From assembly GCF_037991315.1 (NCBI RefSeq), contig NZ_CP150300.1, positions 1,302,001 to 1,366,000 of the forward strand: DNA of 64,000 nt, in the 5' to 3' direction. The translations under genes and the position numbers were made by a program. Below, piece by piece: positions 1 through 64,000 of the stretch. The notes under the pieces are model-generated. The model did no database searches. It had not been told where the DNA came from and worked only from the letters and a program-made list of their open reading frames with translations. Origin of the DNA: Paenibacillus sp. FSL H8-0079 (GTDB taxonomy: Bacteria > Bacillota > Bacilli > Paenibacillales > Paenibacillaceae). How positions within the stretch are numbered: the first letter of the stretch is position 1; each line of letters starts with the position of its first letter.

Positions 1-1108
1 GGGGAGAATTCATGTTACGGATGTAGAGGGGCGACAGGTTGCTAGTCTTGCAAGAGATACCAGAACTAAGGGTTCCGTAACCGAACGATTGATATTCCAG
101 TTGCATGATGAAATTCCGGATCAGGTGATCGTGCGGGGGGAACTGCGTAATTTAAATATGGGCAGTTATTATGATTATGAGAAGAGATCCTACGAAGATA
201 GAGATGTTACGGTGGATTGGAGCTTCCAATTTAAGATCGATATGACCCAAGCCAAGTCACTGGCTGTTGAAAATTCTATGGATAACACCTATACGACGCC
301 AGAAGGACTGAAGCTCGATATGACACAGCTTGTACGCACGCCAAACGGAACCCGGCTTGACCTGAATGTGAGTCTGGATGATGAACTTCGTGCCAAAGTA
401 GATGAGGATTGGGCAAATGATATGGACATTATGTATCATATCGAAATCCCTGAAACAAATGAGTATCGAATATTCAATGGGAACAGACCGGATACACGTG
501 AAGCCAAGTTCCGTCTTCGAGATTTGAGCGAACTGAACCAGAACGGTGGTCAGTTGAAGTTGTCTGAGACATGGGACCCTACTTTGGTAACGGTAGATGC
601 GAAGAACATTCGCTTTGTTCTGGATGGATATACCATTCCAGTCAGGGAAGAGAAATCCGTGGGAGTGGACCTAGATAAGATGCGTAAGGATGCTGAGTTC
701 TACACCTACGTACTACGATTTGAACAGTTTGGAGATGAAGTTTTATTTTCCAAATACAATTATTGGCCAGTGCAGCAATCATTAAAGCTACCTGAAAGAA
801 ACTATGAAGGAACCTCTTCTCTTGTTTTGGAGGGAGTAGGGACTTTCCAAAATGATATTAATGGAGATCAATGGGTGGCTATAGATCATGAAGGAAAGGA
901 GTATCCCGTTGAAGTGATGGGAACTACGAATCAGCCAAATAAAAACGAAGAATACATCGTAAGTGATCTCAGGTTGATTATCCATGGTTATAAAAAAGAA
1001 AATGGAACGAAATTCACTTTGAAACGAACTGCAGTTAACCGTGAGTATCGTGATGTGAATTGGGAAGTGAATCTTCCGTCGTACGATAGCCTGCCTTGGC
1101 TAAAATAA
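1..1108 (+). CDS. C-terminal part of a DUF4179/DUF5643-like protein (5' end outside window)
   Basis: The reading frame is open from base 2 with no stop, so the true start lies upstream of the window. A TTG at 89 is the first possible start inside but has no ribosome binding site. The visible part (about 368 residues) is hydrophilic and beta-rich with many acidic residues, has no membrane segment, and ends SYDSLPWLK. The pattern of repeated beta domains resembles the extracytoplasmic part of DUF4179/DUF5643 proteins, which in Bacillales often sit after an ECF sigma factor as membrane-anchored anti-sigma-like partners. That family assignment is from general resemblance only; the N-terminal transmembrane part that would settle it is missing. 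A terminator follows at 1213-1256. Confidence 0.7.
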   Translation, partial: GRIHVTDVEGRQVASLARDTRTKGSVTERLIFQLHDEIPDQVIVRGELRNLNMGSYYDYEKRSYEDRDVTVDWSFQFKIDMTQAKSLAVENSMDNTYTTPEGLKLDMTQLVRTPNGTRLDLNVSLDDELRAKVDEDWANDMDIMYHIEIPETNEYRIFNGNRPDTREAKFRLRDLSELNQNGGQLKLSETWDPTLVTVDAKNIRFVLDGYTIPVREEKSVGVDLDKMRKDAEFYTYVLRFEQFGDEVLFSKYNYWPVQQSLKLPERNYEGTSSLVLEGVGTFQNDINGDQWVAIDHEGKEYPVEVMGTTNQPNKNEEYIVSDLRLIIHGYKKENGTKFTLKRTAVNREYRDVNWEVNLPSYDSLPWLK

Positions 1109-1212
1109 TTCTCAGACATGAAGTAAATGAAGCTTCGAATGGATGATATAAGGATAGATGGATTAACAGATTTAAGTGTGGATGTATAGATATATAAGGT
1201 ATAAGCCTAATA

Positions 1213-1256
1213 CACGAAAGAGACCCTGCATATTGGTATGCGGGGCCTCTTTCGTA
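1213..1256. terminator. Hairpin terminator between convergent genes
   Basis: ACGAAAGAG and CTCTTTCGT arms enclose inner pairing CCCTGCAT/ATGCGGGG around a short loop. It lies between the end of the DUF4179-like gene and the convergent lacI-type gene. The T-run is short on both strands, so strength is uncertain. Confidence 0.55.
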
Positions 1257-1324
1257 TGCCCCAGATTTACGGGAAATACATGTACCTAACGAATTCATCT
1301 TCGAAAAAGAGTACCCTTTCCGAG

Positions 1325-2386
1325 TTACGCCGATTCCCTTGGAATCAACGTAGTCGATAACATAACCGTCTCTTTCGGTGTTCCCGGTCGTTCGATCCGG
1401 CGTTGTAACGCCTCGACGGCGCGCTGTCCAAGCTCCTCTTTGCACAGATTAACCGTGGTCAGGGGCGGGGAGGACGTAACCGCAGAGTGTACATTGTCGA
1501 TACCGATCACAAGGCAATCTTTAGGCGTGGAGATGCCTATCTCCTGTAGTTTGTGCATCCATTGCAAGGCAATATCATCATTAACACCGATCCAGGCGTC
1601 AGGACGTTCGTCATCTGGCATGTTTTGAATTTTGGTGGCCAATTGGTTAACCCATTCGCCGTTCTCATACGGAATGTTCCATTCTCTAAAGCTGGTCGTA
1701 TGACTGGTGTCCACATGGAAATGGTTCAAAGCCAACTCAATCCCGATTTTCCGCTGGGCAAAGCTCGCAGCACGACCGTCATCTGTGATGAGGCCGATCC
1801 GCTTGCACTGCATCGACATTAAATACCTTGCAACGGTGATACCTGCTTCCAGATTATCATGGCTGATCGTATCACAATTCAGCAATGGTTCCTGATGATC
1901 TACGAGAATTATAGGCCGACCCGTCTGAGAGAGCCGTTGCAGAACTGTATGAGGAAAAGCCCCCATGACAATAATCCCGGCACAACGTTCCCAGTCCAAG
2001 TGAGGAGCAATGGCTTTTTCGGGAGAGGTGTTCTCATCCGTCACTCCGAGTGAGGGAGATACAATAGCATGATGCCAGCCACGCTCATTACATGCGGAGA
2101 TCATACCTGACAGAACACGTTGCCAGTAGTGAGGTTCACCGCGGTTGAGCTGATTCATGCATATGAGAGCAAACGGTGGGTCGGACGGATCTGCATGGTT
2201 AGCAGCAGTAGGACTATTGGTAGCACCTGGAGTACTTTGGCGATACCCCAGAGCCCGAGCGAGTTCCAGTACCCGTGCTCGTGTTGCTTCACTAACACCC
2301 GTCTTGCCGCTGAGTGCGCGGGAGACGGCATATTTGGATAATCCGAGCTGGTCAGCCAGCGTCTGAATGGATACTTTACGTGACAT
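1325..2386 (-). CDS. LacI family transcriptional regulator
   Basis: Sugar-responsive DNA-binding repressor or activator of the LacI/GalR family (353 aa). The N-terminus carries the LacI helix-turn-helix and hinge: VSIQTLADQLGLSKYAVSRA at residues 5-24, then a helix ending ARALGYR. The rest is a periplasmic-binding-protein-like ligand domain with the usual ILVDHQEP and VIGIDN segments, and normal family length. The start at 2386 is chosen because GAAGGAG lies 7-8 bases before this ATG; an upstream in-frame ATG at 2440 would add 18 residues before the HTH without a ribosome binding site. It is divergent from the GH125 mannosidase, so control of that gene is a reasonable inference; the inducer cannot be read from the sequence. 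Confidence 0.93.
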   Translation of the reverse strand: MSRKVSIQTLADQLGLSKYAVSRALSGKTGVSEATRARVLELARALGYRQSTPGATNSPTAANHADPSDPPFALICMNQLNRGEPHYWQRVLSGMISACNERGWHHAIVSPSLGVTDENTSPEKAIAPHLDWERCAGIIVMGAFPHTVLQRLSQTGRPIILVDHQEPLLNCDTISHDNLEAGITVARYLMSMQCKRIGLITDDGRAASFAQRKIGIELALNHFHVDTSHTTSFREWNIPYENGEWVNQLATKIQNMPDDERPDAWIGVNDDIALQWMHKLQEIGISTPKDCLVIGIDNVHSAVTSSPPLTTVNLCKEELGQRAVEALQRRIERPGTPKETVMLSTTLIPRESA

Positions 2387-2640
2387 ATCATTACTCCTTC
2401 GTATGTGAGCAGTTTGCATAAATCCAATGAGCCAATCCATTAAATGAATGCAATTTGCAGATGTAAATAGTGAATTGAATTTTCAATGAGATGACCTTTA
2501 TGAATTGACGATCATCTTCTGACACAGTACACTTACAAATAATAATGTTATTATAATTTATCATAACAAAAATAACAATATAAATTGGAGTGCTAGATCC
2601 AATCTACATATGTTCAACTAAACATTTACACGATAACGGA

Positions 2641-2786
2641 GAGGGCAGAAATAATCTGAAGAAGCGAAGTGTTCGCCTTTATCACCGGATTTCCCCTTTT
2701 CAAATGGGAATCAAGAAATCTGGGGATAACAGCGATCGGAAGGTTATTCTGCAATCGGAGTGCTGGTGTAAAAATTTATTAGCTGA
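2641..2786 (+). repeat. Dispersed hairpin repeat, copy A (in 433-base gap upstream of GH125)
   Basis: A 39-base core at 2655-2693 matches copy B (minus strand 4252-4290) at 37 of 39 positions. Past the core is a stem-loop (CCGGATTTC pairing with GAAATCTGG, inner CCC/GGG) and a shared GGGGATAACAGCGATC segment. The 3' part (ATCGGAAGGTTATTCTG) recurs in copy C near 20019. The loop pairs differ between copies but still pair, suggesting selection for structure or recent spread. The rest of the 2387-2819 gap is AT-rich and should hold the lacI and GH125 promoters; I could not fix them. Confidence 0.8.
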
Positions 2787-2819
2787 ACTTAAATAACCAA
2801 TTCAAAGGAGACGACATCC

Positions 2820-4139
2820 ATGGAACAGTTCAGATTACCGAAAATCCCTATGCCACATTTGGAATTGCCACAAGCTGTGCAGGATATTCTGACTGAGGCG
2901 GACGAGCGTTTGCAACATCGACCGAGATTGCTGGCGCAGTTTCGAAATTGTTTTCCGAATACACTGGAAACGACCACGAAGCTATTAGAGGATGGAACAA
3001 CCTTTGTAATTACAGGGGATATTCCCGCGATGTGGTTAAGAGATTCGGTAGAGCAGGTCATGCATTATGTTCCGCTTGCGAAGGATGACGAGAATTTACA
3101 GCGTATCATCGGAGGACTGATCAAAAGGCATACATTCTATGCTGATAAGGATATCTATGCTAATGCATTCAATGAGACGGCGAATGGATGGCATTGGGAT
3201 GCCAATGATGAGACGGAGATGTCACCTTGGGTTTGGGAACGGAAGTTTGAGCTGGATTCTCTTTGTTTCTCCATGAAGCTGGCTTATACATATTGGCGGG
3301 AGACGGAACTCACGGATATATTTGATGAACGTTTCAAAAAAGTGATGGAGAGTATCGTTCAACTATGGGAGACAGAACAGCAACACGCAGAGCAATCACC
3401 TTACCGGTTCATGCGTCGCAATTGTCCAGCCCATGATACCCTTCGTAATGAAGGATTGGGAATGCCCGTGAATTATACGGGCATGATCTGGTCTGGATTT
3501 CGTCCAAGCGATGATGCCTGTGATTTTCATTATAATATTCCGGCGAACATGTTCGCTGCGGTAACCTTGCGGCAGATGGGGGAGGTCGCGAAGTGGGTGT
3601 TCCGCGATGAACAACTGGTAAGCCGGATGGCTCGTTTAGAAGAAGAAATACGACACGGTATCTCCCTGTACGGTACTTATCGTCATCCAGAGTATGGGCA
3701 AATTTATGCTTATGAGACGGACGGTTACGGTAACTATTGTCTGATGGATGATGCAGGCACACCTGGGCTGATGTCCATTCCGTATATGGAGTATGCTTCG
3801 ATTGAAGACATGGTGTATCAGAACACACGTCGATTCATCTTGAGCAAAGAAAATCCGTTCTACTATGAGGGGAAGGTAGCGAAAGGCATTGGTAGCCCGC
3901 ACACCCCTCCGGGATACATCTGGCACATGGCGCTATCCATGCAGGGGCTCACCGCAGACAATGACGAAGAGATGCTGGCGATGATTGAATTGCTGGAAAA
4001 CACGGATGCGGGTACCGGATATATGCATGAGGGTTTCCACGCCGATGATCCCAACACATTCACCAGACCGTGGTTTGCCTGGTCCAATAGTCTGTTCTCG
4101 CAACTGGTGTATAAGGCAATGAAGAAAGGAATTCTATAA
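2820..4139 (+). CDS. GH125 metal-independent exo-alpha-mannosidase
   Basis: Glycoside hydrolase of family 125, a family of inverting exo-alpha-1,6-mannosidases that trim mannose from mannan or N-glycan fragments (439 aa, usual family length). The family signature GDIPAMWLRDS is at residues 66-76; later conserved stretches include NETANGWHWDAND, GMIWSGFRPSDDA (acid-rich, expected to hold the general acid) and the C-terminal MHEGFHADDP and WFAWSNSLFSQL. No signal peptide, so it probably acts on imported oligosaccharides in the cytoplasm. AAAGGAG lies 9 bases before the ATG. It is divergent from a LacI regulator and sits between two inverted copies of a hairpin repeat, with no obvious operon partner. 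Confidence 0.93.
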   Translation: MEQFRLPKIPMPHLELPQAVQDILTEADERLQHRPRLLAQFRNCFPNTLETTTKLLEDGTTFVITGDIPAMWLRDSVEQVMHYVPLAKDDENLQRIIGGLIKRHTFYADKDIYANAFNETANGWHWDANDETEMSPWVWERKFELDSLCFSMKLAYTYWRETELTDIFDERFKKVMESIVQLWETEQQHAEQSPYRFMRRNCPAHDTLRNEGLGMPVNYTGMIWSGFRPSDDACDFHYNIPANMFAAVTLRQMGEVAKWVFRDEQLVSRMARLEEEIRHGISLYGTYRHPEYGQIYAYETDGYGNYCLMDDAGTPGLMSIPYMEYASIEDMVYQNTRRFILSKENPFYYEGKVAKGIGSPHTPPGYIWHMALSMQGLTADNDEEMLAMIELLENTDAGTGYMHEGFHADDPNTFTRPWFAWSNSLFSQLVYKAMKKGIL

Positions 4140-4184
4140 AATGATGAAAGTTCAAAAAGATGCTCACTGCTCGCGAAGCAGCCG

Positions 4185-4335
4185 TTCCGGTTACGAATCG
4201 TTCTTTTGATCGCTGTTATCCCCGGATTTCCTGATCGACTTTTGTAAAGTCGAAATCCGGTGATAAAGGCGAACGCTTTGCTTCTTCAGAATCGATTTCG
4301 TTCCCTGCACTGCTTTTACTATCGAGCGCGACTGT
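4185..4335 (-). repeat. Dispersed hairpin repeat, copy B (inverted relative to copy A)
   Basis: On the minus strand this copy repeats copy A: core at 4252-4290 (37 of 39 identical), then the stem-loop CCGGATTT...AAATCCGG with inner CGACTTT/AAAGTCG pairing, then GGGGATAACAGCGATC. The inner pairs differ in sequence from copy A yet remain complementary. Copies A and B bracket the GH125 gene in inverted orientation. It fills most of the 4140-4446 gap, together with the terminator at 4373-4419. Confidence 0.8.
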
Positions 4336-4372
4336 TTTTGAACGATATCATTTTTAAAATAGGAGAGTAGGT

Positions 4373-4419
4373 AAAAAAAACAAGAAAGCCCAAACTGCTG
4401 AACATTGCAGTTGGGCTTT
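4373..4419 (-). terminator. Rho-independent terminator of the oxidoreductase gene
   Basis: AAAGCCCAA(A)CTGC and GCAGTTGGGCTTT form a strong stem; on the minus strand it is followed by TTTTTTTT (plus 4373-4380). It closes the minus-strand sugar operon. Confidence 0.85.
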
Positions 4420-4446
4420 GTTTAATTGAAAAACACAGGCGCTTTG

Positions 4447-5502
4447 CTATGTGTTTTTCAGCAGATCGGCGATGAACACTTTCTGGCCTATGCGGGCGCT
4501 TTCCAGGGAAGCGAGGACCATAGCCATGCTAAACTGGTTATCGCTGCAATCGGTTTCTGGCAGTCGTCCGGATTCCAGTGCAGCGAACATGTCTTCGAGA
4601 CAGCCGTGATGACCTGTTTTGTCCATGACAGGCAGTTCCGCTTCAATCCGCTCACTTGGCTGGAAAAAGGATGGTTTGCCGTCAGCATCCAGGCTTTGCG
4701 CAGTAACTACTTCAGCATAGATGTCATCGTGACCATCCCAGATGGCGGTTCCTTTTTCACCCGTTACGCGCCAGCTTGCTTCCCATGATGTGGGTACACC
4801 CTCTGCGCACCAGGACCCGCGATAGTTGAACACGGACCCGTCAGACATCTCAAATATACATAACGCCATCGCATTGCCCTGATACCAGGAACCTGGAGGG
4901 TTGAACTCATGGCAATATACCGATACCGGGTTGGCTCCGAGAATATACCGTGCCTGATCAAACGTATGTATCGCCATATCGAGCAGCAGTGGACTATCCA
5001 TCAGATCCCGGAAACCGCCAAAGTGTGGCCCGAGGAAAAAGTCGGCCCCTGCGTAACCTACCTGCCCTATAGCTCCGCCGGAAATGAGGTGCTGGTAGGC
5101 GCGGATCCGCGGATCGAAACGGCGATTCTGCATGACGGCTTGAATGTGTCCTGTGCTGCGAGCAGTTTGCACAATATCTGTGCAATCGGAGAAGGATTCC
5201 GCCAGTGGTTTTTCGCCAAATACATGACATCCTTCCTTCAGCGCTGTCATGGCAATGCCGTAATGGCTCGCCGGGATGGTGACATCGAATACGATATTCG
5301 CACCAGTCGCTTGAATGGCCTCACGGATATCGGTGAACGTGGGGCAGGTGAGGCCATGTCTTGTAGCAAAAGCAAGGGCTGTCTGTTCATATAGATCGAC
5401 CAGCCCGACGATTTCTGTATCCGGTCTTTGCAAGGCATAGTCCGCCCACGTGTTTGCCATAGCACCGCAGCCAGCAATAATTACCCGATAAGGATGAGTC
5501 AT
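4447..5502 (-). CDS. Gfo/Idh/MocA family oxidoreductase
   Basis: NAD(P)-dependent dehydrogenase of the glucose-fructose oxidoreductase / inositol dehydrogenase family (351 aa). Rossmann nucleotide site IIAGCGAMA at residues 8-16 and the diagnostic EKP motif at 97-99; the C-terminal half is the usual alpha/beta substrate domain, with MDSPLLLDMAIHTFDQARY holding the expected conserved Asp and His. AAAGGAG precedes the ATG. It lies 129 bases downstream of a xylose-isomerase-like TIM-barrel gene on the same strand, a pairing typical of inositol or rare-sugar catabolism. Substrate cannot be told from sequence. Confidence 0.92.
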   Translation of the reverse strand: MTHPYRVIIAGCGAMANTWADYALQRPDTEIVGLVDLYEQTALAFATRHGLTCPTFTDIREAIQATGANIVFDVTIPASHYGIAMTALKEGCHVFGEKPLAESFSDCTDIVQTARSTGHIQAVMQNRRFDPRIRAYQHLISGGAIGQVGYAGADFFLGPHFGGFRDLMDSPLLLDMAIHTFDQARYILGANPVSVYCHEFNPPGSWYQGNAMALCIFEMSDGSVFNYRGSWCAEGVPTSWEASWRVTGEKGTAIWDGHDDIYAEVVTAQSLDADGKPSFFQPSERIEAELPVMDKTGHHGCLEDMFAALESGRLPETDCSDNQFSMAMVLASLESARIGQKVFIADLLKNT

Positions 5503-5584
5503 GTTCTCATCTCCTTTGCATGGATTGTGTTATACAGCTCGCATTGTTTTCGAGAAATGAGGAATAGATAAATAAGGGTGTTAT

Positions 5585-5627
5585 CCAACCTCAGGCCAGT
5601 AGTAAGTTAAGTTTAAGTTGAGGTTGG
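5585..5627. other. Inverted repeat between the two sugar genes
   Basis: Perfect 9-base arms CCAACCTCA / TGAGGTTGG with a 25-base loop. It could be an attenuator or partial terminator that lowers expression of the downstream oxidoreductase; there is no T-run on the minus strand. Confidence 0.4.
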
Positions 5628-5631
5628 TTTC

Positions 5632-6519
5632 CTATACCGGATTTGGCACAAAATCGCCGCCGCGGCATTGTTTCAAATATCGCAATGCATGTACCTGTCC
5701 GGTCATTTCGAGTTCGTCTTTGTAGACGGGATCATGCCAGCCTTCGATATCAATCGTGCCTTGATAACCGTTCTGACGCAGGATGGTAATGATGTCTGCC
5801 CAGTTGCTATCCCCGAAGCCCGGGGTGCGGTGCCAGACAAATTCACGTGGGCCATGCACACCATATTCCTTGACGATATCCCAGGCAATCGTGGCATCTT
5901 TGCCATGTACGTGGAATACTTTGTGAGCCCATTTGCGCAGTTGTGGAATAGGATCGATCAGGCTGGACATTTGATGGCAAGGCTCCCATTCCAGTCCGAC
6001 ATTGCCATCTGGAACAGCGTCGAACATCATCTCCCAGGCCGTCGGGTTATGGGCAATGTTCCAGTCGCCCGTCTGCCAGGTTCCACCCATATCACAGTTT
6101 TCAAAAGCAATGCGTACACCCCGGTCTGCTGCCCGGCGTGCCAATTCACCAAATACTTCCTTGAACCGGGGGATAGACTCGTTAATGGGTTGATCGGTCA
6201 GACGTCCGGTGAATCCAGAGACGATATCTGCACCGAAGAGCTGTGCATTATCGATAACCCGCTCCCAGCTTGCCAGTGTATCGGCGTTGTCTCCGGCTCC
6301 TGTGAGCGGATTACCAAATACACTCACCGCGGAAATGACAATACCTTGTTCGTCCACGATTTCACGGACACGTTTGGCTGTCTCTGCCAAGTCCAGGTCG
6401 CCAGTTGTTTGCCAGAAGGTCAGGTTAAATGATTCAAAGCCGTGTTGCATGATCTGCGGAATAACACGGACGGCGTCTTGCCCGCCTACAAGGGTACCGA
6501 TGCGTAATGATTTATCCAT
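5632..6519 (-). CDS. Sugar phosphate isomerase/epimerase (AP endonuclease 2-like TIM barrel)
   Basis: Xylose-isomerase-like TIM-barrel protein (295 aa), the family that includes IolE, hydroxypyruvate isomerase and sugar epimerases. Probable metal-site stretches are present in order: FENCDMGGTW, GLEWEPCHQ, KVFHVHGKDA and GTIDIEGWHDP, giving the Glu, Asp/His, His and Glu ligands of the family. Start ATG is preceded by TTGGAGTG. First gene of a two-gene minus-strand unit with the Gfo/Idh/MocA oxidoreductase, and divergent from an AraC regulator. Together these look like a small catabolic module for a cyclitol or uncommon sugar; the substrate is unknown. Confidence 0.88.
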   Translation of the reverse strand: MDKSLRIGTLVGGQDAVRVIPQIMQHGFESFNLTFWQTTGDLDLAETAKRVREIVDEQGIVISAVSVFGNPLTGAGDNADTLASWERVIDNAQLFGADIVSGFTGRLTDQPINESIPRFKEVFGELARRAADRGVRIAFENCDMGGTWQTGDWNIAHNPTAWEMMFDAVPDGNVGLEWEPCHQMSSLIDPIPQLRKWAHKVFHVHGKDATIAWDIVKEYGVHGPREFVWHRTPGFGDSNWADIITILRQNGYQGTIDIEGWHDPVYKDELEMTGQVHALRYLKQCRGGDFVPNPV

Positions 6520-6596
6520 GGTTGTATTTCACTCCAATATTGGCTTATAGTACTTCGTGACACACTCATTATAGCCGTGCATTAACAGGATGGCTC

Positions 6597-6612
6597 TACA
6601 CAATCTTGTGTA
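6597..6612. promoter_or_regulatory. 16-bp palindrome in the divergent araC-type/isomerase intergenic region
   Basis: TACACAATCTTGTGTA: 7-base perfect arms with a 2-base centre, 37 bases before the AraC-type start and 78 bases before the isomerase start. Position and symmetry suit an operator; AraC proteins more often use direct repeats, so the binding protein is uncertain. Confidence 0.45.
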
Positions 6613-6648
6613 ATATTAGTCGGATCTTGTTCAGAGGGGGGAGAAGTC

Positions 6649-7545
6649 GTGCTAGATCTGAAAGCGCTTCACGAAAACACCCGAATTGATCATAAATCAC
6701 ACCCATTTCAGCTGTTCCGAAATCGGTGTCAGGATATGAAAAAGGAAGAATGTATTCTATATTTGCATTGGCATGAACATTATGAACTGATTGTCATGCG
6801 TAAAGGTAGTGCACTGTTTCATATCGATAGCAAACCTTATGTGGTGCAAGCTGGTGAGGTCATCATCATTCCGGGAGGTACGTTGCATGTCGGGTATGCT
6901 CTGGATGATGGGGATGTGGATTATGATTCCGTTGTGGTTAACCGTGCATTGTTTCATGATTTCACTCATGATCCCGTACATGAGCAATATGTCGCGCCGT
7001 ATCTGGAAGGCAGGGTGAGGTTTCCGGTCAAACCGGCAGAGGAAAATGCAGCCTGCGCAAGCTATTATTCTTTGCTGAATGAGGCTGTGGAGGAAATGGC
7101 GTTACAGCCCCCGGCTTATCAGCTCGTGGTGAAGTCCAAACTGCATGCTTTGTTCACCCTGCTTGCGCGTACCTTTATGCCGCAGCAGCTACCGGATAAA
7201 TCGGTCGGATCGTATTTTCCAAACCGCGAACGTTTTAAACAGTTGATTGCACAGATTGAAGCGGACCCCACAGGTAAGATGTCTGTTACGGAAGCGGCAA
7301 GCCATGTGGGATTAAATGCGTATCACTTCTGCAAAATGTTCAAAAAGCTGACCGGACGTACCTTCGTGGAATACGTGAACGGGTGCAGGATGGGTGAGGC
7401 AGAACAACTATTGCAAAACAGTAGTCTGACCATTACAGAGATCGCCGCCAGAGTCGGCTGCGACAATGCCAACTATTTTACGAAGTTATACAAACAGTAC
7501 AAGGGCATGACCCCCTCGCAGGGGCGGGGGAGAAAAGAGGGTTGA
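6649..7545 (+). CDS. AraC family transcriptional regulator with cupin sensor domain
   Basis: 298 aa. N-terminal cupin-type ligand pocket (HWHEHYELIVMRKG, residues 44-57, followed by QAGEVIIIPGGTLH) and C-terminal AraC double HTH from about residue 200: SVTEAASHVGLNAYHFCKMF and ITEIAARVGCDNANYFTKLY, then YKGMTPSQ. The start is a GTG, set by GAGGGGGGAG about 8 bases upstream. Divergent from the isomerase/oxidoreductase pair, which it probably activates in response to their sugar substrate (inference from arrangement). Confidence 0.92.
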   Translation: MLDLKALHENTRIDHKSHPFQLFRNRCQDMKKEECILYLHWHEHYELIVMRKGSALFHIDSKPYVVQAGEVIIIPGGTLHVGYALDDGDVDYDSVVVNRALFHDFTHDPVHEQYVAPYLEGRVRFPVKPAEENAACASYYSLLNEAVEEMALQPPAYQLVVKSKLHALFTLLARTFMPQQLPDKSVGSYFPNRERFKQLIAQIEADPTGKMSVTEAASHVGLNAYHFCKMFKKLTGRTFVEYVNGCRMGEAEQLLQNSSLTITEIAARVGCDNANYFTKLYKQYKGMTPSQGRGRKEG

Positions 7546-7626
7546 GCGCGAGCAGTTTAGCAGTAGTCTCGAATAAAATGTCTATAACGAAGGTTGTGAC
7601 TCTAAGTAACTCGCAGTCGCAATTGT

Positions 7627-7675
7627 GAGCAAAAGCAAAAGCAAAAGCAAAAGCAAAAGTAGAAGTAGAAGTAGA
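7627..7675 (+). repeat. Hexanucleotide microsatellite
   Basis: About five tandem AAAAGC-type units followed by three AGAAGT/GTAGAA-type units, in the 268-base gap between the convergent AraC-type and kinase-like genes. Both blocks are polypurine on the plus strand. No reading frame with a ribosome binding site uses it. Confidence 0.85.
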
Positions 7676-7727
7676 GCACACAGCAGTGATTACCGTAACA
7701 ATACTCATACTCACATCTACGAAGAAT

Positions 7728-7768
7728 AACCCGGATAAAGGCCAATTCAAGGCGTTCATCCGGGTGGT
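7728..7768 (+). terminator. Hairpin terminator between convergent genes
   Basis: AACCCGGAT ... ATCCGGGTGGTTTT; 8-base GC-rich stem followed by a short T-rich stretch on the plus strand. Confidence 0.5.
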
Positions 7769-7813
7769 TTTGATTCAATAATAGTAAGACAATCATCTAT
7801 GTGTACAACGTGC

Positions 7814-8497
7814 TCATTTCATAAATCTGGAGAACAGACGATTGGCTTTCTTGGCGAGGTCGTCCATTTTGACGTTGGCATGATCGAACTGATTGTATCC
7901 CCATTTGATCGTTTGCAGCATGCGTGGAGATATGGGCGTTCCTTTGATCCGCGGATAGATGTTGTGATAGGCCCAGACCAGATGCTCCCAGCGATTGTCA
8001 TTGCCGTCCTGAATATACTCAGATACGTCGATCACTTTGCCCCGTCCATCCTGAAGAATTACATTTTTCAGATGAATGTCGCGAGGGTTCAGCCCCCGGC
8101 TGCGAACGGCTTCTCGCGCTGCGTCCACATCGAGCATCACCTGCTCGGGGACGGGGATTCCTTTTTCCAAACATTCCAGCAGGGTATCTCCGGGTTCAAA
8201 ACTAATCACTAGAACATTCCGGCCACTGCCGTAATAGGTAGGGAAGTATGGCAGGCCTTTGAGTTGCTCGTATACTTGCTTTTCATTTTCGAGTTTGTCC
8301 AAGGCATGATCCGAGTACATCTTGAAGGCATACTGCGGCAAGCCGTCATACGTAAATACAGCCGCATCCGTACCTGTGCCAATGCAATTCAATCCTTCTA
8401 CATCGCCGATGATGTTCACGAGCTCATTCCGGTCGCTTCCGATGACTTGGATCTGTTGTAATGCTTCTTCCGCCTGGAACCAATCCGGTCGATTCAT
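7814..8497 (-). CDS. Degenerate protein-kinase-like protein (YrzF-like)
   Basis: 227 aa, a reduced protein-kinase fold like the small Ser/Thr-kinase-like proteins of Bacillales. The glycine-rich loop is weak (IGTGTDAAVFTY); a lysine follows in YAFKMY; the catalytic loop appears as NPRDIHLKNVIL (in place of HRDLKPxN) and the DFG position as IDVSEY, so the Asp of DFG seems kept as D but the Phe-Gly is lost. No membrane segment or sensor domain. AAAGGAGG lies 8 bases before the ATG. Whether it still phosphorylates a protein, or a small molecule, cannot be told. Stands alone. Confidence 0.8.
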   Translation of the reverse strand: MNRPDWFQAEEALQQIQVIGSDRNELVNIIGDVEGLNCIGTGTDAAVFTYDGLPQYAFKMYSDHALDKLENEKQVYEQLKGLPYFPTYYGSGRNVLVISFEPGDTLLECLEKGIPVPEQVMLDVDAAREAVRSRGLNPRDIHLKNVILQDGRGKVIDVSEYIQDGNDNRWEHLVWAYHNIYPRIKGTPISPRMLQTIKWGYNQFDHANVKMDDLAKKANRLFSRFMK

Positions 8498-8552
8498 GGG
8501 TGGTGCCTCCTTTTAGGATATGCCTGTACAATTTTTAACTTATAAACATTTT

Positions 8553-8602
8553 CTAACGAACCGAGAACGTCTTATCTCACGTTTGTGTGTGAGATTCGTT
8601 AG
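8553..8602. other. Long imperfect hairpin in the 361-base gap between kinase-like and nuclease genes
   Basis: Outer arms CTAACGAA (8553-8560) and TTCGTTAG (8595-8602), inner TCTCAC/GTGAGA, with an asymmetric 14-base internal loop. It is followed by a GC-rich GCGC...GCGC stretch. Function unknown; it could be a leader structure for the kinase-like gene (minus strand) or a barrier between divergent promoters. Nothing else recognisable was found in 8498-8858. Confidence 0.4.
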
Positions 8603-8858
8603 CGCAGGGCCCGCGCTGGACCCGTAAGACCCTTACTAGCATCTTGGACTCGCTGCCCTCTATGGAGTATATTATGCGTTCTGCTCCGCAATTTCATCTT
8701 TTGGTGATGTTACTATATAAACGATACGGATCGAATCGGAAACGGTTGCGTCAGAAGAAAATAACGGAAGCGCGCTTGCGGCAATGTTGCCCGGGCTTTA
8801 TACTGTGAGCATTAAGGGATCTCATGCAGATCCGGCATACAGAAAGGCAGAATATCTT

Positions 8859-9776
8859 ATGGCACAATACCCGCAGTGGTCTTATTCGCAGTCGCGGGCG
8901 AGTATGTTCGATGAGTGCCTGCGCAAATATTATTATCATTATTACGGTGCCCATAACGGCTGGAAGACAGACTCTGCTGATGAGATGCAGGTTCGTCTGT
9001 ACCGTCTGAAACAGCTTAGCAATCTGTACCTTGTCTTCGGGGACCTTGCGCATCGGATGTGTGAGTCGGCGGTACGCAGCAGGGAAGAGGGCAAAGATAA
9101 ACCGCGTGAACACTTTTTGGAACAGACGATACGCAAGCTGCTGAATCAGGCGTATGTGGAATCGATGGACGCGGATCAATGGCGGCTGAACCCCAAGAAC
9201 CGCACGATGTTGTCCGAGATTTATTACGGGGATGATACGTTGAATGACCGGATCGCCACGATTAAGGAGCGGGCTTCGGCCTGTGTTAGTAACCTGTACC
9301 AGACGCTTACGTGGGAGGACTTGTCCCGGGCAAGTACGGACATTCTGGAGATTGAGAAATGGGATACCATGATGCTGCATGATACGCGCGTGTATGTGAA
9401 GATGGATTTATTGTATCGACGCAGTAACGGCAATATTGTCATTGTGGACTGGAAGACGGGCAAGGAAGATGACTTCTCGGATCAGCTAATGCTGTACGCA
9501 TCCTATGTGAGAGAGCACTACCGGGTTCCCTTGGAGCAGATTGAGCTGCGAGTGGAGTACCTGTTAACCGGGAAGCATCGAGAGTTCACGGCCACGGAAG
9601 AGGATATTCGGAAGGTGGAGGAGAACGTGGGTCGTTACATCGAGGAGATGCGATCCTGCGTGGAGGATGAGTATTACAACCGTCCCAAGGACGTCAACTA
9701 TTTCACGGCGATGCCATCGCACCGGTCCTGTCAGGATTGCAACTTCCGCGAAGTATGTAGCGAACGGGCGGTCTAG
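8859..9776 (+). CDS. PD-(D/E)XK nuclease with Cas4/AddB-like iron-sulfur motif
   Basis: 305 aa, RecB-like PD-(D/E)XK nuclease domain. Nuclease motifs: YVKMDLLYR followed by IVIVDWKTGK (Asp ... Asp-x-Lys), then SDQLMLYASYV (the Q-x3-Y motif). A cysteine in the N-terminal FDECLRKYYYHYY and three at the C-terminus in SCQDCNFREVC match the four-Cys Fe-S pattern of Cas4 and AddB nucleases. Start: an in-frame ATG at 8784 has no ribosome binding site, whereas the ATG at 8859 has AGAAAGG upstream and begins at the conserved PQWSYSQSR segment; I prefer 8859. No CRISPR array or cas1/cas2 is in the window, so it is a stand-alone repair or DNA-processing nuclease. Confidence 0.88.
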   Translation: MAQYPQWSYSQSRASMFDECLRKYYYHYYGAHNGWKTDSADEMQVRLYRLKQLSNLYLVFGDLAHRMCESAVRSREEGKDKPREHFLEQTIRKLLNQAYVESMDADQWRLNPKNRTMLSEIYYGDDTLNDRIATIKERASACVSNLYQTLTWEDLSRASTDILEIEKWDTMMLHDTRVYVKMDLLYRRSNGNIVIVDWKTGKEDDFSDQLMLYASYVREHYRVPLEQIELRVEYLLTGKHREFTATEEDIRKVEENVGRYIEEMRSCVEDEYYNRPKDVNYFTAMPSHRSCQDCNFREVCSERAV

Positions 9777-9835
9777 AGCGCCAAAACCAGAAGAACATAC
9801 GTAAGGCCTTATACCAAAGAGCTATTTCATATGTG

Positions 9836-9888
9836 AAAAAAATCAAGAAGCGCAAGCCGGGGACATCATCTGCCCGACTCGCGCTTCT
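9836..9888 (-). terminator. Rho-independent terminator of ald
   Basis: Long GC-rich stem AGAAGCGCgAGtCGGG / CCCGgCTtGCGCTTCT on the minus strand, followed by GATTTTTTT (plus 9836-9842). Confidence 0.85.
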
Positions 9889-9943
9889 ATTGCGTCCCAC
9901 AGGCCTGGCGACAAGGCGCCGAGGTGGAACGATCCTATCAAGA

Positions 9944-11077
9944 TCACTGGACAGCGGCGGTATTCTCCAGCGCCTGTCCTGCAGGAACATAGTCATGCCC
10001 GAGATCCCGGGCAACCGCCTCATACGTGATATGTCCATTCAGCACGTTGACCGCGCTGCGAATGGACGAACTGCCGCGAATCGCGGCGGCTGCACCGTGG
10101 TTCGCCAGCTGCAGCGCATAAGGCATGGTGGCGTTGGTCAGCGCCACCGTGGACGTACGCGGCACGGCGCCTGGCATGTTCGCCACCGCGTAGTGCACGA
10201 CGCCATGTTTCACATAGGTCGGTTCATCGTGGGTTGTGATATGATCAATGGTCTCAACGATCCCGCCCTGATCAATCGCGACATCCACTATGACCGAACC
10301 CGGTGCCATCGTCTTAACCACTTGCTCGCTGACAAGTGTTGGCGCCTTGGCGCCCGGAATCAGCACCGCACAGATCAACAGATCTGCCGCCGCAACAGCT
10401 GTTGCAATGTTGGACGGGCTGGATACCAGCGTGTGGATCTGATTGCCGAAGATATCATCCAACTGGCGCAGACGATTCAGATTCAGGTCAAGGATGGTCA
10501 CATCGGCGCCAAGACCAATAGCAATTTTGGCTGCATTTGTTCCCACCGTTCCGCCACCAATAATGATTACTTTCCCCCGACTGACGCCGGGTACACCTGA
10601 CAACAGAATGCCCTTGCCACCTTCTGTTTTCTCCAGTAGCTGTGCTCCGATCTGGGAGGCCATGCGGCCTGCAACTTCACTCATAGGGGTGAGCAGGGGT
10701 AGGGCACTGTTGACCTCCAACGTCTCATACGCAATAGCCGTTACCCGACTTTTAATAAGGGCTTTGGCAAGCTCCGGTTCCGCTGCGAGGTGCAGGTATG
10801 TGAACAGAATCAGTCCCGGACGAAAATATCCATATTCACTGGCAAGCGGTTCTTTCACCTTGATGATCATATCGGCTTCGGTCCACACGGACTTGGCATC
10901 CATCCGAATCTCGGCGCCCGCAGTTTGATATTCATGATCCGTGAATCCACTGCCAATCCCCGCGCCTTGTTCAATCAGTACCTGGTGACCGGCTCTGATG
11001 AAATCAGCAGCCCCGGCCGGAGTCATTGCTACACGATTCTCATTGTTTTTGATTTCTTTGGGAATTCCGATTCTCAT
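9944..11077 (-). CDS. ald: Alanine dehydrogenase
   Basis: NAD-dependent L-alanine dehydrogenase (377 aa), interconverting alanine with pyruvate and ammonia. Starts [20 protein letters not shown] with Arg15 of the pyruvate site; MIIKVKEP holds the conserved Lys near 75, and FTYLHLAA the catalytic His near 96. The Rossmann motif is [13 protein letters not shown]. Full family length. ATG at 11077 is chosen because GAGGTG lies 7 bases upstream; the in-frame ATG two codons earlier is too close to it. Divergent from a PucR-type regulator, the same arrangement logic as ald/adeR in Bacillus. Supports growth or sporulation on alanine. Confidence 0.96.
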
Positions 11078-11204
11078 CACCATGCACCTCGTCCATTTAT
11101 TGGTTGTTAGCTTATACTACAAGTTTATGACTTGCATAATCGTTTTGCACCTTACCCGATGTCTAATTTTTAGGGAACCAACTCAACATATTGTCGAAAA
11201 AGAC

Positions 11205-11234
11205 TGTTCAGGACATTTGTCCATGGATTATAAT
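11205..11234 (+). promoter_or_regulatory. Candidate sigma-A promoter for adeR-like gene
   Basis: TGTTCA, 18-base spacer, TATAAT at 11229-11234, about 33 bases before the TTG start. The -10 is perfect, the -35 weak. Confidence 0.5.
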
Positions 11235-11266
11235 GTAAGAAAAAATAACACGAAGAGGGATCGCCA

Positions 11267-12937
11267 TTGCAAAATGACCGCGTGTTTACGATCAAAGATA
11301 TCCTTGCACGTCCGGTATTTGGCCGAGCAAGACTAGCGGCAGGGAAGGATGGAGTGAACCGTCAGGTGGGCTGGGTTCATGTATTGGAGATTACGAATGT
11401 ATCTCCATTCGTAAGCCCCCATGATCTTATTTTATCCACCGGACTGTGGCTTCAATCGGAAGAAGGGCGCGAAGAGTATCTGCTTCAGCTGATTGGCAGT
11501 GAGGCAGCAGGGCTGTGTGTGGAGTTTGGCACTAGCATATATGGAATCCCGGAAGAACTGATTGAACTGGCGGACAGACACCAGTTCCCGCTGATCGTAT
11601 TTGAACAACCGGTTCGTTTTGTGGAGATCACACAGGATATTCACTCTCTGCTCATTAATCATCAGCACCAGCTGCTGAAAAGTCTGGAGGCTTACTCCCG
11701 TCAGCTTCAGCAGCGAACATTGCAGAGTACGGATATGTCTGCTGTGCTGAACCTGCTGCATGAGTACGCTGCAAAACCAGTGGTGTACATCTCGTCCATG
11801 GAGCCGGGCAGTTATGTGCCCGAACTGGCTCCAGAGATGGAACAGGCCATCTATACCTGGTATGAACAGGAGGTAGAGCAACTGGATCTGAATGATTCGG
11901 ATACCGAATTATGGTTTCACATGGACGAAGAGAAGGTTCTACTGTGCCAACCGGTCGTCTGTTTCGGACAGGTATTCTCTGCTGTGGGCATGATCGTGCA
12001 TCCGTCCGCTCCAGTAGAGTATCTCAAGTTGTTACTCGACTATACGGCAAAAGCGGCGGCAGCGCTCACGCTTCGTTCCCAGTTCCTTGAAGAGAAAATG
12101 GTCCGCAATCAGAACGAGCTGATCCAGGATCTGATGAATGGCAACATCCATCAGGAGGAACAAGCCCAGACCCGAATGGGACTTCGTTTGCTGGTGAAGG
12201 GACAGTACTGGTTTGCGGGAGGGGTTATCGAGATTGAGCATCGGTTGAAGGGTACAGGCCGGGAGCGAATGGAAGCGAATCATCAGGATATTCTTGTCCT
12301 GCTTCGTTCCTTGCTCAAGAAGAACAATCTGCCCAGCCTGATTATGCTGAAGAATAATCAGGTGTATCTGTGTTGTGCGAAGGAAGCAGTAACTGCTAAT
12401 ACGCGTCATCAACTGCTGCGCTTGCTGGAAGGAATCACGCTGGATGTGAACCGGTTTGCCAGCCGTAACTTGAAACAAGTCACCATCCATGCGGGATTTG
12501 GCAAGTTACGCAGCCGTTTGACCAGCTTGCCTGAGAGCCTTCAGGAGGCCTATCAGGTGATTGAAGTTTCGAGATCGGTAGAGCAGATGGAACATGTCCA
12601 CTTTTACGAACGTATGGGTATATATCAAATGTTAAAAGCCTTGCCCCAAGCCTTCCTGCAGCCCTTTGTCCAAGATCATCTGGGTGTACTGATTGAACAT
12701 GACCAGACCAATCACCTGCGATTGGTAGAGACGCTGGATGCCTATCTGCAGAATTTTGGTTCCAAACGGGATGCTGCTGCCCAGTTGTTTGTTCATCGGC
12801 AAACGCTGTATAACAGACTGGAGAAACTGGAAGAGCTGATGGGACCTGATTACATGAGTCAGGAGAGAAGAATCTGTCTGGAGATGGCGCTACTCGCGCA
12901 TGCGATGATTGAGAATGGACAGTGGCAATCCTCTTGA
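11267..12937 (+). CDS. adeR: PucR family regulator, AdeR-like activator of ald
   Basis: 556 aa PucR-type regulator. N-terminal PucR domain begins VFTIKDILARPVFGRARLAAG and includes VLEITNVSPFVSPHDLILSTG; a middle CdaR/GGDEF-like region; the C-terminal HTH_30 is LDAYLQNFGSKRDAAAQLFV (about 491-510) followed by HRQTLYNRLEKLEELMG. Start is TTG at 11267, set by GAAGAGGGA about 8 bases upstream. Divergent from ald with a 189-base shared region; in Bacillus subtilis the PucR-family protein AdeR activates ald, so I assign the same role here by family and position. Confidence 0.85.
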   Translation: MQNDRVFTIKDILARPVFGRARLAAGKDGVNRQVGWVHVLEITNVSPFVSPHDLILSTGLWLQSEEGREEYLLQLIGSEAAGLCVEFGTSIYGIPEELIELADRHQFPLIVFEQPVRFVEITQDIHSLLINHQHQLLKSLEAYSRQLQQRTLQSTDMSAVLNLLHEYAAKPVVYISSMEPGSYVPELAPEMEQAIYTWYEQEVEQLDLNDSDTELWFHMDEEKVLLCQPVVCFGQVFSAVGMIVHPSAPVEYLKLLLDYTAKAAAALTLRSQFLEEKMVRNQNELIQDLMNGNIHQEEQAQTRMGLRLLVKGQYWFAGGVIEIEHRLKGTGRERMEANHQDILVLLRSLLKKNNLPSLIMLKNNQVYLCCAKEAVTANTRHQLLRLLEGITLDVNRFASRNLKQVTIHAGFGKLRSRLTSLPESLQEAYQVIEVSRSVEQMEHVHFYERMGIYQMLKALPQAFLQPFVQDHLGVLIEHDQTNHLRLVETLDAYLQNFGSKRDAAAQLFVHRQTLYNRLEKLEELMGPDYMSQERRICLEMALLAHAMIENGQWQSS

Positions 12938-12960
12938 TGGGGTGATATGAGATGTAAGAA

Positions 12961-13006
12961 AGACTGTGCATTAAGCTTGTACTAACTCGTGCACAGTCTA
13001 GCAGTT
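12961..13006 (+). terminator. Terminator of the adeR-like gene
   Basis: Perfect 10-base arms AGACTGTGCA (12961-12970) and TGCACAGTCT (12990-12999), then AGCAGTTTTT. Confidence 0.85.
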
Positions 13007-13288
13007 TTTGCTGATCCGCCGAGTATGTTGTAACGAGGCGGGAAGGTGTTGCAGGATAGGAGTGGAGCGGCGTCCCCGATATAGTTTCGTTTGACCGGAG
13101 GATGGTGCCAGTGATAAAGAAGAAGGAGCAGCCAGCCGATATGGGGGTGTTGACCGGTCGGAGCGTCCTTCCGGTTCTGCCTCATGGGCTGCCATTGAAA
13201 TACCGCTTTGGAGCAGCCATTCATTAAGTCGTTTGGGATTGATTCCGAGTTGTCCGCTCAGATTACAGATATCGAGGTTTATTCTCAC
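12998..13288 (-). CDS. Doubtful small protein or gene remnant
   Basis: A 96-codon frame starting GTG with AGGAAAGGCGG upstream. The first 31 residues look protein-like (an amphipathic SGQLGINPKRLNEWLLQSGI segment), but the rest is Ser/Pro/Arg-rich and unlike a folded protein, and the stop falls in the arm of the adeR terminator. It may be a decayed or frameshifted short gene. I do not recognise a family. Confidence 0.25.
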   Translation of the reverse strand: MRINLDICNLSGQLGINPKRLNEWLLQSGISMAAHEAEPEGRSDRSTPPYRLAAPSSLSLAPSSGQTKLYRGRRSTPILQHLPASLQHTRRISKNC

Positions 13289-13728
13289 ACAAATCCGCCT
13301 TTCCTGGAATATCGGGCTGGTAGTAGGCTTTGAAAGGGAAGCATGAATTCGAGATCAGTAAATGCTCATGTGCATGTTGAGTGTAGCTTGATCGGCGGAA
13401 TGATCCATTATGATAAGAAGTAGCGCGGAAACACATATGTATACCTTGTTATACGTTTTCAAGTCCGCTGTATTTGAATATTTCCAATAAATTGGCTTTT
13501 AACAAGATTCTATCACTTCACATGCATCTGCGCGTCTCAATATAGTCTCAATTTTGTGAGAAAATAGAATCAATTTCATAATACCTTCAGCTGCTTCAAT
13601 CAAAGGTAGATATAGATCAAAACGATTCAATTTGTCTATATTTAGTTACTAAATGGATAGTTTACTGAGTTATGAAGTTGATTCAAAAAATATATTAAAA
13701 GTACCAGTACCTAGTACGGAGGACATAT
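13289..13728. other. AT-rich 440-base gap upstream of the STAND NTPase gene
   Basis: No gene seen. It contains a perfect 13-bp palindrome TTTAGTTACTAAA at 13641-13653 and three GTAC units in AGTACCAGTACCTAGTACGG at 13700-13719, immediately before the start codon region. These are plausible regulatory sites for the downstream gene; no clear -35/-10 pair was found. Confidence 0.4.
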
Positions 13729-15798
13729 ATGGGAAACAGTAGTGAGGCACAATACGACAAATATGCTAAGGATGGGAAACGTTTCGTTGGTCGAGCCAAG
13801 GAACTGACGACACTCGAGCAGTGGTTCGAACATCCGGAAGCCCCATTAACCATATTTTCAATTACGGGTATGGGAGGCATCGGTAAATCTTCCTTGCTTT
13901 CAGAAATGTTATCCATATCTCGGGATCAAGGTGCAACGGCAATATGGATGGACGGCCGATCATGCGGTGCGACCCCTTCCGTTTTTATGGATTATTTGTC
14001 CTCGACTTTGGGGTTGGAAACAATGGATCGTGAAGATTACCCGCGACCGCTGAGTTTGCTGAAAGATACTTCGGTCGATAAACGATTGGTCCTGGCAGTA
14101 GATAATTATGAAGAACTCGCACTGCTGGAAAGTTGGTTCATGGAAGTCTTCATATCCAAACTTCCGTTAAGAGGCATACTTGTTGTTCTTGCATCACGTC
14201 CGGAAATGGCATCCACCTGGCGGACACATCCCCGATTGCATCGTCGGTTTGTACCGATGCGGCTTCAACATTTTACCGTCGATGAGATTACGGAGTATAT
14301 CACGGTGGCAGGCTCCCTGAATCAGGGCGTGGCAGGCACTATTACGAGAATGACTGATGGGCATCCGCTGGGTCTGGCCCTTGCTGTGGAAGCGGCGGAT
14401 CAGAGACGCAATCTTCCTCACGCCGAATGGGCCGAGCTGTCGCATATGATCAGTGCCCGATTACTATTGGAACTTACCATTCCCCGTCTGCATCCTATGG
14501 TGGAGGTATTAACACTGGTTGAGACAGCGAATCAGGAATTGTTATCCGCTGTATTGGATATGACTGTGACGCAAGAAGAGTTTCACATGCTGAGACAGAT
14601 GTCTTTTATTCGTTCCGGCCCGGATGGTCTTGCTATGCATGATATGGCCAGGGTGCATCTGCTACGGGATTTTCGCCAACGTGAGCCACATCGGTTGCAG
14701 ACGATGCGTATCAAAATCGCCAAGTTGCTGAAACCACTGCATGAGCAGGCAGGGCTCCATGAGCGTCGCCAGATCGCCCGGAAGATGCTACTGCTCTGTC
14801 AGGAATCGATGCTGCAATATCGCAAGTACGCGGATGTGTCCCGTGATTCCTTGTTCTCGCCTCTTGAAACGATGAGAAAAGAGGAGCTGCCTGCTTTGCA
14901 CAGATTGTTACATCAATGGTGCGAGTATAGCGTGGAACCATGGCAGGCTGTGTCCTACGGCCCCTTCCTGGATGAACTGGCGCACCGTCATCCCGAAGGG
15001 ATCGTATTGATGCATGACAAGCTTGGAGAGCCAATCGCCATGTTCGTTACCGTACTTGTACATAAGGATAGTAGTGAGTTGCTCCTGAAATATTTTCCGA
15101 ATGAGATGCATGAATGCTTTACGCCGCAGGAACTTGGGAATGATCCCGATCAGAGTGATACGCACTTTGCTTGGTTGGCTGCGGCAAGAGATGACGTGCC
15201 TGGTTACACACGAGAAGAACTGGTGGGGTATATGGCACTGGACCGACTGTCTCTGTTGGGTGATGGTGCGAGAGTAATGCTGATTGCGACCAATCCTCAT
15301 CTGAAGTTGTTCCTGCAGAGTATTGGCTTTCAGATGCGGAGAACCCAAACCCGTGCTTGTGACAGATATGAGGACCCTGCTGATGTGCTTGATTTGGATT
15401 TGCGTAGTGGGCAATTCGGAGCGTGGGTTATGTCCCTGCTTGATCCGGCATGGCGAGATGATTGGATACAGCCAGGAACAACGGGGCGGGAGCGAACATC
15501 TTGGTCGGAACAGGAGGTTCGCAAGATGCTGGGGCACCTTCGTTCTCCAGGGGAATTGCATGAATATGCTGGCAGGGTTAAAGGAGCAAAGGATGGCATC
15601 CAGTTACAGCTGTATGTCATGGATCTGTTGGAAGGCAGAGTGCAGGGTCTATCTCCACAAGATCAGATGCTGTTATATGCGGCCTACTGGACGCATGCTG
15701 GCAATCCAACTGCCGCAGCCCAGACATGTTCCATGAGTCGGGCCACATTCTATCGCCATCTCAGAATAGCGCTGACTCGCTTGGCACGGATCTTGTAG
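13729..15798 (+). CDS. STAND-type NTPase with GNAT-like region and C-terminal HTH
   Basis: 689 aa. An AAA/STAND (NB-ARC-like) module at the N-terminus: GMGGIGKSS Walker A at 47-55, Walker B RLVLAVDN at 119-126, VVLASRPEM sensor-like segment, and GHPLGLAL at 211-218 (the GxP motif of STAND proteins). The middle, about residues 400-560, has acetyltransferase-like features (EPIAMFVTVLVH; GDGARVMLIATNPHLKLFLQ then SIGFQMR). The C-terminus is a helix-turn-helix, AAAQTCSMSRATFYRHLRIA. GGAGGA lies 6 bases before the ATG. It looks like a regulator that couples nucleotide switching to DNA binding; ligand and targets are unknown. Convergent with the sigma-54 activator. Confidence 0.75.
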   Translation: MGNSSEAQYDKYAKDGKRFVGRAKELTTLEQWFEHPEAPLTIFSITGMGGIGKSSLLSEMLSISRDQGATAIWMDGRSCGATPSVFMDYLSSTLGLETMDREDYPRPLSLLKDTSVDKRLVLAVDNYEELALLESWFMEVFISKLPLRGILVVLASRPEMASTWRTHPRLHRRFVPMRLQHFTVDEITEYITVAGSLNQGVAGTITRMTDGHPLGLALAVEAADQRRNLPHAEWAELSHMISARLLLELTIPRLHPMVEVLTLVETANQELLSAVLDMTVTQEEFHMLRQMSFIRSGPDGLAMHDMARVHLLRDFRQREPHRLQTMRIKIAKLLKPLHEQAGLHERRQIARKMLLLCQESMLQYRKYADVSRDSLFSPLETMRKEELPALHRLLHQWCEYSVEPWQAVSYGPFLDELAHRHPEGIVLMHDKLGEPIAMFVTVLVHKDSSELLLKYFPNEMHECFTPQELGNDPDQSDTHFAWLAAARDDVPGYTREELVGYMALDRLSLLGDGARVMLIATNPHLKLFLQSIGFQMRRTQTRACDRYEDPADVLDLDLRSGQFGAWVMSLLDPAWRDDWIQPGTTGRERTSWSEQEVRKMLGHLRSPGELHEYAGRVKGAKDGIQLQLYVMDLLEGRVQGLSPQDQMLLYAAYWTHAGNPTAAAQTCSMSRATFYRHLRIALTRLARIL

Positions 15799-15835
15799 GG
15801 TTCTATCCATTCATTCATATACCGATTATAACGAC

Positions 15836-15867
15836 AAGAAGAGGCTGGTCATAGACCAAGCCTCTTC
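15836..15867. terminator. Overlapping hairpin between convergent regulators
   Basis: AAGAGGCTGGTC / GACCAAGCCTCTT, loop ATA-rich; one arm lies inside the last codons of the minus-strand gene. No strong T-run on either side. Confidence 0.45.
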
Positions 15868-17549
15868 ATGCGATTGTAGAGCGTTGCCCTGGAGATGCCG
15901 AGTTGCTTCGCGAGTGTTCGTTTGTTGCCACCTGCTGCCTCCAGATATTGAATTAAAAGTTGCGCTTCATAGGTTTCCAATTTTTGTTGATAGGTATCAT
16001 TGGAGACGAGAATGGAATCATCAGAATTTACCACATTCGCAGCGGTTCGAGGTTTTTGTTCCGTTCCCGCCATATGCTGACGTTGCTCATGTTCACTGTT
16101 GGTATGTGGGTGAATTCCCGATGTCAGCTGCACTTCGGACTGTTCTTGCGCAATCAGGGAGAGAAGCGTATCGGGCAGGTATTCCGGCTTGACCTCACCA
16201 TCTGTGGTCAGAATGGTCAGACGTTCTATTACATTTCTTAATTCACGAACATTACCTGGCCAATCATACTGGAACAGCAACTTGAACACCTCAGGTGGAA
16301 CCAACTCAATATGACGGTTGTAGAGCAATGAGAACTCTTGCAGGAACGTCTGGGTTAATTCATATATATCTTCCTTGCGCATGCGCAGGGGAGGGATAAC
16401 AAGGTTAATGACGTTAAGTCGATAATACAGATCTTCCCGGAATTGATTACGGGCAATCATGCTGAGCAGGTTCTGGTTGGTTGCTGCGATAATTCGGCAG
16501 TCGGCTTGTTTCATACGCGTTCCCCCCACAGGAAAGTAACTTTTCTCCTGCAATACCCGAAGCAGCTTCACTTGTAGTTCCAATGGCATCTCACCGATCT
16601 CATCCAGAAAAAGAGTACCCCCTTCGGCAAGCTCGATCTTGCCCTTTTTGCCTTTGGGATCAGCGCCGGAGAAGGCGCCCTTCTCATAGCCGAATAACTC
16701 ACTTTCGAACAAGGAAGCGGGGATTGCTCCGCAGTTAATGGCGATAAATGGTGCAGTTTGTAATTCACGAAGATCATGAATGGCTTTGGCGAATAACTCC
16801 TTGCCTGTGCCACTCTCTCCGAGGATGAGTACGGTTGCTGAGGTGGTGCTGATTTTGCGGATGGTATCCAGACACTGGCGAATGACCGGGCTGCTACCTT
16901 TGATACGAGCAAATGGATCAGTGTCAGGACGCAGTCTGGCGACGGCTTTCTCCAGATGTTGGACTTTGGATGTCATATGTAATAGTTCCTGATGCAATCG
17001 GATTTCGGTTGTGATATCTACTTCCGCAGCTACTGCGCCCACAATGCGTCCATCCAGCTGAACCGGGCGGGCGTTAATCAGAGCGAACAGATCTGGTCTC
17101 GGCTGATGCTGTTTGCGATAGACGGTTTCGCCGGTATATAACGTCTTGAGGGACTGGAGGCGATCAGGCGGAAAAAAGTCTGCGGCAGGCTGTCCGATGA
17201 TGTCATTTTTGCTAATTGAAAATACATGCTCCGCACCAGATGTCCAGTAGGCCACCTTGGCTTCTTCATTGATTAAGGTCAGTGCTGAACCTGCTGTTTC
17301 CAATGTGGTCTCAAAATAGGCCTCTATTAGCCGATGCGCATGCATCATGGCATGCAAAACATCGGATACGGCGATATATCCCAATATGGGTCCATCATCC
17401 TGAATGAACAGATAAGAAGATGTGTCGAATAAGGAGATAGTATCTGCCAGTGATGTTGAAGACGGTATGGTAGGCGTGGGGAGACCTGTATCCAGAGTGG
17501 CCACATCCGTACGCAATAAAGACATTAAATCTGGAAGTAGATGTTTCAT
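15849..17549 (-). CDS. Sigma-54-dependent transcriptional activator (RocR-like)
   Basis: 566 aa bacterial enhancer-binding protein. N-terminal CBS-like segment (SYLFIQDDGPILGYIAVSDV), a PAS domain (about 80-185), then the AAA+ sigma-54 interaction domain: Walker A GESGTGKE near 244-251, the sigma-54 contact loop GAFSGA near 291 (Ser in place of the usual Thr of GAFTGA), Walker B GGTLFLDE near 310, and WPGNVRELRN. The Fis-type HTH is at the end: NKRTLAKQLGISRATLYNRM. ATG at 17549 is chosen with GAGGTG 6 bases upstream. Sigma-54 itself and three -24/-12 promoters before proline and aspartate genes lie within 9 kb, so those are its probable targets (inference). Confidence 0.94.
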   Translation of the reverse strand: MKHLLPDLMSLLRTDVATLDTGLPTPTIPSSTSLADTISLFDTSSYLFIQDDGPILGYIAVSDVLHAMMHAHRLIEAYFETTLETAGSALTLINEEAKVAYWTSGAEHVFSISKNDIIGQPAADFFPPDRLQSLKTLYTGETVYRKQHQPRPDLFALINARPVQLDGRIVGAVAAEVDITTEIRLHQELLHMTSKVQHLEKAVARLRPDTDPFARIKGSSPVIRQCLDTIRKISTTSATVLILGESGTGKELFAKAIHDLRELQTAPFIAINCGAIPASLFESELFGYEKGAFSGADPKGKKGKIELAEGGTLFLDEIGEMPLELQVKLLRVLQEKSYFPVGGTRMKQADCRIIAATNQNLLSMIARNQFREDLYYRLNVINLVIPPLRMRKEDIYELTQTFLQEFSLLYNRHIELVPPEVFKLLFQYDWPGNVRELRNVIERLTILTTDGEVKPEYLPDTLLSLIAQEQSEVQLTSGIHPHTNSEHEQRQHMAGTEQKPRTAANVVNSDDSILVSNDTYQQKLETYEAQLLIQYLEAAGGNKRTLAKQLGISRATLYNRMKRLGL

Positions 17550-17979
17550 TGGTATCACCTCAGTTGGGGTATAACGTTCAGAACTTTACCTGTTACAAGG
17601 AATTCTTGTGATTTGAGTAAATGGAAATATTTGAGTGAAGATAGTTATCCATATTATAGCTTTCAAAATGAAGTGTGTATAGATTTTTTGACATGAAGCA
17701 TACATAATGCATTCGAAAATAGTAGTTGAGTTTGTGATATGTATTTATAATACGCTTTCATTTTTATTATTTGGGCTTAGTTATTAGAAAACATTAATCA
17801 AGTGGGAATATGAGTGAGGTATGAGTCATTAAATATAACATTTGATTCGGAATGAAAGGTTATTTTAAAAGGTTAAGTGATTCTATGTACTGCCCACTCA
17901 GTTTGTCCACACCATTAAGAATCTTCTGAATAATACTATAAGAAGGACTGAACGAATTCAATCAAAGGAGGGTGATGAA
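17550..17979. other. AT-rich 430-base intergenic region
   Basis: No gene. Just before the BclA-C-like gene there is AATACTATA at 17932-17940 with ACACC about 18 bases upstream, a loose fit to a sigma-K type promoter (CATAnnnTA), which would suit a spore-surface gene. Weak evidence. Confidence 0.3.
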
Positions 17980-18768
17980 ATGGCTATTCTATCAACTGGG
18001 CCCATTGAGAATAGTATTTCAGGTATAACCGGTATCCGGCCGACTCAATCCGTTACGATCAAAATCGATAACCGGAATGAGACAGAAATGTTCACGGTGC
18101 TTCTTCGGGGCTATTACCTTAATGGAGTCAGAACACTATATGTAGAAGAACTGCTCAATGTATCACCTAATCAGGTTATAACCAAAGATTATGATGGGAA
18201 TTTTGACGCTTTCGAGTTTGTATTTTCAACCTCAGACACGGCTGCTGAGGAAGCCCAAATATCCGTATGGGGCAAAGGTACTGAAGACGAGTTAGTCGCA
18301 GCTCACCGATTGGTGTCTCAGGAGTTGTTGGGAGAGACACAGAGTACAACGGGAAAAGGTTTATCCTCATATGCTTATATTTTTAATACTTCAGCTCAGA
18401 CTGTTGCTACCGAAGCGGACATAACCTTTGACAGTAACCAAAATCTTACGAATATTACTCATACACCTAATACCGCTGAGATTATAATTGGCAATGCTGG
18501 TGACTACGCAGTATTTTTTATCGTTGCAGGTGTACAGGCAAACCAATTCACCCTTTATCAAAACGGAGCTCCTGTGGGTGGTAGTGTCTATGGTACTGGT
18601 GCGGGTACCCAACCCAATCCAGGAATGGTCATTATCACTGCTGCATCAAATGATGTACTGACATTACGGAATCATTCCAGTGCATCAGCAGTTGATCTGC
18701 AGACCCTGGCAGGCGGAACACAGATTAATGCCAATGCCTCTATCCTAATTCAACAACTGAGCAGTTAA
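17980..18768 (+). CDS. BclA C-terminal-domain protein without collagen repeats
   Basis: 262 aa. The C-terminal half, from about residue 128 (SSYAYIFNTSAQTVATEADI) through APVGGSVYGTGAGTQPNPG to LQTLAGGTQINANAS, matches the trimeric TNF/C1q-like C-terminal domain of exosporium glycoprotein BclA. In BclA that domain follows a collagen-like GXX tract; here it follows a 120-residue beta-rich domain beginning ILSTGPIENSISGITGIRPT, which I do not recognise. No signal peptide or membrane segment, as for spore coat and exosporium proteins. AAAGGAGGGTG lies before the ATG. Probably a spore-surface or other assembled surface protein. Confidence 0.8.
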   Translation: MAILSTGPIENSISGITGIRPTQSVTIKIDNRNETEMFTVLLRGYYLNGVRTLYVEELLNVSPNQVITKDYDGNFDAFEFVFSTSDTAAEEAQISVWGKGTEDELVAAHRLVSQELLGETQSTTGKGLSSYAYIFNTSAQTVATEADITFDSNQNLTNITHTPNTAEIIIGNAGDYAVFFIVAGVQANQFTLYQNGAPVGGSVYGTGAGTQPNPGMVIITAASNDVLTLRNHSSASAVDLQTLAGGTQINANASILIQQLSS

Positions 18769-18909
18769 ACTTTTCGAGCTTGTATTTTTGATTAATAAAT
18801 GGATGTGTCTAGAAAAATAGACATTTAAAATTGGGGTTGCTAATTTTTTAGACATTATGAGATGAACCGGAGCAAAGAAAAATTGGATGCTCTGGTATGG
18901 TGTTCGTCG

Positions 18910-18957
18910 AGAAAAACCATGTGCCTTGCAAGATAGAGGCAGCATGGTTTTTATTTT
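18910..18957. terminator. Bidirectional terminator between BclA-C gene and putB
   Basis: GAAAAACCATG...GCC and GGC...CATGGTTTTT arms; T-runs on both strands suit the two convergent genes. Confidence 0.8.
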
Positions 18958-18994
18958 GCCTTTGTTCATTTATATATTGATTTAGCTGAGATAA

Positions 18995-19918
18995 TTATCG
19001 GAACATATTCTTAACAACCATCCAGAGATTAGCCGGTTTTTCGGCCAAACGGCGGGTGTAGTACGGATACCACATGGTGCCATAAGGCACGTAACAGCGA
19101 ATCCGATAACCTTCTTTGGCGAGACGTTCCTGTTCGCTCATGCGCAGACCATATAACATCTGAAATTCAAACGCATCCGGTGATATTCCGCGGTCTTTGG
19201 CGTATTGTTTGGTCCAGCTGATGATGTGATCGTCATGCGAGGCAACCGCTGTGTATACCCCCTGATCGAGATGATTGCGAATCATCGTTTTGAATTGATG
19301 AATGACTTCAGAAGCATTCTGATAGGCCACAGATCCTGGCTCTTTGTAAGCTCCTTTGACCAGACGAAGCCGGATGCCTTCCCGAATCATATCCCGCGTA
19401 TCTTTCTCGGTGCGATGCAGATAAGCCTGCAATACTGTGCCTGTATTATGCAGTCCTTCCGAGTGCAGTCTACGCACAATGTCCAGCGTCGCTTGAGTAA
19501 ATGGGCTATCCTCCATGTCTATTCGGACGAACAAATCATGCAGCTTGGCTTGTGCGGCAACGGTACGGATATTTCGATAGCCCTCTTCTGGGTCGAGTGC
19601 GAGGCCCATTTGGGTTGGCTTCAGCGATACGTTGGAGTCTGCCTTCTCACGTGCAATGCCTTCTACCAGTCGTACGTACTCATCCCTGTATAATGCCGCT
19701 TCGCTGAGGCGGGTGATGCCCTCGCCCAGATGATCAAGCGTAGCCATGATGCCCTTGTTGTTGAGTATGCGGATCTCTTCGAGAGCTTCCTCCAAGGTAT
19801 TGCCTGCAATGAACTTGCCTGCCAGCCTTTTGCCGTATTTGATGGACAGGTTCTCCACAGCTTTGTTGCCTGCCACGGTCAACAACGTTTTACGATATAT
19901 TTCCGTTCCCACGCTCAT
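18995..19918 (-). CDS. putB: Proline dehydrogenase
   Basis: FAD-dependent proline dehydrogenase (307 aa), oxidising proline to pyrroline-5-carboxylate, the first step of proline catabolism. Typical monofunctional PRODH of Bacillales: LDHLGEG, NVSLKPTQMGLALD, FVRIDMEDS, GTVLQAYLHRTEKD, RLVKGAYKEP, VASHDDHII, FEFQMLYGLR and CYVPYGTMWYPYYTRRLAEKP (given as adjoining motifs), the last holding the paired Arg for proline carboxylate. AAGGAGG is 8 bases before the ATG. Divergent from rocA, and driven by its own sigma-54 promoter at 19956-19973. Confidence 0.96.
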   Translation of the reverse strand: MSVGTEIYRKTLLTVAGNKAVENLSIKYGKRLAGKFIAGNTLEEALEEIRILNNKGIMATLDHLGEGITRLSEAALYRDEYVRLVEGIAREKADSNVSLKPTQMGLALDPEEGYRNIRTVAAQAKLHDLFVRIDMEDSPFTQATLDIVRRLHSEGLHNTGTVLQAYLHRTEKDTRDMIREGIRLRLVKGAYKEPGSVAYQNASEVIHQFKTMIRNHLDQGVYTAVASHDDHIISWTKQYAKDRGISPDAFEFQMLYGLRMSEQERLAKEGYRIRCYVPYGTMWYPYYTRRLAEKPANLWMVVKNMFR

Positions 19919-19955
19919 CTTCGTTTCCTCCTTATTCCTTCTGTATCCTTAATTC

Positions 19956-19973
19956 AAGCAAGATATGTGCCAG
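19956..19973 (-). promoter_or_regulatory. Sigma-54 (-24/-12) promoter of putB
   Basis: Minus-strand CTGGCACATATCTTGCTT: GG and GC are separated by exactly 10 bases, matching TGGCAC-N5-TTGCW. It ends about 38 bases before the putB start. Confidence 0.88.
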
Positions 19974-20018
19974 ATGTGGCGATGGTTTACTATTTTTATT
20001 TGAAAGAAAGCTGCATCG

Positions 20019-20070
20019 GAAGGTTATTCTGTCATCGGAGTGGCCCGTGTGAATTTTCTGTAGTTGAATG
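20019..20070 (+). repeat. Partial copy C of the dispersed hairpin repeat
   Basis: ATCGGAAGGTTATTCTG, then a CATCGGAGTG-like stretch and a GTGTGAA...TTT...TAGTTGAA tail align with the 3' half of copy A (2735-2790). It sits exactly between the two divergent sigma-54 promoters of putB and rocA, where an activator would have to bind. Confidence 0.65.
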
Positions 20071-20102
20071 TAACGAGAAAAATATTTCAATTCCAACCGG
20101 AG

Positions 20103-20120
20103 TTGGCACGGATTTTGCTA
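20103..20120 (+). promoter_or_regulatory. Sigma-54 (-24/-12) promoter of rocA
   Basis: TTGGCACGGATTTTGCTA: GG and GC separated by exactly 10 bases, near-perfect to consensus, 82 bases before the rocA start. Confidence 0.92.
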
Positions 20121-20202
20121 CATATATTTGGTGATGAGTATCATACACAAAGCAATTCAGGCGAGCAGCCAGCGAACCCACATCCTGAAGGAGGAATCAT
20201 TC

Positions 20203-21750
20203 ATGAATATCCCTTTTGTTAACGAACCATTTACACCCTTTGCGGTCCCGGCGAACCAGGAAGCATTCGAAGACGCACTTCGTCAGGTAGAAGCTGAACT
20301 TGGGCGGGAATACCCTGTTATTATTGGTGGTCAAAAAATAACAAGTAGCCGCACGTTAACTTCCGTGAACCCCGCAGCCAAGAATCAGGTTGTCGGAACG
20401 ATTCATCAGGCAGATCAGGAATTGGCCGAGAAAGCCATTCAGACAGCAACGGAGACATTCCACACCTGGAAACATACCGACCCGAATGAACGGGCCCGTT
20501 ACCTGTACAAAGCAGCGGCCATTATGCGCCGTCGCAAGCATGAGTTCTCCGCATGGATGGTCTATGAAGCTGGCAAGACTTGGCCTGAAGCCGATGCGGA
20601 TACAGCGGAAGCCATTGATTTTATGGAATTCTATGCACGGGATATGCAGCGACTGAGTGAACCGCAGCCTCTCGTGCGGATTGCAGGGGAAGATAATGAA
20701 CTGAGTTATATTCCGCTGGGCGTTGGTGTGGTCATTCCACCTTGGAACTTCCCGCTGGCGATTATGGCAGGCATGACTTCGGCTGCATTGGTATCTGGCA
20801 ACACAGTAGTCTTGAAGCCTGCCAGCACAACTCCGGTAATTGCGGCAAAATTCATGGAACTGCTCGCAGAAGTTGGCGTGCCGGATGGCGTCGTGAACTT
20901 TTTACCAGGACCAGGCAGTGAAGTTGGCGATTATCTCGTGGATCATGCGCTTACCCGTTTTATTAGCTTCACCGGTTCCAGAGATGTAGGACTGCGAATT
21001 AATGAACGTGCAGCCCGTACCGCTCCAGGTCAGAAGTGGATCAAGCGGGTCATTGCAGAGATGGGTGGCAAGGATTCTATCGTTGTAGACAGTGACAGTG
21101 ATCTGGAACTGGCGGCAGAGTCCATTACCGCTTCGGCATTTGGTTTCTCAGGACAGAAATGTTCGGCGTGTTCCCGTGCCATTATTCATAAGGATGTATA
21201 TGATGAAGTATTGCAAAAAGTGATTGAACGGACACAGAAACTAACGATGGGCAGTCCACTTGAAGTGGGCAGTCAGGTTGGGCCGGTTATCGATGATAAG
21301 GCATATGCGAAGATTACGGAATATATTGAAATTGGCAAGAGTGAGGGACGTCTTGTGCATGGTGGCGGTACAGGGAACGTTGAAGGGTATTTCATTGAAC
21401 CAACCATTATTGCGGATGTGGACCCGAAAGCCCGGATTGCGCAAGACGAGATTTTTGGACCTGTGCTTGCGTTTATCAAAGCAGAATCCTTCCAGGACGC
21501 ACTGGATATCGCCAATAATACGGACTATGGCCTGACTGGCGCGGTGATCTCGCGTAATCGTAAACATCTGGAACAGGCAAGAGGCGAGTACTTCGCGGGT
21601 AATCTGTACTTCAATCGAAAATGTACCGGAGCACTGGTGGGCACGCATCCATTTGGTGGATTCAACATGTCGGGTACGGATTCCAAGGCAGGTGGAAGAG
21701 ATTATCTGCTGCTGTTTACACAAGCGAAGCTCGTATCGGAGAAATACTAA
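20203..21750 (+). CDS. rocA: 1-pyrroline-5-carboxylate dehydrogenase
   Basis: NAD-dependent aldehyde dehydrogenase (515 aa, the length of Bacillus RocA) that converts pyrroline-5-carboxylate/glutamate semialdehyde to glutamate. Catalytic Glu in [14 protein letters not shown] and catalytic Cys in [14 protein letters not shown]; nucleotide-site [14 protein letters not shown] and the C-terminal [17 protein letters not shown] are family-typical. The start is ATG at 20203 with GAAGGAGGAA upstream; an in-frame ATG at 20128 lies only 8 bases past the promoter and has no ribosome binding site. With putB it forms the complete proline-to-glutamate route. Confidence 0.96.
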
Positions 21751-21782
21751 ACCAATTATCCATGATCCGACTAAAAGAGTGC

Positions 21783-21811
21783 TTACAATAGCTTGAATAG
21801 TATGCTATTAT
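21783..21811 (+). promoter_or_regulatory. Sigma-A promoter of sigL
   Basis: TTACAA, 17-base spacer, TATTAT, 61 bases before the sigL start. Confidence 0.65.
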
Positions 21812-21872
21812 CCCTGCAAATGCTTTTGTTCGGATATGCTTATTACCCAGCAACGCATAAGGAGGGATACGG

Positions 21873-23177
21873 ATGTTAGGTGTTCAGTTGGTACAGGAAC
21901 AACGTATTCGGCTGTCCATCACGCCGGAGATGAAACAATCCTTTCATTTGCTAACCATGTCTGGTCAGGATCTGACCCGTTATTTGCAGGATGCGGCAGA
22001 GGAAAATCCGGTGCTTGAACTGGAAGAACAAGCTGAGCCTCTCGCCCGGATTCCGCGGCGAATGGATCAGCGCAGATATGCTTCCTATGATCCGCTGCTT
22101 CAGGCCAAAGGTGCCGAACCTACATTGGAACAATTGCTGATTGCACAAATTCGAGTGATGACACTTCAAGATGAATTGGAAATTATAGCAGTATATTTGG
22201 CAGGATGCGTTAATGATGATGGATATCTGACGGTTGAACTGGCAGAGGTGCAAGCAGCACTTGAGCTACCGATGAGCGAGGTTGCAGCAGGACTGGAGCT
22301 TCTCCAGTCGCTGGACCCCGCCGGTGTAGGAGCGCGGAATTTGCAGGAATGTTTGTTGCTCCAGATCAGACGTGATCCATCTGCTGCGCTGCATGCGGAG
22401 CGGATGGTGGAAGCGGGATTGGAAGCACTGGTTCCTTTTCACCCAGGTCGAACAGGGAGCCGATTAGGTATGACCTCACGGGAAGCTCAGACTGCCTATG
22501 ACTATATTACACGTCTGGATCCCAAGCCCTGTCGATCCATCGGATGTACGGAACGACCGCATTACATTATTCCCGATGCTATTGTTGGATTGCGTAATGG
22601 GGAGGCTCATTTCAGTCTGCATGCGGCAGGTAACCCTCGTGTATCCATGAATGAAGCATGTTTCCGTTGGATCAGGGATGAGGCACCAGACGAAATTTGG
22701 TCTACTCGCGCGGCAGAAGCGAGGGCTATCATTCGTAGTGTACACCAGCGGCGCAGAACGTTAATGCGTGTGCTGGCGGCCGTGATGGAAGAGCAGAAGC
22801 ACTTTTTGATTAAAGGACCATCCGCGTTAAAACCGCTTAATCTCGCTATTATTGCAGAGAAGATTGGCATGCACGAATCAACGGTAAGTCGTGCCGTGAA
22901 CGGTAAATATATAGACACCCCGCATGGTGTATATGAACTCAGAACTTTTTTTGCCTCGGGAATTGGTACAACGTCCGGGGATAAAACATCCGCCTCAGCA
23001 GTGAAACGGAGATTAAAAGAACTCATTCGCATGGAACAGACCCATCGGCCGCACTCGGACAGTCAGTTGGCGACACTACTCGCTGAGGACGGGATTATCA
23101 TCTCTCGCAGAACGGTCACCAAGTACCGGGAGGAGCTTCAAATTTTGCCTTCCCTTGAGCGTAAACGGTGGGCTTAA
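21873..23177 (+). CDS. sigL: RNA polymerase sigma-54 factor
   Basis: 434 aa RpoN/SigL. Region I (MKQSFHLLTMSGQDLTRYLQ, activator-interacting, near residue 20), core-binding domain, HTH (LAIIAEKIGMHESTVSRAVN) followed by GKYIDTPHGVYELRTFF, and the DNA-contacting RpoN box at the end as SRRTVTKYREE (consensus ARRTVAKYRE). AAGGAGGG precedes the ATG. Its -24/-12 target promoters (putB, rocA, aspA) surround it; the partner activator is at 15849-17549. Ends 132 bases before the convergent aspA stop, with a terminator between. Confidence 0.97.
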   Translation: MLGVQLVQEQRIRLSITPEMKQSFHLLTMSGQDLTRYLQDAAEENPVLELEEQAEPLARIPRRMDQRRYASYDPLLQAKGAEPTLEQLLIAQIRVMTLQDELEIIAVYLAGCVNDDGYLTVELAEVQAALELPMSEVAAGLELLQSLDPAGVGARNLQECLLLQIRRDPSAALHAERMVEAGLEALVPFHPGRTGSRLGMTSREAQTAYDYITRLDPKPCRSIGCTERPHYIIPDAIVGLRNGEAHFSLHAAGNPRVSMNEACFRWIRDEAPDEIWSTRAAEARAIIRSVHQRRRTLMRVLAAVMEEQKHFLIKGPSALKPLNLAIIAEKIGMHESTVSRAVNGKYIDTPHGVYELRTFFASGIGTTSGDKTSASAVKRRLKELIRMEQTHRPHSDSQLATLLAEDGIIISRRTVTKYREELQILPSLERKRWA

Positions 23178-23211
23178 CGGAGTAGCAAGCGTAGTTTGAT
23201 CGCTGAATACA

Positions 23212-23256
23212 AAAGAACCCCTGCAAACCGGATCAATGGTTTGTGGGGGCTCTTTG
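23212..23256. terminator. Bidirectional terminator between sigL and aspA
   Basis: AAAGAaCCCCtGCAAACC / GGTTTGtGGGGgCTCTTT stem with 8-base loop. Confidence 0.8.
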
Positions 23257-23309
23257 TGATGTTATTCGTGTTTGATCTTCTGCATTCCTGCATTAGATTT
23301 CCTGATTCC

Positions 23310-24743
23310 CTACATGCGTTCCATATTACGTAGAAAGTGTTCTCCGGCAATACCTGGCGTGGTCATCTGCTCCGGATGAAGAATCTCTTCCAGTTCTTCC
23401 GGTGTCAGCAGTCCGCGTTCCAGAATGATCTCCTGCAAGGTAAGTCCAGTCTTGAGAGCTTCCTTCACGATGGAAGCTGCCACATTATAACCTAAGTGCG
23501 GGTTCAACGCCGTAACCACACTGAAACTTTGCTTCATGATTAATTCGCAGCGCTCACGGTTGGCTTCCATCTCTTCCACCGCATAACGCGTGAAGACATC
23601 AATACCGTTATTCATAATTTTCAGAGATTGCAGCAAATTGAATGCAATAACCGGGCCCATAACATTCAGCTCGAATTGGCCAGCTTCACACGCCATACAG
23701 ATCGTATGGTCGTTACCCATCACCTGGAAAGATACTTGGTTAATGACTTCGGCCATAACAGGGTTGACTTTGCCCGGCATAATGGACGAACCGGGCTGAC
23801 GCGGTGGCAGACGCAATTCATTGAATCCTGCACGCGGACCTGAAGCCATCATGCGAATATCATTACAGATTTTGGACAGGCTGACTGCACATACCTTGAG
23901 CGCTGCTGAAAGTTCCAGATAGGCATCCGTGTTCTGCGTCGCATCCACGAGATCTTCTGCTGTCTGTAGTGGTAGTCCGGTAACATCAGACAGGTGCTCC
24001 GTAACCTTGACGATATATTCGGGTTTCGCATTGAGGCCTGTACCTACCGCAGTTGCACCCATATTAATAGTAAGCAGGCGGCGATTGGCGAATTCAAGAC
24101 GCTCGATATCCCGTCCGATTACGCGGGCATAAGCTCCGAATTCTTGTCCAAGGCGAATAGGCACGGCATCCTGAAGATGTGTACGGCCTACTTTAACCAC
24201 ATCGTTGAATTCCTCTTCTTTTTTACGGAACGCATCCTGTAGTCTTTTCATGGTAGCGAGTAACGTTTCGGATAGTCGATACGCCGCAATACGCAATGCT
24301 GTAGGCACCACGTCATTGGTGGATTGGGACATATTCACATGATTATTAGGATTGCAGTGGAAGTAATCTCCCTTACTTTGCAATAACAGTTCGAGTCCGC
24401 GATTGGCGAGAATTTCGTTCATATTCATATTCATGGAGGTGCCTGCACCGCCCTGAATGGAGTCCACAATAAAATGATCCAGATGATGGCCTTTCATCAT
24501 TTCTTCAGCCGCCATGACGATGACATCGCCAATTTTGCTTGGTAGCATTTTCAGCTCCATATTCGTAACTGCCGCAGCCTTTTTCACCGCGGCCAGAGCT
24601 GTGATCAACTCCCGGTGTACCGGAACGCCGGTAATCGGGAAGTTCTCTACGGCCCGCACCGTCTGAATGCCGTAATAGGCATAAGCAGGTATTTCTTTTT
24701 CACCGATAAAATCTTTCTCCGTCCTTGTGGACATAGTAGACAT
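23310..24743 (-). CDS. aspA: Aspartate ammonia-lyase
   Basis: Aspartase (477 aa), deaminating aspartate to fumarate. Fumarase/aspartase superfamily signatures: GGAGTSMNMNMNEI, NMSQSTNDVVPTA, VGRTHLQDAVP and the flexible catalytic-loop signature GSSIMPGKVNPVM. Substrate choice of aspartase over fumarase is suggested by overall similarity to Bacillus AnsB/AspA and the catabolic setting. Start ATG at 24743 follows GGAGG by 8 bases; an ATG seven codons upstream lacks a site. A sigma-54 promoter lies 74 bases upstream, so expression should depend on SigL and a partner activator. Confidence 0.94.
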   Translation of the reverse strand: MSTMSTRTEKDFIGEKEIPAYAYYGIQTVRAVENFPITGVPVHRELITALAAVKKAAAVTNMELKMLPSKIGDVIVMAAEEMMKGHHLDHFIVDSIQGGAGTSMNMNMNEILANRGLELLLQSKGDYFHCNPNNHVNMSQSTNDVVPTALRIAAYRLSETLLATMKRLQDAFRKKEEEFNDVVKVGRTHLQDAVPIRLGQEFGAYARVIGRDIERLEFANRRLLTINMGATAVGTGLNAKPEYIVKVTEHLSDVTGLPLQTAEDLVDATQNTDAYLELSAALKVCAVSLSKICNDIRMMASGPRAGFNELRLPPRQPGSSIMPGKVNPVMAEVINQVSFQVMGNDHTICMACEAGQFELNVMGPVIAFNLLQSLKIMNNGIDVFTRYAVEEMEANRERCELIMKQSFSVVTALNPHLGYNVAASIVKEALKTGLTLQEIILERGLLTPEELEEILHPEQMTTPGIAGEHFLRNMERM

Positions 24744-24816
24744 TTCGTTCGCCTCCAGTGGCATCCAATAAATAGGTCAGCTCCGGCATTGCCGAAGCGC
24801 ACTCAGTATATCATTT

Positions 24817-24834
24817 AAGCAAAATGGATGCCAA
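24817..24834 (-). promoter_or_regulatory. Sigma-54 (-24/-12) promoter of aspA
   Basis: Minus-strand TTGGCATCCATTTTGCTT, GG-N10-GC spacing exact; the -24 reads TTGGCAT instead of TTGGCAC. It lies in the 325-base gap 24744-25068, whose remainder is AT-rich and shows no gene. Confidence 0.82.
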
Positions 24835-25068
24835 GCTAAATCATTTCGCCTAATTTGCCGATAATAATTTAAATTAAGGATTTATTTTACACGTAGTTCA
24901 TCATTAAAGGGGGCTGAAAAGCTTGTCTTATTCATTATGCACTATATGGTAGAGAAGTCATGCATGAACCATAAGCAGGGAGTGGATAGAACGGTTTCAG
25001 TGATGTATGTCACATGATATTTAGTACATGATTGGTAAAATAGGAAAAAAGGACTACGGGGTGTAAAC

Positions 25069-26346
25069 ATGAAATGGACTTTAGGCGCAAAGACAGTCGC
25101 GGGTTTGGTACTGATCTCAATTATTACGTACGGAACTAGCGGCTTTTTTATATTTTTCCTCCAGGACTGGCTCTCATTTAACATGCCAAGCTGGTTGTAT
25201 ATCTCCATCATCCTTGTTATGGGGGTGTGTTGGAACGGGATTCTCGGATGGTTCGCCTCTCGCTGGCTAACTCGTCCAATTGTTCAGCTTTCTCGTGCGG
25301 CACAACAAGTTTCATCCGGGGATTTGACAACCGAGATTCCACAGCGACGTGCGCAGGATGAACTTACTGTATTATATGATGCTTTTCGCGTAATGGTTTC
25401 TAATCTCAGAAGTATTGTAAACGATATCGCAGACAGTACACGTACAACATCACAGAACGCCCAGTCGCTTAGTGAAGCGATTACGCAAGCTGCTGAGCAG
25501 ATCGAGATGATGTCGGAAGCGGTGGATCATATTGCGGTGGGAGTAGAAGAACAGAAAGTTACTTCTCATCAGTCTCTGATTACTGCGGATGAGATGTTGA
25601 ACGACTTCCAGCGTATGCATAGCCAGTCGATGGGCATGACAGAGATGTCTGGTCAGATGGAACGATCGGTGGATCATACGAAACAGACCTTCTCATCCCT
25701 GATGAAAGGAATGGACGAGCTGGCCGAGTCTCACAATCGTTCTCGTGACATTATGCTGTTGCTGGAGAAGGAAGCCTCCGATATCGAGGTAATTACCCAG
25801 TCTGTCAAAAATATTGCTGAGGAAACAGGACTGCTTGCCCTGAATGCTTCCATTGAGGCTGCACGAGCTGGCGAAGAAGGTTCTGGTTTTGCAGTCGTGG
25901 CGCAGCAGATCCGCAAGCTAGCAGACGAGAGTAAAGAATCGGTGCATCGTATTAATGAGTTGATTAGTCGTGTGCAGCAACGGATCAGGGAGACGGCACA
26001 ACTGTCTCATGAGCAGCATGGACTGGTGGTTAATGAATCCGAACGGACGATCTCTGTGGATCAGACGTTGCATGAACTGACAGGTACGGTGGAAGTATTT
26101 ATGAAGGGTGCACATGATATCGGTTCCAAAATTGCAGAACAGACAGGACGCGTGGAGCAAACACACGGTCATGTGAAGAAGATCCAGGGGAAAGCCGGAT
26201 CGTTCTCGGATGAGGCGAGACGAATCATGGATGCCGCACACGAAGAGACAGCCATCATGGAGGAGATTTCCTCCTCGGCTGAAGAACTGAGACAATTAAC
26301 GGATCGATTAATGGACAAAACCAAAGCATTCCGGATGCAGCCTTAA
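25069..26346 (+). CDS. Methyl-accepting chemotaxis protein without extracellular sensor domain
   Basis: 425 aa. Two close membrane segments (about 7-31 and 41-65) with only a short outside loop, then a HAMP domain ([23 protein letters not shown] region), then the cytoplasmic signalling coiled coil with the conserved tip [20 protein letters not shown]. Lacking a periplasmic ligand domain, it probably senses membrane state or a partner. GGGGTG precedes the ATG. Single gene. Confidence 0.9.
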
Positions 26347-26544
26347 GCTGTGTTCGGAATTTTTTTTGCTTTTTAAGAATAATTTTGCCTTGGGAATTTG
26401 CTTATTCTGGTTAAAGCCGAACGTTCTTTCGTGAAAAGAGAAATATGTAAAGATTTTTTTTTGAAAGATTAACAAATTCGCAACTTGCAGGCGATAAATG
26501 AAGATATAATAGGATTATCACAACAGAAGAAGGAGCCCAGTATA

Positions 26545-27390
26545 TTGAAAACTTGGACAGGTATCCTGCTGATGATTATTTTGGCGGTAGCTACGATTAG
26601 TACAACTTCAGCTGCCAGAACCATGAATGAATCGCAAAAACAGCTTAACATAGATGATCAATCCAGCCAGACCGAAGTGGTCGAGGCTTCCAATATAGAT
26701 AAAATGCATGACGCAGCGAATACAATTCAAGAATCGATTCCTGTTAAAGAGCAGTACGTTTCAGTTGCATCGGAAAATGAGAATATCAGATTATACCCTA
26801 TGAAAGTTGAGGGTTCAGGATATATATATAACGGAATGATTTTGGAAGTGGACGGCAAGACGCGAGAATTTAGTGATTGGCAAGGAGAAGGCGGGTCTTA
26901 CAAGCCCGAAGTACACGAGCTGGATCTGAACGGAGACGGCCAGAAAGAGATTGTTGTTCTGTACACGGAAGGTCATGGAACAGGTATTTATTTGGGACAA
27001 GCACGTATTATTAATCCGGTAACGCTGGAAGAGATGAAGATGCAATCTCTCGATGAGATCGTGAAGCAGCATGTGCAGTCGAAAGTTACGGTTAGATCAG
27101 ACCGTGTGGATGTTGATGTCACCGTTGATGGCCTACAAGCAGAGCCTTCACGGATCGAGGAAGACACAAGTGGTGGCGAATATAACAAAGAGTTGGGATT
27201 CGGTGGAGTGACGTATTACAGTGTGGAGGATGGTAAGCTTGTCGTATCAGCAGCAGGATCTTATGGTTTGGGTCTATACGCTGGTGATCTGACATTTGCT
27301 TATGCGTATCAAGATGGCGAATGGAAGGCCGCAGATCTGAAGTACAGCATGGAAATATATGAAGAAGAATATTATGAATCCTTTGATTGA
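26545..27390 (+). CDS. Secreted or membrane-anchored protein with VCBS/FG-GAP-like segment
   Basis: 281 aa. TTG start at 26545 chosen because AGAAGGAG lies 9 bases upstream; the 20 codons before it lack a site. N-terminal hydrophobic segment (WTGILLMIILAVATISTTSA, residues 3-22) is a signal peptide or anchor. Residues around 130 read ELDLNGDGQKEIVVLYTEGH, a calcium-loop FG-GAP/VCBS-like element found in uncharacterised exported proteins of Bacillales. The C-terminus is acidic (EIYEEEYYESFD). Function not known. Confidence 0.8.
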   Translation: MKTWTGILLMIILAVATISTTSAARTMNESQKQLNIDDQSSQTEVVEASNIDKMHDAANTIQESIPVKEQYVSVASENENIRLYPMKVEGSGYIYNGMILEVDGKTREFSDWQGEGGSYKPEVHELDLNGDGQKEIVVLYTEGHGTGIYLGQARIINPVTLEEMKMQSLDEIVKQHVQSKVTVRSDRVDVDVTVDGLQAEPSRIEEDTSGGEYNKELGFGGVTYYSVEDGKLVVSAAGSYGLGLYAGDLTFAYAYQDGEWKAADLKYSMEIYEEEYYESFD

Positions 27391-27450
27391 GATTTAGTGA
27401 ACAGTTGAACAGAATATCTCCTTTCTGCCTTTGCGGACAATGGGGAAAAG

Positions 27451-27489
27451 GACGAGGCTGAAAAAAACGTGACATACAGCCTCGTTTTG
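27451..27489 (+). terminator. Terminator
   Basis: ACGAGGCTG / CAGCCTCGT stem followed by TTTTGT. Confidence 0.75.
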
Positions 27490-27602
27490 TGCTGCCCAGA
27501 CATAGGAAATGTGTACTAAAAATGCAGGGAATAATTGACATGATCACTTTAGTCGTTTAAATGTATAAAGGACAACTCATTTAACGTTCAGGAGGGATTT
27601 TG

Positions 27603-28310
27603 ATGAAGAAGAAGGTTGTACTGGGTTTGATGGTAGGCACATTAACGCTTGGAATCGGGACAGGTGCACTCGCAGCAACAGGGCTGGAACCAATTAAAGC
27701 TTATTTGAACAACAAGATTACGCTGAAAATGAATGGTGCTACGGTGACAGCCAAAGATGCAAATGGTAAAACAGTGTTGCCCATCACGTACAATGGGACG
27801 ACTTATTTACCTGTGCGTGCGGTGGGTTCATTACTTGGGACAGAGATCACTTATGACAGTGCAACCTCTTCGGTGTTGATTGGTGGGAATAATGGTTCCT
27901 CGCCATCTGAAACCGATAAACTGACGCTCAGTTCACTCGGAACATCTGTACTTGGGACATCCGCATGGCATACTAAAGATCCTGCGGAGACCACTTACAA
28001 AGGCAAGGATTATAAAGATGTATATCTGCATACGGATTCCGTGAAGCAAGGGGATGACTTCCAGATCATGACGGGTAAAACGTATTCTTCCCTGCATCTG
28101 GAACTGGCCGCTCTTCAAGGTAATCAGGAGGTACATGTAATTAACCAGGACAATACGGTTCTCAAAAAGCTGAGTATAGCACCGGGAAGCGGCTTGGTAA
28201 GTCTGGACGTGGATGTATCAGGCACGGAGGCTATCTTTGTTGAGATTGTCACAGAAGATCCGGGCTCATCGCTGTTTGTGCCGCTTACAACATCGTATTT
28301 GGTTAAATAA
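27603..28310 (+). CDS. Secreted protein with copper amine oxidase N-terminal-like (stalk) domain
   Basis: 235 aa. Start ATG at 27603 with AGGAGGG 6 bases upstream. Signal peptide KKKVVLGLMVGTLTLGIGTG then ALAA. Residues about 33-95 (ITLKMNGATVTAKDANGKTV followed by LPITYNGTTYLPVRAVGSLLGTEITYD motifs) match the Cu-amine-oxidase-N1 'stalk' domain, common in Paenibacillus exported proteins. The C-terminal half is a beta-sandwich-like region similar to NPCBM-type carbohydrate modules (DVYLHTDSV, LSIAPGSGLVSLDVDVSG). Probably cell-surface; role unknown. Confidence 0.85.
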   Translation: MKKKVVLGLMVGTLTLGIGTGALAATGLEPIKAYLNNKITLKMNGATVTAKDANGKTVLPITYNGTTYLPVRAVGSLLGTEITYDSATSSVLIGGNNGSSPSETDKLTLSSLGTSVLGTSAWHTKDPAETTYKGKDYKDVYLHTDSVKQGDDFQIMTGKTYSSLHLELAALQGNQEVHVINQDNTVLKKLSIAPGSGLVSLDVDVSGTEAIFVEIVTEDPGSSLFVPLTTSYLVK

Positions 28311-28320
28311 AATAGACGTA

Positions 28321-28389
28321 AAAAAACGATTATCAACGATGATGTTGCTGGATCAAGTCCATCACACACATTGTGATAATCGTTTTTAT
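28321..28389 (+). terminator. Terminator between convergent genes
   Basis: AAAAACGATTATCA (28322-28335) pairs perfectly with TGATAATCGTTTTT (28374-28387); long 38-base loop. Confidence 0.8.
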
Positions 28390-28424
28390 GTTTATTCAGT
28401 TTAAACCACGTTGGTCATGTGAAA

Positions 28425-29399
28425 TTAACGGATGACGGTGTCTAGCGGTTTAAGATTAGCTTCAATCTCGGCACGGCGACCTTCGAGGAATGGCGGCAAG
28501 GCAAGTGATTCTCCCAGATGTGCCAATTCTTCGTCTGTATCAAATCCCGGACCATCGGTTGCCAGCTCGAACAGAATACCGTTCGCTTCACGGAAATACA
28601 GGGAGCGGAAGTAGAAGCGGTCTACAAAACCGGAGCTTGGGAATTGGAAGTTATGAACGCGTTCCACCCATTGTCTGAGTTCTTCCTCATTGTCCACACG
28701 GAACGCAACATGGTGCACGCTGCCACGTCCAGGGCGTTCTTGTGCAAGATCGTTACGTTCTTCAAGATGCACCTCGGAGCCGCTGCCCCCTTCGCCTGAC
28801 TCAAAGACCAGTACATCAGGTTGACCTGGAGTAAAGGCAGGGTAACTTCCTTTTGCTCTGAAACCAAGCAGTTCGGTGAGAACCGGAGCAGTGAGGGAGG
28901 CGTCTTGTACCGTGAGATGGATAGGGCCAAGACCTACAATGCCATACTCGGCAGGCACAGGGCTCTGATCCCATGGTTTACCACCAGCGACACCTGTATT
29001 GTTTTCATCCGAAACCAGAATCAAACGTTGTCCTTCAAAGTCCGTGAATGAGAGCGTGGCACGACCACCGCGTTCAACAATCTCTCCATGAACAACTTCG
29101 AATTCGTCAAAACGTTGCTGCCAGTAGGTAAGTGCAGCATCATTTGGCACACGCAGTGACGTTGCTGAGATGCTGTTCACGCCTTCACGAGTCTGTCCTG
29201 CCATCGGAATTTCGAAGAAGGTAAGCTCGGTACCTGGATTACCTTTCTCATCGCCATAGAAGAGATGGTAGACGGACACATCGTCCTGGTTGACTGTTTT
29301 CTTGATCAAGCGCAGACCCATGATGTTGGTATAGAAACGATAGTTCTGATCGGCATGTGCTGTTAGGGCAGATACGTGGTGAAGTCCTTTGATTTGCAT
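28425..29399 (-). CDS. Ring-cleaving dioxygenase (MhqO/MhqA-type, vicinal oxygen chelate fold)
   Basis: 324 aa, two glyoxalase/VOC modules. N-terminal LHHVSALTAHADQNYRFYTN with the metal His, GPIHLTVQDASLTAPVL beginning the second module, and SVHHVAFRVDNEEELRQWVE plus REANGILFELATDGPGF holding His and Glu ligands. Bacillus homologues (MhqO, MhqA) belong to the quinone-detoxification regulon of MhqR. Two palindromes upstream fit MarR/DUF24-type operators. Single gene; ATG with GGAGG upstream. Confidence 0.92.
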   Translation of the reverse strand: MQIKGLHHVSALTAHADQNYRFYTNIMGLRLIKKTVNQDDVSVYHLFYGDEKGNPGTELTFFEIPMAGQTREGVNSISATSLRVPNDAALTYWQQRFDEFEVVHGEIVERGGRATLSFTDFEGQRLILVSDENNTGVAGGKPWDQSPVPAEYGIVGLGPIHLTVQDASLTAPVLTELLGFRAKGSYPAFTPGQPDVLVFESGEGGSGSEVHLEERNDLAQERPGRGSVHHVAFRVDNEEELRQWVERVHNFQFPSSGFVDRFYFRSLYFREANGILFELATDGPGFDTDEELAHLGESLALPPFLEGRRAEIEANLKPLDTVIR

Positions 29400-29451
29400 A
29401 ATAATTCCTCCTAGTTAGGTTTTGAGTACGGTATATTTTATTTCGGTTAAG

Positions 29452-29466
29452 AAAGTTACTAACTTT
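29452..29466. promoter_or_regulatory. Palindromic operator candidate 1 upstream of dioxygenase
   Basis: AAAGTTACTAACTTT: perfect 7-base arms around one base, 53 bases before the dioxygenase start. Resembles HxlR/DUF24 (YodB-type) dyads with a TACTnnnAGTA-like core, but the match is only general. Confidence 0.5.
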
Positions 29467-29488
29467 TAGTTTGTTTTGGTTCTGAAAT

Positions 29489-29506
29489 TATCTTAACATA
29501 AAGATA
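29489..29506. promoter_or_regulatory. Palindromic operator candidate 2 (MhqR-like)
   Basis: TATCTTAACATAAAGATA: 6-base arms TATCTT/AAGATA with 6-base centre, the spacing of the MhqR box TATCT-N8-AGATA known from Bacillus mhq genes. Confidence 0.5.
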
Positions 29507-29630
29507 TTTAAATTACAATGCTTATTTAGAATTCCAACTGGACAGCTCTTTCATTCAATGGCAAAATGAAAAAGTTAACATTAAAGAAAGATAATGTTGG
29601 TGAGATGATCGCAAAGGAGAGAAGAGATGT

Positions 29631-30392
29631 ATGGCGTATCCACCATGGCTGGACCCTTATGATGCAGAGCCGTTTATTCTGTTCTCCACTTCACATATCG
29701 TTTCCATTAGCTTAATTACAGCATTGATCCTCCTGATGTTTTTGCTTCGACACCATCTTCGGTCATGGTCAGAGAGGACACGCCGCACACTGCGGATTGT
29801 TCTAGCCTGTATCATGTTCGCTTGTGAAATTGTGCTGCAACTCTGGTATATGTATGGAGGGATATGGAGCCTGCAGACGTCTTTGCCACTCGAACTATGC
29901 AGTTTGTCTTTGTTATTATCGGGGGTATTATTACTCACACGCAGTCGTTGGTTACATTCTGCACTGTTATTCGCAGGCATCGCAGGAGCCCTTATGGCTA
30001 TTCTGACGCCAAATCTGGGTTATGGTTACGCGCACTTTCGATTCATTCAATTTTTCGTCGCTCATGCCTGTATCATTTTGGCTTTACTCTACATGACGTG
30101 GGTGGAACAACTGCGACCTAGCTGGAGATCTGTGGCGGGTTCGATGATCTTTGTTAATGTAGCGGCACTCATTGTATACGTTGTGGATGTCTTGCTTGAT
30201 GCGAATTACATGTTCTTGAGATACAAGCCGAGTACACCCTCGGTGTTGGATATGCTAGGTCCTTATCCCGTGTATATCCTTGGGGAAGAGATACTGGCGC
30301 TGGTCTTGTTCTCGCTGATGTACATTGTGCTTTTCGCCATCCCAGACCGTTTGAATCATCGTGTGAAAAAAGGTAAAAGCTCCTCGGTATAG
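29631..30392 (+). CDS. TIGR02206 family membrane protein (YwaF-like)
   Basis: 253 aa with about seven membrane segments (near 18-38, 50-70, 80-100, 104-124, 130-155, 163-185, 215-238). Family features FSTSHIVSISLI at the N-terminus, SLPLELCSLSLLLSG, and GPYPVYILGEEILALVLF match the YwaF/TIGR02206 family of integral membrane proteins. AAAGGAG precedes the ATG. Biochemical role not established for the family. Confidence 0.9.
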   Translation: MAYPPWLDPYDAEPFILFSTSHIVSISLITALILLMFLLRHHLRSWSERTRRTLRIVLACIMFACEIVLQLWYMYGGIWSLQTSLPLELCSLSLLLSGVLLLTRSRWLHSALLFAGIAGALMAILTPNLGYGYAHFRFIQFFVAHACIILALLYMTWVEQLRPSWRSVAGSMIFVNVAALIVYVVDVLLDANYMFLRYKPSTPSVLDMLGPYPVYILGEEILALVLFSLMYIVLFAIPDRLNHRVKKGKSSSV

Positions 30393-30441
30393 TGGTGATC
30401 CTTGTAGTTGCGACTGTGTCGTATCATTATTCTTTATAAAT

Positions 30442-30492
30442 AAAACATCCCGCAGTAATCTGAACGGATCAGATCGCTAGCGGGATGTTTGG
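30442..30492. terminator. Bidirectional terminator
   Basis: AAACATCCCGC / GCGGGATGTTT perfect arms between convergent ywaF-like and SDR genes. Confidence 0.75.
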
Positions 30493-30531
30493 GCGTTGTC
30501 CCTGAATGGGGGCCAACGCTTATTTATATTT

Positions 30532-31326
30532 TTATCCACGGAGCAGAGATTCCGCACCATCCACGTAGATTCGTGTACCCGTAACATGAGAGGCTTCATC
30601 GGAAGCGAGGAACAGAACGAGGTTCGCAACTTGCTTGGACGTTCCGGGTTCACCCTTAAGCGGATGTTCATGACCTTCAGGGAATTCAACGGGAATCTGT
30701 ACTTCTTTCAGATCATCTGACGGATAGGTATTATCATCAATGTTGGTATCGATGGCACCTGGGCAGACGGCGTTTACACGGATCTTATAACGAGCCAGCT
30801 CCAGTGCAGCCATCTTGGTAAACGCAGTTTGTCCCGCTTTGCTGGAAGCGTATGCAGAGAACCCGATACCTGAGAAGACCCGGTTACCATTGATGGAACT
30901 GGTAATAATGATACTGCCGCCATGTTCTTTCAGATGGGGGATGGCATATTTGACGGTTGCGAAGGTTCCGCGCATATTGATCTCCATCGTCTGGTCCCAG
31001 TCCTCGATTTCCATCGTTTCAATCGGGGCCATCGTTCCATTAATGCCAGCATTCGCAAATATGATATCCAGTTTACCTGCTTCAGTCGCAGCCTGATTGA
31101 TCGCCTTCTGCACATTGTCCGGTTTAGAGATATCACATTCGATCACATACGCTTCTCCGCCAGCCTTTTCAATGGTCTGTTTCGTTTCCTCTGCATTTTC
31201 GGGTGTACGATCCAGCATGTACACTTTGGCTCCGTGCTCGGCGAAACGAATGGCGGTAGCCTGACCAATACCCGATCCACCTCCGGTTACAATCGCTACT
31301 TTGCCTTCCAAACGTTGTTCTGTCAT
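30532..31326 (-). CDS. SDR family NAD(P)-dependent oxidoreductase
   Basis: 264 aa classical short-chain dehydrogenase. Cofactor motif VTGGGSGIGQ near residue 14, NAG motif FANAGING, catalytic Ser in IIITSSING and YxxxK in FSAYASSKAGQ, then VNAVCPGAIDT and the C-terminal HVTGTRIYVDGAESLLRG. ATG at 31326 is chosen with GGAGGG 7 bases upstream. Asp in VYMLDR after beta2 suggests NAD(H) preference. Substrate unknown; single gene. Confidence 0.93.
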   Translation of the reverse strand: MTEQRLEGKVAIVTGGGSGIGQATAIRFAEHGAKVYMLDRTPENAEETKQTIEKAGGEAYVIECDISKPDNVQKAINQAATEAGKLDIIFANAGINGTMAPIETMEIEDWDQTMEINMRGTFATVKYAIPHLKEHGGSIIITSSINGNRVFSGIGFSAYASSKAGQTAFTKMAALELARYKIRVNAVCPGAIDTNIDDNTYPSDDLKEVQIPVEFPEGHEHPLKGEPGTSKQVANLVLFLASDEASHVTGTRIYVDGAESLLRG

Positions 31327-31536
31327 CTCTGATCCCTCCATCGTATAGATTATCGTTGTACCTTCTACTTCTACATACCCGGCTCAAGACTGGTGAATCA
31401 ATATGTGTCTATATCAAAAAAACAGGCCCGCAACGCGGCCCTGTTCTGGGAGCAGATCATCTTCATGATCTGTCTGCTGTCATATTATTTTGGCATGTGA
31501 ATGGTGGGAAACTCTCATTCAGGTCATGCCCAATAC

Positions 31537-31800
31537 TTACTTATGTTTCTTCCAGTCTATTGTGCTGTTATTGAGCAAATATTCGAAGTCGTTATCCCGG
31601 CGCTTTTGCTCCGCTTGGCGAGCTTCTTCTGCTTGCTGACGTTCCTGCTCTTTAACTGCTGCTTCGGCAGCTTTTGCCTCATCTGCCTGAGCTTTCAGCT
31701 TCTCTAACACATCACTGCTAAGTAGATCTTTCAGTGTTGTGGGTTTATCCTGTGCTACTGCTGCTTTGGGTGCAGGAGTGCGTTTTTTGGATTTTGCCAT
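31537..31800 (-). CDS. YqkE-like DUF3886 protein
   Basis: 87 aa, highly charged. Starts MAKSKKRTPAPK, has the short conserved TTLKDLLSSDVLEKLKAQ segment, an Ala/Glu/Gln/Arg-rich coiled-coil helix (about 33-66), and ends NDFEYLLNNSTIDWKKHK, as in the DUF3886/YqkE family of Bacillales. GAAAGGAG lies before the ATG. Cytoplasmic; function unknown. Confidence 0.85.
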   Translation of the reverse strand: MAKSKKRTPAPKAAVAQDKPTTLKDLLSSDVLEKLKAQADEAKAAEAAVKEQERQQAEEARQAEQKRRDNDFEYLLNNSTIDWKKHK

Positions 31801-32000
31801 AGGAAAATCTCCTTTCCAAACATGAATCAGGTTCCATTTATCATACAGTAGTCATAGTATATCAGGTTCCCGGAATTCATTCCATGAATCTGCGGAACAA
31901 AAGCAGGAAAACGGGGTATGCGTGACGAATGAAAACGGGTATAAAATCATATAATAATACCGATACTGCGACTATTCCCTGAAGAAAGGAGTCGTTGTTC

Positions 32001-32111
32001 GTGGAAGTAAACCGTAGTTTACTGAAAGGGCTTGCATGGGGCGTTGCCTTTAGCTTCCCGTTATGGATTGCGATTATCGGCTGGTTACGTTTGATGGGAT
32101 GGATGTATTGA
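32001..32111 (+). CDS. Tiny single-pass membrane protein (36 aa)
   Basis: GTG start with AAAGGAG 9-10 bases upstream; product MEVNRSLLKGLAWGVAFSFP then a hydrophobic stretch to WLRLMGWMY. One membrane helix (about 9-32), followed by a stop and then a terminator at 32179. The start signal, positive-inside layout and terminator make a real gene likely despite its size. No family recognised. Confidence 0.7.
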   Translation: MEVNRSLLKGLAWGVAFSFPLWIAIIGWLRLMGWMY

Positions 32112-32178
32112 GGATGATGCCAGAAGAGGTCCTTTTTTATAAAGTTAGTTATGTAACCGCTATCATTAAATTCAATAA

Positions 32179-32224
32179 ATAAAGCTCTGCCTTGCGACAT
32201 TCGCATAGGTCAGAGCTTTTATTT
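32179..32224. terminator. Bidirectional terminator
   Basis: AAAGCTCTG / CAGAGCTTTT arms between the 36-aa gene and the convergent PPIase gene. Confidence 0.8.
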
Positions 32225-32293
32225 GTTTAGCAGTTCATTAACTCATTAATGAGATATAAAAATGAGGTTTCATCTGTTTGGCTAAGCAGCTGA

Positions 32294-32941
32294 TTAAGGC
32301 ACTTTTACCGGCTCTGGATACTCCAGACCATGGGTATCTACCGTAACTTTTTTCATGACTTGATCGGCAACCGGTTTGTCAGCTCCACCTATTTCTTGAG
32401 CTGCTATACCATCAACGACTTCCATACCTTCTGTTACCTTGCCAAAGGTGGCATATGCGTTATCCAGGTAATCCGCGTCAGCTAGCATAATGAAGAATTG
32501 GGAGCCAGCAGAATCCAAATCATTTGTACGCGCCATGGAGATAACCCCACGCGTATGATTCAGGTGGTTTTTGTGACCATTAGATGTAAATTCACCCTTA
32601 ATCGTGTATCCAGGGCCTCCTGAACCGTTGCCATCTGGATCACCACCCTGAATCATAAAGCCGGGAATGACCCGGTGAAAGATCAGGCCGTCATAAAAGC
32701 CCTGGTTCGCTAGTGAAATAAAATTGTTCACCGTATTGGGGGCAATTTCCGGATATAGCTCGATGACGATTTTCTGTCCATCCGCCATTTCAATGGTAGC
32801 TACCGGATTAGGGCCCGTTGGTTCAACAGGAGCCGGTGTTTCCGTAGCGCCACTGGAAGGGCGTCCACAACCACTAATGACGATAAGCAGCATCGCGAGA
32901 ACCAGCGAAACCACAGTGTTTTTTCTCCACCGTAAAGACAT
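32294..32941 (-). CDS. Cyclophilin-type peptidyl-prolyl isomerase, lipoprotein
   Basis: 215 aa. Lipoprotein signal LVLAMLLIVISGC with lipobox Cys near residue 25, then a Pro/Thr linker and a complete cyclophilin domain: APNTVNNFISLANQGFYDGL, FHRVIPGFMIQGGDP (catalytic Arg and Phe-x-x-x-Q), GVISMARTNDLDSAGSQFFI and ATFGKVTEGMEVVD. It catalyses proline cis-trans isomerisation of exported proteins outside the membrane. AAGGAGG precedes the ATG. Single gene. Confidence 0.94.
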   Translation of the reverse strand: MSLRWRKNTVVSLVLAMLLIVISGCGRPSSGATETPAPVEPTGPNPVATIEMADGQKIVIELYPEIAPNTVNNFISLANQGFYDGLIFHRVIPGFMIQGGDPDGNGSGGPGYTIKGEFTSNGHKNHLNHTRGVISMARTNDLDSAGSQFFIMLADADYLDNAYATFGKVTEGMEVVDGIAAQEIGGADKPVADQVMKKVTVDTHGLEYPEPVKVP

Positions 32942-33196
32942 GAAAACGTTCCTCCTTGCATCTCTGCATTATATATTTTCTCCAAATCATATTTGGATAT
33001 TTACCCAACTATCATACCGTTTTTATGGACAGGATGGCAATGCAATACGTGTGGTTGTGGTGAACAAGGGATGGTCTTCGTGGAATCATGGGTGTAAAAT
33101 AAGGAAAATGCTTCCGCATCGGGGACGACGGGTCTGTTCCGTCCGCTCCAATACACGGCAGTCCCGACGTCAGTAACGGAAAGGGCGTGCGGGTAT

Positions 33197-34411
33197 ATGA
33201 ACTTCTCGTGGAAGCGCAATCTGGTGATTTTATGGATTGGTGTATTTTTTTGCAGCACCGCGTATTCGATCTCTATTCCATTTCTACCCCTGTTTCTAAG
33301 TTCCGATCTGGGGGTTCGTGATCATCTGGAGTTATGGGCGGGACTGGCTTTCGGCATTACATTTCTTGCGAGTGCGCTCGTGTCACCGTTCTGGGGATCA
33401 CTGGCTGACAAATACGGGCGCAAGCCCATGCTCATCCGGTCAGGATACAGTCTTGCCGTCTTATATTTAATCAATTATTTCGTGCAGGACCCCTATTCGC
33501 TGATTGTTGTTCGATTGTTCCAGGGCCTGCTTGCAGGGTTTGTTCCAGCGGCGATTGCTCTTGTGGGCACGAATACACCTGAAGAGAAGACGGGGTATGC
33601 ACTGGGCATCATGTCTACTGCGGGAGCCACAGGTGGTATTATCGGACCGTTAATCGGTGGCGTGGTGAGCCATTATTATGGGAACCGGAATGCATTTTTG
33701 TTTTCGGCCATTGTAGTGCTGGTCTCTGCGATCATCGCAACCTTCTGGGTAAAAGAAGAGAACTTCAACCGGAACAAGGCGCGTTCCCACGTCATGGATG
33801 ACATTCGTGAAGCGAGAGCGAATCGCTTGTTTATGACGGTGCTTGGCATGATGGGCATATGTACATTCTCCGTCATGATTCTGGAGCCACTATTGACGGT
33901 CTACGTGATGGAGATGGGTATACAGCCTGATCGCGCCTCACTCAGCTCAGGTATTATTTTCTCAGCGGTAGGAGTAGCAACAGTTATTATGGCACCGCGT
34001 TGGGGCAAGATTGGTTCAAGGATTGGATACGGTAAAGTGCTGATCATTGGACTGGTTGGTGGGGCTGTAGGCAATCTTCTACAGTTCTTTACAACAGGTT
34101 ATATCGGATTTGGCGTATTGCGATTTGTATATGGTTTATTCTTTGCGGCTGTATTTCCGGCGATTAACGCCATGATTGTGCAGGCTACTGCATCTAGTTT
34201 TAGAGGCAGGGCCTTTAGTTTGAATCAGTCCGCTGCCCAGATCGGGACGATGGCGGGGCCAATCATTGGTGGTGTTCTCGGCGGCTGGCTGCCGATTCGC
34301 TGGATTTTTATCATTAACGGAGTTGCGTTGTTAATCACTGCGATTGTGGCGAAGTGGTCGGGATTGGATCACAAACTGCCCGTGGCAAGTAAGGTTCCCG
34401 CTAAACGGTGA
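33197..34411 (+). CDS. MFS multidrug-type transporter
   Basis: 404 aa, twelve membrane segments. Motif A between TM2 and TM3 is GSLADKYGRKPML; VRLFQGLLAGFVPAAIALVG and ATGGIIGPLIGGVVSH (drug-antiporter motif C: GxxxGPxxGG) place it in the DHA1 drug:H+ antiporter group, like MdtG/Blt. Ribosome binding site is weak (GGAAAGGG about 12 bases upstream). No adjacent regulator, so the substrate is open. Confidence 0.9.
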   Translation: MNFSWKRNLVILWIGVFFCSTAYSISIPFLPLFLSSDLGVRDHLELWAGLAFGITFLASALVSPFWGSLADKYGRKPMLIRSGYSLAVLYLINYFVQDPYSLIVVRLFQGLLAGFVPAAIALVGTNTPEEKTGYALGIMSTAGATGGIIGPLIGGVVSHYYGNRNAFLFSAIVVLVSAIIATFWVKEENFNRNKARSHVMDDIREARANRLFMTVLGMMGICTFSVMILEPLLTVYVMEMGIQPDRASLSSGIIFSAVGVATVIMAPRWGKIGSRIGYGKVLIIGLVGGAVGNLLQFFTTGYIGFGVLRFVYGLFFAAVFPAINAMIVQATASSFRGRAFSLNQSAAQIGTMAGPIIGGVLGGWLPIRWIFIINGVALLITAIVAKWSGLDHKLPVASKVPAKR

Positions 34412-34448
34412 GCTGAAGTGCGAATAGAAAGTGAACTAAAAAAGAACG

Positions 34449-34487
34449 AAAAAGATGACGCTGTTGTTACAGACGTCATCTTTTTTA
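34449..34487 (+). terminator. Terminator of the MFS gene
   Basis: AAAAAGATGACG / CGTCATCTTTTTT perfect stem with T-run; also serves the convergent 66-aa gene. Confidence 0.88.
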
Positions 34488-34500
34488 GGTCTATACGGAT

Positions 34501-34701
34501 CTATATTGATTGGTTGTCCGAAGAGGGCTTACGGGAAGCCTTCTCTTTAGGAATGGCATGCTCAACCGCATCGCGTTGATCCTCATCCTCAAGTGCTTCG
34601 GGGAAGGAGTCCTCAGTGAAGAGTCCAAAGTCTGGATCAATATCCCGTTCGGTCACGAGATTATCCGGTTCATGCACATGCTTGTGGTGATCTTCCTTCA
34701 T
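34501..34701 (-). CDS. Small hydrophilic protein (66 aa)
   Basis: Very charged, His/Asp/Glu-rich (KEDHHKHVHEPDN, EALEDEDQRD). No membrane segment or known domain. Strong AGGAGGTG 8 bases before ATG supports translation. Lies 39 bases downstream of another acidic small protein on the same strand and is probably co-transcribed with it. Confidence 0.75.
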   Translation of the reverse strand: MKEDHHKHVHEPDNLVTERDIDPDFGLFTEDSFPEALEDEDQRDAVEHAIPKEKASRKPSSDNQSI

Positions 34702-34740
34702 CGTGTATGCACCTCCTCGTTCAGGATGTCATCACAGCCG

Positions 34741-35112
34741 TTAGCGTCGCGGTGGAATGTCGTTCTCCGGCTTGGCATCCGCACCAGCACCATTGAGCAG
34801 ATCGGTACCATGCAATGCATCCGGATCGGGTGCAGCAGGATCAACCGGACTGTTGGGTTGCAGAAGATCTGCATCCGGTACAGATTCCAGCGGTGTCTCA
34901 GCCAAACGTGAATCCAATTCCGGCTCGTCCACAGCGGTTGCGGCTACGGGTGCCAGATCCGAATCTTCCGTTACAATTCGTCTACCCGAAACTTCATCAA
35001 AGGTGTCCATATCGCCTTCTGGAACTTCCGTCTCTGGTGGAATATCGCGGGACCTTTGGTAACGGTCATAATAGCGGTCGCTCTCTTCGTTACTGATCGG
35101 TTTGTCAGACAT
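34741..35112 (-). CDS. Acidic low-complexity protein (123 aa)
   Basis: Start ATG at 35112 with AAAGGAAG 8 bases upstream. Begins MSDKPISNEESDRYYDRYQR and continues in Asp/Glu/Pro/Ala-rich sequence without predicted fold. Probably disordered. In a run of three small minus-strand genes (35234-35395, this one, 34501-34701). Family unknown. Confidence 0.75.
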   Translation of the reverse strand: MSDKPISNEESDRYYDRYQRSRDIPPETEVPEGDMDTFDEVSGRRIVTEDSDLAPVAATAVDEPELDSRLAETPLESVPDADLLQPNSPVDPAAPDPDALHGTDLLNGAGADAKPENDIPPRR

Positions 35113-35233
35113 GAGTAGCACTTCCTTTCATCTCGGTTTCTCAAAAGCTTCTTACCCCGTAGTTACCCAAAGCGCTAACGTTGTAATCTTGCACAGGTTA
35201 TTATCCCCGGGTGTTTGCTACGATATGAATGCC

Positions 35234-35395
35234 TTAGAATTTGGGAAATACATACTTGACCAAGAAGTATAAGAATCCAAAAAAGATAATGATATACGCG
35301 GCATATTTAATAAATGTGGAAGCGACCATACTTGAATCTGATTTATGCTGAACATCCTTATGTTCCACCTCAACCGTACGATGTGGCTCATTCAT
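35234..35395 (-). CDS. Small membrane protein (53 aa)
   Basis: ATG at 35395 with AGGAG 9 bases upstream; 53 residues. Hydrophilic N-terminus (MNEPHRTVEVEHKDVQHKSD) then one membrane helix (about 28-50, AAYIIIFFGFLYFLVKYVF). First of three small minus-strand genes. No family recognised; could be a stress or spore-related membrane peptide, but nothing in the sequence says so. Confidence 0.75.
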   Translation of the reverse strand: MNEPHRTVEVEHKDVQHKSDSSMVASTFIKYAAYIIIFFGFLYFLVKYVFPKF

Positions 35396-35540
35396 TGGAA
35401 TCATCTCCTTAGGGTGTGTGTTTGCTTTGAGAAACCATTACACCCGAAGCAACGGATTGAATCGCAGCTACCGTTTTTACAGCTTTTCCTCTTTTGGCTA
35501 TGTTATGATGAAGTATGAATATGTAAGGGAGGGATTTCAA

Positions 35541-35822
35541 GTGGACTGGTTCACACTGGGCAATATGATCACACGCATCCGTATTGGGCAAAAGGCGTCC
35601 ACACCCGGGTTCTCCCGTACCGTCATCCGTCGTCCGGATGGGTTGTTTTGGGTAGGCGGTATATGGTCCGGGCAAGTTGTCCAGCTAAGGGATTTCCTTT
35701 TTTCTGATATATGGACCATCTATGATGATGAAGAAACAGAGCAGTGGCTTGAATTCCGCAGTCAAGTTGAACAGAAGGAACGTGAAATGATAGAGAATCA
35801 GTTCGAAGATCTGCGTGATTGA
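35541..35822 (+). CDS. Hypothetical protein (93 aa)
   Basis: GTG start chosen because GGGAGGG lies 7 bases upstream; 41 further in-frame codons upstream have no start signal. Residues MDWFTLGNMITRIRIGQKAS then a beta-rich PDGLFWVGG segment and an acidic helical tail (EQKEREMIENQFEDLRD). No known domain recognised. Confidence 0.7.
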   Translation: MDWFTLGNMITRIRIGQKASTPGFSRTVIRRPDGLFWVGGIWSGQVVQLRDFLFSDIWTIYDDEETEQWLEFRSQVEQKEREMIENQFEDLRD

Positions 35823-35974
35823 TTGAATGATTTTAACAATAAAATGGAAATAAAACTATAAATCGACTTAAATGTGAATTTCATTTTATCTCAAGAAGGT
35901 GACGTGACAAACGGTGGCGAATGATAGATGAGAGAATCTAAGATAGGGAAAATTAGAACTTTGAGGTGCTGTGA

Positions 35975-37873
35975 ATGAAAAATGTGCCCAAAGCTATCGT
36001 CATCTTATGGATGAGTGTATTGATTATTCTAGGTATGCCGCATGGGATAGTCTTTGCAACTACAGGAGAGGTTCAACAGCCTGTATCCATTGCAGGATGG
36101 GAAGTAAAATGGGGGAACGTTGACGATCAGGGGTTCATCAGTGAAGTTAAGGGAGCAGACGAGATATGGGAAAAGCAGGGTGTCGATAAGTTAGAGTATA
36201 GCAGTACAGATCGATCGAGCTCCTTATGGACTCGCCTGACCATCCCTGTATTGACTGAGGAAAGTTCAGCCATTCGATTCGAGAACATTAAAGGCAATCA
36301 TATTGTGATCTATCTGGAGGACCGCAAGGTCTACGAGAACTACCATTACAATTATGATAATAATGCTGTGTTGCTGCCCTTATCCAATGAGAATTCAGGT
36401 GACACGCTCTATGTATGGTCGCAAAATGAGAAAGGCCGTTTGGGCATACAAGGTACCGTTCAAGTTGGACCGTATGCCGCTTTACAGGAGAAATATATCC
36501 ATAACGGGCTTATTGATGTCATCTTGGGCGCGACTTTTGTCTTCACAGCGATTACGATGCTGAGTTGTACGTTCTTTCTGGGCAAATTCCACAAGGGGTT
36601 GTGGATCTCGCTATGCATCGTGATGGGCTCCATCGGCACGATGATCATCACGTACTCGCAATTTTTATATACGTTCTACCAGGTATATGGTGACCTGTAT
36701 TCGGTAGTCTTTGATCTGGCGATGCTATTGGGTATGCCAGCGCTCTGTTATTTCTTTGAACAGATTATCGGGCCAGGTCTGCATGGAATCTTCACCAAAC
36801 TACGAAAAATACAATTCATATATTCAGTTGTTGCTGTGTTTTCTCTATTTATCTATGTTACTTCAGGCGGACAATGGGAGTTCCTCTACAATCTGCTCGT
36901 ACAGCGTGTGGTTGGCATGGTGCTTGTCATCCTGCTGACAATTCTGTTGGTTGGTACCATCGCCAAAGCGCTACAACGAAACCGGGAAGCGATGCTGCTT
37001 GCGACAGGATTCGGTACATTTGCCTTGATCAGTGTGGCTGAATTGTTGTGGTACTATCAGCGGAGTGGTTCATATCATCTTTTATGGTGGAAATGGTCGA
37101 TGGTTGCATTTGTGATCTCGTTGATTGCCATTCTCGGAAGTCGTTTTGCTGAAAAACATACCAAAGTGCTAGAGTACTCCAAAGAACTGGAGTTGTTCAA
37201 CAACGAGTTGCAGCGATCTGAAAAGATGGAGATTATTAGCGAACTGGCTGCTTCCGTTGCCCATGAAGTACGTAATCCGCTTCAGGTGACAAGAGGGTTC
37301 CTTCAGCTCATGACAGAACAGGAAGACAACAAAAATAAGGGGTATGTTCGAATTGCGTTGGAAGAACTTGATCGGGCTTCCGGCATCATTACGGACTTTC
37401 TTACCTTTGCCAAACCTGAGTTTGACCACATTATCTCGCTCAATATCTCGGATGAATTCAATCATATCGAAGGTATTCTTGTACCGATGGCTAATCTCGA
37501 AGGTGGTAAAATCACCACCGACATTCCGCCAGATCTATATATTCGGGGCAATTCCTCGAAGTTCAAGCAAGCTTTTATCAATATTATCAAGAACAGTATT
37601 GAAGCTCTGCAGGGACAAGGCCAGATAGATATCTGGGCGTATAAGCAGGATGGAATGATTAAGGTGCATGTCAGGGATAACGGAGAAGGAATGGACGAGG
37701 AAGCACTCTCCCGGTTGGGCGAGCCTTATTTCTCCAACAAAATCAAAGGCACAGGCCTCGGCATGATGGTGACTTTCCGCATTGTTGAAGCGATGCAAGG
37801 ACAGATCAGCTTTACAAGCACCAAAGGGGTAGGAACAGAAGCGGTTGTATCTTTCACCGAGTTCGTCGAATGA
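35975..37873 (+). CDS. Sensor histidine kinase with 7TMR-DISM-like input
   Basis: 632 aa. Signal-like N-terminus, an extracytoplasmic beta-rich domain (about 30-170), seven or eight membrane segments (about 178-395), then HisKA and HATPase domains. Phosphorylation site is SVAHEVRNPLQVTRGFLQL (His near 430); ATP-site boxes NIIKNSIEAL (N), VRDNGEGMDEE (G1) and KGTGLGMMV (G2). The layout matches 7TMR-DISM histidine kinases and is close in style to orphan sporulation kinases. No response regulator is nearby. GAGGTG precedes the ATG. It converges on the ComQ-like/NHLP pair 78 bases away. Confidence 0.9.
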   Translation: MKNVPKAIVILWMSVLIILGMPHGIVFATTGEVQQPVSIAGWEVKWGNVDDQGFISEVKGADEIWEKQGVDKLEYSSTDRSSSLWTRLTIPVLTEESSAIRFENIKGNHIVIYLEDRKVYENYHYNYDNNAVLLPLSNENSGDTLYVWSQNEKGRLGIQGTVQVGPYAALQEKYIHNGLIDVILGATFVFTAITMLSCTFFLGKFHKGLWISLCIVMGSIGTMIITYSQFLYTFYQVYGDLYSVVFDLAMLLGMPALCYFFEQIIGPGLHGIFTKLRKIQFIYSVVAVFSLFIYVTSGGQWEFLYNLLVQRVVGMVLVILLTILLVGTIAKALQRNREAMLLATGFGTFALISVAELLWYYQRSGSYHLLWWKWSMVAFVISLIAILGSRFAEKHTKVLEYSKELELFNNELQRSEKMEIISELAASVAHEVRNPLQVTRGFLQLMTEQEDNKNKGYVRIALEELDRASGIITDFLTFAKPEFDHIISLNISDEFNHIEGILVPMANLEGGKITTDIPPDLYIRGNSSKFKQAFINIIKNSIEALQGQGQIDIWAYKQDGMIKVHVRDNGEGMDEEALSRLGEPYFSNKIKGTGLGMMVTFRIVEAMQGQISFTSTKGVGTEAVVSFTEFVE

Positions 37874-37916
37874 CGGACTCACAGAAGGATACAACCGCTT
37901 TTTTTGTTCCTACCCC
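37826..37916 (+). terminator. Terminator inside a long inverted repeat at the kinase 3' end
   Basis: GCGGTTGTATC (37841-37851, inside the last codons) pairs with GATACAACCGC (37888-37898), followed by TTTTTTT. A second pair of arms, GGGGTAGGAAC (37826-37836) and GTTCCTACCCC (37906-37916), continues the symmetry outside the T-run. Confidence 0.8.
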
Positions 37917-37950
37917 TGATGTCTTACATTACAAGACTAGCTCACCCGAT

Positions 37951-38193
37951 TTAACTTCTCCAAGGTCCACAATTCACATCATAATTTACTTTGGAAGGGT
38001 TGGGAGGTATGACAAGAACATAGTCATTCTGCTGCTCCTCAACGGTACGTACCTGAATGTGCTCCGGAATTACGATGCCGAACGCTTCACGAAGCGCCTG
38101 CTTCGGATTGGAGTGCAATTGTTGTCTGAAGTGCTCGTCACTCCAAGCCTTTTCAATAATATCCTCATGCAACGTTTTCTCTGATACCATCAT
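37951..38193 (-). CDS. NHLP-leader RiPP precursor, ComX-like position (80 aa)
   Basis: Precursor peptide candidate. ATG at 38193 with AAGGGA 9 bases upstream (two earlier in-frame ATGs overlap that site). Residues 11-65 read as a nitrile-hydratase-like leader peptide: DIIEKAWSDEHFRQQLHSNP, KQALREAFGIVIPEHIQVRT, then VLVIPPNP; this alpha-helix plus EFGI.IPE..V pattern and PPNP end are diagnostic of the NHLP family. The remainder, about residues 67-80, is SKVNYDVNCGPWRS, a short core with one Cys and one Trp three residues from the end. It lies 54 bases downstream of a ComQ-like gene on the same strand, as comX follows comQ. Modification of the Trp by prenylation is inference. Confidence 0.8.
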   Translation of the reverse strand: MMVSEKTLHEDIIEKAWSDEHFRQQLHSNPKQALREAFGIVIPEHIQVRTVEEQQNDYVLVIPPNPSKVNYDVNCGPWRS

Positions 38194-38247
38194 CGTCAAC
38201 ATTCCCTTCATATTTAAAATTAAACTGAATCAGCTTCATCCTTGTGC

Positions 38248-39195
38248 TCAGGATTCCAACTGTTGCTCGCTGATCCAGTGATGAAACCCGCCTTGGAGGA
38301 GCTGTTTCTTCCGTTGTGTAATGTCCTGAATAGCTTGTACTAAAGTACTGTATAAATAGGAATTAAACGTCTCAAGATGCGATATACCTGAGTTAGATGA
38401 TGTTAATATACGATTATATTGATAAGCAATGTCTACGTAAGAGTTCATGAGTTGTGTATTGTATACATTGTCATGTATACGTTCGCTAAGAGGATGAGCG
38501 GGATAGTTGTGATTCAGTGCTTCGGATATGTGGGAGAGGTAGCTGTTGTAGTTTCCATGCACAGCATCTTGTTGCGTGTCTGTGAAGTCATCGGTCATCT
38601 GGAGTGTCATGAGTGTGATATTGATGCCAGAACACACCGGGATTATCCGGTCGGACTGTTTTTGCAGAAGCAGTGCACCCGTAGCTCCAATGAGCAGAGG
38701 AGCAGCCTTTTGCGCAATCAACAAGGGACTCTTTTGAAAATAATCAATGGAATGCTCACCCGTTACACTTACGGCCCAATCCACGACATATTGTCTGAAA
38801 TAGATCCAGAATGTGGAGGAAGGATCGAATAATTCCGAGTAAGATTGAAGTGCATCCATGTAATATAAATTACCCACGGATAATTTCCATGTGGCATCCT
38901 CAGGTTGTTCATCCATTACGTCGTCCTGATTCAGAAAATATAACATGTGAATGAGGCAGGCTGTACTTAATTGGTGTGCTTTTTCTTGGGGTAGTTTGTC
39001 TGAGTGTTGCATCCAGAGTGGAATGATGTACCCGATGTAACTGTGTCCTGAATCTCGTAACAGCGGATTAACCGAATACAGTTGTTTCAATGCATATCCT
39101 GACAAGGGTTCGGGATATTTCCGTACGAGTTGTTCCGCTGAAGCAAACACGATCTCCAGATCGGATCTAAACGGATCTAACCATTCTCTTCGCAT
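38248..39195 (-). CDS. ComQ-like isoprenyl-synthase-fold protein
   Basis: 315 aa, all-alpha. Two aspartate-rich motifs of trans-isoprenyl diphosphate synthases: DDVMDE at 91-96 and DDFTD at 202-206, about 110 residues apart as in that fold; lysines and the second-helix Arg motif are less clear than in housekeeping GGPP synthases. Length (~300) and position directly upstream of a short peptide gene are like ComQ, which prenylates and processes ComX on Trp. It could instead make a free prenyl diphosphate. AGGAAGGA lies 12 bases before ATG, slightly far. Upstream region has unusual repeats (39237-39297). Confidence 0.78.
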   Translation of the reverse strand: MRREWLDPFRSDLEIVFASAEQLVRKYPEPLSGYALKQLYSVNPLLRDSGHSYIGYIIPLWMQHSDKLPQEKAHQLSTACLIHMLYFLNQDDVMDEQPEDATWKLSVGNLYYMDALQSYSELFDPSSTFWIYFRQYVVDWAVSVTGEHSIDYFQKSPLLIAQKAAPLLIGATGALLLQKQSDRIIPVCSGINITLMTLQMTDDFTDTQQDAVHGNYNSYLSHISEALNHNYPAHPLSERIHDNVYNTQLMNSYVDIAYQYNRILTSSNSGISHLETFNSYLYSTLVQAIQDITQRKKQLLQGGFHHWISEQQLES

Positions 39196-39236
39196 CGTTA
39201 CATATCGTCCTTCCTGCGATAAGGTGATTCAGGACT

Positions 39237-39297
39237 GTTCAACTATATCAGTGTAAATAATATGTAGTTCAACTGATATAGATCATGAAGTTACACT
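39237..39297. promoter_or_regulatory. Nested repeats upstream of the ComQ-like gene
   Basis: Perfect 10-base inverted arms CTATATCAGT (39243-39252) and ACTGATATAG (39272-39281); 7-base arms AGTGTAA (39250-39256) and TTACACT (39291-39297); and an 8-base direct repeat GTTCAACT at 39237 and 39267, 30 bases apart. On the minus strand TTGAAC-N17-GATATA gives a possible promoter through the same DNA. Reads as an operator region for the ComQ-like gene. Confidence 0.6.
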
Positions 39298-39449
39298 CAG
39301 TATAGCGGAAATAAACTGAAAAAAATAGGATTTTTTGTGATCAATTGTGAGAAAAATGATGACTTTTTGTATTTTATGGCATAAAAAAGTGGATTTTAGG
39401 CTCAAACTAGGGAGGCATAGGATTTCGACATCGGAAAGGCGGCAGAAAA

Positions 39450-40187
39450 ATGAACATGAAATGTAAAACATGGATAGCAGCCGGATTGGCAGCTATAGTC
39501 ATAACAGCAGGAACTGGGCATGTGGCATTCGCTGATCCAGCACTTCGGATTGAGGAACATAACGATGCATCTAAAGCTTCTTCGTCCGCTAAACAAGCAA
39601 AACCATGCATGCAGGCAGGACACGGTTTGTTTATGATCGGTGAAACGGCAGACCTGCTGGGGATTGGTCTTCGGGATCTGAAAGCACAGATGGAGCTGGG
39701 CAAGACGTTGTCCCAGATTGCCAAAGAGCGTAAAGGACTTAGTGAGGAGCAGTTACTGCAGAAGTTGAAGCCTACATTGGCGCAGCGTCTGGATCAAGCC
39801 GTAGAAGAAGGTTGTCTCACCAAGGAACAAGCAGCAGCTACCAAGGCAGACATGGATACCAAGTTGAAAAAGGTCATCAATACCCCGCTTCGCGATTTGC
39901 GGCGTGAGTTTGCCCACCATGGCAAACGTTCCATGGTAGATAAGGGCGAAATTGCCCGTTTTATTGGAGTTACACCTGCTCAACTGCATGAGCAGCTTCA
40001 GGGAGGGAAGTCCCTGGCTGAGATTGCTCAGGCAAAAGGCATTAGCGAGACACAGCTGGTGGACAAGCTGAAGGAACAATTGACGGGTGATCTGAAGAGG
40101 TTTGTGAATCAGAAGGGCAATGCGCATCCAGCCCCAGGTCACCAAGAGCCTGTTCCCGGACGATCCACTTCGACCGAAGTAAAATAA
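39450..40187 (+). CDS. Secreted helical-repeat protein
   Basis: 245 aa. Signal peptide with KTWIAAGLAAIVITAGTGHV and likely cleavage after AFA. Two repeats of a helical unit: IGETADLLGIGLRDLKAQME LGKTLSQIA and KGEIARFIGVTPAQLHEQLQ GGKSLAEIA, each followed by LSEEQLL/ISETQLV-KLK and a helix; such units occur in many exported proteins of Paenibacillus and Clostridia with no known function. A Cys pair (PCMQAG; EEGCLTKEQ) may form a disulfide. Single gene followed by a terminator. Confidence 0.82.
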   Translation: MNMKCKTWIAAGLAAIVITAGTGHVAFADPALRIEEHNDASKASSSAKQAKPCMQAGHGLFMIGETADLLGIGLRDLKAQMELGKTLSQIAKERKGLSEEQLLQKLKPTLAQRLDQAVEEGCLTKEQAAATKADMDTKLKKVINTPLRDLRREFAHHGKRSMVDKGEIARFIGVTPAQLHEQLQGGKSLAEIAQAKGISETQLVDKLKEQLTGDLKRFVNQKGNAHPAPGHQEPVPGRSTSTEVK

Positions 40188-40214
40188 AGAAGGGCGTCTC
40201 CATAAGGGGGACGC
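40186..40214. terminator. Terminator between convergent genes
   Basis: AAGAAGGGCGTC-CC / GG-GACGCTCTTCTT imperfect stem with a 4-base loop. Confidence 0.65.
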
Positions 40215-40224
40215 TCTTCTTGGT

Positions 40225-41478
40225 TCATAATGTCTCACTCGTTCCCGGACTACGAGTGTGGCGGGGTGACGGAGTTCGGTCAGGTGAATTTCTTTTGTCC
40301 GCAGCAGCAGATGAATTGGGGCTTAAACGTGGTTTACGCATTAACCCTACCGTGAAGCGGGAGCCAGGAAGTTTGGATAGTGTGCAACTGATCGCAAGGG
40401 CTATACCAACCGTCACAAGGAACGAGAGCAATGTTACAGGCAGATGCCATCCACTGAGTTGAAGCGGTCTCGTAACGTAAGCGATCGCGTAGATCACCAG
40501 TGCATGAACCAGATACCCGCCAAATGAATAGCGGCCAATCCAGGATAACAGGCGCTGAAACCGTGTATCTTTTCCCTGCATCAGTACAAGGAAACCATAC
40601 AACATGAGCATCTGAGCCATAATGATGAGGAATGTGGTTGGTTTCAAATAAGTAGAGATATTCAAATTAACAACATCCCCGGACCCACGCAGCACATCGT
40701 ATCCAAGCCAAATGTACATCCCTATAAACATACAGATCGTCCATGGCAATATCTTCGTGCTCCAACTCCTCCAGCTATCCACTGACCAGGCACACACGGC
40801 ACCCAGTAAAAAGTAGAACCAGTACATGATCCATGAATAGGAACGATATTGCAGCAACGCGGACCAGGGCTCAGAAAGTGATTCTGTCCAGCCACCCATA
40901 TTATAGTAGGACCATTTCATAAGCAGGGCGTAGAATGCTGCTGCAAAGAGAATTAGCGCCATAATGACTTGCATGGGCGTGAAACGTGAGGCGTTCTGAA
41001 TACGCTTCTGAATGGCTTTCGCTCCCGCCAGGAACAAGGGAAACAGAATATAGAACTGAAACACCATAATGACAAACCAGAGATGATATCCCGTCTGCGG
41101 GACAAACAGTTCACGGACAAGACTGCGAAAGTCCGGTATGCCTGCAAGCCAGAACTGGGGGGTAAAGATACGGACAGAAAGCCAGTAGATGAGTGTCCAT
41201 ACGACAAACGGCATATAGATATCGCCAAATCGCTTTCGAATGAAGCGAGGATATTCCGGTTTGGTATTACGGTGATGGTAAAACAGCATTACACCTGATA
41301 GAAATACAAACGTTGGCGTACCGAATCGGGTCAGATGATAAATCATAGTCAGCATAATGGAATCCGGCTGCTCAATATCGGCACGATAGATATACTCAGC
41401 GATATTATGCTGCATGACGATCGCCAGAAAGGCAATGCCCCGCAGCTCGGTCCATTCCGCTATGCGCGGTTTTTTCAC
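40225..41478 (-). CDS. Acyltransferase family 3 membrane protein
   Basis: 417 aa, about ten membrane segments. N-terminal IAEWTELRGIAFLAIVMQHN holds the Arg-x(10)-His signature of acyltransferase-3 (OafA/WecH-like) proteins; FVFLSGVMLFYHHR and a C-terminal FGGYLVHALVIY follow. Likely O-acetylates a surface polysaccharide or lipid-linked sugar. C-terminal tail (about 45 residues) is hydrophilic and Ser/Pro/Arg-rich. Upstream neighbour is an LCP ligase on the same strand, separated by a terminator, so not an operon. Confidence 0.88.
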   Translation of the reverse strand: MKKPRIAEWTELRGIAFLAIVMQHNIAEYIYRADIEQPDSIMLTMIYHLTRFGTPTFVFLSGVMLFYHHRNTKPEYPRFIRKRFGDIYMPFVVWTLIYWLSVRIFTPQFWLAGIPDFRSLVRELFVPQTGYHLWFVIMVFQFYILFPLFLAGAKAIQKRIQNASRFTPMQVIMALILFAAAFYALLMKWSYYNMGGWTESLSEPWSALLQYRSYSWIMYWFYFLLGAVCAWSVDSWRSWSTKILPWTICMFIGMYIWLGYDVLRGSGDVVNLNISTYLKPTTFLIIMAQMLMLYGFLVLMQGKDTRFQRLLSWIGRYSFGGYLVHALVIYAIAYVTRPLQLSGWHLPVTLLSFLVTVGIALAISCTLSKLPGSRFTVGLMRKPRLSPNSSAAADKRNSPDRTPSPRHTRSPGTSETL

Positions 41479-41563
41479 ATGTAATCCTCCCTCCAGGAAC
41501 CGGAGTTCATCATATAAGGGTACCTGTTAAACATTAAGGCTGCATTAAATGGAGAAAATAGGT

Positions 41564-41592
41564 ACAAAAAAAGACGGCTTCGGCCGTCTTTT
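41564..41592 (-). terminator. Terminator of the LCP gene
   Basis: AAAAGACGGC / GCCGTCTTTT stem with TTTTTTT on the minus strand. Confidence 0.9.
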
Positions 41593-41616
41593 CTGTTGAT
41601 ATAATTCATGCTTGTT

Positions 41617-42621
41617 TTAGTTCTGCTCTTCTGATGATGGAGTCTCGGAGGACGTGGCATCTTCTTCAAACAGTTTCTGAATATAGGACTGGAGTTTGGT
41701 TACATCAACACCCAGTACCTGAGCTGAGCCAACGAGTTCATTGGTGAGCAGCTTGTTCGGTGGGATCTGTTGTTGATCGATATCGTTCACATGGATATCG
41801 AAGCCTAGTGATGCGAGTTTTAACATCTGGGTTGGACTAAGGTCCGTCTCAATATAGGGAGCGATGGCTTCCAGGATATCCGGGATTTTGAAGAGCGACG
41901 TGGTGCTCTGCATCTTCTTTGCCAGCTCAGTCATGAAGATCCGCTGCCGTTCGGTACGCGTAAAATCCGAGGTGGCATCATGCCGGAACCGAACATATTG
42001 AAGGGCGGTCTTGCCGTCCATATGTTGCAATCCTTTTTTCAAATCAATGTCGTACATATGTTTATCCGCTTTGCTAGTGTAATACATGTCTTTCTCCACA
42101 TCAATCTCAATACCGCCTACCGCATCAACGAGTGCCATGAAACCTGTAAAGTCTGTGTAGACATAATGCTGAATGGGAATGCCGAGCAGATTACTGACGG
42201 TTTGTTTGGTCAGCTCCGCACCTCCGTAGGAAAAGGCTGCATTAAGCCTGCTCTTGCCATGCCCGGGAATCGCGACATAGGTATCACGCAGTACGGAGAA
42301 CAGGTGGGCTTTCTTGGTGACCGGATCAATGGAAGCGACCATGACCGAGTCTGAACGTCCTGCATCATCACCTCTGGAGTCTCCACCAAGCAATAGTATG
42401 TTTACCCGTTCCTGGCCCTCCCATCTGGGAATCGTTGTCGTTGGAGTGTCTGAATCGCTGCCTGTGCCCGAAGAGGAAGAATCGGATGAAGTCCCGGAAG
42501 CAGTTGAGATGCTATTGGCAAAATGAACAATCGAATATCCGTAATATACAATGACACCTGTGACAGCAAGTGCCAGGGTCAGGGCTGTACCCCATAACCA
42601 TTTTTTAAGCATAATCTTCAC
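41617..42621 (-). CDS. LytR-CpsA-Psr (LCP) family cell-wall glycopolymer ligase
   Basis: 334 aa. One N-terminal membrane helix (LWGTALTLALAVTGVIVYYG), a Ser/Asp-rich linker, then the LCP domain: VNILLLGGDSRGDDAGRSDS, LFSVLRDTYVAIPGHGKSRL NAAFSYGG, VGGIEIDVEKDMYY and QHMDGKTALQYVRFRHDATS with the Arg/Asp pyrophosphate-binding residues. LCP enzymes attach teichoic acids or capsule chains from undecaprenyl pyrophosphate to peptidoglycan, outside the membrane. Divergent from the BcrC-type phosphatase that recycles the released carrier, a sensible pairing. Confidence 0.93.
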   Translation of the reverse strand: MKIMLKKWLWGTALTLALAVTGVIVYYGYSIVHFANSISTASGTSSDSSSSGTGSDSDTPTTTIPRWEGQERVNILLLGGDSRGDDAGRSDSVMVASIDPVTKKAHLFSVLRDTYVAIPGHGKSRLNAAFSYGGAELTKQTVSNLLGIPIQHYVYTDFTGFMALVDAVGGIEIDVEKDMYYTSKADKHMYDIDLKKGLQHMDGKTALQYVRFRHDATSDFTRTERQRIFMTELAKKMQSTTSLFKIPDILEAIAPYIETDLSPTQMLKLASLGFDIHVNDIDQQQIPPNKLLTNELVGSAQVLGVDVTKLQSYIQKLFEEDATSSETPSSEEQN

Positions 42622-42720
42622 CTTTCTATGTTTGAACTGATATGTAACCCAAACTAGTTTAACAAAAAGAAAGCAAAATGTCCTCTTTGATTTCGTAACT
42701 TCGGTCGAGAGGTGGATTGT

Positions 42721-42749
42721 TTGACAAATAGTTAGTGTATATTTATTAT
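42721..42749 (+). promoter_or_regulatory. Strong sigma-A promoter of the PAP2 phosphatase gene
   Basis: TTGACA, exactly 17 bases, TATTAT; 47 bases before the start codon. Confidence 0.85.
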
Positions 42750-42796
42750 GTAAAAAATAATCTTGTTTTGTGTAATGGAGGTATTAAAAGATAGTT

Positions 42797-43348
42797 ATGA
42801 ATCAATCCATATTTAATTGGATCAATCAGTTTGCAGACCGAATTCCGTTTCTGGACTGGTTTATGATTACATCTTCCGAGTATGCGGTTTGGATCATGAT
42901 CGCACTGCTCGTTATTGTATGGTTTCTCGGCGATCCATCGAAACAGCGAATTGTTTTCTATGCCTGTGTAGCGTCCATCGTGGCGCTAGTGTTGGCCAAA
43001 TGGGGGATATCGCCAGCAGTAGGCCATCCAAGGCCTTTTGTGGAAGGGCCAGTACATCAGCTGGTAGCCCATGTACCCGATCCTTCTTTTCCAAGTAAGC
43101 ACGCTTCCTTTGTATTTGCTCTTGCTGCTGCTTCATTCTTCATTGGACGCCGCTTCGGGTTATGGATGCTGTTACTTGCTGTGTTGACAGGGGTATCTCG
43201 TGTATATGTAGGTGTGCATTATCCAGGAGATATTTTGGGCGGATTCCTTCTGGGCAGTCTGCTCAGTGTAATTCTGATTACGACCCGCAATTACACCAAG
43301 TCGATTCCCAACTTCTTCATTAACATACACCGACGTGTTTTTCGTTAG
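42797..43348 (+). CDS. PAP2 phosphatase, BcrC-type undecaprenyl-diphosphatase
   Basis: 183 aa with four to five membrane segments. PAP2 motifs: LAKWGISPAVGHPRP (motif 1), PDPSFPSKHASF (motif 2, PSxHA) and SRVYVGVHYPGDILGG (motif 3, with catalytic His and Asp). Size and motifs match BcrC, which dephosphorylates undecaprenyl pyrophosphate in cell-wall synthesis and gives bacitracin resistance. GGAGG lies 13 bases from the ATG. Divergent from the LCP ligase. Confidence 0.9.
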   Translation: MNQSIFNWINQFADRIPFLDWFMITSSEYAVWIMIALLVIVWFLGDPSKQRIVFYACVASIVALVLAKWGISPAVGHPRPFVEGPVHQLVAHVPDPSFPSKHASFVFALAAASFFIGRRFGLWMLLLAVLTGVSRVYVGVHYPGDILGGFLLGSLLSVILITTRNYTKSIPNFFINIHRRVFR

Positions 43349-43393
43349 CGTCTGAACGTAATGTGTGGCGAAGACGTGATGGTTTTGTTCAAT

Positions 43394-43444
43394 AAAGAAG
43401 TCTCTTATCTCTGGTTCTGCCAAAGATGGGAGACTTCTTTTGCG
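43394..43444 (+). terminator. Terminator of the PAP2 gene
   Basis: AAAGAAGTCTC / GAGACTTCTTTT stem with 25-base loop. Confidence 0.8.
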
Positions 43445-43511
43445 TTATATGCGGAGTTACATGAAATTTATAGAAATAGAATTCTAACATCTACAATTCA
43501 TGACGATAGGT

Positions 43512-43519
43512 GTCGATAT
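43512..43519 (+). promoter_or_regulatory. Possible sigma-D -10 element
   Basis: GTCGATAT (7 of 8 to GCCGATAT), with ACAA 15 bases upstream in the -35 position; 35 bases before a chemoreceptor start, where sigma-D is expected. Confidence 0.45.
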
Positions 43520-43554
43520 ACTATAAATATGTATTATTTTGAGGAGTGGGACAC

Positions 43555-45294
43555 ATGGAAGAAACACGGGGAAACATGTTGGGGAAATTGAAGTTAACGA
43601 TTCGAGGCAAGTTACTGACTGGTTTTCTGATAGTCGTGGCTTTGTTGATTATTGTAAGTAGTTATGCGTTAATACAGATCCACAATATGTCAGGTAAAGC
43701 GAATGAAGTGGATCAGACCTGGATGCCCAGTGTAACCCTGTTAGGCATGATGAATGGGGATGTCTCCGACGTAGAGCGGTTGGCGCTGGCAATTATTGTT
43801 GAGCAGGACGAAAACGAAACAACCAAGATGAATGAAGCGTTACAGCTTCTTCTCACCAAGATTGAGGATGAGCGCAAACAGTTGCTTACATACATTGCAG
43901 GCAGCGAAGAAGCACTTAAGTTATATAATGAGAACTTCAGTACGAATTATGATGCCTATGTGGCTAAAATGCCTGCATTCATCGAATTGGGTCTGGACAA
44001 CGACTATGAGGGAGCCAGTAGACTTCATACCGAGGCCTATCCAATGTGGTACACAGCTAACGACACACTTGCCCAGTTGATTAACTTGAGCAATGAAGGA
44101 TCGGAAGCGGCAACGAGTGAATCTGTTGTGTTGGCAGAGAATACATTCAATGTAATTTTGGCAGTGACCATTTTTGCATTCTTAGTTGCAGTATTTATTG
44201 CATTCTTCATTGCAAGCATCATCTCACGTCCAATCAAAAAAATGAATGAAGCAGCCATGGCTATCGCCAATGGTGATCTGACGGGTGAGACGATTGTACT
44301 GAAGAACAGGGATGAACTAGGAACGCTGGCGGCTTCTTTCAATACCATGAGTGGCAATTTACGCTCGATGATTGAATCGGTGTCAGTAACCTCTGAGCAG
44401 GTAGCGGCTTCATCGGAAGAGCTTCTTGCAAGTGCAGAGCAAAACACTCAAGCCTCGGAACAGATTTCAGAAACGGTTGAGGAACTGGCTGTGGGCACGT
44501 CAGATCAGGTGGATATTGTGAAGCGTTCTTCGCAGGCGATGAATGAGATGGCTCTCGGATCAGAACAGATTGCCGAGCTTGCTCAGAGTGTATCGGTATC
44601 GGCTGTAGATGCGGCGAATCAATCTTCTGAAGGAAACATGATTATTCAACAAGCGGTGGAACAGATGGGTTCTGTTCGAAATTCCATTGCTTCGCTGACA
44701 GAGCTGGTTACAGGGCTGGGAGAACGTTCAGCAGAGATTGGCACGATTACCGAGGTGATCAACAACATTGCCCGGCAGACCAATCTGCTTGCACTGAATG
44801 CAGCCATTGAAGCCGCACGAGCGGGAGAGCATGGACGTGGTTTCGCCGTCGTTGCGGGAGAAGTACGGAAGCTGGCTGAGGAATCCTCCACTTCTGCGCA
44901 AAGAATTACGGATCTCGTACAATTGATTCAGAAAGATACGGATCATGCTGTTCAGGCTGTTAAAGTGAACAGCAGTGAGACGGAAGCCGGAATCGAGATG
45001 GTTACTGCGGCAGGACAAGCATTCGAACAGATCTCGGATGCGGTCAACAAAGTAGCGGGTGAGATTCAGGAAGTATCTGCAGGTTCAGAGGAAATGTCGG
45101 CGAGTACAACTGAGGTTGTAGGATATGTGAGTCAGATCTCCAACATTGCCGGAGAAGCAGCAGGCGGGGTGCATAATGTATCTGCCGCAACCCAACAGCA
45201 GCTGGCTTCGATGGAAGAGATTGCATCATCCGCAGGTTCATTATCCAAGATGGCTGAGGAACTGCAGGAGCAAATCAACAAATTCAAAGTGTAA
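43555..45294 (+). CDS. Methyl-accepting chemotaxis protein with 4HB sensor domain
   Basis: 579 aa. ATG at 43555 with GAGGAG 8 bases upstream. First membrane segment ([20 protein letters not shown]), extracytoplasmic four-helix-bundle domain (about 40-195) beginning [20 protein letters not shown], second segment ([20 protein letters not shown]), HAMP, then the signalling domain with tip [20 protein letters not shown]. Four-helix-bundle receptors bind small organic ligands; which one is not readable here. Single gene with terminator. Confidence 0.94.
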
Positions 45295-45389
45295 CCAATG
45301 AGATGTCCTGACACATGGTGATGTGCAGGCATGCCCAGGCTGATGGTCAGAAATGTCATTTGGTTTGTGGTGCTGGTTATAGCAATGAT

Positions 45390-45440
45390 AAGAAGCTGTT
45401 TCTCTAACACGCATATGCGTCAGAGAAGCAGCTTTTTTTG
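45390..45440 (+). terminator. Terminator of the chemoreceptor gene
   Basis: AAGCTG-TTTCTCT / AGAGAA-CAGCTT stem followed by TTTTT; distal T-run strong. Confidence 0.85.
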
Positions 45441-45517
45441 TCGCATGATGCCGAGCAGGTCACAACAATGTTATTTTAGAAGTCACCAACGCTTATATTG
45501 CAAGTTAAACAAAAGAC

Positions 45518-45557
45518 TATAATGGTAATTAATGGTGGAAGTTACACGGAGTTACAC
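45518..45557 (+). promoter_or_regulatory. Cellulase promoter region with tandem AGTTACAC repeats
   Basis: TATAAT at 45518-45523 (the -35 is unclear), then two copies of AGTTACAC at 45540-45547 and 45550-45557, 10 bases apart (one helical turn), and ATGGTG/CACCAT flanking arms. Tandem repeats downstream of the -10 suggest a repressor or antiterminator site controlling the GH9 gene. They lie in the 335-base gap 45295-45630. Confidence 0.5.
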
Positions 45558-45630
45558 CATGGGGAGGAGCGGATACCATTCGCAGTCCAGAGTAATGCAT
45601 ACGGAACATTCATGAAGAGGAGATGAATAG

Positions 45631-48630
45631 TTGAACATGAAGGGGAGCTGGTGGAGACGAGTCGCTATGATTGCGTTATCGGCAGGACTACTGGCAGGCA
45701 GTTTATCGATGGGTACTGGACTTCGTAAGGCGGATGCGGCCGCCGGAAACCAGAACTATGCTGAAGCACTGCAAAAGGCCATCTATTTCTATGAGGCGCA
45801 GCGTTCGGGTCCATTACCAGCGAACAATCGAGTCGAATGGCGTGGCAATTCGGGCATGCAGGATGGGGCTGATGTAGGTGTTGATCTGACCGGGGGATGG
45901 TATGATGCCGGAGATCATGTGAAATTCGGATTACCGATGGCGTATTCTGCTACCATGCTGGCCTGGTCCGTCGTGGAATACCGCGAAGGATATGAGCAGG
46001 CAGGGCAACTGGAGGAGATTAAGGATAATATCAAGTGGGCCACAGACTACTTTATGAAAGCGCATACGAAACCAAATGAATTATGGGGACAAGTCGGAGC
46101 CGGGAATACGGATCACGCCTGGTGGGGCCCGGCTGAAGTGATGCAGATGAACCGACCGGCCTTTAAGATTGATGCTTCCTGTCCGGGCAGTGACCTGGCG
46201 GGAGAAACTGCGGCATCACTGGCAGCTGCTTCGATTGTATTTGCCGATGATGATCCTGTGTATGCTGCGAAGTTGCTTCAACATGCGAAGGAACTGTATC
46301 ACTTTGCTGATACTTACCGGGGGAAATACTCCGATTGTATTACTGATGCGCAATCGTTCTATAACTCGTGGTCCGGATATTATGATGAGCTGGCATGGGG
46401 TGGGGCATGGCTTTATTTAGCCACTAATGATAGCGCTTACTTGTCCAAAGCCATTGCGGCCACCAATCAGTGGTCTTCCAGTGGAGGTGCCGCCAATTGG
46501 CCATATACTTGGACACAAGGCTGGGATACCAAAAACTACGGTGCCCAGATTTTGCTGGCGCGTATTACGTCCAGTCTGAACATGCCGGAAGCTGCAAGCT
46601 TTATTCAATCTACCGAGCGTAACCTGGATTATTGGTCTGTCGGAACCAATGGACAGAGAGTCAGATACACACCAGGAGGTCTGGCTTGGCTGGATCAGTG
46701 GGGCTCGCTCCGGTATGCCGCCAATGCATCTTTTATCTCGTTTGTCTATTCCGACTGGGTTAGTGACCCTGTGAAAAAAGCAAGATATCAGGATTTTTCC
46801 GTCTCACAAATGAACTACATTCTGGGCGATAATCCACGTCAGAGCAGTTATGTGGTGGGATACGGGCAAAATGCACCCCAGCATCCACATCACCGGACCG
46901 CTCACGGATCTTGGGTGAACAATGAGGATGTCCCGACGAATCACCGCCATATTCTGTATGGTGCCATGGTAGGTGGCCCGGATACATCGGATGGGTATAC
47001 CGATGATATCGGGGATTATGTGAGCAATGAGGTGGCAACGGACTATAACGCCGGATTCACTGGTGCGCTGGCCAAAATGAATCTGCTATTTGGTCAGAAT
47101 CATCAGCCCCTTGCAAACTTCCCTGCACCTGAGGTGAAGGGTGATGAGTTCTTTGTAGAGGCTGCTGTTAAATCATCCGGTTCCAATTATACGGAAATCA
47201 GGGCACTGCTTAATAATCGTTCCGCTTGGCCTGCCCGTATGGGAGACCAACTGTCCTTTAAGTATTTCCTGGATTTGAGCGAGGTGTATGCTGCTGGACG
47301 CACTGTATCAGACGTGCAAGTGACAACCTCCTATACAGAGGGGGCGACGGTATCCCAACCGGTTGTGGTGAATGCAGCCCAGCATATCTATGCCATTACG
47401 GCGAACTTCGGTAATACGAAGATCTATCCGGGTGGAGAGGGGAACTATCGTAAAGAAGTGCAGTTTCGTATTACAGGCCCGCAGGGCGCATGGAATGCAA
47501 GCAATGATCATTCGTTCCAGACGTTGACTACAGGCAATCCTGTGAAGAGCGTATACCTTCCAGTCTATGATGCAGGGGTGAAGGTGTATGGACAGGAGCC
47601 TAGTGTTACACCGGTCACGGTTCCGGGCGCACCTGCTGGTGTGCAGGCTGTGGCAGGTAGCAATCAGGTTAGCTTGACCTGGGCTGCTGCATCCGGGGCC
47701 GAATCATATACGGTGAAACGTTCCGAGGTGAGTGGAGGACCGTATACATCTGTCGCTACGGGTGTCATTGGATTGACCTATACGAACACGGGACTGACGA
47801 ACGGGAAGGCTTATTATTATGTGTTGACCGCCGTGAATGCTGCCGGGGAATCACCGGGTTCTGTACAGGTGTCGGCTACGCCGCAAACAGCAACGACGGT
47901 GCCGGGAGCACTGACTTTAAGTGGGACAGCTGGCAATGCGCAGTCGATCCTGACCTGGACAGCAGCTTCGGGTGCTACTAGCTATAAGGTGCAACGTTCG
48001 GTAGCAGGCGGGGCATATGCGGATGTGGCAACCGGATTGTCCGTGCTGACTTACGCCGATACGACAGCCGTGAATGGTACCACGTACAATTACCGGATTG
48101 CAGCAGTGAATGCGAACGGACAGACGCTGTCCAATGTCCTGGCACTGACGCCTTCTGCACCTCCGGTGACGACCGGTACACTCGAAGTGCAGTACCGCAG
48201 CGGAGGGTCCGCGAATGCGAGCAATGCGGTGACCCCGCAGTTCAACGTGAAGAATACCGGAACGCAGGCGATTGATCTCAGTACCGTGAAGATCCGATAT
48301 TATTTCACCAAGGATGGTGCGGAGAACATGACCTTCTGGTGTGATTATGCCCAGATGGGTACGGCCAATATCGAAGGGACATTTGTCGCAGTGAATCCGG
48401 CGAAGGGTACAGCAGACACGTATCTGGAGATCAGCTTCAAGTCCGGAGCGGGCAGTTTGGCCGCGGGAGCAGAGACCGGCGTGATCCAGACACGCTTTTC
48501 CAAAAATAATTGGAGCAATTTCGATCAAAGTAATGACTATTCCTATGACGCTAACAAGACGGCCTTTACGGCTTGGAGCAAGGTAACCGGGTATCAGGGA
48601 AACACTAAAGTATGGGGCTTGGAGCCGTAA
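45631..48630 (+). CDS. GH9 cellulase with CBM3c, two Fn3 domains and CBM3
   Basis: 999 aa secreted processive endoglucanase. TTG start set by AGAGGAG 8 bases upstream. Signal peptide ends near KADA-AAG (about 37). GH9 catalytic domain about 40-475: DAGD dyad in GGWYDAGDHVKFG (nucleophilic Asp), RTAHGSW, and general acid Glu in DYVSNEVATDYNAG. CBM3c follows (about 495-640, KGDEFFVEAAVKSSGSNYTE), the usual processivity partner of theme-B GH9, then two Fn3 modules (about 645-740 and 748-840) and a cellulose-binding CBM3 at 851-999 (WCDYAQ, GVIQTRFSKNNW). Followed 93 bases later by a GH48 with the same tail. Confidence 0.97.
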   Translation: MNMKGSWWRRVAMIALSAGLLAGSLSMGTGLRKADAAAGNQNYAEALQKAIYFYEAQRSGPLPANNRVEWRGNSGMQDGADVGVDLTGGWYDAGDHVKFGLPMAYSATMLAWSVVEYREGYEQAGQLEEIKDNIKWATDYFMKAHTKPNELWGQVGAGNTDHAWWGPAEVMQMNRPAFKIDASCPGSDLAGETAASLAAASIVFADDDPVYAAKLLQHAKELYHFADTYRGKYSDCITDAQSFYNSWSGYYDELAWGGAWLYLATNDSAYLSKAIAATNQWSSSGGAANWPYTWTQGWDTKNYGAQILLARITSSLNMPEAASFIQSTERNLDYWSVGTNGQRVRYTPGGLAWLDQWGSLRYAANASFISFVYSDWVSDPVKKARYQDFSVSQMNYILGDNPRQSSYVVGYGQNAPQHPHHRTAHGSWVNNEDVPTNHRHILYGAMVGGPDTSDGYTDDIGDYVSNEVATDYNAGFTGALAKMNLLFGQNHQPLANFPAPEVKGDEFFVEAAVKSSGSNYTEIRALLNNRSAWPARMGDQLSFKYFLDLSEVYAAGRTVSDVQVTTSYTEGATVSQPVVVNAAQHIYAITANFGNTKIYPGGEGNYRKEVQFRITGPQGAWNASNDHSFQTLTTGNPVKSVYLPVYDAGVKVYGQEPSVTPVTVPGAPAGVQAVAGSNQVSLTWAAASGAESYTVKRSEVSGGPYTSVATGVIGLTYTNTGLTNGKAYYYVLTAVNAAGESPGSVQVSATPQTATTVPGALTLSGTAGNAQSILTWTAASGATSYKVQRSVAGGAYADVATGLSVLTYADTTAVNGTTYNYRIAAVNANGQTLSNVLALTPSAPPVTTGTLEVQYRSGGSANASNAVTPQFNVKNTGTQAIDLSTVKIRYYFTKDGAENMTFWCDYAQMGTANIEGTFVAVNPAKGTADTYLEISFKSGAGSLAAGAETGVIQTRFSKNNWSNFDQSNDYSYDANKTAFTAWSKVTGYQGNTKVWGLEP

Positions 48631-48723
48631 CTGACTGAATTTCATAAGTCGAAGAGCAGCATGGGCAGACCCAAACAACAGCGTTTATATTTAATTTCCA
48701 CTATTCCAGGGAGGTATATATTC

Positions 48724-51700
48724 ATGTTGAAATCAGCTGCGAAAAAAAGTTTAACAGCCATGCTGGCGGGAACCGTCATGTTGACCGGATACACCGGACT
48801 CTGGGCAGGGCCGCAAACGGCACATGCCGCAGATCAGGCCATCGAGATTCAGTCAGACAGCATTAATGAAACCCGGTTTTTGCAATTATATGATCAGTTG
48901 AAAGATCCGGCGAACGGATATTTTTCTCCAGAGGGCATTCCGTATCACTCCATTGAAACGCTGCTCAGCGAGGCTCCGGATCATGGGCACATGACGACAT
49001 CAGAGGCGTATAGTTACTGGCTATGGCTGGAGACAATGTACGGTCACTACACGGGGGATTGGTCCAAACTGGAAGCGGCATGGGATAGTATGGAAAAATA
49101 CATTATCCCGGTCAATGAAGGCGATGGCAATGAAGAGCAACCTACCATGAGTTATTACAATCCGAATAGCCCTGCCACGTATGCAGCGGAAAAATCTTTC
49201 CCGGATCAATATCCATCGGCGATTAATGGACAATATGCAGCAGGGAAGGACCCGCTGGATGCGGAGTTTAAAGCAGCTTATGGGAACAATCAGACCTATC
49301 TGATGCACTGGTTGCTGGATGTGGATAACTGGTACGGGTATGGGAACCTGTTGAATCCATCTCATACGGCTGCTTATGTGAATACGTTCCAGCGTGGGGA
49401 GCAGGAGTCCGTGTGGGAAGCGATCCCGCATCCGTCTCAGGATAATAAAACATTTGGGAAGCCGAACGAAGGATTCATGAGCCTGTTCACGAAAGAAACG
49501 CAGGTACCATCAGCGCAGTGGCGTTATACAAATGCAACCGATGCAGATGCACGTGCAGTACAGGTGCTGTACTGGGCGAAGGAGATGGGATACACCAATA
49601 CGGCGTATCTGGATAAGGCGAAGAAGATGGGCGACTATCTGCGATATGGGATGCACGACAAGTACTTCCAGAAGATCGGCAGTGCGAAGAACGGTACACC
49701 AACTCCGGGTACAGGCAAGGATTCCAACATGTATCTCATGGCCTGGTATACGTCATGGGGCGGTGGCTTGGGTCAAGGTGGGGATTGGGCTTGGCGCATT
49801 GGTGCAAGTCATACGCATCAGGCATATCAAAATCCGGTCGCGGCATATGCCTTGTCTGATCCGGCAGGTGGCCTGATCCCCAAATCAGCTACAGCAAAGG
49901 CAGACTGGAATGCATCCTTGAAGCGTCAACTGGAGTTCTACACATGGTTACAATCCCATGAAGGAGCGATTGGCGGGGGAGCAACGAACAGTCTGGATGG
50001 TTCATACAAAGCCTATCCGGCAGGCGTAAGTACATTCTATGATATGGCTTATCAGGAGGCCCCTGTATATCGTGACCCGGATTCCAACACATGGTTTGGA
50101 TTCCAAGCATGGTCGCTGGAACGTGTAGCTGAAATGTATTATATTCTCGCTGAGAGTGGAGATCTGAGTTCCGAGAACTTCCAGATGGCCAAAAAAGTCA
50201 TTACCAAGTGGATCGACTGGTCCAAGGATTATGTATTTGTAGATGAGCGTCCAGTGACGGATGCCCAAGGGTACTATCTGAACGCAGCAGGAGGGCGAAT
50301 TCTTGGTGGTCTGAATGCCCAGGTGGCGACAACTCCAGCCCCAGGAGAGTTCTGGATTCCAGGCAGTCAGGAGTGGCAGGGTCAACCGGATAAATGGAAT
50401 GGCTTCAGTTCCTTTACGGAAAATCCGAACTTCCGTGTGGTCACCAAAGATCCTGCGCAGGATACAGGGGTTCTGGGAAGTTACATTAAGGCACTGACTT
50501 TCTTTGCCGCAGGAACCCAGGCAGAGAATGGAACGCTCAGTGCCAAAGGTCAGGAAGCGAAGGATCTGGCTGAGACACTGCTGGATACGGCGTGGGATTA
50601 CAATGATGGCGTGGGGATTGTAACGGAAGAAGTGCGTAAAGACTACTTCCGCTTCTTCGCGAAGGAGATCTATATCCCGGCGAACTGGTCTGGAACCTTT
50701 GGTCAAGGCAACACGATTCCAGGCACAGCAGGTGTACCTTCTGATCCGGCAAAAGGTGGCAACGGCGTATACATTGGATACTCCGATCTGCGTCCAGCTA
50801 TTAAGCAAGATCCGGCATGGGCTTACCTGGATAATCTGTACAAAACGTCGTATAATCCGACAACGAAAACATGGGAAAATGGCGCACCGACCTTTACGTA
50901 TCACCGTTTCTGGTCACAGGTGGATATGGCTACAGCGTACGGCGAGTATGATCGTCTCCTCGGAGATTCTGATAGTCCGGAAGTGGAAGTACCCGCTGCT
51001 CCTGCTGGTGTAACAGCAACTGGAGGAAGCGAGCAAGTGGTTCTGAATTGGAACGCAGCCGCTGGTGCAGCCACGTATACCGTGAAACGTGCAGAAGTGA
51101 ACGGTGGTCCTTATACGCCTGTAGCGACAGGGGTCACAGGATCAACATTCACGGACACAGGCTTGATCAACGGCACAACGTATTATTATGTCATCACGGC
51201 GGTGAATGCCGTAGGTGAGTCCGCACCGTCAACACAGGCATCTGCAACACCACTGGCAGGTATCATTGTGCCAGGCGCTCTCACCCTTTCAGGAACAGCT
51301 GGTAATGCTCAGGCAGTACTGACATGGACAGCATCGACTGGAGCAGCGACTTACAAAGTACAACGTTCGGTGGGTAGCGGACCATATGCGGATCTGGCAA
51401 CAGGTTTGACCGCACTGACGTATACCGATGCTACAGCGGTGAATGGTACGGCTTACAATTACAGAGTTGTTGCCATTAATACGAGTGGTCAGACAAATTC
51501 GAATGTACTGGTGCTGACACCATTAGCACCTCCAGTTACAACGGGAACACTTGAAGTACAATACCGTAATGGTAGTTCAGGAACTTCGGGCAATGCGATT
51601 ACACCACAGTTTAACGTGAAGAATACGGGCACAACGGCTGTGGACTTGAGCAAAGTGAAGGTCCGGTATTATTTCACCAAGGACAGTGCCGCTGATCTGA

Positions 51701-51999
51701 GTTTCTGGTGTGATTATGCACAGATTGGCAGTGGTAACGTGGAAGGACATTTTGTTTCCGTAGATCCGGCCAAGGGCACGGCAGATACGTATCTGGAGAT
51801 TGGATTCAAACCGGGTGCTGGCAGCTTGGCTGCGGGTGCCGAGACTGGAATCATCCAGGGACGTTTTTCGAAAAACAACTGGACGAATTTTGATCAAACG
51901 AATGATTATTCCTTTGATTCCACCAAAACGGCTTTCAGTGCCTGGACGAAAGTGACAGCTTATCAGGATGGCGCCAAGGTATGGGGGATTGAACCTTAA
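48724..51999 (+). CDS. GH48 reducing-end cellobiohydrolase with two Fn3 and CBM3
   Basis: 1091 aa secreted exoglucanase of family 48. ATG at 48724 with GGGAGG 9 bases upstream; an in-frame ATG at 48661 adds 21 residues before the signal peptide. Signal peptide runs LTAMLAGTVMLTGYTGLWAG and ends near AHA-ADQ. GH48 domain to about residue 700, general acid Glu in HMTTSEAYSYWLWLE. Two Fn3 modules (about 750-840 and 845-940) and CBM3 at 943-1091 nearly repeat those of the GH9 upstream. GH9 plus GH48 is the classic synergistic core of bacterial cellulose breakdown. Terminator 49 bases downstream. Confidence 0.97.
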   Translation: MLKSAAKKSLTAMLAGTVMLTGYTGLWAGPQTAHAADQAIEIQSDSINETRFLQLYDQLKDPANGYFSPEGIPYHSIETLLSEAPDHGHMTTSEAYSYWLWLETMYGHYTGDWSKLEAAWDSMEKYIIPVNEGDGNEEQPTMSYYNPNSPATYAAEKSFPDQYPSAINGQYAAGKDPLDAEFKAAYGNNQTYLMHWLLDVDNWYGYGNLLNPSHTAAYVNTFQRGEQESVWEAIPHPSQDNKTFGKPNEGFMSLFTKETQVPSAQWRYTNATDADARAVQVLYWAKEMGYTNTAYLDKAKKMGDYLRYGMHDKYFQKIGSAKNGTPTPGTGKDSNMYLMAWYTSWGGGLGQGGDWAWRIGASHTHQAYQNPVAAYALSDPAGGLIPKSATAKADWNASLKRQLEFYTWLQSHEGAIGGGATNSLDGSYKAYPAGVSTFYDMAYQEAPVYRDPDSNTWFGFQAWSLERVAEMYYILAESGDLSSENFQMAKKVITKWIDWSKDYVFVDERPVTDAQGYYLNAAGGRILGGLNAQVATTPAPGEFWIPGSQEWQGQPDKWNGFSSFTENPNFRVVTKDPAQDTGVLGSYIKALTFFAAGTQAENGTLSAKGQEAKDLAETLLDTAWDYNDGVGIVTEEVRKDYFRFFAKEIYIPANWSGTFGQGNTIPGTAGVPSDPAKGGNGVYIGYSDLRPAIKQDPAWAYLDNLYKTSYNPTTKTWENGAPTFTYHRFWSQVDMATAYGEYDRLLGDSDSPEVEVPAAPAGVTATGGSEQVVLNWNAAAGAATYTVKRAEVNGGPYTPVATGVTGSTFTDTGLINGTTYYYVITAVNAVGESAPSTQASATPLAGIIVPGALTLSGTAGNAQAVLTWTASTGAATYKVQRSVGSGPYADLATGLTALTYTDATAVNGTAYNYRVVAINTSGQTNSNVLVLTPLAPPVTTGTLEVQYRNGSSGTSGNAITPQFNVKNTGTTAVDLSKVKVRYYFTKDSAADLSFWCDYAQIGSGNVEGHFVSVDPAKGTADTYLEIGFKPGAGSLAAGAETGIIQGRFSKNNWTNFDQTNDYSFDSTKTAFSAWTKVTAYQDGAKVWGIEP

Positions 52000-52047
52000 A
52001 CGAGCTGTTCAACTAGCCGTCGGGTAATGATACGAACGATACAGGTT

Positions 52048-52086
52048 AAGCCCGGGAGAAATCCCTGGCTTTTTCTTTTTTTTTAT
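52048..52086 (+). terminator. Terminator of the cellulase operon
   Basis: AGCCCGGGA / TCCCTGGCT stem followed by TTTTTCTTTTTTTTT. Confidence 0.9.
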
Positions 52087-52178
52087 AAAATACTTCAAAT
52101 TTGAATGATCTTGACCGAAGAATATAAAGGGTAATTATGTAAGTAATTCAACTATTTTAAATGAGAGGAAGGTAGAGT

Positions 52179-53378
52179 ATGTTTAATGTTTTTGGGAAAA
52201 AGATTCGAATCAGCTTGTTGCTTACCATTGTTATTACGTTTGTTCTTCAGGATTTCACAGGAGGTATCCACGTCGCGGAAGCAGCGGGTAACGTCATTAA
52301 AGCCACGGACTTAGGCGTGAAGGTCAACTCCAAATCTTCACAAACGAAGGAAATTCAAAATGCATTGAAGTATTTCTATGACCGGGGCGTAGAGGGAACG
52401 GTTCATTTTCCAAAAGGGACATATCTGGTAGACGAATCCATTCGTCTATATGCAGGAGTAAGTCTGTCCGGTGACGGAATAGGGCAAACGATATTTAAGA
52501 AAACCGGATCAGCGGGCCAATATGTCATTGGTAACCCCATTCTGCGCAACAATGATGCACGTCTTAACATCAAGTTATCCGATATCACCATCGACGCAGA
52601 TCGTACGAATCGCGAGGCCCGTGGGGAGAGTCAGGTAGGCGGAATCATTATGGATATGGCTGTCTCTCACCTCACACTGGATCGTATCGAGATTCGGGAT
52701 ACAACGATTGGTGCACTACTTCGCAGAACGAAGGATTCGGAGATTATCAATAGCCGTTTTGACCGGAACAATGGACATGCCATTGCGACAGGACACGAGA
52801 GTTATCCAGCAGGTGAGTTCACGAATGTAAAAATTATGAATAACCAAATTACCAATTCAGGTGGGGGCAGTGGTATCAATCTATCACGTGCAACCTTCAC
52901 AACGGTATCCGGGAATCAGATTATTAATAAAACTCATCAAACGGATGGGTACGCAGGTATTCGCATTCCCAATGAAGGTGCCAACAACACGATTAATAAC
53001 AATGTGATTGAGAATTATCCGCGTGGAATCTTTGTGCTGACGGGTGCGACAGGCAACCAGATATACGAAAACACGATTATTAATGCATCCTTGCAGGCTA
53101 TTCTGGTCGAATCGAACAACAATACATTCACGAGCAATACCATTTTCCAAAGAAACGCTGCGCTGAAACCCGATGCAATCATTCGACTGGCTAATGCCAA
53201 CAACAACAAGCTCATTGGTAACGAGATGACGACGAACGCTGGGTTTTCCGGGATTGGCATACGTACCACTGCATCTAGCAACAATGAGATCCGAAATAAT
53301 GTAACCGACACCGCTGGCAAATCGATCAGTATCGAGGGTGGAAGCAAAAATGTGAACACGGGGAACCGTAATCGGTAA
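52179..53378 (+). CDS. Secreted right-handed parallel beta-helix protein
   Basis: 399 aa. Signal peptide (ISLLLTIVITFVLQDFTGGI, ends near AEA). N-terminal QTKEIQNALKYFYDRGVEGT VHFPKGTYLVDESIRL is the usual start of a pectate-lyase/GH28-like beta-helix; many short repeats follow (NGHAIATGH, NNTINNNVIENYPRGIFV, SNNNTFTSNTIFQ), typical PbH1 coils. It likely acts on an acidic polysaccharide such as pectin or alginate, but catalytic residues cannot be identified. No ligand-binding module. Single gene. Confidence 0.85.
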   Translation: MFNVFGKKIRISLLLTIVITFVLQDFTGGIHVAEAAGNVIKATDLGVKVNSKSSQTKEIQNALKYFYDRGVEGTVHFPKGTYLVDESIRLYAGVSLSGDGIGQTIFKKTGSAGQYVIGNPILRNNDARLNIKLSDITIDADRTNREARGESQVGGIIMDMAVSHLTLDRIEIRDTTIGALLRRTKDSEIINSRFDRNNGHAIATGHESYPAGEFTNVKIMNNQITNSGGGSGINLSRATFTTVSGNQIINKTHQTDGYAGIRIPNEGANNTINNNVIENYPRGIFVLTGATGNQIYENTIINASLQAILVESNNNTFTSNTIFQRNAALKPDAIIRLANANNNKLIGNEMTTNAGFSGIGIRTTASSNNEIRNNVTDTAGKSISIEGGSKNVNTGNRNR

Positions 53379-53714
53379 ATGAACCATAGTAATGTTTACC
53401 ATATTTGCGATATTAAACATTAAAAACTAGTTCTTATGACGCATGTCCTGGATGAGAATTGGCCTAGCTCTTATACCGTGGAAAAATGAAGTATATCAAA
53501 TAGTTACAATAATTTAACCTTTGAAAAAGAAGGGATCAGCAGTGTTTTTTACCAGCAGCTGATGGACAGACCCTGATACTTAGTGCTCAAGTGTGCCTAT
53601 ATCAATACAGGACTTTCGACTGATGAACGTTATGGATAGCCCGTTTACAATGAGGCAAGCCCGGGAGAACCAAGCCAGGTTAAAATTCTGTAACATCAGG
53701 GGGAACTCGACATC
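53379..53714. other. Structured 336-base leader upstream of the NlpC/P60 gene
   Basis: No gene. Contains a hairpin ATCAGC...GCTGAT around 53535-53563 and GGCAAGCCCGGGAGAACCAA around 53652-53671, close to the start codon. NlpC/P60 hydrolase genes are often under c-di-AMP riboswitch (ydaO) control; the GAGAACC string recalls part of that motif, but the other conserved blocks were not found in order. Confidence 0.3.
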
Positions 53715-54509
53715 ATGAACTGGAAGAAAACCATTATTACGGCAAGTGTCACAGCAACGATGCTGATGGGAAGTCTGACGACAGGAGCACTAACGGCACA
53801 GGTATCGGCAGCTGCTGTTAACAATTCACAAGTAAAAGTAATCTGGGGCGTAAACCTGCGCACATCACCTACTTCTTCTGCGAAGATTGTTCGCATGGTC
53901 GCTAAAGGGGAAACGGTAACGGTGCTTCAGCAATCCGGTTCGGATTGGTATAAGATTAAGGATTCTGCTAACCGGACAGGCTACATATCTTCTTCATCCA
54001 AATACACACAAGCTGTTAGTGGTAGCACAAGCGGATCGGGTTCAAATAGTGGTACATCGGAAACCGGCAATGCGTCTGTGGAAAAAGTGATTGCGGCGGG
54101 AATGAAATATTGGGGTACACCGTATGAATTCGGAGCGAGTCGTAACAGTACAGCTACTTTTGACTGTTCCAGCTTTGTACGTCAGGCCTTCATCGATGCA
54201 CTTGGCATCAAGCTTCCAGCGGATTCTCGCAAACAAGGAGCCTATGTGAAGGAAAAGGGTGCGGTTCAGACCAACTGGAAAAACCTGAAACGCGGCGATC
54301 TGATGTATTTCATGTCGTATAAAGGTAGCTCTGCGTCATCGTATTCCAGCGTTAATAAATCTAGCGCAACCATTACCCACACAGGGATTTACCTGGGCGA
54401 CGGCAAGGTATTACACACATATTCCAACGCCGGCGGTGGTGTAACAACTAGTGATATCTCCGGCAAACACTGGGAGTATCGCTTCCTGTTTGGTGGCAGT
54501 GCGCTGTAG
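53715..54509 (+). CDS. SH3-domain NlpC/P60 cell-wall endopeptidase
   Basis: 264 aa. Signal peptide (SVTATMLMGSLTTGALTAQV, ends near VSA-AAV). Bacterial SH3 domain (about 40-97: VNLRTSPTSSAKIVRMVAKG), Ser/Gly linker, then NlpC/P60 papain-like peptidase: catalytic Cys in TFDCSSFVRQAF, His in ITHTGIYLGDG, polar third residue near KVLHTYS. It cleaves peptidoglycan stem peptides at gamma-D-Glu bonds during wall turnover. GGGGGAA before the ATG. Confidence 0.93.
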   Translation: MNWKKTIITASVTATMLMGSLTTGALTAQVSAAAVNNSQVKVIWGVNLRTSPTSSAKIVRMVAKGETVTVLQQSGSDWYKIKDSANRTGYISSSSKYTQAVSGSTSGSGSNSGTSETGNASVEKVIAAGMKYWGTPYEFGASRNSTATFDCSSFVRQAFIDALGIKLPADSRKQGAYVKEKGAVQTNWKNLKRGDLMYFMSYKGSSASSYSSVNKSSATITHTGIYLGDGKVLHTYSNAGGGVTTSDISGKHWEYRFLFGGSAL

Positions 54510-54579
54510 GTTAGAATAAGGAACTTCTTAAGATATTCCGCGGATGTTCTACGATATTTTGCAAATGTTCATATGCATA

Positions 54580-54628
54580 TAAAACACCTTCCATTCTGCC
54601 TTTGACGGGCGAGTGGAAGGTGTTTTTG
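54580..54628. terminator. Bidirectional terminator
   Basis: AAAACACCTTCCA / TGGAAGGTGTTTTT perfect arms between convergent NlpC/P60 and ArsR-type genes. Confidence 0.9.
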
Positions 54629-54651
54629 TGTTATTTATTATTCCGAAAAAC

Positions 54652-55560
54652 TCAATCCTGATAGTACAGTCGGAACAGGATATCCTGGTTGTAGTTGCCG
54701 AATCCCTCACCATACAAGGTCAGACCGCCCACATGCTGGGCATCTTCCTCCACTGAGAGACGCAAGGTCCATTGGTTTCGTTCTACCGGAATATCCGCGA
54801 GTGTGATTTCGGACAAGTGCTGTCCATCAATAAACGTACCTTCATTCGTAATTCGCAGCACCTTAAGCATGCCATATTGATTGACACTGTCACTCCACCA
54901 TTCCGGGGTGAACATGCCGCGTCCGTTGCCTGAATCTCCAGGGCTTGTCCATTCCCCCAATCGGATGCCATTAAGCATAAATGTAATATCTGAGGGCCAA
55001 TTGGGATTCACCGAAGGGGCTTCTGATCCGATCTCCAGAGACAATTCAATGGCATTGATCTGTTGTCCGGATAAGATATAGTTTGGAATTTTGTACTCCA
55101 CGAATCCACGACCAAACCATAGAATATGGGCGTGCATGCGCTCGGGGTCGAGAAAATAACGAGGGTCATCGTACTGTCCAATGACCTGAGTGGATGTAGC
55201 TAGACCACATGTAGGATAGACGTCAAAATGAGTGTAGTGCCCAACAGGTACAGAAACCTCATGAAGCTTGCGGGATGTTCCGGTTTCCTGAGGCATGGAG
55301 ATGCCAATCCAGTCTACAGCAAGGCTATTCATTTTATGTGTGCCGCCGTCTTTGCGTATCATTTTGGACTGGATAATACCCACATCTTGAAGTTTGCGGA
55401 CATGCATGGTCACGATGGCACTACTCAGACCCAGTGAAGCAGCGAGGTCTTTCACATTCATCGGTGTCTCTGCAACAAGGCGGATGATCTGTAGACGAAC
55501 TTCACTGGCGAGTGCTTCATATAGGGGTAGAAATTCAGCATCGGTATTTGCTCTGATCAC
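54652..55560 (-). CDS. ArsR-type regulator with large C-terminal domain
   Basis: 302 aa. N-terminal winged helix of ArsR/SmtB type: FLPLYEALASEVRLQIIRLV and NVKDLAASLGLSSAIVTMHV RKLQDVGIIQSK. No metal-binding Cys pair on the helices. Residues about 95-302 form a long beta-rich domain (PVGHYTHFDVYPTCGLA, GRGFVEYKIPNYILSGQQIN, FMLNGIRLGEW) that looks like a carbohydrate-binding sandwich. GTG start with TGGAGGAA upstream. Divergent from a GH51 arabinofuranosidase, which it probably represses until arabino-oligosaccharide binds (inference). Confidence 0.85.
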   Translation of the reverse strand: MIRANTDAEFLPLYEALASEVRLQIIRLVAETPMNVKDLAASLGLSSAIVTMHVRKLQDVGIIQSKMIRKDGGTHKMNSLAVDWIGISMPQETGTSRKLHEVSVPVGHYTHFDVYPTCGLATSTQVIGQYDDPRYFLDPERMHAHILWFGRGFVEYKIPNYILSGQQINAIELSLEIGSEAPSVNPNWPSDITFMLNGIRLGEWTSPGDSGNGRGMFTPEWWSDSVNQYGMLKVLRITNEGTFIDGQHLSEITLADIPVERNQWTLRLSVEEDAQHVGGLTLYGEGFGNYNQDILFRLYYQD

Positions 55561-55692
55561 AAGTGTTCCTCCATTTTCGCGTATTGAATTAAGTTAAACA
55601 TAAATTCAGTGAAAAGAATAACATTTTGCAAAATTCCTGTTGAAATTAACGCTATAATCGATTTTAATATAAATATGAACGTTGATCCATAG

Positions 55693-57244
<1,552 letters not shown>

Positions 57245-57265
57245 TGGTCAGCGTACTTCTTGAAT

Positions 57266-57306
57266 CAAAAAAACTGGGTGCGAGTATATCGCATCCAGTT
57301 TTTTTC
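57266..57306. terminator. Terminator of abfA
   Basis: AAAAAACTGG-TGCG / CGCA-CCAGTTTTTTT with ATA loop. Confidence 0.9.
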
Positions 57307-57359
57307 GTTGTATTTTATAGGGAGAGGGAAGGCATTGGAGTTGCGTGCGCACTTACCCT

Positions 57360-58112
57360 TTAAAATTCAAAACTTTCTCCGTCGCGTGGAATGAGCACCT
57401 GACCATCCAACTGCTCGGATGCCAGATAAGTGGCCAGATCCGTGCGAGACACCACACAATGGTTAATCGCATCCATGTGCACAGCGATGACATGAGCCGA
57501 CGGTGCATGGCGCTTCACGGCAACAACGTCAGGCCCGTCCATTGTAATGGGATCACCCTCTACGAAGCGAGCTCCTCCGGCGTTTAGGACAATGACTTCA
57601 GGGCTGTATTGGCGAATAGCCTCAGCGGGTTCTTCACACCAGATGGTATCCCCGGCAATGTACGTGACAGGTTCTCCATTTGCTTCAAGTACAAAGCCGG
57701 ACACCTTGCCCATACGTTCGCCGATTTCACCCGTACCATGACGCCCGGAAGTGAGGGCGAATCGAACAGAGTGATACTCATGCTTCTCATCTACAGCTGT
57801 TACATCCGTGAATCCAGCTTCTAGAAATGTGTTCTCGTCCCCAGGCTGGCAGATCAGCGGGATGTCCTTGCGAAACTGCTTCGCTGAGGCTTCATCCCAG
57901 TGGTCCAGATGGGTGTGTGTGATAATCAACAGATCCGGATTCAGATAATCCGTTTCGAGTTCTGGCAGACCGACTCTTGGGTTACGCAGCTCATTTGGTG
58001 TGTTTGGAAAAGCAGGCATGACTTCAGCGTCCATCAGCATCGGGTCGACGAGGATGTTCAGCCCTCCGAATTCCAGCCAGAGTGTAGCATGGCGAATCAA
58101 TTGAATTTTCAT
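57360..58112 (-). CDS. MBL-fold metallo-hydrolase
   Basis: 250 aa metallo-beta-lactamase fold of the UlaG/YtkL-like group. Zn ligands in HTHLDHWD (near 85-92), later VTYIAGDTIW (Asp) and HVIAVHMDAINHC (His). Starts directly with MKIQLIRHATLWLEFGGLNI, no signal peptide. Natural substrate not identifiable. Divergent from an Lrp/AsnC regulator with 131 bases between the starts, so it may be its target. Confidence 0.9.
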   Translation of the reverse strand: MKIQLIRHATLWLEFGGLNILVDPMLMDAEVMPAFPNTPNELRNPRVGLPELETDYLNPDLLIITHTHLDHWDEASAKQFRKDIPLICQPGDENTFLEAGFTDVTAVDEKHEYHSVRFALTSGRHGTGEIGERMGKVSGFVLEANGEPVTYIAGDTIWCEEPAEAIRQYSPEVIVLNAGGARFVEGDPITMDGPDVVAVKRHAPSAHVIAVHMDAINHCVVSRTDLATYLASEQLDGQVLIPRDGESFEF

Positions 58113-58243
58113 TATATTTGCACTCCTTCAGGTTGTTTAATAGTATTACCCTATATGGTATACAACCCGTTTAACGTCGTACATAACATGATGAACGGAA
58201 TTAGGCCACTCTAATTTCACTGTGAAAGGATTGCTGAAGCCAC

Positions 58244-58675
58244 ATGAATGAAACGATAGATGACACAGATATACGCATTCTGCAGATCCTGATCGAGGAT
58301 GCCAAACGTTCTCATAAAGAGATTGGTGAAGAGGTGCATCTCACAGGACAGGCCGTCGGTGCAAGAGTGCGCAAGCTGCAAGATCTGGGTGTGATCGAAG
58401 GGTATACGGTAAAATGGAACCCGGAACGCCTAGGCCGCGGCCTTCAGGCTTTTGTTACGGTTTTTCTGAACTCCGGCGACAGACATGCCGCCTTTCGTGC
58501 ATTCATTGCTGAACGTGAGGACATCGTTGAAGTCCACCGCGTCAGCGGAGAAGGCTGTTATCTGATGCGGGTACAGACTGGCACTACAGAGCAGCTTGGA
58601 CTACTTCTTGAAGCATTGCTGCCTTACGGCAATTACAAAGTCAGCCTGTCCATAGGTGTAGAGAAATCGCAATGA
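58244..58675 (+). CDS. Lrp/AsnC family transcriptional regulator
   Basis: 143 aa. HTH: IDDTDIRILQILIEDAKRSH, KEIGEEVHLTGQAVGARVRK LQDLGVI, then a RAM (ASNC) ligand domain of about 80 residues (GRGLQAFVTVFL, VEVHRVSGEGCYLMRVQTGT). Such regulators form octamers responding to amino acids. Divergent from the MBL hydrolase gene. A GAAAGGATTGCTG stretch precedes the ATG. Confidence 0.92.
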   Translation: MNETIDDTDIRILQILIEDAKRSHKEIGEEVHLTGQAVGARVRKLQDLGVIEGYTVKWNPERLGRGLQAFVTVFLNSGDRHAAFRAFIAEREDIVEVHRVSGEGCYLMRVQTGTTEQLGLLLEALLPYGNYKVSLSIGVEKSQ

Positions 58676-58709
58676 TGTAAGCGAAGCTTGTCCTCATCCA
58701 TCCCGATGC

Positions 58710-59210
58710 TCAACGAGCTTGCTGCTGTTCCTGTAAAGTCTGCTGAAGCAAAACCACCGCCTGGTTCAGCTCTTTTTTGCTGAGTAGGTGATCAGTCTGA
58801 ACGTGCGATCGTGTGCCGTCCTTCAGGTACAGGACGAACATGGGGGAGGCAGACAGGAGCCACTTACTGCGGGCAGGTGAGGCAAGTTCAACTTTGCGGA
58901 TCTGGCTCCATGGAATTTTCCGTTTGCCAGTACGTATAGACTCATCATCCCAAGACAATAACACGGCAGGGTTTCGGGTTAGTCGAGACAGGAACATGAA
59001 GAACAATGGACCGATCAACCACATCCCCAGTACGGCCGCGATGGAATAGTATATGGTCTCCAGTCTTTCGGCTTGTCCATCCACGATGATCCACAACAGG
59101 ATCACGCACAAGAGAAGTAACAGGAAGCATAAACTTCCTTTCCATAGAGCCGTGCTGCGTCGGTAACGAATGTGCTGGTTGTTACGCTCGGGTGTTTCAG
59201 GTTGTTGCAT
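58710..59210 (-). CDS. Two-TM protein with bacterial PH-like domain
   Basis: 166 aa. Two membrane segments (about 25-46 and 58-78) followed by a PH-like C-terminal domain: LSWDDESIRTGKRKIPWSQI RKVEL and FVLYLKDGTRSHVQTD. The IPWxxI pattern is common in YcxB/bPH2-type membrane proteins. Gln-rich ends. GAGGAGG-like site (AGGAGGAGG) before the ATG. Role unknown. Confidence 0.75.
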   Translation of the reverse strand: MQQPETPERNNQHIRYRRSTALWKGSLCFLLLLLCVILLWIIVDGQAERLETIYYSIAAVLGMWLIGPLFFMFLSRLTRNPAVLLSWDDESIRTGKRKIPWSQIRKVELASPARSKWLLSASPMFVLYLKDGTRSHVQTDHLLSKKELNQAVVLLQQTLQEQQQAR

Positions 59211-59314
59211 AGATCCTCCTCCTAATCAACATTGCTGCTCGCTATGCCAAACGTGCCGCCTGCATGAGCAGAGCGGCATGTTCAACGTTCTTTGTTTACT
59301 ATAACTCAGGTTCA

Positions 59315-61132
59315 TTACCCTGATATAGCTGAATTTTTACCTGCATCACGCGCATGGGTGTACAAGTCAGCATACACACCTTTGGCTGCGATCAGTTCCT
59401 GGTGTGGGCCTTCCTCCACAATCTCACCATCCTCCATCACCAGAATTCGATCGGCATGCATCACCGTAGACAGGCGATGGGCAATGACAATGGTGGTGCG
59501 ACCCTGGGATACCGATTCCAGCGCCTGCTGCACGAGCTGTTCAGTGTGTGAGTCCAGATTGGCGGTTGCTTCATCCAGAATGAGCACGCGAGGCTGGAAC
59601 ACCACGATCCGGGCAAATGAGATCAACTGCCGCTCCCCGGCAGACAGACCGCTTCCGCGTTCGGATAGATGCGTATCATATCCTTGCGGTAAACGTGAAA
59701 TCATCGCATGTGCTCCGACAAACCGACAGGCCTCAATCGCCTGCTCTCGCGTAATATCCTCACGAAACATTCTCACATTATCAATAATGGAACCGGAGAA
59801 TAGGAAGGGTTCCTGTTGAATCAGACCCACGATCCGATGAAGCTTGGCCTGCGGCAGATGCCGGATATCGGTACCATCAATCTCGATACTGCCCTTGTCT
59901 ACATCATAGAAGCGATTGAGCAGGGAGATCAGTGTACTTTTACCAGCACCTGTTGTTCCCACGATACCTACCATTTCGCCCGGATAGAGGTGCAAGTTCA
60001 TCTGCTGAATCAAGGGCCGGTCTGCCCGATAACCGAACGATACATCATTAAAATCAATCTGGCCCATTACACTCTGAGGTTCCAGTGACGAAGCCTGTTG
60101 AGGTTCGGGATCGGCAACTTCAGGCCGCGTATTCAGAATGTTCCAGATGCGATCCATCGATACGGTCGTGGACTGGAATGTATTCCATTGCATCGTAATC
60201 TGGTTAATCGGTTGAAAGAACTGACGGATATAGCTGATAAACGCATACAGTACACCGACTTGCAGGGACTCGCCCAGTACGGCGCGACCCCCAAGCCAGA
60301 CCATCATGACCAGTGCCGCATTGCCAAGGATATCAAACGTCCGGTTGAATATGACATTGGAGCGGGCTTGAGCAATGTTGGCTTTCAGATGGTGCGCATT
60401 TTGTTCCGAGAAGCGTTTCTTCTGTTCTTCTTCCTGGTGAAAAGCTTGAATCAGGAACATGCCGGACAAGTTCTCCGCCGTAAATGCGATCAGACGGGAG
60501 AGACGCGTACGGGCATTTTGATAAGCTTTTCGCAGTCGACTACGGAATAATACCGCAACCACCGCAATGACAGGCAGAACGATCAGGGAGTAACTCGCCA
60601 GCACCGGATCAAGTTGGAACATAAAGACGATAATCAGCACCAGCATCATGCCATCTCGAATCAGACTGAGCAGTACTTGGGTGAAGAAGCTGCTGATGGT
60701 TTCCGTATCACTGGATACGTTCGTGACCAGACTGCCGATATGAAAACGGTCAAAGAAGGACATGGACATTTTGGAGATATGTTTGAACAGGTCCTTTCTG
60801 ATCCGGGATACAATGTTCTGGCCCACGTGCTGCAACAGATTGTTTTGGATATAGGTGAAAATAAAACTGATGACAGCCAGCCCAAGAAAGATGGCTGCGA
60901 GCTGAACGAGAAAGCCTACGCTGGTCTTCCCTATAGCCAGATGATCATCGATAGCGATCTTCACCAGATAAGGTTGCAGCAGATCTGCCGATATGCCAAG
61001 CAGTGAGCAGAAGAAGATACCGGCAAAAGCCCATTTATGCGGTTTGGCGTATGCCATCATCGCCTTAAACGAAGTTCGTTTACTCTGATCAGCCTCTGCA
61101 TCTGGGTGAAGTTCAGCGTTATCGTTAGACAT
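59315..61132 (-). CDS. ABC exporter half-transporter (heterodimer subunit with consensus Walker B)
   Basis: 605 aa: six membrane segments then an ATPase domain. Walker A GTTGAGKST, Walker B VLILDEATANLD (catalytic Glu present), H-loop VIAHRLS, but the signature is LSAGERQ instead of LSGGQ. Overlaps the upstream subunit by 8 bases (61125-61132), showing translational coupling. With the partner it forms one normal and one degenerate ATP site, as in BmrCD/YheHI-type heterodimeric multidrug exporters. Starts MSNDNAELHPDAEADQSKRT, a hydrophilic tail. Substrate unknown. Confidence 0.93.
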   Translation of the reverse strand: MSNDNAELHPDAEADQSKRTSFKAMMAYAKPHKWAFAGIFFCSLLGISADLLQPYLVKIAIDDHLAIGKTSVGFLVQLAAIFLGLAVISFIFTYIQNNLLQHVGQNIVSRIRKDLFKHISKMSMSFFDRFHIGSLVTNVSSDTETISSFFTQVLLSLIRDGMMLVLIIVFMFQLDPVLASYSLIVLPVIAVVAVLFRSRLRKAYQNARTRLSRLIAFTAENLSGMFLIQAFHQEEEQKKRFSEQNAHHLKANIAQARSNVIFNRTFDILGNAALVMMVWLGGRAVLGESLQVGVLYAFISYIRQFFQPINQITMQWNTFQSTTVSMDRIWNILNTRPEVADPEPQQASSLEPQSVMGQIDFNDVSFGYRADRPLIQQMNLHLYPGEMVGIVGTTGAGKSTLISLLNRFYDVDKGSIEIDGTDIRHLPQAKLHRIVGLIQQEPFLFSGSIIDNVRMFREDITREQAIEACRFVGAHAMISRLPQGYDTHLSERGSGLSAGERQLISFARIVVFQPRVLILDEATANLDSHTEQLVQQALESVSQGRTTIVIAHRLSTVMHADRILVMEDGEIVEEGPHQELIAAKGVYADLYTHARDAGKNSAISG

Positions 61133-62867
61133 GATGTAATCCCTCCTCCTGCAAACGGTAGGTTACCGCATACAATCCTTTGGCAGCCATCAGCTGAGCA
61201 TGTGTACCCTGTTCAGCAACGCGCCCTTCATCCAGAACGATAATATCGTCTGCATGACGGACCGCGCTGATGCGATGAGAGATGATCAATGTGGTCTTGC
61301 CCTTGCCGATCTCGCGCAAACTTCGCAGAATGCCACTCTCGGTGACAGCATCAACGGCGCTCATGCTGTCATCCAGAATAAGTAACTGTGCTTGCTTGAT
61401 CAAGCCCCTCGCCAGACTTGTACGTTGCCGTTGTCCACCTGATAACGTGAGTCCTCGTTCGCCAAGTAGGGTATCGAACCGATCGGGAAAACGGACAATA
61501 TTATCATAGATCATGGCTTGGCGCGCACTATGCTCCACCGTATCCAGCGATACTTCCCGGTCGCTAAATGCGATGTTATCCCGGATGGTGGTACTAAACA
61601 GGAATCCATCCTGAGGGACATAGGCGATGCGCGATCTTAGACTTTCCAGCGACAGCTGCCGAATATCTGTACCATTGATGCGGATCGTTCCTTCAGGTGG
61701 TTCATATGTACGCAGCAATAGCTTAACGAGGGTACTTTTACCCGAGCCGGTCTTGCCTACAATGCCGACCGTTCGTCCCGCACGGATATTGAGTTGAATG
61801 TTTTTGAGAGCAGGAGATGAACTGCCAGGGTAGGAGAAAGTTAGATTCTCCATGGTGATATCTTGTACGGTTTGGAGCGCTGTGGCTTCAGGAAGCTCAC
61901 GCACATCGGCTACTTCGCTCAGCAGATCATTCACCCGTTCCAGGGATGCGCCTGAGCGCTGGACGGTATTGATGACATTACCGATCTGCTGAAGTGGTCC
62001 CATGATGATCCGCAGATATAACGTCAAGGCGACAAAACTTCCGAGCGTAATGGAATTCTGCATGGTCATAATACCACCGACAAGCAAAGAAACGACCAGT
62101 GAGATCGCTCCGAGCAGCGGGAGCAAAGCTTGAAACAAGGAAGACAGACGAACGAGTCGAAGCTGTTTGCTCTTGATCGCATCGACGGTGGTTCCAAAGC
62201 GGGCACGAGCACTATCTTCAATAGCAAACGTCTTAGTTACGCGAATGCCGCCCAACTGTTCTTCTGCGGATTCCGTCATGGTTGCAAGAGCTTCCTGTAC
62301 GTCACGAGAGCGCTTGCGAATCCGTGGACCGAAAAACACGACCAGAAATGGAATGGCCAGCAAGGGTACAACACTGATCAGAATAAGCGTCAGCGGAATC
62401 CCGCTAAGCAGCATCATGACAATACAGGACAACAGCAGGAATGTTGCATTGGTCATGAGCGTAACGCCGTTGGATATGGCTTCACGGACGGAAGTCACGT
62501 CATTCATGACATAACTGAGCAGTTTTCCGTTTCCCTGTTTGGAGAAATAGTGTTCACTGAGTTCGGAAAACTTACTGAATATACGCTCACGCGTCATGAA
62601 TTCGAAGCGTCGACCGAGCTTCATAATCATGAATTGTCCGGTGCCGAACAGTAGATTATACCCGATGGCAATAGCTAGCAGGGAAAGGCTGTACCTTACG
62701 ACAGTCTGCATCTGGAGCGTATTCTGCATCAACTGATCCGTGAAACTGCCCAGTATGCGGGGCAAGGATGCCTGCCCGACATTGGATGCAATAATTAGAA
62801 GAACAGCAACCAGATAGATAGGCCAGTTGGACACAACGTAACCGCGAAGTAATCCTTTCTTGGACAT
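61125..62867 (-). CDS. ABC exporter half-transporter (heterodimer subunit with degenerate Walker B)
   Basis: 580 aa. ATG at 62867 with AAAGGAG 10 bases upstream; the 43 in-frame codons before it have no site. Six membrane segments (from about 12), then ATPase: Walker A GKTGSGKST, signature LSGGQRQR (canonical), Walker B LLILDDSMSAVDA, where Asp replaces the catalytic Glu, H-loop IISHRIS. Its degenerate Walker B pairs with the partner's LSAGE signature in the non-hydrolysing site. First gene of the two-gene operon; its stop overlaps the second gene's start. Confidence 0.93.
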   Translation of the reverse strand: MSKKGLLRGYVVSNWPIYLVAVLLIIASNVGQASLPRILGSFTDQLMQNTLQMQTVVRYSLSLLAIAIGYNLLFGTGQFMIMKLGRRFEFMTRERIFSKFSELSEHYFSKQGNGKLLSYVMNDVTSVREAISNGVTLMTNATFLLLSCIVMMLLSGIPLTLILISVVPLLAIPFLVVFFGPRIRKRSRDVQEALATMTESAEEQLGGIRVTKTFAIEDSARARFGTTVDAIKSKQLRLVRLSSLFQALLPLLGAISLVVSLLVGGIMTMQNSITLGSFVALTLYLRIIMGPLQQIGNVINTVQRSGASLERVNDLLSEVADVRELPEATALQTVQDITMENLTFSYPGSSSPALKNIQLNIRAGRTVGIVGKTGSGKSTLVKLLLRTYEPPEGTIRINGTDIRQLSLESLRSRIAYVPQDGFLFSTTIRDNIAFSDREVSLDTVEHSARQAMIYDNIVRFPDRFDTLLGERGLTLSGGQRQRTSLARGLIKQAQLLILDDSMSAVDAVTESGILRSLREIGKGKTTLIISHRISAVRHADDIIVLDEGRVAEQGTHAQLMAAKGLYAVTYRLQEEGLHHV

Positions 62868-63227
62868 AAGCATTGTTCTCCTTTTGGTATAGGTGAAGTC
62901 AGTCCAGCATGTGGAGTCAAGAAAAGGGCCGACACCTGTTATTAGCGCGTCGTGCCCTCTTACTGTATGCGATCTGGTTTGCAGTTTATCCGTCATCCGA
63001 TGGATTTCTCTATTCTTATTTTTGCGCTAATCCGAATGGATGTCAACGAAGCCACTTAGCAAAAGCTGGTGGCTTGGACTAGTGAACGCGGAGAAGAGAT
63101 GTATGCCGTGTTCCTGTGTTGTATTCACCAGATGTCGAAATTACTGAAACATTTTCTAAGGGTATCCCGTCTGTAGGAATGAAGAGGTAAAAAATAGGCT
63201 TTACTAATCATATGGAGGTGCCAGGAA
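62868..63227. other. Divergent promoter region between the ABC operon and SLH gene
   Basis: 360 bases, no gene seen. Contains a hairpin AAGCCAC...GTGGCTT at 63049-63075 and a GGGC-GAC/GTC-GCCC imperfect dyad near 62925-62960. No clear promoters identified. Confidence 0.4.
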
Positions 63228-64000
63228 ATGAAACATAAAAAAGGATTGGCTGCAACACTTGCGCTCTGCGTTTCTTTGACAGCAGGAGGTGCATCGGTAC
63301 TCGCTTTTTCAGATGTGAAGGATGAAGGACAGAAGTCGGTTGTGGATTCTTTGAAATCAAAAGGCATTGTTAACGGAGTAACGGCGGATCTGTTCCGTCC
63401 AGATCTTGCATTGTCCGAGCCTCAGGGTGTTCAACTGATTGTGAATGCATTTGGTCTGAAAAATGCATACGCTGCGTCTTCCGCTCAGGATAAAATTAGC
63501 CCGGACACGTGGTATGCCGATGCTGTTCAAGCGGCTACGCAAAATGGATTGTCCGTTCCGGTAGAAGTGAACCCGCAGGGCAAGATGACACGTGAGCAGT
63601 TTGTTATTTTGCTGCATGAAGGAATTAACACAACCGGCAATTATCCGGTGATCATGTTGTATAATGGTATCAAGGACGAAAATAAAATCGGTAAGGACGC
63701 CAAATCTGCAGTCCAGAACCTGCTGAACATGAACATCATTGAACTGGATAAGGACGGTAACTTCCGTCCAGATCAGTCGCTTACCCGTATGGAGGCTGCA
63801 AGCATGATCTTCAATGCACTTGAATTTGTAGATAAACACGGCAATGGCGGCTCAGCAGAGCCAGCTCCAACCACTCCAGGTGAAGGCCAGCAAGCGATCG
63901 TACCTGAAGTGACAACGACGAAGGTTGATGACAAAACAACTAAAGTTAAACTCAGTGCTGAAATGCCTCACCCTGGTTATGGATTGAAGATTGATGATGT
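63228..64000 (+). CDS. SLH-domain surface protein (3' end outside window)
   Basis: At least 257 residues, open to the window edge. ATG with GGAGGTG 7 bases upstream. Signal peptide KKGLAATLALCVSLTAGGAS, ends near VLA. Three S-layer homology-type repeats: FSDVKDEGQKSVVDSLKSKG (with LFRPDLALSEPQGVQLI), TWYADAVQAATQNGLSVPVE (with KMTREQFVILL) and SAVQNLLNMNIIELDKDGNF (with RPDQSLTRMEAASMIFNAL). A Pro/Thr linker and beta-rich domain follow. SLH repeats bind pyruvylated wall polymer, so it is wall-bound; the first repeat looks degenerate. The role of the C-terminal part is unknown. Confidence 0.9.
   Translation, partial: MKHKKGLAATLALCVSLTAGGASVLAFSDVKDEGQKSVVDSLKSKGIVNGVTADLFRPDLALSEPQGVQLIVNAFGLKNAYAASSAQDKISPDTWYADAVQAATQNGLSVPVEVNPQGKMTREQFVILLHEGINTTGNYPVIMLYNGIKDENKIGKDAKSAVQNLLNMNIIELDKDGNFRPDQSLTRMEAASMIFNALEFVDKHGNGGSAEPAPTTPGEGQQAIVPEVTTTKVDDKTTKVKLSAEMPHPGYGLKIDD

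Follow-up and report, generated by a model that had tools for sequence, protein, structure and literature searches.

Genes at the locus

The window, that is the whole analysed stretch of 64,000 nucleotides from Paenibacillus sp. FSL H8-0079, contains a trio of adjoining genes which, by gene content, conservation, homology and fold, is a PalQ-PalX-PalP system. The palQ homologue (38248..39195, minus strand) encodes a 315-aa protein predicted to be a trans-isoprenyl-diphosphate-synthase-like peptide tryptophan prenyltransferase, with the FARM DDVMD (D91 and D95), the Trp-recognition residue Gln199 and the SARM DDFTD (D202 and D206). A gap of 54 bases (38194..38247, minus strand) separates its stop codon from the ATG of the palX homologue (37951..38193, minus strand), an 80-aa precursor composed of an NHLP leader and a core with Trp78 as its antepenultimate residue (NCGPWRS). 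The preliminary description had located both minus-strand reading frames, the gap, the two aspartate motifs, the leader and the NCGPWRS end correctly. An alternative, longer palX reading of 86 aa starts at 38211 and matches the NHLP leader model TIGR03793 at E=5.2e-18, better than the curated cut-off; since the ribosome-site-like AAGGGA lies nine bases before the ATG at 38193, the sequence supports the 80-aa start over the 86-aa one. The putative core (37954..37995, minus strand) would span approximately residues 67–80 (SKVNYDVNCGPWRS), with a presumed boundary at the PPNP motif, beyond which the conservation of the leader is lost.

On the opposite strand, the palP homologue (35975..37873, plus strand) encodes a 632-aa membrane sensor histidine kinase which converges on the enzyme-peptide pair and ends 77 bases from the end of palX, so that the absence of an adjoining sensor kinase implied in the preliminary description does not hold. 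The kinase carries HisKA and HATPase_c domains (Pfam), and its kinase half is nearest to the AtoS and KinD models, both matched far below their cut-offs. Judged by hydropathy plot only, an N-terminal hydrophobic segment is followed by about 145 extracytoplasmic residues and some seven further hydrophobic segments.

Divergent from the enzyme gene lies a gene for a 245-aa protein with an N-terminal hydrophobic, signal-like stretch (39450..40187, plus strand). A relative of it is present in all 21 long same-genus loci; among the 80 named loci of a wider scan it occurs in 25/25 of the window clade and in 7/55 of the others, and its product is probably a neighbour of close relatives rather than a component of the system. 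An MFS transporter gene (33197-34411) is found 1.5 kb past the kinase and has a relative in 10 of the 21 long loci. Fourteen proteins of the window were scanned, comprising the trio and 11 neighbours: no Pfam match to a response-regulator domain was obtained among them, neither did they include a radical-SAM, lanthipeptide or thiazole enzyme, and the scanned neighbours offered no plausible partner in the way of an exporter, protease or response regulator.

Conservation and linkage of enzyme, peptide and kinase

The enzyme is present in 63 of 75 genomes of the genus. In 50 of these 63 enzyme-bearing genomes the locus was examined, the window's own included, and in 50/50 palX lies directly downstream on the same strand, which bears out the earlier expectation that the two genes are conserved as neighbours. 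A wider scan of species genomes yielded 197 relatives, 80 of which were kept and examined as named records (79/80 titled Paenibacillus, one Bacillus sp.), and in 75 of these 80 the peptide lies no more than about 0.33 kb from the enzyme. As the pair is kept in 50/50 same-genus loci and in 75/80 named records, the pairing goes far beyond chance. Conversely, of the 12 genus genomes in which the enzyme is missing, 11 show no match to the PalX profile and the twelfth matches with a nitrile hydratase alpha chain only (PF02979, 3.8e-88). In one locus (L019, G005:C1) enzyme and peptide share a single open frame through a shift near the 3' end of the enzyme gene, reflecting either a fusion or an assembly error.

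The kinase is the convergent neighbour in 21/21 long loci (20 plus the window). With the PalX profile, 79 peptides are detected across 78 of the 80 named loci, and in 78/78 the kinase match begins, antisense, 24–230 bases beyond the peptide (in L110, with two peptides, beyond the later one). In three records (L106, L118, and L122) the peptide lies 2–4 kb from the enzyme within the same locus and the kinase stays with the peptide. In L081 the peptide-kinase pair is found about 33 kb from the enzyme on the same contig, and in Paenibacillus nasutitermitis (L121, pairs at L140) two convergent PalX-PalP pairs lie about 4 kb apart, approximately 13 and 18 kb from the enzyme; one enzyme was found there as opposed to two peptide-kinase pairs. 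The apparent lack of a peptide in L081 and L121 was thereby ruled out, as a whole-genome search located both peptide and kinase elsewhere on the contig. With these two included, the peptide adjoins the kinase in 80/80 named records examined (of the 197 relatives). Because both genes stay together in the five records where the enzyme lies 2 to about 33 kb away, the linkage between peptide and kinase is the tightest within the trio. A further arrangement is seen in Paenibacillus cellulosilyticus (L154, NZ_CP054613.1, 7760-12147 of the fetched stretch), where one PalQ-like gene (27% identity) is followed by five tandem palX genes, with one convergent palP; the five peptides have different cores, and in all of them a lone residue follows the Trp, a different one in each.

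Outside Paenibacillus, hits from Tolypothrix, Nostoc, Acetivibrio, a Bacillota MAG and a Salmonella-labelled contig were looked at. The last is a partial protein (P0023), 78% identical to the window enzyme and encoded on an 838-base contig, whose Salmonella enterica label most likely reflects contamination. Enzyme relatives in Acetivibrio and the Bacillota MAG (P0083, P0088, and P0086) show 24–27% identity. On a plasmid of Tolypothrix sp. PCC 7910 (NZ_CP050446.1, L155:1-1115) a PalQ-like gene with 23% identity, cut by the start of the record, directly precedes the gene of a peptide annotated as Os1348-family (NHLP clan), whose one Trp occupies position 17 counted from the C-terminus; this pair is a possible cyanobacterial cousin of PalQX. 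In a plasmid of Nostoc sp. UHCC 0926 (L156, 470-6312), NHLP peptides with GG leader ends, a large lanthipeptide-synthetase-like reading frame and Nif11-like peptides lie beside each other as judged by eye, and the whole looks like an ordinary, different NHLP cluster.

Predicted prenylation and the position of the tryptophan

By itself the window enzyme matches no Pfam or NCBIfam family, and a PDB sequence search returned nothing significant (one match, E=1). It aligns over 306 aa with a reference PalQ-like protein (35% identity, E=2e-62) which we identify, from its residues, as PalQ or a near-identical orthologue, since K39, D89, D93, Q197, D200, and D204 stand at the published numbers and the core begins DNVRRF. 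No match to a degenerate pattern of the P. alvei core was obtained in 392 genomes. The aspartates of FARM and SARM and the Gln before SARM are present in the window enzyme and in 91/91 aligned enzymes. Structure comparison with Foldseek shows a fold resembling housekeeping prenyl synthases, and neither a ComQ nor an Ord1 structure is among the 50 matches listed. Clustering with housekeeping synthases, named in the preliminary description as a refuting outcome, is not seen in sequence, where no Pfam match is obtained, yet the fold is common to both. Relatives carry public names such as hypothetical protein, ‘class 1 isoprenoid biosynthesis enzyme’, ‘Heptaprenyl diphosphate s...’ and similar. 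A role as housekeeping GGPP or heptaprenyl synthase was ruled out by the lack of a Pfam family match, the invariant Gln before SARM and the linkage to the peptide.

The preliminary description had proposed a possible new class of system in which the Trp is prenylated. According to the available parts of the original report, however, PalQ of P. alvei attaches C5–C15 isoprenoids to the C-terminal Trp of PalX. The reaction benefits from the NHLP leader, and for the C5 product, a pyrroloindole after ring closure, the isoprenoid has been located at indole C3 (Miyata, Ito, Fujinami, 2023; PMC10853753). The system was thus already published in 2023 as PalQ/PalX/PalP, and while the claim of novelty falls, the chemistry proposed earlier appears right as far as homology to this proven Trp C3 prenyltransferase and an invariant Trp can tell, but was not the first of its kind. 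On this homology, prenylation of Trp78 in the 80-aa peptide by the window enzyme is likely.

In an alignment of 41 diverse peptides, the Trp is the only invariant column after the PxxP end of the leader (41/41) and the other core columns are variable, in agreement with the conservation of the core Trp that had been anticipated. All 79 family peptides have a W within the last four residues, as opposed to 26 of 912 reading frames of at least 200 aa from the same loci (2.9%), a comparison set which was drawn up mechanically and includes spurious frames. The Trp is the last residue in 41 of the 79 and is followed by one residue in 11, by two in 24 and by three in three (38 tailed). Tailed peptides come largely from the window clade (25/38), defined as 26 members including the window with enzymes down to 60% identity; outside it 13/54 are tailed. 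Within the clade all peptides are tailed, with the Trp third from the end in 23/26 and fourth in 3/26. The window peptide, ending GPWRS, thus departs from those with a last-residue Trp, a feature treated here as defining an activity type and not a gene family, and its Trp stands two residues deeper in the chain than PalQ, the enzyme studied, would accept. The clade core is under purifying selection, with a pN/pS of 0.084 across 26 peptides (25 distinct DNA sequences) in a simple pairwise count that ignores relatedness.

Parsimony on the enzyme tree places three (79 rows) or four (88 rows) changes between last and near-last Trp, and the well supported branches of the 79-row tree alone force two to three. 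The 88-row set left out L150, L152, and L153 through a filter on length and DD[VLI]MD, the unfiltered 91 giving the same invariant residues; the tail states of L081 and L121 were taken from the whole-genome search, and L144 was scored as C-terminal on the basis of the core published for P. alvei. The assembly of L144 (G404) loses the PalX frame just ahead of the expected Trp, through either a real change or a sequencing error.

Direct prenylation of the WRS end is not assured, because PalQ is, in the accessible part of its description, inactive on peptides with Ala added after the Trp (PMC10853753) and, as summarized in the available portion of a recent review, Gly at positions −2 to +2 around an internal Trp allows only low activity (2026 review, PMC13290415). 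The same portion of that review notes that an N-terminal Trp can also be modified by PalQ (PMC13290415). We slightly favor a first step in which the 315-aa enzyme, by homology to PalQ, would prenylate Trp78 with the two-residue tail still on, as ComQ does with ComX; the tail-on form of this step is our inference. Alternatively, a carboxypeptidase may trim the tail first, so that the enzyme would see a C-terminal Trp only, as PalQ requires. The strictness of PalQ speaks for such trimming, which we regard as possible but rather doubtful, and the tail length of near-identical enzymes (95.5% identity with one and two residues after the Trp; 92.6% with none and one) varies as if it were irrelevant to the enzyme, although these tail differences fit either prior trimming or a tail-tolerant enzyme. 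Arg directly after the Trp in 26/26 clade peptides, in turn, is unexpected for a tail that is to be discarded. A further point against trimming concerns K39, which in the simulations described in the available part of the PalQ paper occasionally touched the C-terminal carboxylate and was played down by the authors (PMC10853753). The equivalent residue is basic in 35/49 enzymes with C-terminal Trp against 15/42 with tailed peptides (all 91 enzymes; 35/47 against 14/41 in the 88-row set) and non-basic in 26/26 window-clade enzymes, but the latter are one clade and a phylogeny-aware independent-pairs test of residue against tail state gives a median p of 1 (88 rows). AlphaFold read-through models of one internal-Trp and one C-terminal-Trp case neither show nor refute docking of the tail in the enzyme, because the Trp tail is of low confidence in both. 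How trans-isoprenyl-synthase-like enzymes select the Trp by its position is the property to which PalQ owes its value in peptide lipidation, and the window system supplies a natural test of it.

Proposed signalling by PalP and comparison with known systems

After prenylation of Trp78, an unlinked protease would remove the NHLP leader, as is RiPP practice. Gene linkage further suggests that the short prenylated peptide may leave the cell by an unlinked route and that the neighbouring multi-TM histidine kinase may sense it and pass phosphate to an unlinked regulator. As the peptide and kinase genes move and duplicate together, the PalX product and PalP are suggested to be ligand and receptor, and a pheromone function of prenylated PalX is reasonably probable. 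The extracytoplasmic part is the least conserved part of PalP: across 53 kinases outside the clade, the median identity to the window protein is 24% there and 65% in the kinase part. Sensor parts of kinases are generally variable, and the bearing of this difference on ligand sensing is weak. ComX pherotypes are polymorphic, whereas the core of the window clade is nearly invariant, which counts against a pheromone.

NHLP leaders usually belong to bioactive RiPPs, and the modified peptide might instead be a bacteriocin-like or surface-active product, with the kinase as its regulator or immunity-type sensor and not a pheromone receptor. Antimicrobial peptides do become more potent after PalQ prenylation according to the available portion of the recent review (PMC13290415). 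Such a product is nevertheless unlikely, as the set retained throughout the 21 long loci consists of kinase, enzyme and one secreted-type protein alone, without a transporter or immunity gene beside the trio; the kinase adjoins each peptide gene or array, duplicated pairs included, and occurrence in 63 of the 75 genus genomes is more like that of a regulatory system. A small-molecule role for the enzyme, as a terpene or prenyl-diphosphate synthase next to an unrelated peptide, might be suggested by its housekeeping-like fold and the public names of its relatives but is highly improbable given the homology to a proven peptide prenyltransferase, the Gln before SARM in all aligned enzymes, the strict linkage to the peptide and the conservation of the Trp.

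Taken together, these observations could describe a second, ComX-independent family of prenyl-Trp pheromones across Paenibacillus, with PalX as ligand and PalP as dedicated receptor, in which ligand-receptor pairs are duplicated together and share a single enzyme, and the window clade has converged on the ComX layout with its Trp prenylated tail-on; as a whole this is plausible but falls somewhat short of probable. If PalP is indeed the receptor, a large genus would possess a prenyl-peptide signalling system directly open to genetic test.

Proteusins combine an NHLP leader with radical-SAM type maturases. The TIGR03793 leader is common to the window and to proteusins and other NHLP-leader RiPPs; proteusin-type maturation enzymes are absent from the 14 scanned window proteins. 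With PalQ/PalX/PalP the window shares the three genes, a homologous enzyme (35%), the type of NHLP leader, the Trp and the FARM, Gln and SARM residues, and differs from it in that the Trp is third from the end and not last, the core is unrelated and the K39-equivalent is not basic. The PalQ paper, in the available part of its main text, names the kinase PalP once and leaves its role undiscussed (PMC10853753). The system has been known since 2023 and the window is a variant with a near-last Trp; among the open-licence papers searched we found no account of such a tailed-Trp PalX or of PalP function.

The Bacillus ComQ/ComX/ComP/ComA system, in the accessible parts of its descriptions, likewise places an isoprenoid-synthase-fold enzyme before a small precursor with a near-terminal Trp (third or fourth from the C-terminus in ComX), with a multi-TM kinase nearby (PMC5331326; PMC4008528), and ComQ of strain RO-E-2 accepts a Trp second, third or fourth from the end (PMC5331326). 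ComQ has a degenerate second Asp-rich motif, or pseudo-SARM, according to the same part of the literature (PMC5331326), whereas the SARM of the window enzyme (DDFTD) is intact. Furthermore, kinase and response regulator of ComQXPA are linked on one strand, while the window kinase lies on the opposite strand and no linked regulator was found among the 14 scanned window proteins. The ComX family PF05952 is neither among the Pfam matches of the window peptide nor matched in the genome G000. One genome (G041) holds a PalQX pair (L029) and a separate ComQ-like/ComX-family pair (L051:331-1683; PF00348 1e-19, PF05952 2.7e-7), and the two systems therefore coexist there. The ComX-family peptide of L051 ends NWGD, and the PalX peptides of Paenibacillus macerans and Paenibacillus barengoltzii (L094 and L103) have the same kind of end (WGD and WGE, respectively). 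Against the PF00348 match of the L051 enzyme stands the lack of any Pfam match of the window enzyme, and a comparison of an 11-row enzyme profile (A1) with the single L051 protein gave a probability of 1.4%. Membership in ComQ by sequence was ruled out, as no relation to this ComQ-like protein is detectable. Of four enzymes more distantly related to that of the window, three do reach PF00348 weakly, below cut-off, which makes a deep kinship likely. Given its other precursor family, the lack of a detectable enzyme relation, the intact SARM and the convergent kinase, the window system works like ComQXPA but is not a member of it.
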